Source of the DNA: Bdellovibrionales bacterium
GTDB taxonomy: Bacteria; Bdellovibrionota_C; UBA2361; SZUA-149; JAGRAN01
DNA: 36,114 bases
NCBI GenBank assembly: GCA_020434585.1
Contig: JAGRAN010000077.1
Span: forward strand, 1-36,114
Direction of reading: 5' to 3'
Part shown: positions 1 through 36,114 of the stretch, piece by piece
Layout of the letters: the number at the start of each line of letters is the position of its first letter
Numbering within the stretch: position 1 is the first letter of the stretch
Made by a program: the position numbers and the translations under genes
Notes under the pieces: generated by a model
Databases searched by the model: none
What the model was told of the DNA's origin: nothing
The model's input: only the letters and a program-made list of their open reading frames with translations

Positions 1-1118
1 GCCTGATTGTGCTTAAGCTCCTGAGGTACTATCGCGTCAGAGGTAAAAACTTTCGCAATGTTCTAATAGTTGGAACAGGCAGGCAGGCGAGGGAAATTCA
101 TACCGAAATTGTTCGTCAACCGGAGTTGGGAATTCGGGTTGTCGGCTTCGTTGACTTGCGGGGCCGGGTCGAATCTGAAGCGGAGCTTGACGAAGTGCGC
201 GGACGCGCTTACCGAATTTACTCGCAAATGCAGCAGGCCGGGGAGACTTCTATGGTCTATGACCTGCCAGCGCGCGTAGTCGCCGATGCGGGGACCTTTG
301 AAGCTGCATTAAAGAAATACGCTGTCGATGAAGTCCTGTTCACTGATCCGATGCTGTATGCCCCCTTTGTAAAAGAACTCGCCGAGATTGCCGTCGACGA
401 AGGAGTTGGTGTTACGCTAGCGGCTGACTTTTTTGCCCTCGGTATAAAGAACTCTGACACCAGTTACTTCGGCTCGACTCCGCTGATACACTATCGCCCG
501 TCTCCCGGTGACACTTCGCGCCTGGTGCTGAAGCGAATTATCGACTTGTTTGTATCGGCGATCCTCCTGGTTGTACTGTCGCCGTTGTTTTTGCTTGTCG
601 CTGCCGCAATTAAACTAAGCAGTCCAGGTCCGATATTCTTTCGACAGAAGCGCATGGGGCTTAACGGGAGGACTTTTATCCTGCTTAAGTTTCGCTCGAT
701 GAAGGTCGGCGCCGACAAAATGCTCGAAGAACTGCGCAAGCATAATGAAATGCAGGGTCCGGTGTTTAAAATGACTGAAGACCCACGGGTGACGCCGCTC
801 GGCAAGCTGCTTAGGAAATACAGCATCGACGAACTGCCTCAGTTGTTTAATGTTTTGCTTGGTCAAATGAGTTTGGTCGGTCCGCGGCCTCCGCTACCCG
901 AAGAAGTGTCGCTCTACATGAGAAAGCAGCGTCGGAGGTTAAGTATGCGCCCCGGCTTGACCTGCACCTGGCAGGTGAGCGGCCGCAACGAAATACCTGA
1001 CTTTGAAGAGTGGGCGAGGCTCGACCTTGAATACATCGATAACTGGTCGCTCAAGCGCGATTTTAAGCTGATGCTTAAGACCATACCCGCGGTGCTTTCA
1101 GGATCTGGTGCGAGCTGA
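1..1118 (+). CDS. Polyprenyl glycosylphosphotransferase (bacterial sugar transferase), 5' end beyond the window
   Basis: This enzyme family transfers a sugar-1-phosphate from a nucleotide sugar to undecaprenyl phosphate at the inner membrane, starting exopolysaccharide or O-antigen units. The first in-frame start is GTG at 9, but the frame is open to the left edge and the usual N-terminal block of membrane helices is missing, so the gene is probably cut by the window. The visible part starts with a Rossmann-like region (NVLIVGTGRQA, about residues 18-28). It continues with a membrane hairpin near residues 178-200 and the catalytic domain. Family motifs are present: KRIIDLF, FRQKRMGLNG, KFRSMK, SIDELPQLFNVL, MSLVGPRP, GLTCTWQVSGR and the C-terminal WSLKRDFKLM. 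Its stop lies one base from the stop of the convergent gene at 1120. Glycosyltransferase genes nearby support an exopolysaccharide role. Confidence 0.93.
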   Translation, partial: LIVLKLLRYYRVRGKNFRNVLIVGTGRQAREIHTEIVRQPELGIRVVGFVDLRGRVESEAELDEVRGRAYRIYSQMQQAGETSMVYDLPARVVADAGTFEAALKKYAVDEVLFTDPMLYAPFVKELAEIAVDEGVGVTLAADFFALGIKNSDTSYFGSTPLIHYRPSPGDTSRLVLKRIIDLFVSAILLVVLSPLFLLVAAAIKLSSPGPIFFRQKRMGLNGRTFILLKFRSMKVGADKMLEELRKHNEMQGPVFKMTEDPRVTPLGKLLRKYSIDELPQLFNVLLGQMSLVGPRPPLPEEVSLYMRKQRRRLSMRPGLTCTWQVSGRNEIPDFEEWARLDLEYIDNWSLKRDFKLMLKTIPAVLSGSGAS

Positions 1119-1119
1119 G

Positions 1120-1731
1120 TTACGCTGCGATGCGGCGTGTTAGCCCGTGATCGATTTCGTCGATAAGCGAGCGGATATGGGGAACCCAGTCCTCAATGGC
1201 TCGGTGGGGGAGCGGGTCCTCGTCGATTAGCGCTTCTAGGCAGTTGTCGCGCATCGGAACAGCGGCCGTTAGTTTCTCCTCCGCTATCAGCAGCTGAGAG
1301 TGCCCACCGTTTTCAGTTAGTTTTCGAATTAAGCGCAGATGGTTTTCTGCGGACATAACGATTCTACGTAAAGTTCCTAACAGCTCGATGCAGTGCGGTG
1401 AAATCGAGCGAGTTCCTGATTCCAAGGCAGACTCGAAGCGCCAGATGTTGGCTTTCGCTTCGTCAATCAGCTGTTCTAATGGCAGAAGTCGGCTCTGAAA
1501 GCCTCGGCGCAGCTGCTTTTTTGATGAGCTGCCGAGAACCAACATATGGATTGAATAACCGACAATCGACAGCAGGACGACAGCAAGCACGGCCAATAGG
1601 CACAGCGCAAAGACTGTGTGAGTGCCGGGGCCTACAGCTAGCGCAGAGCTAACGCCGCCAATCATGGCGCTAAACTCAGCCGAGCCTCGCTCGGAACCCC
1701 AAGTTGGGTTTTTGCGTCTTGGACGCGTCAT
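1120..1731 (-). CDS. Hypothetical single-pass membrane protein
   Basis: I do not recognise a family. The 203-residue product has a basic N-terminus, a strongly hydrophobic segment at about residues 38-70 (FALCLLAVLAVVLLSIVGYSI), and then a mostly helical, charged region of about 130 residues with coiled-coil character. The soluble part probably faces the cytoplasm, given the basic N-terminus before the helix, but that is inference. The ATG at 1731 is the first start after the in-frame stop. It is convergent with the sugar transferase, and no terminator is visible in the single base between the two stops. Confidence 0.6.
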   Translation of the reverse strand: MTRPRRKNPTWGSERGSAEFSAMIGGVSSALAVGPGTHTVFALCLLAVLAVVLLSIVGYSIHMLVLGSSSKKQLRRGFQSRLLPLEQLIDEAKANIWRFESALESGTRSISPHCIELLGTLRRIVMSAENHLRLIRKLTENGGHSQLLIAEEKLTAAVPMRDNCLEALIDEDPLPHRAIEDWVPHIRSLIDEIDHGLTRRIAA

Positions 1732-1884
1732 CAGTAAGCACTCCGCAAGTCGTATCTGAAGCAGCTAAGCACCCCAGAATACTATAGTTAAGCCTGCTGC
1801 TATATGAATTGCACAATCCGTGCCGAATCGGTTGGAACCTGTCCGGATTGTCAGGAACCAAAAGGGAATGCCTGGCAAAAAATA

Positions 1885-1920
1885 AAAAAGCCGGGCTCTT
1901 TTGATTGAGCCCGGCTTTTT
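1885..1920. terminator. Bidirectional rho-independent terminator
   Basis: A perfect stem has arms at 1885-1898 and 1907-1920 (GC-rich core CCGGGCTC/GAGCCCGG) with an 8-base loop. It carries an A-run on the left and a T-run on the right, so it can work on both strands. It lies directly downstream of the dsbA-like gene, which is transcribed leftward. Confidence 0.9.
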
Positions 1921-1942
1921 AAGCTGTATAGGAGCGGCCGGC

Positions 1943-2725
1943 TTACTTCTTCGCCATGCGCTCTTTCCACTTGTCTACCAGCTCTTTGAAGTATGGCAGC
2001 GGACGGGCGCCTCGCACCTGTACGCCGTTTACAAAGAAGCCCGGAGTTCCGCGGACACCGAGCTGAGTGGCAACGGCCATGTCGTCGGCGACCTGCTTTT
2101 CATAAGCTTCGTTGTTCATATCCTTCTTGAACTTATCCACGTCTAGCTCAAGCTTGGTAGCGATTTCAATGAACTTTGCTTCCGTAAGAGACTCTTGGTT
2201 CTCAAAGAGTTCGTCGTGAAATTCCCAGAATTTGCCCTGCTGCTGAGCTGCAATTGCTGCTACGGCTGCTGGCTTGGCTTGCTGATGGAACGGAAGCGGC
2301 AAGTGCTTGAAGACGATTTTTACGTCGTCGGGGTATTCTTTAAGCAGGTCTTTCATCACCTGGTTGCCACGCTTACAGAATGGGCATTGGAAATCGGAAA
2401 ATTCAACCACGGTTATCGGAGCGTTTTCCTTACCGATTACCGGGCTGCCGGCAACGTCAATTTTGACTGGATTTTCGAACTGCTCTTCCATGCGCTGCAC
2501 TTCCTGCTGCTCAGCAAGAGCTTGCTGCTCTTCGCGCTTTTTGCGGAAAAACTTTTCCAGTGCAGTTCCAACCTTTTCCAGATTCTCATCACTTTCAAGA
2601 TAAGAATCCATCAACTTGTTAAACTGGTCCTGATCCATTGCTGCAGCACGGCGTGGAACGCCCGTGATGAGAAGCGCTGCTGCACAGGCGGCAATCGTTA
2701 GACGTTTTGAAAACATGAGATTCAT
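1943..2725 (-). CDS. DsbA-family thiol:disulfide oxidoreductase, exported
   Basis: This is a periplasmic thioredoxin-fold oxidoreductase of the DsbA/BdbD/Com1 type, expected to introduce or shuffle disulfide bonds. The product is 260 residues. A signal peptide is evident (KR followed by LTIAACAAALLITGV, cleavage near AAA-MDQ at about residue 29). A charged helical segment of about 60 residues follows, and then the thioredoxin fold starting at ENAPITVVEFSDF. The active-site CPFC is at residues 114-117. The cis-proline loop is present as GVRGTPGFFVNG. The helical insert with FWEFHDELFENQ is typical of DsbA proteins. A bidirectional terminator follows the gene and a sigma-70-like promoter precedes it, so it is probably transcribed alone. 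Its natural substrate and electron partner cannot be told from the sequence. Confidence 0.93.
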   Translation of the reverse strand: MNLMFSKRLTIAACAAALLITGVPRRAAAMDQDQFNKLMDSYLESDENLEKVGTALEKFFRKKREEQQALAEQQEVQRMEEQFENPVKIDVAGSPVIGKENAPITVVEFSDFQCPFCKRGNQVMKDLLKEYPDDVKIVFKHLPLPFHQQAKPAAVAAIAAQQQGKFWEFHDELFENQESLTEAKFIEIATKLELDVDKFKKDMNNEAYEKQVADDMAVATQLGVRGTPGFFVNGVQVRGARPLPYFKELVDKWKERMAKK

Positions 2726-2790
2726 GAATACAGTCCTTGCGTTGATTAAAACATCGAGCTGCCCGCAAGCGGCGTGCAGCCCATTCTCAA

Positions 2791-2820
2791 ACTATGAAGA
2801 TTCGACGCATAACGCGTCAA
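2791..2820 (-). promoter_or_regulatory. Putative sigma-70 promoter of the dsbA-like gene
   Basis: On the minus strand, TTGACG (2820-2815) and CATAGT (2796-2791) are separated by 18 bases. They match 5 of 6 and 4 of 6 consensus positions. The predicted start is about 60 bases upstream of the ATG at 2725. This was judged by eye only. Confidence 0.4.
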
Positions 2821-2842
2821 TTCGCTTCACTTTTTCTTATCG

Positions 2843-4534
2843 CTAAGCCAGTTCTTGCGCAATATTAAGCTCAATCATCGCCTTAATCAGTAGCCTGGAC
2901 GAGCGCTCGCGGATCCACTCATCCAAAGTGCTTTGATTGTAAGGGGTTGAGTGGGTAAGCACTCCTAGGTCAACTCGAGCCGCATCGTCCGGAGATCTGA
3001 GTAATTCGATGGCCAAATGCGGGCTGCCGATCAGTTCTTCGTACAATTCTTGGCCGACTTCGCAGTTTACAACGAGGGGTCTCAATTCTTCCTGGCAAAG
3101 CACACACAGCGCGATCCCAGCGTGCGCTGCTGCGGAGAGTTGGGTGCGCAGGCGCAGCAAATCAAGCAGACCGTCAGACTCAGCGACAAAGCTAAGGGCT
3201 AGGTCACAGTTGCTAAGCACGTACATCAAGGAATGTTCAAATGCTGCTTCGCCGAGTCCAGCTTCGTTGCGCAGGTCAATAATGCGCAAGTTGAAGTTGT
3301 CTTTGAGACCGAGGTTAATTCGGTCGGCAAATTCGCGTTCGGCTGCGTTTTCACAAAGCACTACAAAAGTGCATGAGCGTTGGGTGCTGATTAAGCTAAT
3401 CGCCGCATTGAGCTTCCACGGGTCAAGCTCAGCCGGAGCGAATATCAGCGCGCAGTTTCGGGTGCCCTGAGCAGGATTGACCGAGCGGTAGTCGCTGTCT
3501 CTAGCCCGAAGCAGGAGAGGGCGCGAGAGCAGTGGCGGCAGCAGGACCGTCTGAGCACCTCGTGCGGAAGAAAGCTGATAAATTTCTGACTGCTCTGCGA
3601 CGAACAGGCGCTGAGCCGCACTGCGGTTCTGCGTCATCTTCAGAGCCACTCGCACTTGCAAGCCTAGCTTTTCGGCAAGACTCTGGACTTCGGCTGCGTC
3701 GTTTAGGTTATGCTGAGAAAGCAGGTTCTGCTTTAGCTGCCTGGTTCGTAGAAAGGCCGTGCTGAGCATGGCGGCTTCGCCCGAAACTTTCTCAGCGGGA
3801 AGCTTTGAGGTGATGCTGTTGCTATGCAGTCTGTAACTGTAAAGCATTTCATCGCTGTCTAAATGTGCCAGCTCTGCGAGCAGTGCAAGGCGCAGGGCAA
3901 ATTCGAAATCCTCAGTGCCGAGTAGTTTTTCGTTTAGGTTTCCGGCCATCCGCCACAATGCAGTGCGGCTTAAGTTGCAAATGCCAACGAAATTATCGCT
4001 ATCGAAACCCAAAGAGTCCGCGGCTATCGGCAAAAAAAGCTGACTTGGTGCGCTTAGACTATGGTTGTGAGGACGGTAACTGCCGTCGACTACAGCGTCG
4101 CCGCTTGCGTTGATTAGCTCCATGTTGGCGTAGGTCAAGCCCACAGCGGGGTTGGACATCAGGAAGTCTGCCATTTTGTCCAAGGCGCCAGGTTTGAATG
4201 CGTCGTCAGCAGCGATCCTTGTCGAAAACAGCCCCTGCGCAAGCTGTGCGGCCTTGTTCATTGCAGCGGCAGCTCCACGATTTTCCTGATAACAATACTT
4301 AACGTTGGGTCGCCCCAGCAGCGGCTCGAGTGCTGTTTTGACTTCTGGCCCTGAGCCGTCATCGACGATGACCAGTTCTACCGGGTAACGCTGAGTATCT
4401 AGTGCCGACTGCGCGGCGTGGATAACCGTATGGGCGTGATTGTAAACAGGAAGCAGCACGCTGACTTTCGGCAAAGTCCAGGGCGGGGTGCGCAGTGCGG
4501 CGGTTAGGCGCGTAAATTCGCGTCGGCGTTTCAT
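2843..4534 (-). CDS. Glycosyltransferase family 2 with uncharacterised C-terminal domain
   Basis: The first 250 or so residues are a GT-A-fold family 2 glycosyltransferase. It opens with VSVLLPVYNHAHTV, has the nucleotide-sugar motif VIVDDGSG, the acidic AADDAF (DXD equivalent) and the acceptor-site-like GTEDFEFALRL. Such enzymes move a sugar from a nucleotide sugar to a growing glycan or lipid-linked acceptor in the cytoplasm. The protein is 563 residues, well over the single domain. The remaining 300 or so residues form a soluble alpha/beta-looking region that I cannot assign. The ATG at 4534 is followed at once by charged residues, with no signal peptide or membrane helix. It belongs with the polysaccharide genes around it; donor and acceptor are unknown. 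Confidence 0.88.
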   Translation of the reverse strand: MKRRREFTRLTAALRTPPWTLPKVSVLLPVYNHAHTVIHAAQSALDTQRYPVELVIVDDGSGPEVKTALEPLLGRPNVKYCYQENRGAAAAMNKAAQLAQGLFSTRIAADDAFKPGALDKMADFLMSNPAVGLTYANMELINASGDAVVDGSYRPHNHSLSAPSQLFLPIAADSLGFDSDNFVGICNLSRTALWRMAGNLNEKLLGTEDFEFALRLALLAELAHLDSDEMLYSYRLHSNSITSKLPAEKVSGEAAMLSTAFLRTRQLKQNLLSQHNLNDAAEVQSLAEKLGLQVRVALKMTQNRSAAQRLFVAEQSEIYQLSSARGAQTVLLPPLLSRPLLLRARDSDYRSVNPAQGTRNCALIFAPAELDPWKLNAAISLISTQRSCTFVVLCENAAEREFADRINLGLKDNFNLRIIDLRNEAGLGEAAFEHSLMYVLSNCDLALSFVAESDGLLDLLRLRTQLSAAAHAGIALCVLCQEELRPLVVNCEVGQELYEELIGSPHLAIELLRSPDDAARVDLGVLTHSTPYNQSTLDEWIRERSSRLLIKAMIELNIAQELA

Positions 4535-4626
4535 GGAGGCGTATTCTAATCACGCCCGCGCAATTTGGACAGTCGGTTGTGTTAGAGCAGTCCATCTGAG
4601 ATGTATTGAAGCGAAAAGCTAGATAG

Positions 4627-4722
4627 GGCGCCAGCGGATCAGATTTGGTTGGGTGTCATGCCTACTGTTCTCGTCGGTGGCTCCGCCTGGCGGCGGAGAG
4701 CCGGACAAAGGCCGCTGGCGCC
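4627..4722. repeat. 96-bp palindromic element with nested hairpin
   Basis: Perfect 11-bp inverted arms (GGCGCCAGCGG at 4627-4637 and its complement at 4712-4722) enclose a second stem (CTCCGCC at 4681-4687 with GGCGGAG at 4692-4698, loop TGGC). It lies between two divergent glycosyltransferase genes and just upstream of the putative promoter at 4743. It has no T-run, so it is not a simple terminator. It could be a structured RNA, a protein-binding palindrome or a dispersed repeat. Confidence 0.55.
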
Positions 4723-4742
4723 AAGAGAAGATACGTCGTAAC

Positions 4743-4772
4743 TTGCCGGAAACTTTAACCGAAACATATAAG
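4743..4772 (+). promoter_or_regulatory. Putative sigma-70 promoter of the DUF1972-type glycosyltransferase
   Basis: TTGCCG (4743-4748) and TATAAG (4767-4772) are separated by 18 bases, matching 4 of 6 and 5 of 6 consensus positions. The predicted leader is about 40 bases before the ATG at 4822. Judged by eye. Confidence 0.4.
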
Positions 4773-4821
4773 CGGCTAAAATCTCTTATTTTTGTCAGCT
4801 TTGCAGCTTGAGAGTGTTTGA

Positions 4822-6036
4822 ATGCGAATCGCGATCTGTGGAACTCGGGGTATTCCGGCCTGCTACGGCGGCTTCGAAACCTTTGCCGAAGAGTTGTCGA
4901 TTCGCCTAGTCAAGCGCGGGCACGAAGTTCGAGTGTATGGCCGTAAGCACGTCATTGATTACGATGAACCGACCTACCAAGGCGTGGAAATTTGCCTCCT
5001 GCCTGCTCCTCGTCACAAGTATTTCGAAACACCAGTTCACTCGTTGATTAGCTTCTTTCATTTGCTGTTTCATCGCGTTGACGTTGTTTTGGTCTGTAAC
5101 GCCGCAAATAGCCCATTCGTGTGGCTGCTGCGTCTGGCAGGCCTTCCGGTGGCGGTAAACGTCGATGGGATCGAGCGCAGAAGGGCGAAATGGAACTTTG
5201 TTGGTCGGCTATGGTACTGGCTCGGAGAGCGCTGCTCGGTGTGGTTTGCTACCAGAATCGTTGCTGATGCGGACGTTATCGCAGAGTATTACCGCGAGCA
5301 GTACGGAGCAGACAGCTCTGTAATTCGCTACGGATATTCGCTGACAGCTGAAGCGGCGGCGCAGTCCAAGGCGGATGGTGACGGGAAACATCTCGATTTC
5401 CTCAACGAAAACCCGCTGTTTTCTGAGCTGGGTATCCGCGTCGATTCATACATTCTCTTTGTCAGTCGACTGGAGCCCGAAAACAACGCCCACGTTGTGA
5501 TTGATGCCTTTAACGGCCTGCCGGAAGAACTGCGCCGCCGCTGTCCGCTGCTAGTTGTAGGGGATGCTCCCTATGCCCGGGAGTACATTGATTCTCTGCA
5601 TCAGATGGCCTGCGACGAGGTCGTTTTTGCAGGGTATCGGTTTCGTGAGGCTTATATCGCCCTGCAGCTAGGTGCGGCAATCTATGTTCAGGCTACCGAA
5701 GTTGGCGGAACTCACCCCGCACTTGTCGAGGCGATGGGTTTTGCGAATTGTATTGTTGTTAACGGAACGCCAGAAAATACTGAAGTGATCGGCGATGCAG
5801 GACATGTCTACTCCAAGAACGATTCGCAGATGCTGCGCCGTACTTTTTCACGACTGCTTTCTGATGTTGATTCGATCGGAGCGTCGCGTCGCGCGGCGCG
5901 CACTCGAGCAAAACAGCTCTTTTCCTGGGACAATATAACCAGTGATTACGAACGCTTATTTGAAAGTTTGCGCTGCAGCTCACGCGGAGTACCTGCTGCG
6001 CATTCCGATCAAGCGACTGACACCGCTCAACGCTGA
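4822..6036 (+). CDS. GT4 glycosyltransferase with N-terminal DUF1972 signature (rhamnosyltransferase-like)
   Basis: The start ICGTRGIPACYGGFETFAEEL (about residues 4-24) is the hallmark of the DUF1972-type GT-B glycosyltransferases. Characterised members of that group add rhamnose or related sugars in capsule and O-antigen assembly. The C-terminal half has the GT4 donor-site pattern: FVSRLEPENN, then VQATEVGGTHPALVEAMGF with the E-x7-E spacing. The length of 404 residues is normal for the family. It is cytoplasmic or peripherally membrane-bound, with no signal peptide. Sugar specificity cannot be read from the sequence. It is divergent from the GT2 gene and separated from it by the palindromic element, so the two probably have separate promoters but a shared role in surface glycan synthesis. 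Confidence 0.9.
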   Translation: MRIAICGTRGIPACYGGFETFAEELSIRLVKRGHEVRVYGRKHVIDYDEPTYQGVEICLLPAPRHKYFETPVHSLISFFHLLFHRVDVVLVCNAANSPFVWLLRLAGLPVAVNVDGIERRRAKWNFVGRLWYWLGERCSVWFATRIVADADVIAEYYREQYGADSSVIRYGYSLTAEAAAQSKADGDGKHLDFLNENPLFSELGIRVDSYILFVSRLEPENNAHVVIDAFNGLPEELRRRCPLLVVGDAPYAREYIDSLHQMACDEVVFAGYRFREAYIALQLGAAIYVQATEVGGTHPALVEAMGFANCIVVNGTPENTEVIGDAGHVYSKNDSQMLRRTFSRLLSDVDSIGASRRAARTRAKQLFSWDNITSDYERLFESLRCSSRGVPAAHSDQATDTAQR

Positions 6037-6117
6037 CCCTCGTTTGAGCCCCTATTCATGGGGTTAAAACGGCCTCGCGCCGTCTTCAAAAAAATTGTTT
6101 TTTCTGTTCAAAGCCTC

Positions 6118-6146
6118 TTGACCTTGTGTTCGCAAGCGTTTACGAA
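6118..6146 (+). promoter_or_regulatory. Weak sigma-70-like promoter candidate for the HU-like gene
   Basis: TTGACC (6118-6123) is followed after 17 bases by TACGAA (6141-6146). The -35 is good but the -10 is poor. It would give a leader of about 95 bases before the GTG at 6247. Confidence 0.25.
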
Positions 6147-6246
6147 GGGTTTTGTTAGCTTTGTTTATGCCCGTGAGAAGCTGCTCGAATGCTTTTTCAG
6201 CCTTTTCTCAGGGGAAATCAGTCCAACCCATTAGACGAGGTGCTCT

Positions 6247-6888
6247 GTGGCTACCAAGAAAAAAGCAACAAAACGTAAACCGGCAGCGCGTAAAAAGACT
6301 GCCATGAAGACCACAGCGCGTAAGAAACCAGCAGCAAAAAAGTCTGCCAAGAGCAAGTCCAGCACCCGCAAGAAGACCGCGGCAAAAAAGACTACTCGCA
6401 AGTCGACAGCTGCTCGTAAACCTGCGCGCGCGAAAACCACTGCGAGCAAAATGGCTAAGAAAAAGCCTGCTGCAAGCAAGAAAATGGCTGCGAAGAAGAC
6501 TGCGAAGAAGCCGGCTGCAACTGTTAAAAAAGTTGAAGTCAAACAAGTCGCTGTTCCAGTTCCTCCGAAGAAGCCAGTACTTGTTAAGCCGAAAAACACG
6601 GCCACTAATCAGTACACTCAGAGTGAATTATTCGACTGCATTCAAAATTACTGCGGATTCAACTCTCGCAAAGAAGCGAAAGAGTTTTATGAAAGTTTCG
6701 CAGGAATGCTGCATGCCAGCCTCAAGGGAGGATTTAAGATTCCTCTGCCGGGCCTCGGAAAGCTCCAGGTTCGCCGCACTAAGGCTCGTATGGGAATTAA
6801 CCCGGCGACTCGCGAGCCGATTAAAATTCCGGCGAAGAAAAAGGTCGCTTTTACGGCAAACAAAGCGCTTAAAGAAGCAGTTCTTTAG
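6247..6888 (+). CDS. HU/IHF-family DNA-binding protein with long lysine-rich N-terminal tail
   Basis: This is a predicted nucleoid-associated protein. The start is GTG at 6247, preceded by GAGG at about 7 bases. Residues 1-100 or so are a low-complexity tail of Lys, Ala, Thr and Arg with histone H1-like AKKxxA repeats. A Pro/Val linker follows (VAVPVPPKKP), and residues 120-213 resemble the HU/IHF fold. That part has an N-terminal helical segment with NSRKEAKEFYESFAGML, then FKIPLPGLGKLQVRR, a basic beta-arm region with GINPATREPIKIPAKK, and the closing VAFTANKALKEAVL. Actinobacterial HupB-type proteins have the tail at the C-terminus, whereas Deinococcus HU has a short N-terminal one, so this arrangement is the less common one. 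A strong terminator follows, so it is transcribed alone or ends its unit. Confidence 0.88.
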   Translation: MATKKKATKRKPAARKKTAMKTTARKKPAAKKSAKSKSSTRKKTAAKKTTRKSTAARKPARAKTTASKMAKKKPAASKKMAAKKTAKKPAATVKKVEVKQVAVPVPPKKPVLVKPKNTATNQYTQSELFDCIQNYCGFNSRKEAKEFYESFAGMLHASLKGGFKIPLPGLGKLQVRRTKARMGINPATREPIKIPAKKKVAFTANKALKEAVL

Positions 6889-6914
6889 GTCATCGCCGAC
6901 TGCGATTTCTCAGG

Positions 6915-6949
6915 AAACGGCTCGAAACCGCTGGTTTCGGGCCGTTTTT
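6915..6949 (+). terminator. Strong rho-independent terminator after the HU-like gene
   Basis: A 15-pair stem (6915-6929 with 6933-6947, one T-G wobble, loop GCT) ends in a run of five T at 6945-6949. It lies 27 bases after the stop codon. Confidence 0.9.
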
Positions 6950-7029
6950 CGTTAGAGCAACTGTGTTGTCATTCATCGTGCTCCCATGTTTAGATATGGG
7001 CGCCGTGGATAATGAAGAAGGGGGGATCA

Positions 7030-7518
7030 ATGGCAAACCGACTATCACTTCTCGCTGTTGTCAGCGCATTGTTTATTTGGACCGGAACAGCAAGCGCAGC
7101 CCCCAGAGGCAAGGTCTATACAGCTCTCTCAGTGCGGCACGCCGATGTATCTACAGCGAAGCTCACTCAGCTAGCCGGTGGGGAAAACCAGCTCGTTTCG
7201 GAACTGCTAACTCTTCGGCGCGACGACTCCCAGCCCTTCATTTCGACGCGCAGCGAGAAGCTGCTGCTCGAATTCGCTGCCCGCGATGAGGTTAGCGCGG
7301 CACTAGAGGCTGACCTGCGAGATCCAGAGATGGCCGGTCTGGCCCGAATTATCGCCGTGTATATCGACGATGTGCCTAATCCAGAAATACGTAGGAACCT
7401 CGCTCTGTTAGCTATCGAGCGCAGTAAACGGGATTCAGCCTTCCTTCCTTACGCGCGCGGGTTAAAAGGCAGTAAAGACAAGGCCGTAGCTGAAATGGCC
7501 CGCAAGGCGCTTAACTAG
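7030..7518 (+). CDS. Small exported helical protein, unknown function
   Basis: I do not recognise the family. I prefer the ATG at 7030 over the in-frame ATG at 7012 because a purine-rich GAAGGGGGGA tract sits just before it, while nothing like a ribosome site precedes 7012. From 7030 the product is 162 residues, starting with a clear signal peptide (MANRLSLLAVVSALFIW, cleavage near ASA-APRG). The mature part is almost entirely helical. Paired helices such as LARIIAVYIDDVPNPEIRRN and EIRRNLALLAIERSKRD suggest a short HEAT-like or alpha-solenoid fold. It sits alone between a terminator and a possible promoter at 7661. Confidence 0.65.
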   Translation: MANRLSLLAVVSALFIWTGTASAAPRGKVYTALSVRHADVSTAKLTQLAGGENQLVSELLTLRRDDSQPFISTRSEKLLLEFAARDEVSAALEADLRDPEMAGLARIIAVYIDDVPNPEIRRNLALLAIERSKRDSAFLPYARGLKGSKDKAVAEMARKALN

Positions 7519-7660
7519 CGCGAGTCTGACATTGCAATTATCTGGAATTATTTTCATTCCCTAGTTGATTAAGGGGTCAAGGGCCCGCTATCCTTCCCAT
7601 TCATGTGCCCGGTTTTCATCCTTTACGGCGGCGCGCCGTATCGCTAATTGCTTATTAAAT

Positions 7661-7689
7661 TTGACAAAAACGCGCTATTCCTGTAGTAG
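7661..7689 (+). promoter_or_regulatory. Possible promoter upstream of the 622-residue membrane protein
   Basis: A perfect TTGACA at 7661-7666 is followed after 17 bases by TAGTAG (7684-7689), a poor -10. It is preceded by a 7-bp hairpin (7624-7630 with 7634-7640). The perfect -35 is the only strong part. Confidence 0.3.
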
Positions 7690-7728
7690 CTTAGTCGGAA
7701 AATAGGACTTCGGACGGCCGATAATTTA

Positions 7729-9597
7729 GTGAAATCGATTCTGCGAAACGCTATTTTTTTCGTATTTGGTGCGATCATCGCAGTTCTACTCGTGCGCCAG
7801 GGCTTCTTCGCCGACGCAGCCGATCAGATTTCCGCCAGTCTTAGTCCAGCGCAGTCGACTGCTGAATCAATTGATTCTACCCCAGCCCCAGAAGTCGCTG
7901 CACCTGTTGAAACCGCGGCTTCCAGCAGTGATGTTTTGATGTCTGCCAGCAGCGTCGCTCCGGAACTGCGTGATCCGAAAACCGACCCCGCCAAGCGCGT
8001 TCGAATTCTGCGAGCGGCCTTGGAGGAGGGAACAATTGATTCGCTCGAATTGGTTGCTGAAGACTTTGTTGCGAGCTTTCCAGAATATCAAACCCGAATT
8101 CGACCTGCACTTGAAGAACAGGCGCTTCAGAGCTTGCTATCGCGAATGACCTATCAGGACCGCTGGGCTTGGCCCCAGGCAACCCATAGCGAAAATGGCT
8201 CTCCGAGCGAAGCCCGCCTGTATGTTGATGATGTTTTTTCAGTGAATCCTTGGCTGGGCCGGAAGCTCGAAACTACCGCAGTTTTACTCTATGGCTTGGA
8301 GCGAGCAACTGCGCAGGGACAAGTTTTTAACGAGCGGATTTTCCTTAAGAGTGCACAAGCTTCGGCGCAAGAACTCGCCGCTAAGTCTCACCGGTTGCCG
8401 CTGCAGTCGGCCGAGCATTTGTTCGATCCTAGCATGCTGAATGACCCGGGCTTTATTACAGTTTTTGAGCGCGAGCGTGCATCAGCCGTTGCGCGTCATG
8501 TTCTGCGTGGTCCCGGAGATATCTCGGCGAACATGCTGCTGCTGCATTCTGTTGCTCCGGAGTCGATTACTCCCGCGTTCGAACGCGCTGTTACCGCCGT
8601 TGTGATGCATCTGGCTGAGAATGCGGATGCTAAAGAGCGGATGGCGATTCTGGACTGGGAGTTAGAGCATGATGCAATGACGCGCTTTGTTGACGAGCTG
8701 CCGCAGCTGCGAAAAATGCTAGCGGAGCTTTACATCCTAGGAACATTGGATGCGGTTGCGCGCGAGGATCTTGATCGTTCGGTGGCTTACATTCGTGAGT
8801 CTTTGACGATTAAGCGCGGCCTATCTTTGCAGCGCGAAGTGCTTGCGAAACTCGGCATCAACGAACGTCAAATTATGGCCACACCGCTTGCCGCTGAGGA
8901 GCTCGCTCCTGCCGAAGTTCTGGCTGAAGCGCCGCAGGCTGCCGCTGCGGAACCAGAGGTGAAAAAGGCCGAAGAGCCGCGCCAGACCAGTATGCCCGAA
9001 AGCATAACAGCTTCGATTGCCGCGACAAAAGCAGCAGTGGAAGAAGCTGCGACGCAGAATTTCGATCCAGCGAAGGACGGTGAAATTAGCTGGTTCTTCA
9101 TGGCAGTGATGCTGCTGATTTTCATCGGTGTTCCGGCTGGAATAATGTATGCCGTGAACAGAGTTCGCGTCGACGGCACTCCGTCTGCACAGCACGATGA
9201 CAGTTTCGAAGACTTGGAGATCGACCCAAGTTGGAACATTGGTACCGCCGCTAAATCCGCTCCTGCGCCGAGTGTAGAAGGCGGATTTGATGACGACGAC
9301 TTGTTCGGACCAATCGCCGCTGTCGACGTGCGAGACATCGCAGTTGCTGCGAAGAAGAGCCGTGACGATGAGCGTTCGTCTGGTCGAGCGAAGAAGCGCG
9401 GTCTGCGTGATGAAATCGAAGTTGAGAACCCTTCTAAGTCGAATGGAGCTAGTTCAGCGCAGAGTTCCTCAGGCGGTGGCCCAAAACGCAAGGCCCCGCG
9501 AACCGAAGAGCACGCTGATGATTCCGAGTCTTCTCAGGCCCTTCCCAGGCGCCGAGGAGCCATGCCGGGGCCGCGAAGAAGAGCTGCCTCCGCGTAA
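7729..9597 (+). CDS. Large two-TM protein with helical domain and charged disordered tail, unknown function
   Basis: I cannot assign a family. The 622-residue product begins (GTG) with a membrane helix at about residues 5-25 (LRNAIFFVFGAIIAVLLV). A Pro/Ala/Ser-rich linker follows to about 80, then a mainly helical domain at about 85-375. A second Ala/Pro/Glu-rich linker leads to a second helix at about 453-477 (WFFMAVMLLIFIGVPAGIMYAV). The last 145 residues are low complexity: an acidic patch GGFDDDDLF, then alternating acidic and strongly basic stretches ending in GPRRRAASA. If the N-terminus is inside, the helical domain is periplasmic and the tail cytoplasmic. The start is uncertain because no clear ribosome site precedes the GTG. 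Linkers of this kind suggest a protein spanning the envelope as a scaffold; that is inference. Confidence 0.7.
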   Translation: MKSILRNAIFFVFGAIIAVLLVRQGFFADAADQISASLSPAQSTAESIDSTPAPEVAAPVETAASSSDVLMSASSVAPELRDPKTDPAKRVRILRAALEEGTIDSLELVAEDFVASFPEYQTRIRPALEEQALQSLLSRMTYQDRWAWPQATHSENGSPSEARLYVDDVFSVNPWLGRKLETTAVLLYGLERATAQGQVFNERIFLKSAQASAQELAAKSHRLPLQSAEHLFDPSMLNDPGFITVFERERASAVARHVLRGPGDISANMLLLHSVAPESITPAFERAVTAVVMHLAENADAKERMAILDWELEHDAMTRFVDELPQLRKMLAELYILGTLDAVAREDLDRSVAYIRESLTIKRGLSLQREVLAKLGINERQIMATPLAAEELAPAEVLAEAPQAAAAEPEVKKAEEPRQTSMPESITASIAATKAAVEEAATQNFDPAKDGEISWFFMAVMLLIFIGVPAGIMYAVNRVRVDGTPSAQHDDSFEDLEIDPSWNIGTAAKSAPAPSVEGGFDDDDLFGPIAAVDVRDIAVAAKKSRDDERSSGRAKKRGLRDEIEVENPSKSNGASSAQSSSGGGPKRKAPRTEEHADDSESSQALPRRRGAMPGPRRRAASA

Positions 9598-9758
9598 GTG
9601 CCTATAATTTAACACAATAAATTTTCACTAAGCCCAATAATTTCCGCGCTAGATTGCTAAGTTAAGTCAGCGCTAGGACGTTAATATTACTGTAGGAATA
9701 TGCAGTGGGCTGTCGGGCCTTCAGGTCCATGCCGGCAACAAGGATGTGCTGCTAAGCG

Positions 9759-12700
9759 ATGACTTTAATTAACAACATTAACGGGTCCTTGATTACGAAT
9801 CTCTCGGGAGGGAGTTCTGCGTCTTCTGCATCTGGCAATTCTACCATTAACGGCAAGGGAGTCAGCGCTTCTTTCGGCGGCGATCGGGTTAGCTTGCAGT
9901 CGGGACTTGCTGCTGCGAAACAAGCTTTTACTAACTCCTTCATCCGCACCGGCGATGCATTTTCGAAGTTTCAAGTAACTCAGCAGGCCGTTGGTTCACT
10001 ACTCAAGCTCACTGATGAATTGATTGACCTGGCAGAACGTGCGTCTGATCCACAGTCTACTTCTCAGGAACGCTCTCGCATAAATTCTCAGTTTCAAGTT
10101 AAGCGAAAAGATTTCACCGATATCCTCGACGAGACAAAGGTTGGAGGCGTGGATTTGCTTGACAAGTCCGACTTGGCCGGAGTGCTGAAAAATGCCGGAA
10201 TTGACCCGGAAGCAGCGACATTCCTATCGCAGACATTTCGCAGCGTGGCCGGCTCAGACAATGTTGTTGGATTCGCAAGGCTCGTTTCAGAGCCGCTTGA
10301 TGCGCCAGTTATAATTACTGGCACCAATGAAAAAATCATTGTGGGCACTGTAACTACGTCGCGCATTAGCGGAGAAACGGGAAGCGGAGGTGCTGGTGTT
10401 GTCGGCGGACAATTGCTCGACAACATTTCGCTTTCCGACACTTTAACTTCCTACTTTAATACAGCAACTGATTACGGCAGCAATCCGGCTGAAGTTTTGT
10501 CGATTCAGCTGGCGGACGAGAACGGTGTTAGCGGTGATTCCGTTATAAAAAGTTACAACCAATCAATCGTAATGCTCGACAGAGCCGATACGGGTGTTGC
10601 TTTAGCTGTTATCGGCGATGGTGAAAACGCAAGACTCGAACTGTACGACACGACTACGGCGAATGCGGCCGCACCAGTTTTCGAAATCGGCGATTCCGCT
10701 ACTTTGCAAAACGTTAGCGGAGCGATCGATGACGGCGGAAACTACTTTGCGTACTACGACGGGGCTACGATTAAATTCGGAAACACTGTCGAGTATGTCG
10801 ACAACGGAGGAGCCGCAATTTATGGCTTCGACGGCGCTGTGGACGGAGGAATCGTAGTGGGTGAGGGCGGCTTCGCGTTTGTTAGTTCGTCCGTCGATTT
10901 TGGCGGGGACGGCGTAACTAAAGATTTGTTTTTTGTTAACGGCTTTGACAACAACGCAACGATTACCAATGTGACTAACGGAGGCTACGGCGATATCGAT
11001 TTAGACACAGTTGATATCTCGAGCACCGGCACTTCGCTTATCTTCGCACCAAATCAGGGCACGCTCAGTGTCTATGATATCGAGGCACAGAATATTACTG
11101 ACTTGGTAGACATCGACGGAGTTGAGGCCGCTGCAATCAACAAAAGTGGTTCCGGTGTATCTGTAGCAGTTCTTGGCGACGACGGTGATATTCATGTTCA
11201 AATTTTTGCAGTTTCAGGTGGAACTGCGACTTTGCAAAGTGAAGTCGATTTAAATCTGGGTTCTGAAAGCGGAGTCGTTCAAGATGTGTCAATCAACGAT
11301 GCCGGAACTTCAGCCGCTTTCGTTATCGATGGCAGCTACTTGGAAGGAGCGGATGAAGTCTTTCTCCTGCAAAATTCTGGAGGTGGTGCCCGTGAGGAAA
11401 CGATTGATATTAATGGCAGCACCTATACTTTCGACGAGGTGGACGGCGATATCATCCGAGTTGAGCAGCTTACTGAGAGTTCCGGCGATGACGAGGTAAA
11501 TAAAGCATTTATTGATAATTCTTCAGATGATGTAGTGTATTTTTCAGCGACCGCGGAACTAAACGGTACAGTCGCGCCCGGGCTGGCTAAAGTTACAACC
11601 TCTGATTTAAATGTAAACGGCGCGACTCAAGTAACAACTGATCAGCGCGCCTTTGCTTTTCTGTCGCTTAGTGACGACGGGCAGAATGCAGTTACAATAC
11701 GGCGAATTGAAGATGGTTCGTTTAAACTAGATTTGTTTAATTTAAACACCCAAACAGTTGTCGATAGTTTTGCGGTTACTACTGAAAATCCTTTTAACCC
11801 GACCAGTGATATTCAGACGGCAATTTCAGCAGACGGAACGAGCGCAGTTATTCGCGGAATAGGTGCCGTTTCTGATGGCTCCGATACGCTGTATTTTGCC
11901 GACGGCGACGTGCAAATCAACACCGGAGAAACTGAGGGAGCTATTGCGCTCAGTGATGTCTCCACGGTTTTTTTCAGCGATGCGACGGAGTTCGGTGCGA
12001 GTGACGGGGTTTATGACCTAATAGTTGGTTTGGGAAACACGGCTACTGATCTTAATACGAATACGTCTTTCGACCGCTACACCTTATCAAGCGGCGATAC
12101 ATTTAACACTGACATTCTGTCTGTGTCGCAGGATGGATCAAAGATCGCGACTTCCGCAGCTGAATCGGGTGCTTTGGTGATAGTTGATACTAACACTGGC
12201 GAGGTCCTTGAGTTTGAAACCTCTAATACCGTTCAAGCTGTCTCCATCAGCGACGATGGATCTCGTGTGGCGGTCATCGGAGGCACGGATGCTAGTCAGA
12301 CGCTAGTTGTTTACCAGGTTTCTAACGAACCTGGGACAAATGACTTGAAAGTAGAGGCTCTGTATGTTGAGCGAACCGGAACTCATCTGTTCGACAACGT
12401 TCAGATAAACGGGGACGGAACGATTGTTAGCGCAACCGGTCATTTCAACACAGGCACTCCGACTCAAGAGCTTTTTGTCTACTCCTCGAAAGAAGATTTT
12501 CAACAGGGCTTTGAGCAAGTAAGCAGTGTCGAACCACCAGTCGATCCGCAAACAGGCAGCAACCCTTTAAATCAGGATCTCTCTACGATTGGCGGCGCAC
12601 AGATTGCAGCAAAAACTCTCAACGAACTACGAGATGTCATCGCGGACGATTTGGCTAAAGTTGACTCAATAGTTGAAGAGCTTCGCGGTGCGGTTGAGTT

Positions 12701-12872
12701 CGCCTTGGCTGGCGCTAGGGCATTCGACGCAGCTTCTGGCCGCTCCGATGTGCCAAGCGCTGAGAAGTTAGCCAGTGACCTAGTATCCCAAATCCGAAAC
12801 GCGACCGGCGATTCGCTGCTTGGTACTCACAGCGGCTTGGACCAGCTGCTCGCCAAGGAACTTCTCGGCTAA
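9759..12872 (+). CDS. Flagellin-like protein with large beta-propeller-like insert
   Basis: The product has 1037 residues and no signal peptide. Residues about 50-140 resemble the flagellin N-terminal helical domain: a long amphipathic helix, then LIDLAERASDPQSTSQERSR and INSQFQVKRKDFTDIL, closing with GGVDLLD. This matches in order the flagellin pattern of QELAVQA-like helix, INxEFxxLxxEI and FNGxxLLDG. Residues about 963-1010 resemble the C-terminal helix (QDLSTIGGAQIAAKTLNEL and VDSIVEELRGAV). Between them lie about 800 Asp/Gly/Thr-rich residues of beta character. They contain recurring blade motifs such as SISDDGSRVAVIGG, VSQDGSKIATSA and AISADGTSAVI at about 40-55 residue spacing, as in TolB/YVTN/WD-like propellers. 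It may be a filament subunit or hook-associated-like protein displaying a propeller. Two glycosyltransferase genes follow immediately and could modify it. Confidence 0.75.
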   Translation: MTLINNINGSLITNLSGGSSASSASGNSTINGKGVSASFGGDRVSLQSGLAAAKQAFTNSFIRTGDAFSKFQVTQQAVGSLLKLTDELIDLAERASDPQSTSQERSRINSQFQVKRKDFTDILDETKVGGVDLLDKSDLAGVLKNAGIDPEAATFLSQTFRSVAGSDNVVGFARLVSEPLDAPVIITGTNEKIIVGTVTTSRISGETGSGGAGVVGGQLLDNISLSDTLTSYFNTATDYGSNPAEVLSIQLADENGVSGDSVIKSYNQSIVMLDRADTGVALAVIGDGENARLELYDTTTANAAAPVFEIGDSATLQNVSGAIDDGGNYFAYYDGATIKFGNTVEYVDNGGAAIYGFDGAVDGGIVVGEGGFAFVSSSVDFGGDGVTKDLFFVNGFDNNATITNVTNGGYGDIDLDTVDISSTGTSLIFAPNQGTLSVYDIEAQNITDLVDIDGVEAAAINKSGSGVSVAVLGDDGDIHVQIFAVSGGTATLQSEVDLNLGSESGVVQDVSINDAGTSAAFVIDGSYLEGADEVFLLQNSGGGAREETIDINGSTYTFDEVDGDIIRVEQLTESSGDDEVNKAFIDNSSDDVVYFSATAELNGTVAPGLAKVTTSDLNVNGATQVTTDQRAFAFLSLSDDGQNAVTIRRIEDGSFKLDLFNLNTQTVVDSFAVTTENPFNPTSDIQTAISADGTSAVIRGIGAVSDGSDTLYFADGDVQINTGETEGAIALSDVSTVFFSDATEFGASDGVYDLIVGLGNTATDLNTNTSFDRYTLSSGDTFNTDILSVSQDGSKIATSAAESGALVIVDTNTGEVLEFETSNTVQAVSISDDGSRVAVIGGTDASQTLVVYQVSNEPGTNDLKVEALYVERTGTHLFDNVQINGDGTIVSATGHFNTGTPTQELFVYSSKEDFQQGFEQVSSVEPPVDPQTGSNPLNQDLSTIGGAQIAAKTLNELRDVIADDLAKVDSIVEELRGAVEFALAGARAFDAASGRSDVPSAEKLASDLVSQIRNATGDSLLGTHSGLDQLLAKELLG

Positions 12873-12934
12873 AGCACCCCTTAGACCAATCCTCGATAGT
12901 AGGCTAAGATACCGCCAGTTTTTGGAGTATATCT

Positions 12935-14334
12935 ATGCCGCGAATAGCGTGGTTCTCGCCACTAGAGCAGGGAAAAGGCCTAAAATCCTCGTCGTTTAGC
13001 CGGGCAGTTCTCGCTCGTGCACCGCAGGATTGGGAGCTTGAGTTATTCGTGGACGAGTCGGGTCTCAAGGCGCTTGGTGGGGGAGCTGCGCCGCAGCTGT
13101 ATGATTTCCCGGTTTTTGTCTACCACCAGGCGTTTCTACGCGACAGCATCAAACCCTTTGATGTCTTTTGCTTTCAACTTGAGAACGACGCCCGCTGTGC
13201 CTATGTGCGCCGATCGCTCCAATTGTGGCCGGGCGTAGCGATTTGCCACGATGCCGGTTTCAGTGAACTGGAGCTGAACGCTTTTGGTTATTCAACAACC
13301 GGAGCTGCGCTCAATGACCGCCTACTTGAGCTCCACGGCGATGCAGCTCCTGCTCTCGGGGACTGGCAGGCCCGCGGCTGGTCAATTGAATCAATGTCTT
13401 CCAAGTATCTTTCTTCAGCTGACTTGAGTGGCTGCACAGCATTGGTTGCGACAACTGAACGCGCTAAGCAGGAGCTTGCAGCGGGTAATCCCCGCACTCC
13501 GGTGGGTATCACAGCGTTTCCCGTTAAAGCTGTGCGCAAAGAGGCAGTTGCTGCGAACCGAGCAGAGCTGCGTCAGAAGCTTGGACTCGAGCTTGGAGTG
13601 CCAATTGTAGCAACATGTGCCGATGTTTTTGTCGAGGAACGCATGATGCTTATCTTGGAAGCATTTGTGCAGCTGCACCAGACGCTCGCAGCCGGTAAGA
13701 CCACTGCGCTGGCTCAGCCGCTAGTGCACCTTGTTTGGATATTAAGCGACAGCACCAAGGTGAAGCAGGTGCAGCGCCTCGTCGAGAGCTATGGCGCAGA
13801 TTTGCCAAAGCATTCTGTGCATATCGTTTGTGCTGACGGAGCGCTTAGCAGCTTGAGTTGGATCGATGTGGGCGACGTATTCCTGGCTCCGCGTTTTAGT
13901 GCTGTGCGCGGGATTTCGCTCGAAGTTTACGGGGCGCTGGCTCGAGGCATTCCGAGTATCGTTCCGCGGTTTGGAGCCGAGCTGGATATACCGACTTCGT
14001 CTGCCCTGCATGTTTCGGTCGGAGCATCGGAGTGCGCTGAAATAGCGAGCTGTATTAACGAGCTTCTGACTAACCGCGATTTGTATCAAACGGTTTCTGA
14101 TAATGCTCGCAGCTTTACTGAGATCGTTTGCGATCCTGGGGCTGTGTGCGAAGATCTGCGAGTCTTGTTTGCTTCAGATCGACAGCGGCTGCATCGAGAC
14201 TTGGCTCGCCGCCGCACGCAGTACGGTGAGCATCGCCGAGAATTCAGCGATGAACTCTTAGCCGAGCTAGGTGAGTCAAATTTGGCTGAACGTGCGGTCA
14301 GGGATTTTTCCTGGATGCACTTTGGGAGGCAGTA

Positions 14335-14335
<1 letters not shown>
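12935..14335 (+). CDS. GT-B-fold glycosyltransferase (GT4-like)
   Basis: This is a 466-residue predicted glycosyltransferase, starting at ATG 12935 with GGAG about 10 bases upstream. The N-terminal half is divergent. The C-terminal half has the GT-B donor-binding layout: KLGLELGVPIVATCADVF, then LVHLVWILSDST, and the acidic turn VRGISLEVYGALARGIPSIVPRFG. There the usual E-x7-E is partly kept (LEVYGALARG). No membrane helix or signal is visible. It starts 62 bases after the flagellin-like gene, and its stop overlaps the GTG of the next glycosyltransferase by one base, so the three genes probably share a transcript. Substrates are unknown. Confidence 0.78.
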
Positions 14336-17602
<3,267 letters not shown>

Positions 17603-17620
17603 CAGCGGAGCGAGCCGATT

Positions 17621-19483
17621 ATGAAAGAAAAGCCAAAACAGGTTTTGAGTGAAGAACGGCTGAAGCAGCTGCCTTCCGCGCCAGGAGTCTATTTGATGAA
17701 GGACTCCAGTGGAAAAGTTATCTACGTCGGCAAGGCTAAAAGCCTGCGCTCTAGAGTCCGCAGCTATTTTAGCGGCAGCGATACTCGTCTCAGCATTCCA
17801 TATCTACTTGAGCGAATCAGATCGATTGATACTCTGGTTACTGAAAACGAGCGCCAGGCCATTATCCTCGAGCAGGATTTAATCAAAAAATACAAGCCTC
17901 GCTACAATGTTCGGCTGAAAGACGACAAAGCTCCGTTCGTAGTGCGAATCGACTTCAACGGCGAATGGCCGCGCGTTGAGCTTGTGCGGAAAATTGCCGA
18001 CGACGGAGCGAAATATATTGGGCCTTTTGCGTATTCGTATGAGTTGCGTTCGCTGCTCGACGTTATCCGCAACACGATACCGCTTAGAACTTGCAGTGAC
18101 GCAGTGCTGCGCAACCGGGTGCGGCCGTGTCTCGAGTACCAGATCAAACGCTGCGCCGGTCCCTGCTGCCTGGATGTCGATCCAGCCCAATATCAAGACT
18201 GGCTCAATCAGGCGGTGCAGATTCTTGAGGGCCGGGACAAACAAGTCGCCGCAGAACTAGAAGCGCAAATGGAACGCGCTAGTCGCGAACTTAGATTCGA
18301 GGATGCAGCTGAGATTCGTGATCGACTTGAAGTTCTGCAAAATGTCGGCGATGACGAGCACGTGGTGCGATTTAAAGGTGGTTCGCGCGATGCCTTTGGT
18401 TTAATGCGTGATGGATCTCAGGCGGAAGTATCGATTTTGGCTGTGCGCCGCGGCAAGCTGTTTGAGTCGCGCACCTACGGCTTTTCGGAAGTAGAAGAAG
18501 ATGACCAAGAGTTAATCGGGTCGGTGATGCTCCAGTACTACGCAGGTACAGGCGATTTACCAGACGAAGTGTTTGTCCCCTTTGAGCTGGATGATGCGGC
18601 TGCACGCGAAGAGGTCCTATCCGAGCAGCGTGGTAAAAAGACCTTTATTAAAGTGCCTCAGCGCGGCAGCGGCCGTCGGCTTTTAAGTTTGGCAGGAGAG
18701 AACGCGCAGCAAAACTTTAAAGCTCGCTTTCTGGGGGCGGGAGCTAAGGAAAAGCCGCTCAGTGCACTGCATAAAGCACTTCAACTCGACGAGGTCCCTC
18801 GAACAATTGCCTGTGTTGACATTTCGCACTTCCAGGGCGGCGAGACCGTTGCCTCAGTTGTATTTTTTAAAGACGGAGTTTCTGACAAGGAACATTACCG
18901 CCGCTTTAGACTGCCGGAGCTGGACAAGCCTGACGATTTTGAAGCAATGCGTCAGATAGTAAAGCGCTACCTAAGTCGAGCTGCTGAAGAGAATGAACTT
19001 CCCGACCTGATGATCATCGACGGCGGAATCGGTCAGCTCAACCAAGCGTTAGATATTCGCAGTGAGCTTAGTCTGGATCGTCCAGCAATGGTTGGGCTTG
19101 CTAAAAAGCGCGGCATTCAGTCAGGCTATCGCGATGCTTTGCTGCCAGCGCCGAAGCCGGAGCGGGTTTTTATTCCCGGTGCTCAGACGCCGATAGTGCT
19201 AAAGCCGGGAAGCTCCGAGTTGCATCTAGTCGAGCGAATTCGAGACGAAGCACATCGATTTGCGATTACATTTCACCGTGAGCGCCGCAATCGACGCACA
19301 TTTACCTCAGAATTGGACAAAGTACCGGGGATTGGAGAGAAACGACGGCTCGCGCTGCTGCGGGAGTTTGGCAGTGTCCAAGCGATTAGAGAGTCGTCTG
19401 CGCAGGACTTAATCGAGCGCTGCGGCATTCCGCAAAAACTCGCCGAGCGTATTCTGCTCGCTCTTAATCAGGAAAAGCCGTAA
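17621..19483 (+). CDS. uvrC: Excinuclease ABC subunit C
   Basis: UvrC makes the dual incisions in nucleotide excision repair after UvrAB damage recognition. The 620 residues carry the GIY-YIG nuclease (GVY at 22-24, YVGKAKSLRSRV from 35) and the Cys-rich linker (RPCLEYQIKRCAGPC). Next come a UVR motif for UvrB binding (about 205-240, LRFEDAAEIRDRLEVL) and the RNase H-like 5' nuclease (CVDISHFQGGETVASVV, Asp near 400; MIIDGGIGQLNQ). The protein ends with the HhH pair (VPGIGEKRRLALLREF, CGIPQKLAERIL). ATG 17621 lies 18 bases after ligA, so the two repair genes are probably co-transcribed. Confidence 0.97.
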   Translation: MKEKPKQVLSEERLKQLPSAPGVYLMKDSSGKVIYVGKAKSLRSRVRSYFSGSDTRLSIPYLLERIRSIDTLVTENERQAIILEQDLIKKYKPRYNVRLKDDKAPFVVRIDFNGEWPRVELVRKIADDGAKYIGPFAYSYELRSLLDVIRNTIPLRTCSDAVLRNRVRPCLEYQIKRCAGPCCLDVDPAQYQDWLNQAVQILEGRDKQVAAELEAQMERASRELRFEDAAEIRDRLEVLQNVGDDEHVVRFKGGSRDAFGLMRDGSQAEVSILAVRRGKLFESRTYGFSEVEEDDQELIGSVMLQYYAGTGDLPDEVFVPFELDDAAAREEVLSEQRGKKTFIKVPQRGSGRRLLSLAGENAQQNFKARFLGAGAKEKPLSALHKALQLDEVPRTIACVDISHFQGGETVASVVFFKDGVSDKEHYRRFRLPELDKPDDFEAMRQIVKRYLSRAAEENELPDLMIIDGGIGQLNQALDIRSELSLDRPAMVGLAKKRGIQSGYRDALLPAPKPERVFIPGAQTPIVLKPGSSELHLVERIRDEAHRFAITFHRERRNRRTFTSELDKVPGIGEKRRLALLREFGSVQAIRESSAQDLIERCGIPQKLAERILLALNQEKP

Positions 19484-19492
19484 GCGAAGCGT

Positions 19493-20215
19493 TTAAGCTG
19501 GCTTGTGAAGTATCGCGAACACCCGTGCCTGCATGCGCGCAAAATCTCGAGAGCGTATTACCCCAGGTGTCAGCGGCCGTGTATGAGAAAATACTTCGAG
19601 ATAGCTTCGGCCCAGGCGTTCGTTGGCGAGTTTTCGGTCGGCCGTAACAACATTTGCTCCGTGCGGACGATATAAACGGGCGAGGCTCATTAGTGTGCCC
19701 CGTGCGTCGTACGCAGCGTGGTTAATTATTTGAATCGAGAGTTCGTCGGCAGCCAGTTCGTGTTCCGGCTCGAATACAATATTTGGGCGGGGTGAGTTAT
19801 CAGTCGGGTATTGCTCCCGAGTGTGTCCCAGCAGCTCATGCGCCATCTCGTGAGCAATCACTGCGGCCAGCTCGGCTTCGGTGTCCAAGATAGTCAGCAG
19901 CCCCGTGGTTACGACAATCGTTCGCGAACCAAGTGAAAACGCATTCGGTGATTTACTTTTCGCAACTAAGATTGTCCAAGGCTTTCCATTAGTGTGCCGC
20001 GACGCGCCATCGGAAGCTCGCTCATATTGTGCTGAGCGATCGAGCCGAGATGTCAGCTCGTCAAAATACTGCATCACTTGTTTGTCGTGAATGAGTTCGT
20101 AGTTCTGCGCAAACCAATTGGCAGATCTCTGTGAAGCAGCTTCATATTCCTGATCGCTTAGCGTTTTACTGCATGCGGCAAGCATTAGAAAAAGCAGGAG
20201 GCAAAGATAACGCAT
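19493..20215 (-). CDS. M48-family zinc metallopeptidase, lipoprotein
   Basis: The frame is open further upstream to 20524, but ATG 20215 gives a proper lipoprotein signal (MRYLCLLLFLMLAAC, lipobox LAAC with Cys15). The upstream residues look non-coding, so I use 20215 (240 residues). The zinc site HEMAH is at 122-126 (HEMAHELLGH). The third ligand is likely the glutamate in EPEHELAADE, the ExxxD motif of M48/Oma1-like peptidases. The region SPNAFSLGSRTIVVTTGLL is the typical substrate-side strand before the helix. BepA and LoiP are characterised relatives that act in the periplasm on outer-membrane proteins. The gene is convergent with uvrC (9 bases apart) and divergent from the ComEC-like gene. 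Confidence 0.88.
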   Translation of the reverse strand: MRYLCLLLFLMLAACSKTLSDQEYEAASQRSANWFAQNYELIHDKQVMQYFDELTSRLDRSAQYERASDGASRHTNGKPWTILVAKSKSPNAFSLGSRTIVVTTGLLTILDTEAELAAVIAHEMAHELLGHTREQYPTDNSPRPNIVFEPEHELAADELSIQIINHAAYDARGTLMSLARLYRPHGANVVTADRKLANERLGRSYLEVFSHTRPLTPGVIRSRDFARMQARVFAILHKPA

Positions 20216-20261
20216 ATTGCAGAGACCCAATCCCAAAAGAATAATGACACAGACTTTTGGC

Positions 20262-20291
20262 AGTATAGCGGCAGGACTTACGCCCCCGCAA
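20262..20291 (-). promoter_or_regulatory. Putative promoter of the M48 peptidase gene
   Basis: On the minus strand, TTGCGG (20291-20286) and TATACT (20267-20262) are separated by 18 bases. The -10 matches 5 of 6. The predicted leader is about 40 bases before ATG 20215, which also supports that start. Confidence 0.35.
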
Positions 20292-20323
20292 GAACAACGA
20301 TAAGCAGCAAACTTCTGTGGTAT

Positions 20324-21745
20324 TTGGCTGCTTTGGCACTGCTTAGCTCGTCCTTCTACGGGCTGATTGAGAAGCATGAGCTTCGCACACAGTGCATTGC
20401 ACTCGAATCCCATCTTCAGCAAACCAAACGTGATAAGCGCAGTCGCAGCAAATATGTCAGCCTCAATCTGAAGGGAATTGTAAGCAGCAGGCCGCGCTTC
20501 TCTAAGGGCAGCTTGAATTTTCAAGTTAACGCAGTTATCGACGAAGAAGTTGCAGCTTTAGTGCAGACGAGGGGATCGGCCAACCCCTGGGAGCACGGCG
20601 CATGGCTTAAGCAAGGCGATGCCATTAACGCAGAAGTAAGCATGCGCAGTGGCGGTGCGCTTGATAGCTTTAATCGCTTTGGCAACTGCGGCTTCGCCTA
20701 TGTTAAGCAGACAAATTATCCAACTCAAACGAAGTCCGCCAGAACCCGCTGGAGCAAATTGCTCACGAGGTACTACGAAGCGTTTGGCAGAAGGCCCGGG
20801 CTTGATACAGCGCTGGCGATGTTTTTCGGGGAGCGCGATGTTCTGGACGATGAGGTAACCGAATCGTTTGCGAGCCTCGGCATGTCGCACGCACTCGTTG
20901 TCTCGGGTTTTCACGTTGGCGTCGTATACGGTCTGCTTTCTTTGGCCGTGGTAACTCTGATGCGAATTTCTCCTCAGCTAATGCTTTTCAGTTCAGTTCA
21001 AAGTCTGTCTGCGCTGTTGGGAATGCTTGGTGTTACGCTGTATGTCGCGCTGGTAGGTTGGATGCCGACTGCAGTAAGAGCCGCCGCAGCCGCGTATTAC
21101 CTAAGCACCGCCCAAATATTCGCTCGACGTACCTGGTCATCGCGAACCATTGCCGTAGCCTTAATAGTGGTGTGTATGTTCTGGCCGGGAGCTCCATTAT
21201 CTCTTGGAGTCCAGCTTACCTTCAGCGCTTTGCTCGGCATATTGGCTGCGCTAAAGATCGCTGCACGTTTGCATTTTAACGGCGTCGTCTTGCGCTGGCT
21301 TACTTCAAATCTCCTTTGCTGCTGCGGGGCATGGTTGTTTACAGCCCCGGTGCTACTATACTGGTTTTCGAAGATCAGCGTTTGGGGAGCGCCTGCGAAC
21401 GCACTGTTTCTCACACCGCTTTGCATTCCAGTAATTGCCGTTTGTGGACCTCTACTGCTTATTTTTGCATTGCTTGAGCTGACGGCAGCGCCAGTGTTTC
21501 TTAGTAGTATTGTATGCGTGATCGGCGGCTGCGCATTTTTCTGCGTAGAGTGCGTGCTTAATTTGATGAAGAGGTTTGCAGTATTTGCCGGGCCGCAATT
21601 AGAGCTGTCACCTCAGTCAGCAAAATGCACGGCTGGACTTATTCTTTGCATCTGTATGCTTATACTAACATTGGTTACGCGGGCAGAGGCTCGCGGTCCC
21701 CGAGAATTCGAATTGCCAGTCCAACCAGCAGGAACGGAAGACTAA
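20324..21745 (+). CDS. ComEC/Rec2-like membrane protein lacking the C-terminal nuclease-like domain
   Basis: The diagnostic ComEC 'Competence' segment is clear: MFFGERDVLDDEV, ESFASLGMSHALVVSGFHVGVVYG and WMPTAVRAAAAAYYL. Several further membrane helices run to about residue 450. The N-terminus has a first TM helix and a soluble part like the DUF4131/OB region. In competent bacteria ComEC is the inner-membrane channel for single-stranded DNA. At 473 residues, the metallo-beta-lactamase-like domain of full ComEC is absent. The start is doubtful: TTG 20324 is the first usual start codon, yet the frame is open back to 20189, the helix WYLAALALLSSSFYG begins before it, and no ribosome site is evident. 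Its 3' end overlaps the convergent gene at 21675 by 71 bases. Confidence 0.8.
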   Translation: MAALALLSSSFYGLIEKHELRTQCIALESHLQQTKRDKRSRSKYVSLNLKGIVSSRPRFSKGSLNFQVNAVIDEEVAALVQTRGSANPWEHGAWLKQGDAINAEVSMRSGGALDSFNRFGNCGFAYVKQTNYPTQTKSARTRWSKLLTRYYEAFGRRPGLDTALAMFFGERDVLDDEVTESFASLGMSHALVVSGFHVGVVYGLLSLAVVTLMRISPQLMLFSSVQSLSALLGMLGVTLYVALVGWMPTAVRAAAAAYYLSTAQIFARRTWSSRTIAVALIVVCMFWPGAPLSLGVQLTFSALLGILAALKIAARLHFNGVVLRWLTSNLLCCCGAWLFTAPVLLYWFSKISVWGAPANALFLTPLCIPVIAVCGPLLLIFALLELTAAPVFLSSIVCVIGGCAFFCVECVLNLMKRFAVFAGPQLELSPQSAKCTAGLILCICMLILTLVTRAEARGPREFELPVQPAGTED

Positions 21746-22037
21746 GCGAGGCAAAGACCTGCCCCCCAAATGTTACAAGCAGGTAGAAATCCAGGCGTGC
21801 AACCGCGGTTTTTCTGCGCTGGTAAGTGCGAGATTCCGTAAGCTTCGCAATTCGGATCCTGCGCAGCGGCGAAGCTTTCTGGAGCACTGGAGGCAGTTCC
21901 GGGCTGCCCAAATTCGCGACCACCTGCTTATACTGCTCGGCCTTGTAATTGCCGACGACAATATTGCCCGCGCCGAGGAGCAGCAGGAACAGCCCCGGTA
22001 AAAGAAATGTCATCGGTCTTACTCTAAATTTAGTCAT
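21675..22037 (-). CDS. Small two-TM membrane protein, unknown function
   Basis: The product has 120 residues from ATG 22037 (a TTG at 22070 is possible but less likely). It has a membrane helix near the N-terminus (MTFLLPGLFLLLLGAGNIVVG). A soluble stretch of about 50 residues rich in basic amino acids follows (LRRIRIAKLTESRTYQRRKTAV). Then comes a second hydrophobic region (FYLLVTFGGQVFASLSLPFLLVGLAIRIL). I recognise no family. The last 71 bases overlap the end of the ComEC-like gene on the other strand. Confidence 0.6.
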   Translation of the reverse strand: MTKFRVRPMTFLLPGLFLLLLGAGNIVVGNYKAEQYKQVVANLGSPELPPVLQKASPLRRIRIAKLTESRTYQRRKTAVARLDFYLLVTFGGQVFASLSLPFLLVGLAIRILGDREPLPA

Positions 22038-22163
22038 AGTCGCCCCGGCCCGCTTCCGATAAGCTAGCAAACTAATACATCGATTCTAAGAGGAAATCAT
22101 TGCAGATAAGGGCATTTTGCAGGCATAAGACGCAAATAGCCTCAATTGCTAGCTAATTTCGTC

Positions 22164-22192
22164 TTCAAAGATCCAATTTCGCGTATTATAAT
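22164..22192 (+). promoter_or_regulatory. Promoter of the DUF4845-like gene
   Basis: TTCAAA (22164-22169) and a perfect TATAAT (22187-22192) are separated by 17 bases. Transcription would start near 22199, just before AGGAGGG (22200-22206), giving a leader of about 20 bases before ATG 22219. Confidence 0.55.
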
Positions 22193-22218
22193 TAGAGATA
22201 GGAGGGAAATTCGGTCTA

Positions 22219-22620
22219 ATGCGGTTTGGCAAGTTCTCTGGGGGTAGAATTCATCGGCAGCGCGGGATGTCTCGTCTCGGCGTTCTCCTGTTTATCCTGC
22301 TGCTAGTTGCCGGGCTGTACACTTCCTTTCAGCTAATCCCTATCTTTTACGCGTTTCAGGAAATTGAAGGCTTCATGGAAGCCCAAGCCAAAGTCGCCAC
22401 GATGCACTCAGATGCGAAGATACGGCGATTCCTGCTTAAGAAGATTAAAGAACTCGATCTGCCGATTGACGACGAAGATGATTTAATTATCGCGCGCTTC
22501 AACGGAAAAATCGTGATTGAAATGGAATACGATGAGGTCTTCTACGTAGAATGGGGCGATGATTTTTATTACGAGTTGTGGGTATTTCATTTACATCCTC
22601 GGGTTGAACGTCCCCTATAA
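22219..22620 (+). CDS. Small DUF4845-like membrane-anchored protein
   Basis: The product has 133 residues. The N-terminus is basic (RFGKFSGGRIHRQRGMSR) followed by one membrane helix (LGVLLFILLLVAGLYTSFQLIP). This RQRGM-hydrophobic layout resembles DUF4845 proteins and, more loosely, pilin-like starts. The remaining 90 residues are soluble: a helical part (KIRRFLLKKIKELDLPIDD) and a beta-rich acidic part (KIVIEMEYDEVFYVEWGDDF). The soluble part is probably outside the membrane. The ribosome site AGGAGGG is strong but lies 12 bases from the ATG. A member of this family follows signal peptidase in many proteobacteria; here it is not next to lepB. Confidence 0.65.
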   Translation: MRFGKFSGGRIHRQRGMSRLGVLLFILLLVAGLYTSFQLIPIFYAFQEIEGFMEAQAKVATMHSDAKIRRFLLKKIKELDLPIDDEDDLIIARFNGKIVIEMEYDEVFYVEWGDDFYYELWVFHLHPRVERPL

Positions 22621-22714
22621 TTAATTGTAAATTGCCGGTAAAATAGCGTTTGGGTTTCTTCAGCTGCGACTCAGCTGATTCCTCCGAACATTCCAGTAAA
22701 ACACATAAGGTCGA

Positions 22715-24094
22715 ATGAAAGTTTACGATTCAGTGCTTGATCTAATCGGGAAGACTCCGCTCGTGAGGCTAAACCGGATGACAGATTCCAGTATGGCGAC
22801 AGTTTACGCCAAAATGGAGAATTTGAATCCGGCAGGCTCAGTTAAAGACCGCATGGCGGTTCACATGATCAACTGCGCTGAAAAGGAAGGCCTAATTAAG
22901 CCGGGATGCATGATCGTCGAGAGTACTTCCGGCAATACTGGACTCGGCTTAGCGATGGCCTGCGCGGTGCGGGGATATCGTATTACGATTACGATCCCGG
23001 ATAAGATGAGCCAGGAAAAAATCGATATGCTTAAGGCGTATGGCGCGGAAGTAATTGTTTGTCCGACCAACGTCGATCACGACGCCCCGGAAAGCTATGT
23101 CAGTATCGCCAAGAAAATTGCCAAAGAGACGCCGAACTCCTTTTATACCGACCAATATTTCAATATGCACAATCCCGAAGCCCATTACCTGACAACTGGG
23201 CCCGAGATCTGGGCCGACACTGACGGCAAAATTGACGCGCTCGTCGGTGGTATCGGCACCGGGGGAACCATTTCAGGAGCCGCCAAGTATTTGCGCGAGA
23301 AAGCTGCGGAAGCTGGGCGCACAGTGCAAGTTGTTTGTCCCGATCCGGTTGGCAGCATGTATTTTGATGCTTTCAACAAGCGCGACATCCGCGAACCTAA
23401 AGTTTACAAGGTCGAAGGCATTGGCCACGACTTTATGGTCGGCACTCTCGATTTCAATGTTATCGACGAGGTAATGGAGGTTAGCGATCGCGATTCTTTT
23501 GTCACCGCTCGCCGACTGACTCGAGAAGAAGGGATTTTTTGCGGAGGCTCCACCGGAACCGCTGTCTACGGCGCGCTCGAAGTGGCAAAACGCCTCGGGC
23601 CCGGAAAAATCGTGGTCGTAATTCTTTGCGACAACGGCGATCGCTACATTGGCAAGCTGTACAATGACGTATGGATGAAAGATAACGGCTACGTTAACGG
23701 CGATGACCGCCTGGGCTTTATCCGCGACGTGCTGCAGTTCAAAGGCAACGCCGTAGAGTTCGCCGGAATTGACGAATCAATTGCGTCAGTTGCTCAGCGG
23801 ATGAATACGCTTGGCATATCCCAGATGCCTGTGCGCAATGGCGAGAAAGGCGTCAAGCACATGGTGCATGAGTCAGATTTGCTGCGTAGTCTGCTGGAAG
23901 GGCAGTGCAAACCTCAGGATCCTGTCAGCAGTGTTGCCGCAGAGCTTCAGGGGATTGTAGCCGTAAGCGATAGCGTTGCGAAGCTGGAGCGGATATTCGA
24001 ACAAAACAACGTTGCGGTAGTGTTTGATGGCAGTACCGTTTCCGGGATTATTAGCAAAATCGATTTAGTTCGCTATCTAGCATCGCGCAAGTAA
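22715..24094 (+). CDS. Cystathionine beta-synthase/cysteine synthase with C-terminal CBS domains
   Basis: This is a PLP enzyme of fold type II making cystathionine or cysteine from (activated) serine and homocysteine or sulfide. The PLP lysine is Lys44 in NPAGSVKDRM. The substrate loop STSGNTG is at 70-76 and the phosphate loop GIGTGGT near 185. From about residue 345 two CBS domains follow (DESIASVAQRMNTLGISQMPV; DSVAKLERIFEQNNVAVVF ... ISKIDLVRYL). This is the arrangement of cystathionine beta-synthases, where the CBS pair senses adenosyl ligands. The length is 459 residues. ATG 22715 lies after a 94-base gap containing a small CAGCTG hairpin. Whether it acts as beta-synthase or O-acetylserine sulfhydrylase is not decided by sequence alone; the CBS pair favours the former. 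Confidence 0.92.
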   Translation: MKVYDSVLDLIGKTPLVRLNRMTDSSMATVYAKMENLNPAGSVKDRMAVHMINCAEKEGLIKPGCMIVESTSGNTGLGLAMACAVRGYRITITIPDKMSQEKIDMLKAYGAEVIVCPTNVDHDAPESYVSIAKKIAKETPNSFYTDQYFNMHNPEAHYLTTGPEIWADTDGKIDALVGGIGTGGTISGAAKYLREKAAEAGRTVQVVCPDPVGSMYFDAFNKRDIREPKVYKVEGIGHDFMVGTLDFNVIDEVMEVSDRDSFVTARRLTREEGIFCGGSTGTAVYGALEVAKRLGPGKIVVVILCDNGDRYIGKLYNDVWMKDNGYVNGDDRLGFIRDVLQFKGNAVEFAGIDESIASVAQRMNTLGISQMPVRNGEKGVKHMVHESDLLRSLLEGQCKPQDPVSSVAAELQGIVAVSDSVAKLERIFEQNNVAVVFDGSTVSGIISKIDLVRYLASRK

Positions 24095-24113
24095 AACTCA
24101 ATGAGCCGGATCA

Positions 24114-26027
24114 TTGCCTGAAGCAAGCTTTGCCGAAATACTGCTTGGGCTGCTGCTGGGCGGTGTGCTCCTCGTTCTGCTTTGCTTTAAGTTTATTCCT
24201 GAAAAGTTCGTGCGCGGTTTAAATTGGCTGTTAATGCACAGCGTTTACCGCATGCGGGTTGTCGGAGCAGAAAATATCCCCGCTCAGGGTGGGGCGTTGA
24301 TTGTCTGCAACCACGTATCCTTCGTTGATCCTGCCCTTTTGTTGGGAGCAGTCAGGCGGCCAATTCGCTTCTTGATGTTTCGCCCGCTGTACGAGGCTCC
24401 GCTGTTTCATCCCTTTGCTCGTGCGATGCAGGCGATTCCGATCTCCGGATCCGATGGTCATGAAAAAGTTGCTGAGGCCTTGGCTGAAGCGCGGCGCCGA
24501 GTGGAGCAGGGAGAATTAGTCGGGATTTTCGCCGAAGGCGGCATTACCCGCACGGGCCACCTGCTGCCATTTCGCAGCGGTCTTGAAACCATTATGAAAG
24601 ATGTCGATGCGCCAATTATTCCCGCCTATTTAGACCAGGTGTGGGGCAGCATTTTTAGTTTTGCTCAGGGCCGATTTTTATGGAAACGCCCCAAAGAAGT
24701 TCCGTATCCCGTAACTGTCGCGTTTGGCCGAGCTATGCCAGGCCCATCTTCTGCAGAGCAAGTTAGACAGGCAGTTCAGGAGCTTGGAGCGGACGCTTTT
24801 AGTTATCGACGCACCGAATTTCAAAATATCAAAGATGGAGTGAAGCGCAGTGCTAGACGGGGTCTCAGCAAGGTTTGCGTTGTAGACAGCATCGGAGGCC
24901 GGGCGTCCTTTCTTGAGCTTTACTCGGCGGCTCGAGTGTTGCTTGCGCAGATCGAGCGGGAGTTGGGAACCTCAGAACGAGTTGCAGTAGTCGGTTGTCC
25001 ATCAGTTCAGACTCTCGCCGCTAACATTGCACTTGCACTTAGCAACCGCGTATCGGTCAATCTTGATCAAGCTGACGAGGCTGGGCTTACGCTCCAGCTG
25101 ATGCAGGCAGCCGAGGTTTCGTCGGCGATAGTCATGGATGAGGCGACAGCTGCCAAGTTTAGTGATTCGAACGTAAAGGTGATCCAGCTTCCACCGAAGC
25201 TTCGAACTAATTCGCTGTTTACCTTGTTGCGGCTGTGTACACCATTTCTTGGTCGCGGAGGAGAAGTTGACCGGGACAGGGAAGCAACAGTTGTGTTTAC
25301 CCGCGGTCGTACAGGTCGGCGCAAAGCTGTGCGATTGTCGCATGGCAACATTTGCGCAAACATCGAAAGCGTTTTTGATGTGCTTCAGCTTAGCAGTCGC
25401 GACGTGTTAGGAATCGCCGTTCCACCGCCGAATGCCTTCGCGGTTACCTTAGGTGTCTGGCTGCCGCTGCTTGCCGGCATGCAGGTAGTTTATGGGAGGA
25501 GCGAAACAAGCGCAGCTGATTTTGCTGAAATGATTTTCGAACACTCTGTGACTTTACTTCTTTTGCCCGCTGATTCGCTTGAGGCCTTCACCGAGCAGGT
25601 TGCACCGGAAAAGCTCGCCTCGGTGCGGCAGGTCTTTGTTGGCGGGGCTTCAGTTTCTGAGGCAGCAGCGATTGAGTTCCAGTGTAAATTTGATGTGCAG
25701 CTCTTTGAGGGATACGGTGCCGCTGAGCTGGCTCCGATGGCGCTGATTAATGTTCCGGACTACGACTATGGCAAGGGGAGGCAGGTCGGCCGCAAGCTTG
25801 GCAGCGCCGGACATCCTCTGCCCGGAGTAGCAGTTAAAGTCGTAACCGAGGTAGAACTCGAGCCGGTTCCGGTTGGCGAAGAGGGCTTGCTGCTGGTCAA
25901 GGGGCCGAATGTTATGCTTGGATACGTAGGCGAAGAAAATGGCTTGAATCCTGTCAATAATGGTTGGTTTGATACAGGCGATCGTGCTTCACTTGATACC
26001 GACGGCTTTGTGACAATTTTGAACTAG
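24114..26027 (+). CDS. Acyltransferase-adenylation fusion (Aas-like) with missing C-terminal subdomain
   Basis: The N-terminal third is a PlsC-type acyltransferase. It has a membrane helix (EILLGLLLGGVLLVLLC), the catalytic NHVSFVDP with His67 and Asp72, and IFAEGGITRTG. The rest is an AMP-binding domain: TRGRTGRRKAV at about 396-406, FEGYGAAELAPM, and the end GWFDTGDRASLDTDGFVTI. E. coli Aas has this same order and re-acylates lysophosphatidylethanolamine. Two oddities stand out. The adenylation P-loop is degenerate (consensus TSGSTGxPKGV), and the protein stops exactly where the hinge (GR.K) and the small C-terminal subdomain with its catalytic lysine should follow. The start is TTG 24114; the nearby ATG 24101 is out of frame. 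The ankyrin gene begins 12 bases later. Confidence 0.88.
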   Translation: MPEASFAEILLGLLLGGVLLVLLCFKFIPEKFVRGLNWLLMHSVYRMRVVGAENIPAQGGALIVCNHVSFVDPALLLGAVRRPIRFLMFRPLYEAPLFHPFARAMQAIPISGSDGHEKVAEALAEARRRVEQGELVGIFAEGGITRTGHLLPFRSGLETIMKDVDAPIIPAYLDQVWGSIFSFAQGRFLWKRPKEVPYPVTVAFGRAMPGPSSAEQVRQAVQELGADAFSYRRTEFQNIKDGVKRSARRGLSKVCVVDSIGGRASFLELYSAARVLLAQIERELGTSERVAVVGCPSVQTLAANIALALSNRVSVNLDQADEAGLTLQLMQAAEVSSAIVMDEATAAKFSDSNVKVIQLPPKLRTNSLFTLLRLCTPFLGRGGEVDRDREATVVFTRGRTGRRKAVRLSHGNICANIESVFDVLQLSSRDVLGIAVPPPNAFAVTLGVWLPLLAGMQVVYGRSETSAADFAEMIFEHSVTLLLLPADSLEAFTEQVAPEKLASVRQVFVGGASVSEAAAIEFQCKFDVQLFEGYGAAELAPMALINVPDYDYGKGRQVGRKLGSAGHPLPGVAVKVVTEVELEPVPVGEEGLLLVKGPNVMLGYVGEENGLNPVNNGWFDTGDRASLDTDGFVTILN

Positions 26028-26039
26028 CGAAGGTGGTTT

Positions 26040-27149
26040 ATGAATTTGCGAATTGTGTTGATTAGCTCGTTCCTCGTGACAGCTCTCCTTGTCCCAGTTC
26101 AATTAAGGGCAGAGAACAGCAATTCGAAATCAAAGTTTATTACAGACCTTGATTCAGCCAAGGCTGAACGGCGGCATGCTGAACGAGAAGCCGAACGCAC
26201 CAAGCAGCAAAAAAAGGTCGAACTTTCAGAGCTGTCGCAAGCTGCGAAGAGCGGAAAACTTAGCGAGTTAGTTACGCTGATCGGCAAAGGCGTCGACGTG
26301 AATTACGTGGACGGGCAGGGCAAGACTGCGCTGCATTACGCAGCAGCTTCGGGTCAACTTGGAGCAGCACAAGTTCTTCTTGAAAATAAAGCATTGGTTG
26401 ATACCAAAACCAAAGAAGGCCTCACCCCCTTGCTAATCGCTGCAAGGGCACGTGACGTTGCAATGGTTGAACTGTTTGCCGACAGAGGAGCCAATGTGAA
26501 TGTCCAGGATGAGCTTGGTTCGACACCGCTAATTTTTGCTGCAAGCGAAGGCGACTCAGTCTTGGCTCGCGTTTTATTGCGCCATGGATCGCAGATCGAT
26601 GCGAAAGATAAGAACGGCTACACTGCTTTAATGTTTGCCGTGCTAAACGACGACGCTGCACTTGTGTCAGAACTAGTTCGTTCAGGGGCAAACAAAGACC
26701 TAATGAGCATGACAGGCAAGCGCGCGCAGGACTTGGTTAAGGTCGACGGTTCTGTGGCCGACTTGGGTTATTTTGAAGTTAAGGAGGCTGCTCCTTCTTC
26801 AGCGGCTGAACCCGAGGCCTCCCAAATCGATGATGCGCAGGACGATTCCCGTTCCGAATCGTCGCAGTTGACCCGCCTTCGTGCGCGTCGCCCCGAGGGG
26901 GTTTTCATCAACAGCAGCAACGGACTCAAACTTAAATCGGCTCACGCAGAGGTACGCAACGTTGGTTCAGTTAAAGCTGACAATATTCAGGTCTACTTGA
27001 TCCTGCCCGGTGGAGTTCGGGTAAAAATGTCCGGTCCAAGCACCCTCAGGCGCAATGCGGAGGCAATCTACGTATTGGAGCAGGACACTCAAATGACCCG
27101 GGAGGGCCGACTGCGAGTCGACCTGCTGTGTGACAACTGCCGCCGTTAG
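26040..27149 (+). CDS. Exported ankyrin-repeat protein with C-terminal beta domain
   Basis: The 369-residue product has a signal peptide (NLRIVLISSFLVTALLV, cleavage near LRA-ENS). A charged coiled-coil-like stretch follows (DSAKAERRHAEREAERTKQQ). Then come four or five ankyrin repeats at about residues 60-220: GKTALHYAAASGQLGAAQVL, GLTPLLIAARARDVAMVELF, GSTPLIFAASEGDSVLARVL and GYTALMFAVLNDDAALVSEL. After an acidic, Ser-rich linker, residues about 280-366 look like an Ig-like or CARDB-type beta domain (HAEVRNVGSVKADNIQVYLI), ending in CDNCRR. It lies 12 bases after the Aas-like gene, which suggests one transcript. It is probably a periplasmic binding or scaffold protein; partners are unknown. 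Confidence 0.82.
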   Translation: MNLRIVLISSFLVTALLVPVQLRAENSNSKSKFITDLDSAKAERRHAEREAERTKQQKKVELSELSQAAKSGKLSELVTLIGKGVDVNYVDGQGKTALHYAAASGQLGAAQVLLENKALVDTKTKEGLTPLLIAARARDVAMVELFADRGANVNVQDELGSTPLIFAASEGDSVLARVLLRHGSQIDAKDKNGYTALMFAVLNDDAALVSELVRSGANKDLMSMTGKRAQDLVKVDGSVADLGYFEVKEAAPSSAAEPEASQIDDAQDDSRSESSQLTRLRARRPEGVFINSSNGLKLKSAHAEVRNVGSVKADNIQVYLILPGGVRVKMSGPSTLRRNAEAIYVLEQDTQMTREGRLRVDLLCDNCRR

Positions 27150-27583
27150 GCTTGCATTTTTATTCATACTACTTTAGATATATGTGAATATATACAGGAT
27201 TAGCACGCCTTTGGGCGGCGGCGCTGACTTATTCCCAATAAATTTAAGCTGTTAGCCGATTCGCAATCCAGTGGATTTTCGGATTTTTTTTATCGTTATG
27301 CCTTCCTGACGGCTCATAACGCGGGGAACACGGCTCTTTTCACTTTTCGTATTGGTAGAAGCAGACAGCGTCTCTCAAGCTGACTTAGGTGAGCTCGAGA
27401 GACAGCCGGCAAAATATCGCCAAGGTTTTGTTTTTATACTGTCTCAACATTGCCTCCAGAGCTCCGGCGCTGCGGGGATGTGAATCGCAACTCACTGCGT
27501 TTCACACCCCCGTAGCTCCACCGTAGGACCGGGAATCTCTGACCCCAACCAAGACTCCCGTTACGGGGAGCAGGAGGTAATAC
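27150..27583. other. 434-base intergenic region: left boundary of the putative cassette and structured leader
   Basis: There is no convincing gene here. The first part (to about 27430) is A+T-rich like the neighbouring genes and has a small inverted repeat (GTTATG at 27295-27300, CATAAC at 27315-27320). It also has a 12-position hairpin (27370-27381 with 27392-27403, one mismatch). The left copy of the 13-bp inverted repeat is at 27399-27411. From about 27445 the composition becomes G+C-rich and includes the long hairpin at 27466-27519. A second small hairpin (27555-27570) directly precedes the ribosome site AGGAGGT (27572-27578). Confidence 0.7.
27466..27519 (+). promoter_or_regulatory. Long imperfect hairpin in the leader of the DDAH-like gene
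   Basis: Arms 27466-27489 and 27496-27519 pair over 24 positions with three mismatches and one G-T wobble, loop ACTCAC. No T-run follows, so it is not an intrinsic terminator. It sits 65-118 bases before the start codon. It may be a cis-regulatory RNA, a protein-binding palindrome or part of a mobile-element end. Confidence 0.5.
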
Positions 27584-28477
27584 ATGCAACGCAAGACTGA
27601 TCTGCGGATCCTCGCCGTCGGACCTACGACGCGCGGAGATCAAACCTGGGAGCGCTGCTTCAATCCGGACGGAAGCGTCTGTCCGGAGCGAGTGCGTTCC
27701 CAATTCGTCGGGCTCTACACTTCGCTCAGCGGAGTAGAGCTCGTGATGCACGAGGGAGCCGGGGACGCTGTGTTCGCACAGGATCCTTGGACTCCGATCT
27801 ACACGCCCAACGGCACCGGTCGCCCGCGCGTCATGCTCAATCGCATGGGCGTCGCGAGTCGGTCCGGTGAAGCGGAGGCGCGTCTCGGCACACTGCGCCG
27901 ATTCTTCCGCGAGGACGAGATCCTGCGCATGCCCGAAGGTGCCATGCATGAGGGCGGCGACGTCATCATCGCGTGGTCCAACGAGCATCACTGCTGGGTC
28001 TACTTCGTCGGACGTCCGTGCAAGTCGAAGGGACGCACCAACCAGGCCGGCCGAGATGCACTGCGCGTCGCGGTCGAAGCCAACGGCAACCGCTTCGAGG
28101 AGGTGGACTTCAACGCCTGCTCGGCCAGCGGCGGTGCTCTGCATCTGTCGACCTGCTGCGGCTTCGCCGGTCCGAACTCGGACGGTGTGCTCCACGTCAT
28201 CGCCGGTCAGAACCAGCTCCTCGACACATCTCCGTTCGAGGCTCACGGCATCAAGGTGCTGTGGGCTCCGCGAGGTGAGGAGTGGGGATCGAACGTGCTG
28301 CGGCTTCCGATCCAGGACGCCCCGCTCAACGTCCAGTCGGGCTACGACGGGGTCGTTCGGGTGCTGATGGACAACGGCTACGACAACGTGCCGATGTCGA
28401 TCCTCAACTGGGACGAAGTGCGCAAGATCGACGGCTCGCTGACGTGCGCGCTCTGCGTCCTCCAGGTCGCGGGGTAG
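27584..28477 (+). CDS. Dimethylarginine dimethylaminohydrolase / arginine deiminase-like amidinohydrolase
   Basis: The 297-residue protein belongs to the guanidino-modifying superfamily (DDAH, arginine deiminase, amidinotransferases), which attack a guanidinium carbon with cysteine. Visible elements are VFAQDPWTPIYT (Asp67), MHEGGDVII (Glu123, Asp126), GRTNQAG, the catalytic His187 in LHLSTCC, and the nucleophile Cys288 in KIDGSLTCALCVL. The order and C-terminal Cys placement match DDAH best; the substrate may be methylarginine, arginine or another guanidino compound. The ribosome site (AGGAGGT, 6 bases from ATG) is much better than those of its neighbours. Codons mostly end in G or C, unlike the flanking genes. 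It lies tail-to-tail with argB, whose pathway makes arginine. Transfer from a high-G+C donor is likely. Confidence 0.82.
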   Translation: MQRKTDLRILAVGPTTRGDQTWERCFNPDGSVCPERVRSQFVGLYTSLSGVELVMHEGAGDAVFAQDPWTPIYTPNGTGRPRVMLNRMGVASRSGEAEARLGTLRRFFREDEILRMPEGAMHEGGDVIIAWSNEHHCWVYFVGRPCKSKGRTNQAGRDALRVAVEANGNRFEEVDFNACSASGGALHLSTCCGFAGPNSDGVLHVIAGQNQLLDTSPFEAHGIKVLWAPRGEEWGSNVLRLPIQDAPLNVQSGYDGVVRVLMDNGYDNVPMSILNWDEVRKIDGSLTCALCVLQVAG

Positions 28478-28655
28478 CAGTCATGGGCAAACACGTCGTG
28501 GTACCGCCGTGAAAGAGTTGTGTGAAGAGGATTCGCACATCTCTTTCCAGAGACGGCGGAGGCAGTCAGCGGTTTGTTCCCTAAGGTTAATCACCAAAGG
28601 GTCATACTGCCGGCTGTCTCCGCTAGATATAAATACCTTTCCGGAATATTTTGCT
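28478..28655. other. Intergenic region between the DDAH-like gene and argB, right cassette end
   Basis: It contains a 9-codon frame (28482-28511, MGKHVVVPP), unlikely to be a gene. It also has a small symmetric hairpin (CCCT 28579-28582 with AGGG 28598-28601, inner GGT/ACC) and the right copy of the inverted repeat at 28608-28620. I see no T-rich terminator for either convergent gene. Confidence 0.5.
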
Positions 28656-29564
28656 TTAGCTGTCTGTGAGCAGCAGGGTGCCGCAGCCTTCGTTCGTGAA
28701 AATTTCTTTTAGCAGCGAATCGGGAGTCAAGCCGTTGACAATGTGGGCTCTGGCAATTCCTCCTTCGAGCGCATCGATGCACGCCTGAACTTTCGGCATC
28801 ATCCCGCCTCCGATTGAACCGTCACGCACGAGCTGTCCAATCTCGGCGATGGTCAGCTGTGAGCAGAGAGAATCGGGATTCTTAACATCGCTCATTACGC
28901 CGTCCACGTTCGAAAGCAAAACGTATTTTTCTGCTTTGATTGCCCTAGCTAGAGCGGATGCAACGGTATCTGCGTTTATGTTAAGCACCTGTCCGTCAAC
29001 GTCAGCTGCAAGCGAACAAACCACAGGGATGTAATCTCCGGCCAGGAGCTGGCTCAGCACTTCGGTGTTAATTTCGACGATGTCACCGACAAAGCCGAAA
29101 TCTACATTCTTAGTTTCGCCCGTAGCTTGATCGACCAACTGAGTAAGTGGACGTTTTACGGCGGTTATCAAATTACCGTCAACACCGCTTAAACCCGCAG
29201 CGGGAGTGTGATGTTTGCGAAAAGCGGCGACTAAATTAGTGTTAACGGTGCCATTGAAGGTCATTTTCGCGACTTCAAGCATTGCTGCCGAGGTAATGCG
29301 TCGGCCGTTAATCTTTGGCGATTCAATGCCCAGACGCTCTGCGAGTTCCGTCGCCTGTGGTCCGCTGCCGTGAACTAAAACAATCTTAATTCCAACTTGA
29401 TAGAGCAAAGAAAGCTGTTCGATAATATTGTCGAGCGCAGTTTCGTTCGAGCAAATTTCTCCGCCCAGCTTAACTACAAATACCTTTCCTTTGTAAGCAC
29501 GAATATACGGCACCGCAGTTTTTAGCAGTCCAATGTCGAGCACGCTGTTTACTGAAGTCATCAT
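28656..29564 (-). CDS. argB: Acetylglutamate kinase
   Basis: ArgB phosphorylates N-acetylglutamate, the second step of arginine synthesis. The 302 residues show the amino-acid-kinase fold: KVFVVKLGGEI (phosphate loop), IVLVHGSGPQATEL (substrate glycine loop), AAGLSGVDGNLI, and the ATP-side LNINADTVASALARAI followed by YVLLSNVDGVM. GGGMMPKVQACIDAL is the conserved C-terminal Lys segment. The start is ATG 29564 (a second ATG follows at 29561), overlapping the stop of the second argR-like gene as ATGA. It is the last gene of the minus-strand arginine operon. Confidence 0.95.
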   Translation of the reverse strand: MMTSVNSVLDIGLLKTAVPYIRAYKGKVFVVKLGGEICSNETALDNIIEQLSLLYQVGIKIVLVHGSGPQATELAERLGIESPKINGRRITSAAMLEVAKMTFNGTVNTNLVAAFRKHHTPAAGLSGVDGNLITAVKRPLTQLVDQATGETKNVDFGFVGDIVEINTEVLSQLLAGDYIPVVCSLAADVDGQVLNINADTVASALARAIKAEKYVLLSNVDGVMSDVKNPDSLCSQLTIAEIGQLVRDGSIGGGMMPKVQACIDALEGGIARAHIVNGLTPDSLLKEIFTNEGCGTLLLTDS

Positions 29565-30016
29565 CGGCTGTAATCGCTCTCTAGCTTCTCAATCACTTTT
29601 AGGACTGTTTCGGCGCCCAGTCCTTCATCTACGCAAATAAACACAGTGTCGTCACCTGCGACAATGCCAAGCACACCCTCAATAACGCCGCGATCAAGCG
29701 CTGCAGCGACAACGTTGGCGTGACCTGGGGGAGTCTTGAGCACGATCATATTGCCCGAGGCTCGTCGGCTCGTGACATAATCTCGCATTACCTGAAGAAA
29801 CGAAGCACCTTCACGTGAACCATCGACGACAGTTGCATAGCGCACGTTGGCGCCGTCACGAATTAAAACCGCTCCCAAATCCTCAAGGTCGCAGTGAACA
29901 ACGAGCTCCGTGACGTTGTATCCGTTCTGGTTGAGTAAGGAGACTGCAGATTGCATCGAGTCAACTTTGCCGTCATCGATCAGCTTTTTTAGTGCTGCCT
30001 GCCGATCAATTTTCAT
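29561..30016 (-). CDS. ArgR paralogue with altered DNA-recognition helix
   Basis: The 151-residue product has ArgR architecture: an N-terminal winged-helix region (RQAALKKLIDDGKV ... GYNVT), a linker, and the C-terminal arginine-binding/hexamer domain with VLGIVAGDDTVFICV (GDDT at 121-124). In active ArgR the recognition helix carries Ser-Arg (here in the first copy, SISRD). In this copy the aligned residues are VVHCD (39-43), so both are lost. By analogy with Lactococcus, where ArgR and AhrC work together, it could form mixed hexamers and tune repression; that is inference. It overlaps argF and argB by ATGA on both sides and has a strong AGGAGG inside the end of argF. Confidence 0.85.
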   Translation of the reverse strand: MKIDRQAALKKLIDDGKVDSMQSAVSLLNQNGYNVTELVVHCDLEDLGAVLIRDGANVRYATVVDGSREGASFLQVMRDYVTSRRASGNMIVLKTPPGHANVVAAALDRGVIEGVLGIVAGDDTVFICVDEGLGAETVLKVIEKLESDYSR

Positions 30017-30981
30017 TTTTTTGTTCCTCCTGTTAGTGACGCGAGAGCCTCACATACTTCCGGAGACAGCATAAACAGAAACAAAGCTGCTGTGGCTGGA
30101 AGTCGGTTATGGGCTTGCGGAAAAACTCGAGACTGTTTGCCCTCAAATACCTCAGTGCTGATTTCTTCGTCGCGGTGAGCTGGGAGACAGTGAAGCGCAA
30201 TTGCCCCTGGCTTAGCAAGTTTCATCAGCTTTTGGTTTAGCTGGTAGGGTGCGAACACAGCACAGCGCTCGGCCTCTTGCCCTTCATCTCCCATCGAAGT
30301 CCAAACATCTGCATAAAGGGCGTCGGCATTTTCAGCTGCGGTCTGCGGATCCGCCTCAACTGTCACGCTTCCACCTGAGGCGGACGCGAGTTCCTGAGCT
30401 CTAGTCAGGACAGCTTCGTCGGGTGAGTAAGAATGAGGGCATGCCGCGACGACGTGCAGGCCAGCCATAGCACCAGCGAGCATCAGCGAGTGGCAGACGT
30501 TGTTGCCGTCTCCAAGATAAACCAGCTTGCGACCTTTGATGTCACCGTTCCATTCTTGATGCATCGTCAGCAAGTCAGCTAGAGCCTGTAGCGGATGAAA
30601 ACGCTCAGACAGTCCATTCACGACTGAAAGAGTATTTGGTTCAGCAAATTCTTCCAACAGGCTGTGGCGGTTCACCCTCGCCATCAACAGGCTTAGGTAA
30701 CCGCAGAGCACTCTTGCACTGTCTCCCGCGGTTTCGCCGCGGTGAAGCTGAAGGTCGTCTGCTCGAAGTTGCAGCGGGTGAGCTCCCAAATTTACCGAAG
30801 CGGTTTCTGCAGAGACGCGCGTGCGCAGCGAAGGCTTTTCGAAAAATAGGCCAATCGAGCTGCCGCTAAGCGCCCGTTTAACCGCGGTGGGTTTTACGGA
30901 GAGCTGTGCGGCGGCAGCGAGAACCAAGCGCTGCTCGGCAGGGGAAATGTCGTCGTCTCTGAGGAAATGCCGTGTTTTCAT
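30013..30981 (-). CDS. argF: Ornithine carbamoyltransferase
   Basis: ArgF transfers the carbamoyl group of carbamoyl phosphate to ornithine, giving citrulline. The 322 residues include the carbamoyl-phosphate loop FEKPSLRTR (residues 47-55; SLRT in place of the usual STRT), HPLQALADLL, GDGNNVCHSLM, DVWTSMGDE, and the ornithine loop HCLPAHRDEEI. The HCLPAHR form and absence of acetyl- or succinylornithine carbamoyltransferase features favour ordinary ornithine as substrate, so an acetylornithine deacetylase or ArgJ should exist elsewhere. It follows argD by 17 bases and overlaps the second argR-like gene by 4. Confidence 0.93.
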   Translation of the reverse strand: MKTRHFLRDDDISPAEQRLVLAAAAQLSVKPTAVKRALSGSSIGLFFEKPSLRTRVSAETASVNLGAHPLQLRADDLQLHRGETAGDSARVLCGYLSLLMARVNRHSLLEEFAEPNTLSVVNGLSERFHPLQALADLLTMHQEWNGDIKGRKLVYLGDGNNVCHSLMLAGAMAGLHVVAACPHSYSPDEAVLTRAQELASASGGSVTVEADPQTAAENADALYADVWTSMGDEGQEAERCAVFAPYQLNQKLMKLAKPGAIALHCLPAHRDEEISTEVFEGKQSRVFPQAHNRLPATAALFLFMLSPEVCEALASLTGGTKK

Positions 30982-30998
30982 AAGCTTTTCACGAAGTT

Positions 30999-32126
30999 CT
31001 ACAAGATCTCCTCTAGGGCGACCGCGAGCTGTTCGAAGTGTTCCTGCTCGACAATTAGCGGAGCCAAAATTCGTGCGACTTTCGGGTCATCGCTTGTTCC
31101 GATGAGAATGCCTCTGGCGCGGAGTTCGGCCACGATTGGTTTCGCATCCGCCTCAAATTTAATGCCGAGTAGGCAGCCTCGTCCTCTAACCTCCACGACG
31201 CCGTCAATCGCCGCGATGCGCTGTTTTGCAAATTCTGCAAGCTGGTAACCATGCGCGACAAGTCCTTCGGAAGAAATCGTGTCTAGCGTTGCTTCAAGGG
31301 CGGCCATTGCAAGCGGATTGCCGCCGAAGGTCGAACCGAGCTGTCCTAGGGTGATCTGACTCGCGATAGTGTCCCGCATCAGGACGGCTCCGACAGGGAA
31401 GCCAGAGGCCAGACTTTTTGCTGAAGTAGACATATCGGATTGAACTAGCTCGCTTCCAAGGTAGGGAACTCCGCAGCGTCCGACACCGGTCTGAACTTCA
31501 TCAAAAATAAGGATAATCCCGTGCTTGTCACAGGTTTCCCTCAGCGCCTGCAAATACTTTGGGTTTAGTTCAACCATTCCAGCCATGCTCTGTATTGGCT
31601 CAACGATTACCGCAGCCGTCTTGTCGGAGAGGGTACTCAATTCACTAACGACGTTTGGCGTAATGCGCGTAACAGGGCCAAACCATGGTCCAAGCTGTTC
31701 GTGCCAGGCGGCGTTATCAGTTGCTGCGGAGGCAATGCCAGTTCGTCCGTGAAATGCTCCTTTTAGCGCGGCAATCTCGAAACGCCCGGTGAGCTGCATG
31801 GCTAGCTTTAGCGCTGCCTCATTCGCTTCTGCTCCGGAATTGCAGAAGAAGACGCTTTCGAATTCTCCACCGGCAAACGCAATTAATTTGTCGGCTGCTC
31901 TTTCTCGTACTTCAAGTGGTGCAACGTTGGAGTAGAAAAATAGCGTGTTAGCCTGTTTGTTGATTGCGTCGATTACAGCAGTTGGCTGATGGCCCAGGAT
32001 TGATACGGCGTGCCCACCATATAAGTCTAAATACAATTTACCGGAGTCGTCTTGGACGAAGGGTCCTTCTCCCGAGGCGAGGGTAAATGGATAAGCCGCG
32101 TATGTCTTAGCCAGATGTGTTTTCAT
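30999..32126 (-). CDS. argD: Acetylornithine aminotransferase
   Basis: This is a class III PLP aminotransferase converting N-acetylglutamate semialdehyde to N-acetylornithine with glutamate. The 375 residues show YLDLYGGHAVSILGH, FFCNSGAEANEAALKLA, FHGRTGIASA, LIFDEVQTGVGRCG, the PLP lysine in SAKSLASGFPVGAV, and STFGGNPLAMAALEATL. The length is slightly short for the family but all core motifs are intact. The start ATG 32126 has GAGG at about 10 bases. LysJ-like enzymes of the LysW pathway look similar, so lysine use cannot be excluded, but the operon points to arginine. Confidence 0.93.
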   Translation of the reverse strand: MKTHLAKTYAAYPFTLASGEGPFVQDDSGKLYLDLYGGHAVSILGHQPTAVIDAINKQANTLFFYSNVAPLEVRERAADKLIAFAGGEFESVFFCNSGAEANEAALKLAMQLTGRFEIAALKGAFHGRTGIASAATDNAAWHEQLGPWFGPVTRITPNVVSELSTLSDKTAAVIVEPIQSMAGMVELNPKYLQALRETCDKHGIILIFDEVQTGVGRCGVPYLGSELVQSDMSTSAKSLASGFPVGAVLMRDTIASQITLGQLGSTFGGNPLAMAALEATLDTISSEGLVAHGYQLAEFAKQRIAAIDGVVEVRGRGCLLGIKFEADAKPIVAELRARGILIGTSDDPKVARILAPLIVEQEHFEQLAVALEEIL

Positions 32127-32138
32127 AGCTGGTGCGCC

Positions 32139-33182
32139 TCAACAAGGTCCGAGAGCCGGCTGCATCAATCCGGTTGTTTCTTCAAGTCCAAACATAAGAT
32201 TCATGTTTTGTATGGCGGCAGAGGCCATGCCTTTTCCCAAGTTGTCGATGGCTGCGCAAATAATTATTTGGTTGCCGCGGGCCGCACCTGAAATATCGCA
32301 AAAATTTGTACCGACTACTGGACCAATTTCAGGAAGTTCATGCAAAACGCGTATAAATGGCGAAGTGGAATAAAATTTCTCCAAATGTTCGATTAACGCC
32401 TGGCTAGTGATCTCATTTTCTAGCTGAGCGTGCACCGAAACAAAAATACCGCGCGCAATGGGCAGGCTCTGGGCCAGGAAGGACATTGGCGGAAGTTGGT
32501 TGGTGTAGGAAGGAGCGATAGCTTGCTTAAACTCGGGTTCATGCTGGTGGGCAAGGGGTTTATAGCCGCGGAAGTTACCGTGACGAGTTGGGTGATGAGT
32601 CGTTGACTTAGGCTCCTTGCCTGAGCCGGTTGAGCCAGTCTTTGCATCGACTGCGATTTGTCCAATTGGATCAAGACTGCCGATAGGCGCTGCCGCCAGC
32701 GCACTCGCCGTAGCTAGACAACCGGGATTTGCTAGGAGCGAGCAGCTTGAGATTTCATCGCGATAAAGCTCGGTCAGGCCATACTGGAATTTTTTTCTAA
32801 GCTCAGCAGCGATCGGAGACTTTGGGTAGAACTCGCTATGGAGCTCAAGGGACTTAAGACGCCAATCACCAGACAAGTCGATAACTTTGAATGTGTCGCT
32901 GTCCGTTTCCTCAAGCAGATTGATGATGGTCTGACCGCTGACTCCGTGCGGGAGAGCCGAAAAAATCACGGCTTGATCGTAAGAGCTCAACGCGCCAACA
33001 TTAACTTCTGTGTCGAATAAGTCACTGTAGAAGCCGTTTAAGTGAGGGTGAGCGTCGCAGATCTTGCCGGCTTCGCGTGACGTAACGCTGACGACATCTA
33101 TGTTTGGATGCAAAGCGCAAAGTCTAAGCAGTTCTCCTGCGCCGTATCCGGTTCCGCCTAAAATTCCTACACCAATTGCCAT
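32139..33182 (-). CDS. argC: N-acetyl-gamma-glutamyl-phosphate reductase, LysY/Bacteroidetes-type
   Basis: This enzyme reduces acylglutamyl phosphate to the semialdehyde with NADPH. It starts with the nucleotide motif GILGGTGYGAGELLRL. The active-site Cys155 lies in NPGCLATAS, where classic ArgC has GCYPT. The histidine region THHPTRHGNFRGYKP followed by HQHEPE (212-217) resembles Thermus LysY and Bacteroidetes ArgC more than enterobacterial ArgC. GTNFCDISG and AIDNLGKGMASAAIQNMN close the catalytic domain. The length is 347 residues. It begins 2 bases after the P-loop gene and ends 12 bases before argD. Confidence 0.92.
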   Translation of the reverse strand: MAIGVGILGGTGYGAGELLRLCALHPNIDVVSVTSREAGKICDAHPHLNGFYSDLFDTEVNVGALSSYDQAVIFSALPHGVSGQTIINLLEETDSDTFKVIDLSGDWRLKSLELHSEFYPKSPIAAELRKKFQYGLTELYRDEISSCSLLANPGCLATASALAAAPIGSLDPIGQIAVDAKTGSTGSGKEPKSTTHHPTRHGNFRGYKPLAHQHEPEFKQAIAPSYTNQLPPMSFLAQSLPIARGIFVSVHAQLENEITSQALIEHLEKFYSTSPFIRVLHELPEIGPVVGTNFCDISGAARGNQIIICAAIDNLGKGMASAAIQNMNLMFGLEETTGLMQPALGPC

Positions 33183-33184
33183 AT

Positions 33185-34234
33185 CTACTTTTCTACAAAG
33201 TTAACGATGAAATTTCCGAGTTTCTCGGGGTCCAGTCGGGCATTAATTGCTTCAATGCCAAGGTTTTTTGCGACAAAGTCAGTGCCCGCGCTGTTGTCTG
33301 TTACCGGTCCGCTGACAACATCGACTTGCAAATCAAATTTCTCTTCGAGAAATTTCTTGCCGCCCCATGTTCCCACGGGGTCTGCAGCGCAGAGTATCAA
33401 AGCAGCTTTGCGGGCCATTAAGTCGCTGCTGCTGAGAATTTCCTGTACGCCGTAGGTTCCCATGATACCGTCGCCCAGTTCCGCTACGATAATCTCTGCG
33501 CCGTTTTCAATCAGGTGAGCGAAAATGTTTTTAGTAGTCTGTACCGCGCATTCACCGCTAGTGGTGACAATGCCTGCGTCGACGAAGGATGCGGCGGGTG
33601 CTGCACCGAAATCCTGCATTTCTAGCAGGTCGCGCTGCAGGGAAACCCCAGTCAGCTTGCAGCCGCCGACCTTCTTGCCGGTCTTGGCTATTGCGCGAAC
33701 GAGCTCGCAGGCGACGCGGGTTTTTCCGCTGTTCATGCATGTACCCGCGATGTAAACAATTGGGACAGGTTTGTATTCAGAGAAATTCTTAGCAGCGGGG
33801 AGAGCTCCTTGCGAAACGTGCGCTGGAATTCCGGAACGGCTGCCGAACTCGGGAAACACCAAAACAGATCCCAGAATTTCTACGTCAAACGGCTTGCCGA
33901 AGTCGGGGTTATTCGACGTGCATTTGCCGATTACCCCGCCGGTATTCAGTACCTGGAGCGTATCTCCGACCGCAACGCTTTGCGGCACAACTCCGGCGTA
34001 GCCATGAAGAGCGTTACGCTTTCGGAGAACACCGACAATGATATCGCCTTCGTGTAGGGTGACGAATCGACCGCTGCGGTCCTCAAGCTTGTCATACACA
34101 GCTTTATTGTGAAGGACTTTAGCGGCAACGACGTAGCCTTCTTCTGCGGTTATTTCATCTTGAACGCGCAAATCGCGTTTAAGCGGAACGTTCTTGGTGC
34201 TGGACGCAATTTTATTGGCAATTACTCTTTTCAT
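33185..34234 (-). CDS. P-loop NTPase of unknown function embedded in the arginine operon
   Basis: The 349-residue product has two parts. Residues about 20-130 are beta-rich (GRFVTLHEGDIIVGVL, VGDTLQVLNTGGVIGK), perhaps a barrel. From about 157 a nucleotide-binding domain begins with the P-loop GTCMNSGKT (164-172), followed by helix VACELVRAIAKTG, strand-turn VGGCKLTGVS, and an acidic Walker-B-like strand IIVAELGDG (248-256). The layout recalls the dethiobiotin synthetase/MobB/DUF1611 group. One DUF1611 protein, DgcN, was reported to acetylate D-glutamate. The gene overlaps argR by 4 bases and is 2 bases from argC, so it belongs to the operon, where no argA or argJ is seen. An acetylglutamate-related or other arginine role is possible but unproven. 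Confidence 0.75.
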   Translation of the reverse strand: MKRVIANKIASSTKNVPLKRDLRVQDEITAEEGYVVAAKVLHNKAVYDKLEDRSGRFVTLHEGDIIVGVLRKRNALHGYAGVVPQSVAVGDTLQVLNTGGVIGKCTSNNPDFGKPFDVEILGSVLVFPEFGSRSGIPAHVSQGALPAAKNFSEYKPVPIVYIAGTCMNSGKTRVACELVRAIAKTGKKVGGCKLTGVSLQRDLLEMQDFGAAPAASFVDAGIVTTSGECAVQTTKNIFAHLIENGAEIIVAELGDGIMGTYGVQEILSSSDLMARKAALILCAADPVGTWGGKKFLEEKFDLQVDVVSGPVTDNSAGTDFVAKNLGIEAINARLDPEKLGNFIVNFVEK

Positions 34235-34683
34235 GATGGAAACTCTGCGCCGGGAAGGGCTGCGTGTTTTAGGTGGTTGGCAATTTGTGCTTGAGCAGAC
34301 TTACTGCCTGTCGCAATGAATATAGTGTCGTCTCCCGCAACGGTTCCAACGATGCCGTCAAGGTCCATGTCATCAATCGCGGCGGCTACAACAGCAGCAG
34401 CTCCGACCTTAGTTCTGACAACAAGCATGTGTGGTCCGGCTGGAGCGACCGAGTGAATCATGATCGCCGCGCCGCTGCTCTCCGCGCTTGTAAAGCTGCC
34501 TGCTGGGATGTATTTTCCAGAGAGCTTTACTACTCCCAGTTCTTTGAAGTCCCGGCTGATGCTGGGCTGGGTTACGGCGAAGCCCTGGCGCTGCATAGCT
34601 TCAACGATGTCGGCCTGACTGAAAAAATTGTTTTGTTCCAGTAGGTTAACCAGCGCTTCTTGTCTTTTTTGCTTCTCTTCCAT
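34231..34683 (-). CDS. argR: Arginine repressor
   Basis: This is a 150-residue transcription factor with N-terminal winged helix and C-terminal hexamer domain. The recognition helix is intact ([18 protein letters not shown], Ser-Arg at 43-44). The arginine-binding motif is present as [14 protein letters not shown] (GDDT 117-120). It is the first gene of the minus-strand arginine operon, divergent from argG, with ARG-box-like sites just upstream. It is therefore likely to repress both itself with its operon and argG when arginine is abundant. The next gene overlaps it by ATGA. Confidence 0.93.
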
Positions 34684-34694
34684 CGCTCTGTTTC

Positions 34695-34708
34695 TACATA
34701 TTTATTCA
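34695..34708. promoter_or_regulatory. ARG-box-like operator 1
   Basis: The 14-mer TACATATTTATTCA fits the ARG box pattern TGNATWWWWATNCA with one mismatch. Its centre is 32 bases from that of the second box, close to three helix turns, so ArgR could bind both on one face. Confidence 0.5.
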
Positions 34709-34725
34709 ATTTGGCTGCGGAATAT

Positions 34726-34754
34726 TTGCATAGTTATGCAAAATCGGGTAAATA
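34726..34754 (+). promoter_or_regulatory. Candidate argG promoter
   Basis: TTGCAT (34726-34731) and TAAATA (34749-34754) are separated by 17 bases. ARG box 2 covers the -35 and part of the spacer, as expected for repression. The -10 is only moderate. Confidence 0.35.
34727..34740. promoter_or_regulatory. ARG-box-like operator 2
   Basis: TGCATAGTTATGCA is a palindrome with perfect 6-bp arms. It matches TGNATWWWWATNCA at all fixed positions, with one G in the central A/T part. It lies between argR and argG. Confidence 0.65.
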
Positions 34755-34831
34755 GTCAAGCCGATGAAGCGCAGCGGCGGTCTTCAGTTAAAGATTTTCA
34801 AAATGCAGCCTTGATGAGGAACAGAAGGAAA

Positions 34832-36064
34832 ATGGAAAAAGTAGTTTTAGCATACAGCGGCGGTCTCGATACTTCGGTCATCGCAAAGTGGCTGATTGAA
34901 AAAGGCTACGAAGTCATTGCGTATGTAGCGGACGTTGGACAGCAGGAAGATTTCGAAGAAATCAAAGATAAGGCTCTGGCAGTCGGCTGCTCTAAGGTCT
35001 TCGTCGAGGACCTCAAGGAAGAATTTGTTACTGACTACATCTTTACTGCGCTCAAAGGGTCGGCGATGTATGAAGGACGCTACCTGCTGGGAACCTCAAT
35101 CGCGCGTCCGATTATCGCGAAACGTCAGGTTGAAATCGCGAAAAAAGAAGGCGCAAACGCAGTCGCCCACGGCGCGACCGGCAAGGGTAATGACCAAGTG
35201 CGTTTTGAACTTTCCTGCTACGCGCTAATGCCCACAGTTAAGGTAATAGCACCTTGGAAGGACCCTGAGTTTTTGGCGCAGTTTAAAGGTAGAACTGACC
35301 TGCTGAACTACGCTGAAAAGCATGGAATTCCCGTCGAAGCCACTAAGAAAGCGCCTTACAGCATGGACGCCAACTTAATGCATATCAGCTACGAAGCTGG
35401 AATTCTCGAAGATCCGAAAATGTCTCCTCCGCAGGATATGTTTAAGATGACCAAGAGCCCTCAGGATGCTCCGGACAAAGGAACTAATCTCGCGATTCAC
35501 TTTAAGGACGGTCTACCAACAAAGGTCGTTAACCAGGACAGTGGCAAAACTGTTGAAAAGCCGCTTGAGCTTTTCATGTACCTCAACGAAGTTGCCGGTG
35601 AGAACGGCGTTGGTCGAATCGACATCGTTGAGAACCGCTACGTTGGCATCAAGTCGCGTGGCGTTTATGAAACTCCGGGTGGAACAGTCCTCTGGAAGGC
35701 GCACCAAGATCTAGAAACGATCGCGATGGATAAGGAAGTTTTCCGCTTAAAGGAAAGCCTCATGCCGCGTTTTGCAGAGCTAATTTACAACGGCTACTGG
35801 TTCTCGCCGGAAATGGATTTTCTCGTAGCTGCGTTTAACAAGAGCCAGGAAGCAGTTAACGGTGTCGTTTACCTCCAACTCTATAAAGGCAATGTAACCG
35901 TTATTGGCCGTGAGTCCGAGAGCTCCCTCTATGATCCAGAACTATCGTCGATGGACATCGAAGGCGGTTATAACCAGAAGGACGCAGAGGGCTTCATTAA
36001 GATTAACGCCATTAGGCTAAAAGCTCACAACGTTATTCTTAAAAAGGTCGGCATTACTCAATAG
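34832..36064 (+). CDS. argG: Argininosuccinate synthase
   Basis: ArgG joins citrulline and aspartate using ATP to form argininosuccinate. The 410 residues start with the PP-loop AYSGGLDTS (7-15). They contain [33 protein letters not shown] and [10 protein letters not shown], and end with the conserved [18 protein letters not shown]. The reading frame extends upstream to 34628, but that part overlaps argR and its operators. ATG 34832 is preceded by AAGGAA and GAGGA and matches the family start; ATG 34814 is possible. It is divergent from the arginine operon and probably under the same ArgR control. argH is not in the window. Confidence 0.96.
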
Positions 36065-36092
36065 TTGACTCGCTTCTCGCACCCTGAAACAA

Positions 36093-36114
36093 TCCCCCTC
36101 TGCTTGGAGGGGGA
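36093..36114 (+). terminator. Terminator stem after argG, cut by window edge
   Basis: A perfect 8-bp stem (TCCCCCTC 36093-36100 with GAGGGGGA 36107-36114, loop TGCTTG) ends at the last base of the window. The expected T-run would lie outside, so the call rests on the stem and its position 28 bases after argG. Confidence 0.55.

Follow-up and report, generated by a model that had tools for sequence, protein, structure and literature searches.

The gene at positions 9759-12872 of the window (the whole stretch of 36,114 nt that was analysed) is an intact open reading frame that starts with ATG and gives a product of 1037 aa (Table 1). Because the frame is intact and a full-length ortholog with 60% identity is present in one other genome of the same genus, it is a real conserved gene. 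The protein contains no Cys and no Trp and has a pI of about 4.05; the zero Cys content and the low pI are common to this protein and the large flagellins of its own genome, and such an acidic, Cys-free chain would suit export in the unfolded state. Inspection of the N-terminus by eye shows no signal peptide, in agreement with the sequence-only reading of this DNA. A PDB sequence search with the protein gave no useful match, and a search of its own genome with the whole 1037-aa sequence found no other similar propeller protein. The protein looks like a distant cousin of flagellin, with the surface part replaced by apparently two propeller-shaped domains.

Besides this gene, no flagellar gene lies in the window. 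The earlier statement that no flagellar genes are nearby thus holds for the window but not for the genome, which has 23 Flagellin_N matches (with about 20 ordinary flagellins) as well as flgK and flgL. The second of the two downstream genes (429 aa) encodes a glycosyltransferase by Pfam and the first (466 aa) only resembles one; it is possible that these genes glycosylate flagellin. Elsewhere in the window, two ArgR-type arginine repressor genes (29561-30016 and 34231-34683) lie inside an arginine biosynthesis cluster.

Table 1. Features of the flagellin-like gene and its neighbours, in positions of the window
Feature	Positions	Strand	Basis
Upstream neighbour, membrane-anchored protein (by inspection), no Pfam match	7729..9597	+	adjoins the family gene in G001, G003 and G004
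CsrA-type hairpin, core ACAAGGATGT at 9738-9747, AGGA in loop	9735..9749	+	leader sequence; also in ortholog
Whole gene, flagellin-like protein with apparent double propeller, 1037 aa	9759..12872	+	ORF reading and full-length same-genus ortholog
N-terminal helical domain, residues 1-180 (first helix short, followed by Ser/Gly linker and D1-like helices)	9759..10298	+	86% ortholog identity; helices of low-confidence model
Flagellin_N (PF00669) match, residues 43-137	9885..10169	+	Pfam search, E 2.8e-5; genome search, 27.2 bits
Two extra helices closing the N-domain, residues 136-165, family-conserved NDLAGVLKxAGIDPEAA	10164..10253	+	family alignment; low-confidence model
Putative propeller A, about residues 185-565, borders approximate	10311..11453	+	insert self-alignment; blade motifs; 50% ortholog identity
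Putative propeller B, about residues 566-930, about 7 blades, borders approximate	11454..12548	+	Foldseek and VIA-align matches; weak Pfam WD40-type matches
C-terminal helical domain, residues 933-1037, C-D1/D0-like	12555..12869	+	75% ortholog identity; profile match to flagellin C-ends; model helices
Two downstream genes, 466 and 429 aa	12935..15624	+	kept in G001 and G004

In the low-confidence model, the helices of the N-domain are at residues 2-16, 46-63, 75-95, 102-125, 136-145 and 150-165, and those of the C-domain are at residues 946-992, 1001-1016 and 1025-1036. When the single protein is searched against Pfam, the Flagellin_N match has 24.6 bits, just under the cut-off of 26.6, and in the genome-wide search the score is over this cut-off. 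Moreover, when the profile of the insertless members of the family, as described below, is compared with the flagellins of the protein's own genome, the same N-terminal stretch is matched with a probability of 97.6% (E = 4e-12). Membership of FlgL was considered and rejected, with the hhalign probability against the genome's own FlgL being 1.2% and TIGR02550 being unmatched; this FlgL is located elsewhere, on contig C93, adjoining FlgK. At the other end, the 1037-aa protein has no match to Pfam Flagellin_C, and in profile-profile comparison the C-end profile of the family aligns collinearly with flagellin C-termini with a probability of 90.7% (E = 1.2e-6). The flagellin D1 pattern that had been noticed at the ends is thus borne out on sequence grounds, clearly at the N-end and probably, by profile comparison, at the C-end.

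By contrast with the complete flagellins of the same genome, where the motif LSSGLRIN..DDAAG is present, this motif is absent from the 1037-aa protein and from the aligned family, and in the N-domain tree the family forms its own clade, apart from the flagellins and FlgL, with a support of 0.98. For these two reasons we regard the family as flagellin-like rather than flagellin in the strict sense, and the 1037-aa protein as a divergent flagellin-like paralogue that is a member of it. Since it is a divergent paralogue without this motif, it need not be a main filament subunit. With the motif missing and the first helix short, it may not polymerise in the way that flagellin does.

The family was searched for in 45 genomes of the class by means of a profile built from ten insertless members, with E below 1e-20 defining a member; canonical flagellins score weaker than 1e-18 with this profile. 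A member is present in 35 of the 45 genomes, that is, in 35 of the 41 with flagellins versus none of the four without a Flagellin_N match (p = 0.0014, which is optimistic, the genomes being related). The four flagellin-less genomes give no flagellar-grade FlhA match and retain other FHIPEP paralogs. Note also that genomes of the class have one or more FHIPEP paralogs besides the flagellar FlhA, also where flagellins are absent, an example in the present genome being G000:C2:22877-24682.

Genomes with the family have one or two of its genes, and most members are insertless proteins of about 300 aa, with the sizes ranging up to 4584 aa; in several genomes an insertless copy and an insert-bearing copy are present together. 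In G003 and G004 an insertless gene (301 and 291 aa) has the same upstream neighbours as the present gene, meaning that the gain or loss of the insert happened at an orthologous position. All inserts of the family occupy a single site. They measure 337-372 residues in five members, 692-736 in four members plus the present gene and about 1876 in two members, and lengths of 3608 and 4293 residues also occur. The site and the lengths, the insertless orthologs at the same locus and the link to flagellated genomes are read directly from the gene sequences. If a propeller takes up about 358 residues, these lengths correspond to one, two, about five, ten and twelve of them. The real evidence for whole units is the gap between 372 and 692; the larger lengths would fit many unit lengths of that order. 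The family thus seems to acquire its propellers as complete units at one fixed site. Two giant frames, one of 4584 aa (L044 2206-15960) and the other of 3892 aa (L069 3768-15446), have flagellin-like ends around about twelve and about ten propellers' worth of FG-GAP repeats, respectively. In addition, a 352-aa orphan of the present genome (L048 2660-3718, G000:C70) has weak flagellin N-terminal similarity and belongs neither to FlgL nor to the flagellin-like family.

It might be argued that the flagellin ends are borrowed for export only and that the protein is a secreted adhesin, which is then shed or attaches to another part of the cell. We consider this unlikely. The divergent D0 and the location of the gene outside the flagellar gene clusters would agree with such an adhesin, but insertless members are kept throughout the class and the D1 halves are kept better than the insert, with the identity to the same-genus ortholog being 86% in the N-domain and 75% in the C-domain versus 50-54% in the insert. 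This difference would be expected of ends that are packed in an assembly and of a middle that is exposed, and it suggests that the ends still pack against something.

Now we consider the insert of the present gene. SxDGxxxA-like motifs are observed six times versus 1.2 expected, a number that is reached in 3 of 2000 shuffles, and about 13 blade-like motifs, spaced by 42-72 residues, can be counted by eye, so the repeated blade motifs reported in the sequence-only reading are confirmed. The insert aligns with itself weakly (probability 18.6%) when shifted by about 365 residues, which is a propeller length, and weak Pfam WD40-type matches occur at residues 780-860. Two AlphaFold runs on shallow alignments of 5 and 2 rows gave low-confidence models with mean pLDDT of 46 and 49, the model of the second half (residues 552-928) having a pLDDT of 49 and a pTM of 0.52; the strand pattern of both low-confidence models agrees with repeated four-stranded blades of 40-55 residues. 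For the low-confidence model of the second half, the top Foldseek matches are all beta-propeller folds or propeller-containing complexes, including RACK1, TolB and a two-propeller protein, with TM about 0.4-0.5, and in VIA-align about 250 residues of the model match PROPPIN and S9-peptidase propellers with Z of 14-16. The propeller fold and the presence of two units are thus supported, and, as far as the motifs and the models indicate, the beta insert of about 750 residues is most likely composed of two tandem seven-bladed WD40/TolB-like propellers. The insert had been described before as one 800-residue propeller-like domain, of which the fold is supported while the number of propellers is probably two rather than one. 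The structure prediction that had been suggested as a check gives, at the above pLDDT values, helices at both ends, which may be paired as in flagellin D0/D1, and propeller-fold matches, of which the rings may be closed.

Several inserts of the family are FG-GAP repeats, the integrin-type propeller marked by DxNxDGxxD calcium loops, but that of the present gene is not, with no FG-GAP Pfam match being found in the 1037-aa protein. In profile comparison its homology to FG-GAP inserts or to the other family inserts is not significant (best probability 4.4%), implying that the propeller types may differ between members.

The FG-GAP propeller is also present in canonical flagellins. In about a dozen canonical flagellins of the present genome, with lengths of 614-648 aa, the hypervariable region is an FG-GAP beta-propeller, the D0/D1 being full and both Flagellin_N and Flagellin_C being matched (contigs C14, C27, C33, C56, C66, C91, C165, C176, C248 and C275 of G000; loci L096-L099, L101 and L108-L112). 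By profile, FG-GAP flagellin genes are present in 18 of the 45 class genomes, with 11 in the present genome and 21 in the richest. Among the family-bearing genomes, FG-GAP flagellins are found in 14 of the 17 with an insert-bearing member versus 3 of the 18 with insertless members only (p = 1.3e-4, counted by hand with kinship ignored). These flagellins strengthen the earlier idea of a filament decorated with binding domains. One canonical flagellin of 683 aa (L103, G000:C89:900-3015) has PD40/WD40-type propeller repeats instead of FG-GAP. Some FG-GAP flagellin genes of relatives have internal stop codons (G033:C76, G038:C24, G016:C14, G001:C36 and G044:C202), being perhaps decaying copies or assembly errors.

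The leader of the present gene is of the type that matches the CsrA binding consensus. Similar CsrA-type hairpins are present in 12 of 25 flagellin leaders versus 10 of 182 control genes, with none among the six small insertless flagellins of the 25. Within the same order they also occur in the leaders of 6 of 9 family genes. The scoring rule was set after the first leaders had been seen, and the p-values are thus optimistic. In distant family members the site is not enriched (2/18 or fewer). The stability of the leader hairpin of the present gene is not above that of shuffled sequences, and a scan of this leader for a sigma-28 promoter gave no signal above control genes. Many large flagellin leaders of G000 and G001 (L074-L092) have CsrA-type hairpins, often two per leader, and flgK, flgL, csrA and fliW are side by side on contig C93 of the present genome. 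As described in PMC4894983, the flagellin mRNA of Campylobacter is controlled by CsrA and FliW. Judged by these hairpins, the leader type of the present gene is common to the propeller flagellins.

With these results, the possibility of a chance resemblance, in which a propeller protein with coiled-coil ends is unrelated to flagellin, can be evaluated. The single-sequence Flagellin_N score, which is marginal, would allow it, but the profile matches at both ends, the link of the family to flagellated genomes and the leader type in common with flagellins all argue against it, and we consider it very improbable.

We therefore propose, with a probability of about 0.62, that the 1037-aa protein derives from flagellin and serves the flagellum as an accessory protein that displays its propellers as binding domains, most likely as a minor flagellum-associated subunit. 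In the model, the divergent D0/D1 ends would leave the cell by way of the flagellar type III apparatus and take their place within the filament or at one of its ends. Once outside, the two propellers would fold and stand out from the surface, where they would bind ligands in adhesion or recognition, while across the class whole propellers would be gained or lost at one fixed site. From the above data we infer the export route, the filament position, the surface display and the ligand binding. Counting against the accessory protein are the location of the gene outside any flagellar operon, the lack of a Flagellin_C Pfam match and of a sigma-28-like signal, the missing D0 motif with the short first helix, the poor structure models, and the leader hairpin, which is not kept in distant members and is no more stable than shuffles.

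Two sharper versions of the accessory-protein explanation can be considered. In the first one, the protein is a minor filament subunit proper, which is built into the shaft together with the FG-GAP flagellins by co-polymerisation, giving two-propeller units scattered on a propeller-coated filament. The co-occurrence of propeller-bearing family members with FG-GAP propeller flagellins, the leader type common with the latter and the D1 homology to flagellins are consistent with this version, but the canonical D0 motif is absent and a shaft could hardly accommodate those relatives that have about twelve propellers; we hold it to be plausible, at somewhat short of an even chance. In the second one, the protein is a low-copy junction, adaptor or tip-associated protein with a tip adhesin, being FlgL-like in position and not in family. 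This version is consistent with the clade separate from the flagellins and FlgL, with only one or two family genes per genome and with the very large inserts in some relatives. By contrast, ordinary flgK and flgL are already present in the genome, and we hold this version to be slightly less likely than the first.

It is noted that the 1037-aa protein has likenesses to several known systems. Canonical flagellin (FliC/Hag), with its hypervariable D2/D3 region, has D1-type N- and C-helices, as predicted for the present protein, with an insert between them, and likewise no Cys and a low pI, and the large flagellins of the present genome likewise have a CsrA-type leader; the 1037-aa protein differs in having neither the D0 motif LSSGLRIN..DDAAG nor a Flagellin_C Pfam match, in its extra helices before the insert and in its separate clade. 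The FG-GAP propeller flagellins found here also have flagellin ends around beta-propellers of about 350 residues, but their ends are canonical with one FG-GAP propeller, while the present protein would have divergent ends with two WD40/TolB-like propellers. To the WD40/TolB/PROPPIN-type seven-bladed propellers the likeness is in the blade motif and the fold matches, whereas the sequence similarity is weak and the function is not transferable. FlgL, at the hook-filament junction, is also a flagellin-related axial protein, but the FlgL of the present genome is beside FlgK and the profile match to it is negligible.

Sialidase, one of the domains named below, itself has a propeller fold, so a propeller on a filament would not be wholly without precedent. 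Domains known in the hypervariable region of flagellins include peptidase, vWFA and sialidase (PMC5595980). In flagellinolysin the hypervariable region has acquired a domain by which the filament surface takes on a new function, as would be the case here, but that domain is an HExxH metallopeptidase (PMC5595980), while the 1037-aa protein has neither HExxH nor a Pfam peptidase match. The giant flagellins of marine gammaproteobacteria, by which filaments are thickened, are similarly over 1000 aa with duplication of surface domains, but they have DE/DX inserts on canonical ends with no propeller reported (PMC6248924). In the open-access literature, we found no description of FG-GAP, VCBS, WD40-like or beta-propeller flagellins.

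Finally, we tentatively suggest, at less than even odds, that the filament of this class is a propeller-coated surface organelle, in which many one-propeller FG-GAP flagellins are joined by a dedicated flagellin-like partner with 0 to about 12 propellers, acquired or dropped as whole units, as a specialised adhesive or recognition element. Propeller-bearing flagellins would provide a natural test of the passage of large folded domains through the flagellar export channel. If the suggestion is true, then with up to about 20 propeller flagellins per genome and a family that adds propellers, a motility filament would have been turned into a binding surface.

Follow-up and report, generated by a model that had tools for sequence, protein, structure and literature searches.

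The arginine operon of a Bdellovibrionales bacterium raises a simple question: Which of its products supplies the N-acylglutamate that ArgB, ArgC, and ArgD process? The window analysed here, namely the whole stretch of 36,114 nucleotides (GCA_020434585.1, contig JAGRAN010000077.1, positions 1-36,114, from the genome designated G000), contains argB, argC, argD, argF, and argG without argA or argJ, as the original prediction for this DNA had stated, and ArgJ (PF01960) has zero matches across the whole genome as well. A gap at the first step is known from genomes otherwise apparently able to make arginine, and the published fillings are GNAT proteins and ArgJ (PMC3827942; PMC7311316). Between argR and argC lies a gene, called X hereafter, which in our judgment encodes, with a probability of about 0.55, a non-homologous N-acyl-L-glutamate synthase replacing ArgA and ArgJ as the committing enzyme of the pathway.

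Judged by its conservation, X is a real gene, and it is the operon member that it was first taken for: its 4-base overlap with argR and the 2-base gap to argC were confirmed, within the minus-strand order argR, X, argC, argD, argF, a second ArgR-like gene, and argB, with argG divergent (table 1). Compared with the copy in a congener, it shows 87-88% protein identity and 73.6% DNA identity, with a dN of 0.089; because the protein has been kept to this extent while synonymous sites are saturated, X is judged to be under strong purifying selection, and it diverges less than argC and argD in the same comparison. Orthologs from four further families of the window's class are 49-57% identical to it. 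The genome has another set of argC and argB relatives, which was ruled out as an arginine set since its LysX (328 bits) and LysW-lysine hydrolase (380 bits) identify a LysW-type lysine cluster; this cluster, at L153:10138-15202 (+) (G000:C14), encodes LysX, the hydrolase, and argC-like, argB-like, and argD-like proteins.

Table 1. Features of the arginine locus, of gene X, and of the A5-type GNATs elsewhere in the same genome
Feature	Position	Strand	Basis
Gene X, candidate N-acyl-L-glutamate (N-succinyl/N-acetylglutamate) synthase, 349 aa	33185..34234	-	ORF and translation, ATG start, ortholog alignments
X N-terminal domain, residues 1-155, fold unmatched in Pfam/NCBIfam/PDB	33770..34234	-	Conservation
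X C-terminal P-loop domain, residues 156-349, BioD/DUF1611/CbiA-like	33188..33769	-	hhalign; PDB profile matches
X Walker A GTCMNSGKT, residues 164-172	33719..33745	-	G(T/A)xMxxGK(T/S) conserved among orthologs
X K193, profile-aligned with the conserved Lys after the dethiobiotin synthetase P-loop helix	33656..33658	-	HMMER alignment
X ELGDG, residues 252-256, candidate Walker B/acidic catalytic motif	33467..33481	-	Aligns with DUF1611 EGQG
argR, arginine repressor, first operon gene	34231..34683	-	Pfam and NCBIfam; 4-base overlap with X
argC, N-acyl-gamma-glutamyl-phosphate reductase	32139..33182	-	TIGR01850, 312 bits, over cutoff; 2-base gap to X
argD, aminotransferase	30999..32126	-	TIGR00707 and Pfam
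argF, canonical ornithine carbamoyltransferase (window genus)	30013..30981	-	TIGR00658, 334 bits, over cutoff
Second ArgR-like gene, between argF and argB	29561..30016	-	PF02863 and PF01316
argB, N-acylglutamate kinase	28656..29564	-	TIGR00761, 237 bits, over cutoff
argG, divergent; true start inside this open frame	34628..36064	+	94.9% identity over 410 aa to congener ORF; argG matches in relatives
Pair of ARG-box-like sites in the argR-argG interval: 34695-34708, and a palindrome at 34725-34742	34695..34742		Pattern and inverted-repeat searches
A5-type GNAT, ~186 aa, Cys-rich C-terminal end	L175:2071-2769 (G000:C27)	-
A5-type GNAT, ~186 aa, Cys-rich C-terminal end	L181:2080-2640 (G000:C56)	-

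To which protein family does X belong? It had been described as a P-loop protein with a domain similar to BioD or DUF1611, to be checked by a profile search for DUF1611 or AAA_26, and in that search the window protein fell below every cutoff. No Pfam or NCBIfam model was reached, the sub-threshold matches (CbiA, AAA_26, bioD) all lying on the P-loop, with 13.5 bits for NCBIfam bioD (cutoff 83) and 12.5 bits for AAA_26 (cutoff 27). Membership in DUF1611 (PF07755) was rejected: against a Pfam gathering cutoff of 25 bits, the window protein had no match at E<=1 and its orthologs scored 12.6-23.2 bits by hmmscan, only that of genome G072 reaching 25.0 when neighbouring stretches were added. What stands of the earlier description is the distant likeness of the C-terminal domain, which matches dethiobiotin synthetases in a PDB profile search (E 3.6e-5). 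In profile-profile comparison, X aligns with BioD over 51 columns (E 5e-7) and with DUF1611 over ~170 columns (E 4e-5 to 2e-4), the latter restricted to residues 154-349, while BioD and DUF1611 align with each other at E 1.3e-5; because of these mutual values, X is placed near both families and inside neither, its P-loop domain resembling dethiobiotin synthetase at least as closely as DUF1611. The N-terminal domain differs from that of DUF1611 proteins and matched nothing in Pfam, NCBIfam, or PDB. Neither library found a GNAT or ArgJ domain in X, which was accordingly rejected as a member of the ArgA/S-NAGS or ArgJ families.

The conserved Walker A and the profile matches would place X among P-loop NTPases of the BioD/CbiA-like class; a structure prediction made from two sequences, those of the window and L017, yielded no usable fold (mean pLDDT 32.5). 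Across 24 family members, E51, R73, G100, G103, G170, K171, K193, D202, T225, E252, and D255 are invariant or nearly so; E51, G100, G103, and E252 belong to the former group and R73, K193, and D255 to the latter. The N-terminal domain is present also in a larger set of distant paralogs (E 2e-50 and 3e-34), among which are the full-length proteins at L025:13193-14278 (-), L031:9200-10339 (+), L029:2947-4137 (+), and L081:9393-10409 (-), all without a Pfam family. Genes for such paralogs adjoin one for an asparaginase_2 protein in G019 and one for a carbon-nitrogen hydrolase in G001, a hint that the family at large may carry out amide chemistry.

X is new to the two family libraries used and is tied to arginine synthesis across distant lineages. 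Full-length orthologs occur in 8 of the 46 genomes of the window's class (G000, G001, G007, G016, G023, G027, G028, and G040) and in six genomes outside it (G072, G224, G142, G308, G172, and G197), a spread well beyond the class that could not have been foreseen from the window. One scan of genome contigs found a relative in the congener only, and a scan of viral contigs found none, whereas a search around G072 returned 53 carriers from its family, distributed over five genera, with genomes of 9-13.6 Mb and a G+C of ~0.71 in the stretches read. The proposed check for the same gene before argC in related genomes gave a uniform result, X lying directly before argC in all 35 genomes read, i.e. 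the 14 diverse carriers, 19 of one family, and 2 others. The order argR-X-argC-argD-argF'-argB prevails in much of the window's class, while G308 and G172 have argR-X-argC-argD-argB, G224 has X-argC-argB-M20-argG-argH, and G197 a compact X-argC-argF'-argB. G072 and its family combine argF'-argB-M20-argH-argG-X-argC in one run, which covers all steps after N-acylglutamate except argD, with argR divergent and several genes away. The most complete picture comes from G028 and G023, in which the prevailing order is accompanied by a divergent argG-argH-M20 run. The two runs then account for each step from N-acylglutamate to arginine, leaving the first step as the only one that lacks a gene and X as the only gene that lacks a role.

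The enzymes known for that step are distributed in a nearly complementary manner. Counted in incomplete draft assemblies, 34 of the 46 class genomes are argC-positive, 8 with X and 26 without. ArgJ is found in 26 of the 46 class genomes but in no carrier of X; likewise, only class genomes without X have AAK-GNAT ArgA-like proteins or short S-NAGS GNATs. At least one of these three enzymes is found in 25 of the 26 other argC-positive genomes versus 0 of the 8 carriers (Fisher p=5e-7, a value that ignores relatedness); for ArgJ alone among the 34 genomes, p = 2.7e-5 with the same disregard of relatedness. The exception, G024, has neither X nor any of the three, and its only strong argC lies in a LysW-like cluster. 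X and ArgJ alternate even inside one order and inside the family f15. Hence, the search for argA and argJ in relatives carrying X, also suggested with the original prediction, found both absent from all eight class carriers. Outside the class, ArgJ is absent from five of the six carriers, with G142 having both X and ArgJ. The search for alternative synthases covered ArgJ, AAK-GNAT ArgA, S-NAGS, and the A5-type GNATs considered below; weak GNAT matches in G072 and G142 were set aside because they look like ArsN2-type proteins of arsenic resistance, the G072 copy being fused to an arsenate-reductase-like part. Linkage to an arginine operon and replacement of ArgA and ArgJ, the marks by which we would recognize an N-acylglutamate synthase, are thus both seen for X, apart from G142 with its ArgJ and the carriers of A5-type GNATs.

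The position occupied by X is informative in sister genomes too. In eight genomes of family f13, an S-NAGS-type GNAT of 128-147 aa lies directly before argC, where the carriers have X, and G045 has the same arrangement. Examples of this short GNAT before argC are found at L155, L164, L166, and L172, sometimes overlapping argC. In the argC tree, 15 genes linked to ArgJ or S-NAGS form a supported clade (99/97) around which seven X-linked argC of the class branch, all inside one group of 22 (100/99). The topology would be explained simply if X had given way to a GNAT synthase in the slot before argC.

Which acyl group would X attach? Acetylornithine and succinylornithine transcarbamylases (AOTCase and SOTCase) differ at positions 92, 185, and 302, with Glu, Asn, and Lys in the former versus A/S/P/V/Q, Pro, and V/I/E in the latter (PMC4581275). 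The transcarbamylases of X operons outside the window genus, which exceed the acetylornithine carbamoyltransferase cutoff where checked, have Pro185 in all 13 cases inspected, A, P, or V at position 92 in 12 of the 13 (T in the other, Glu92 in none), and V, I, or E at position 302 in 11 (K in two). These residues are of the SOTCase type and make it probable that X operons outside the window genus run on succinylated intermediates. The ArgF of the window is instead a canonical OTCase, so in the window genus deacylation has to take place at the level of ornithine. The acetylglutamate supply envisaged in the original prediction is the best supported of its options as to role, given the linkage to argC, the exclusion of ArgJ, ArgA, and S-NAGS, and the GNAT in the same slot, and the regulatory and ligase roles no longer look equally open; the product, however, is more likely to be N-succinylglutamate.

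In mechanistic terms, X would acylate L-glutamate at its amino nitrogen, probably with succinyl in most carriers, because their operons have a transcarbamylase of the N-succinylornithine type, and with either succinyl or acetyl in the window genus, after which ArgB, ArgC, and ArgD would process the product. In BioD, CbiA, and formyl-THF synthetase, P-loop proteins of this class, ATP activates an acid that is then attacked by a nitrogen. By analogy, we infer with odds little better than even that the P-loop domain of X uses ATP to turn the acid into an acyl phosphate, for glutamate to attack. The alternative donor would be acyl-CoA, in a transfer like that of DgcN; CoA keeps its place as a candidate because this DUF1611 protein of D-glutamate catabolism reportedly acetylates D-glutamate. 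The fuller proposal, an ATP-dependent glutamate:succinate (or acetate) ligase that works from free acid and ATP instead of acyl-CoA in several distant lineages, is tentative and rather doubtful.

The main reason for holding confidence in X as the synthase near one half is that the window genome also has A5-type GNATs. Two copies are found in G000, two in G001, and others in G028 and G040, hence in 4 of the 14 carriers checked; G019 has one as well, between argG and argH (L186, G019:C35). Their Cys-rich C-terminal signature presumably resembles that of the BT3761 and Cabys_1732 synthases, and these proteins may well make N-acylglutamate; the X of the window could then be one of two suppliers, or serve some other task. 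Also counted against X as synthase are the OTCase of the window lineage, for which no deacylase has been assigned there, and the ArgJ of G142. On this basis, X might act elsewhere in the acylated pathway, as an accessory subunit or an activity needed by ArgC or ArgB, with a GNAT outside the operon as the synthase, and its invariable contact with argC could mean a physical partnership. We consider this unlikely, since the other 10 carriers have no A5-type GNAT, no GNAT of ArgA or S-NAGS grade, and, G142 excepted, no ArgJ, while X is missing from those class genomes that use the standard pathway, whose other steps thus do not need it.

A nucleotide-dependent regulator of the operon, sensing for example energy or glutamate and acting with ArgR, would suit a P-loop protein encoded between argR and argC. 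Such a role is nevertheless improbable: X has no DNA-binding domain that we could find, argR is distant from it in the G072 family and was not seen next to it in G142 and G197, linkage to argC persisting in all of these, and the absence of ArgJ and ArgA would be left without explanation. The neighbours of the distant paralogs suggest another possibility, an amide or peptide ligase drawing on intermediates of the arginine pathway in a side branch, but across distant lineages X itself keeps to the core operon, also in the compact form of G197, and we give this alternative little credence.

Seen as a synthase, X resembles several known systems in part only. With BioD and ATP-dependent ligase domains (AAA_26, CbiA), which give the best E-value, it shares the P-loop, GxxxxGKT, and a conserved Lys ~20 residues on, but the likeness spans only ~50 residues, X has an additional N-terminal domain of 155 residues, and no bio genes lie nearby. 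With DUF1611 and DgcN it shares size, a P-loop domain near the middle, and ~170 alignable C-terminal residues (E about 4e-5), yet it differs in the respects given above, and true DUF1611 genes exist separately from X in G007 and G142. The GNAT N-acylglutamate synthases (ArgA, S-NAGS, Cg3035, BT3761/Cabys_1732) have the reaction predicted for X and its place in the operon, in a GNAT fold without sequence relation to X by Pfam or NCBIfam. ArgJ, the ornithine acetyltransferase, supplies N-acetylglutamate when bifunctional, as predicted for X, but belongs to an unrelated family that co-occurs with X in 1 of 14 genomes checked. PMC12363236 mentions the DgcN pathway of D-glutamate catabolism, and the arginine genes of C. 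abyssi are arranged as argAGCBEH (PMC5317091). The succinylated pathway of Bacteroidetes has, like the X operons, an SOTCase-type transcarbamylase, an M20 deacylase, and argG/argH, with the GNAT BT3761 as first enzyme (PMC7311316) in the place proposed here for X. If X is the synthase, an unrelated solution would close the first-step gap for a whole myxobacterial-like family and several uncultured lineages, the succinylated pathway would extend beyond Bacteroidetes, and a family without Pfam or NCBIfam name would gain a function, with a lead on its many distant paralogs. If it is also an ATP ligase, the first step would start from free acid and ATP, in a family new to the arginine pathway.

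Some observations concern regulation in the window. The second ArgR-like gene, between argF and argB, was overlooked in the original prediction; its product has a strong C-terminal domain and a weak DNA-binding domain (30.2 bits versus a cutoff of 27), and the X operons read in other carriers did not show such a gene, the congener contig stopping before that point. The ARG-box-like sites between argR and argG are no more than suggestive, since the pattern is not commoner in the window than expected by chance. Convergent with the operon lies an open frame at 27584-28477 (+), which has only weak likeness to dimethylargininase-type enzymes and no Pfam match; a further ARG-box-like site, with 1 mismatch, is present at 27153-27166, ~420 bases upstream of it.
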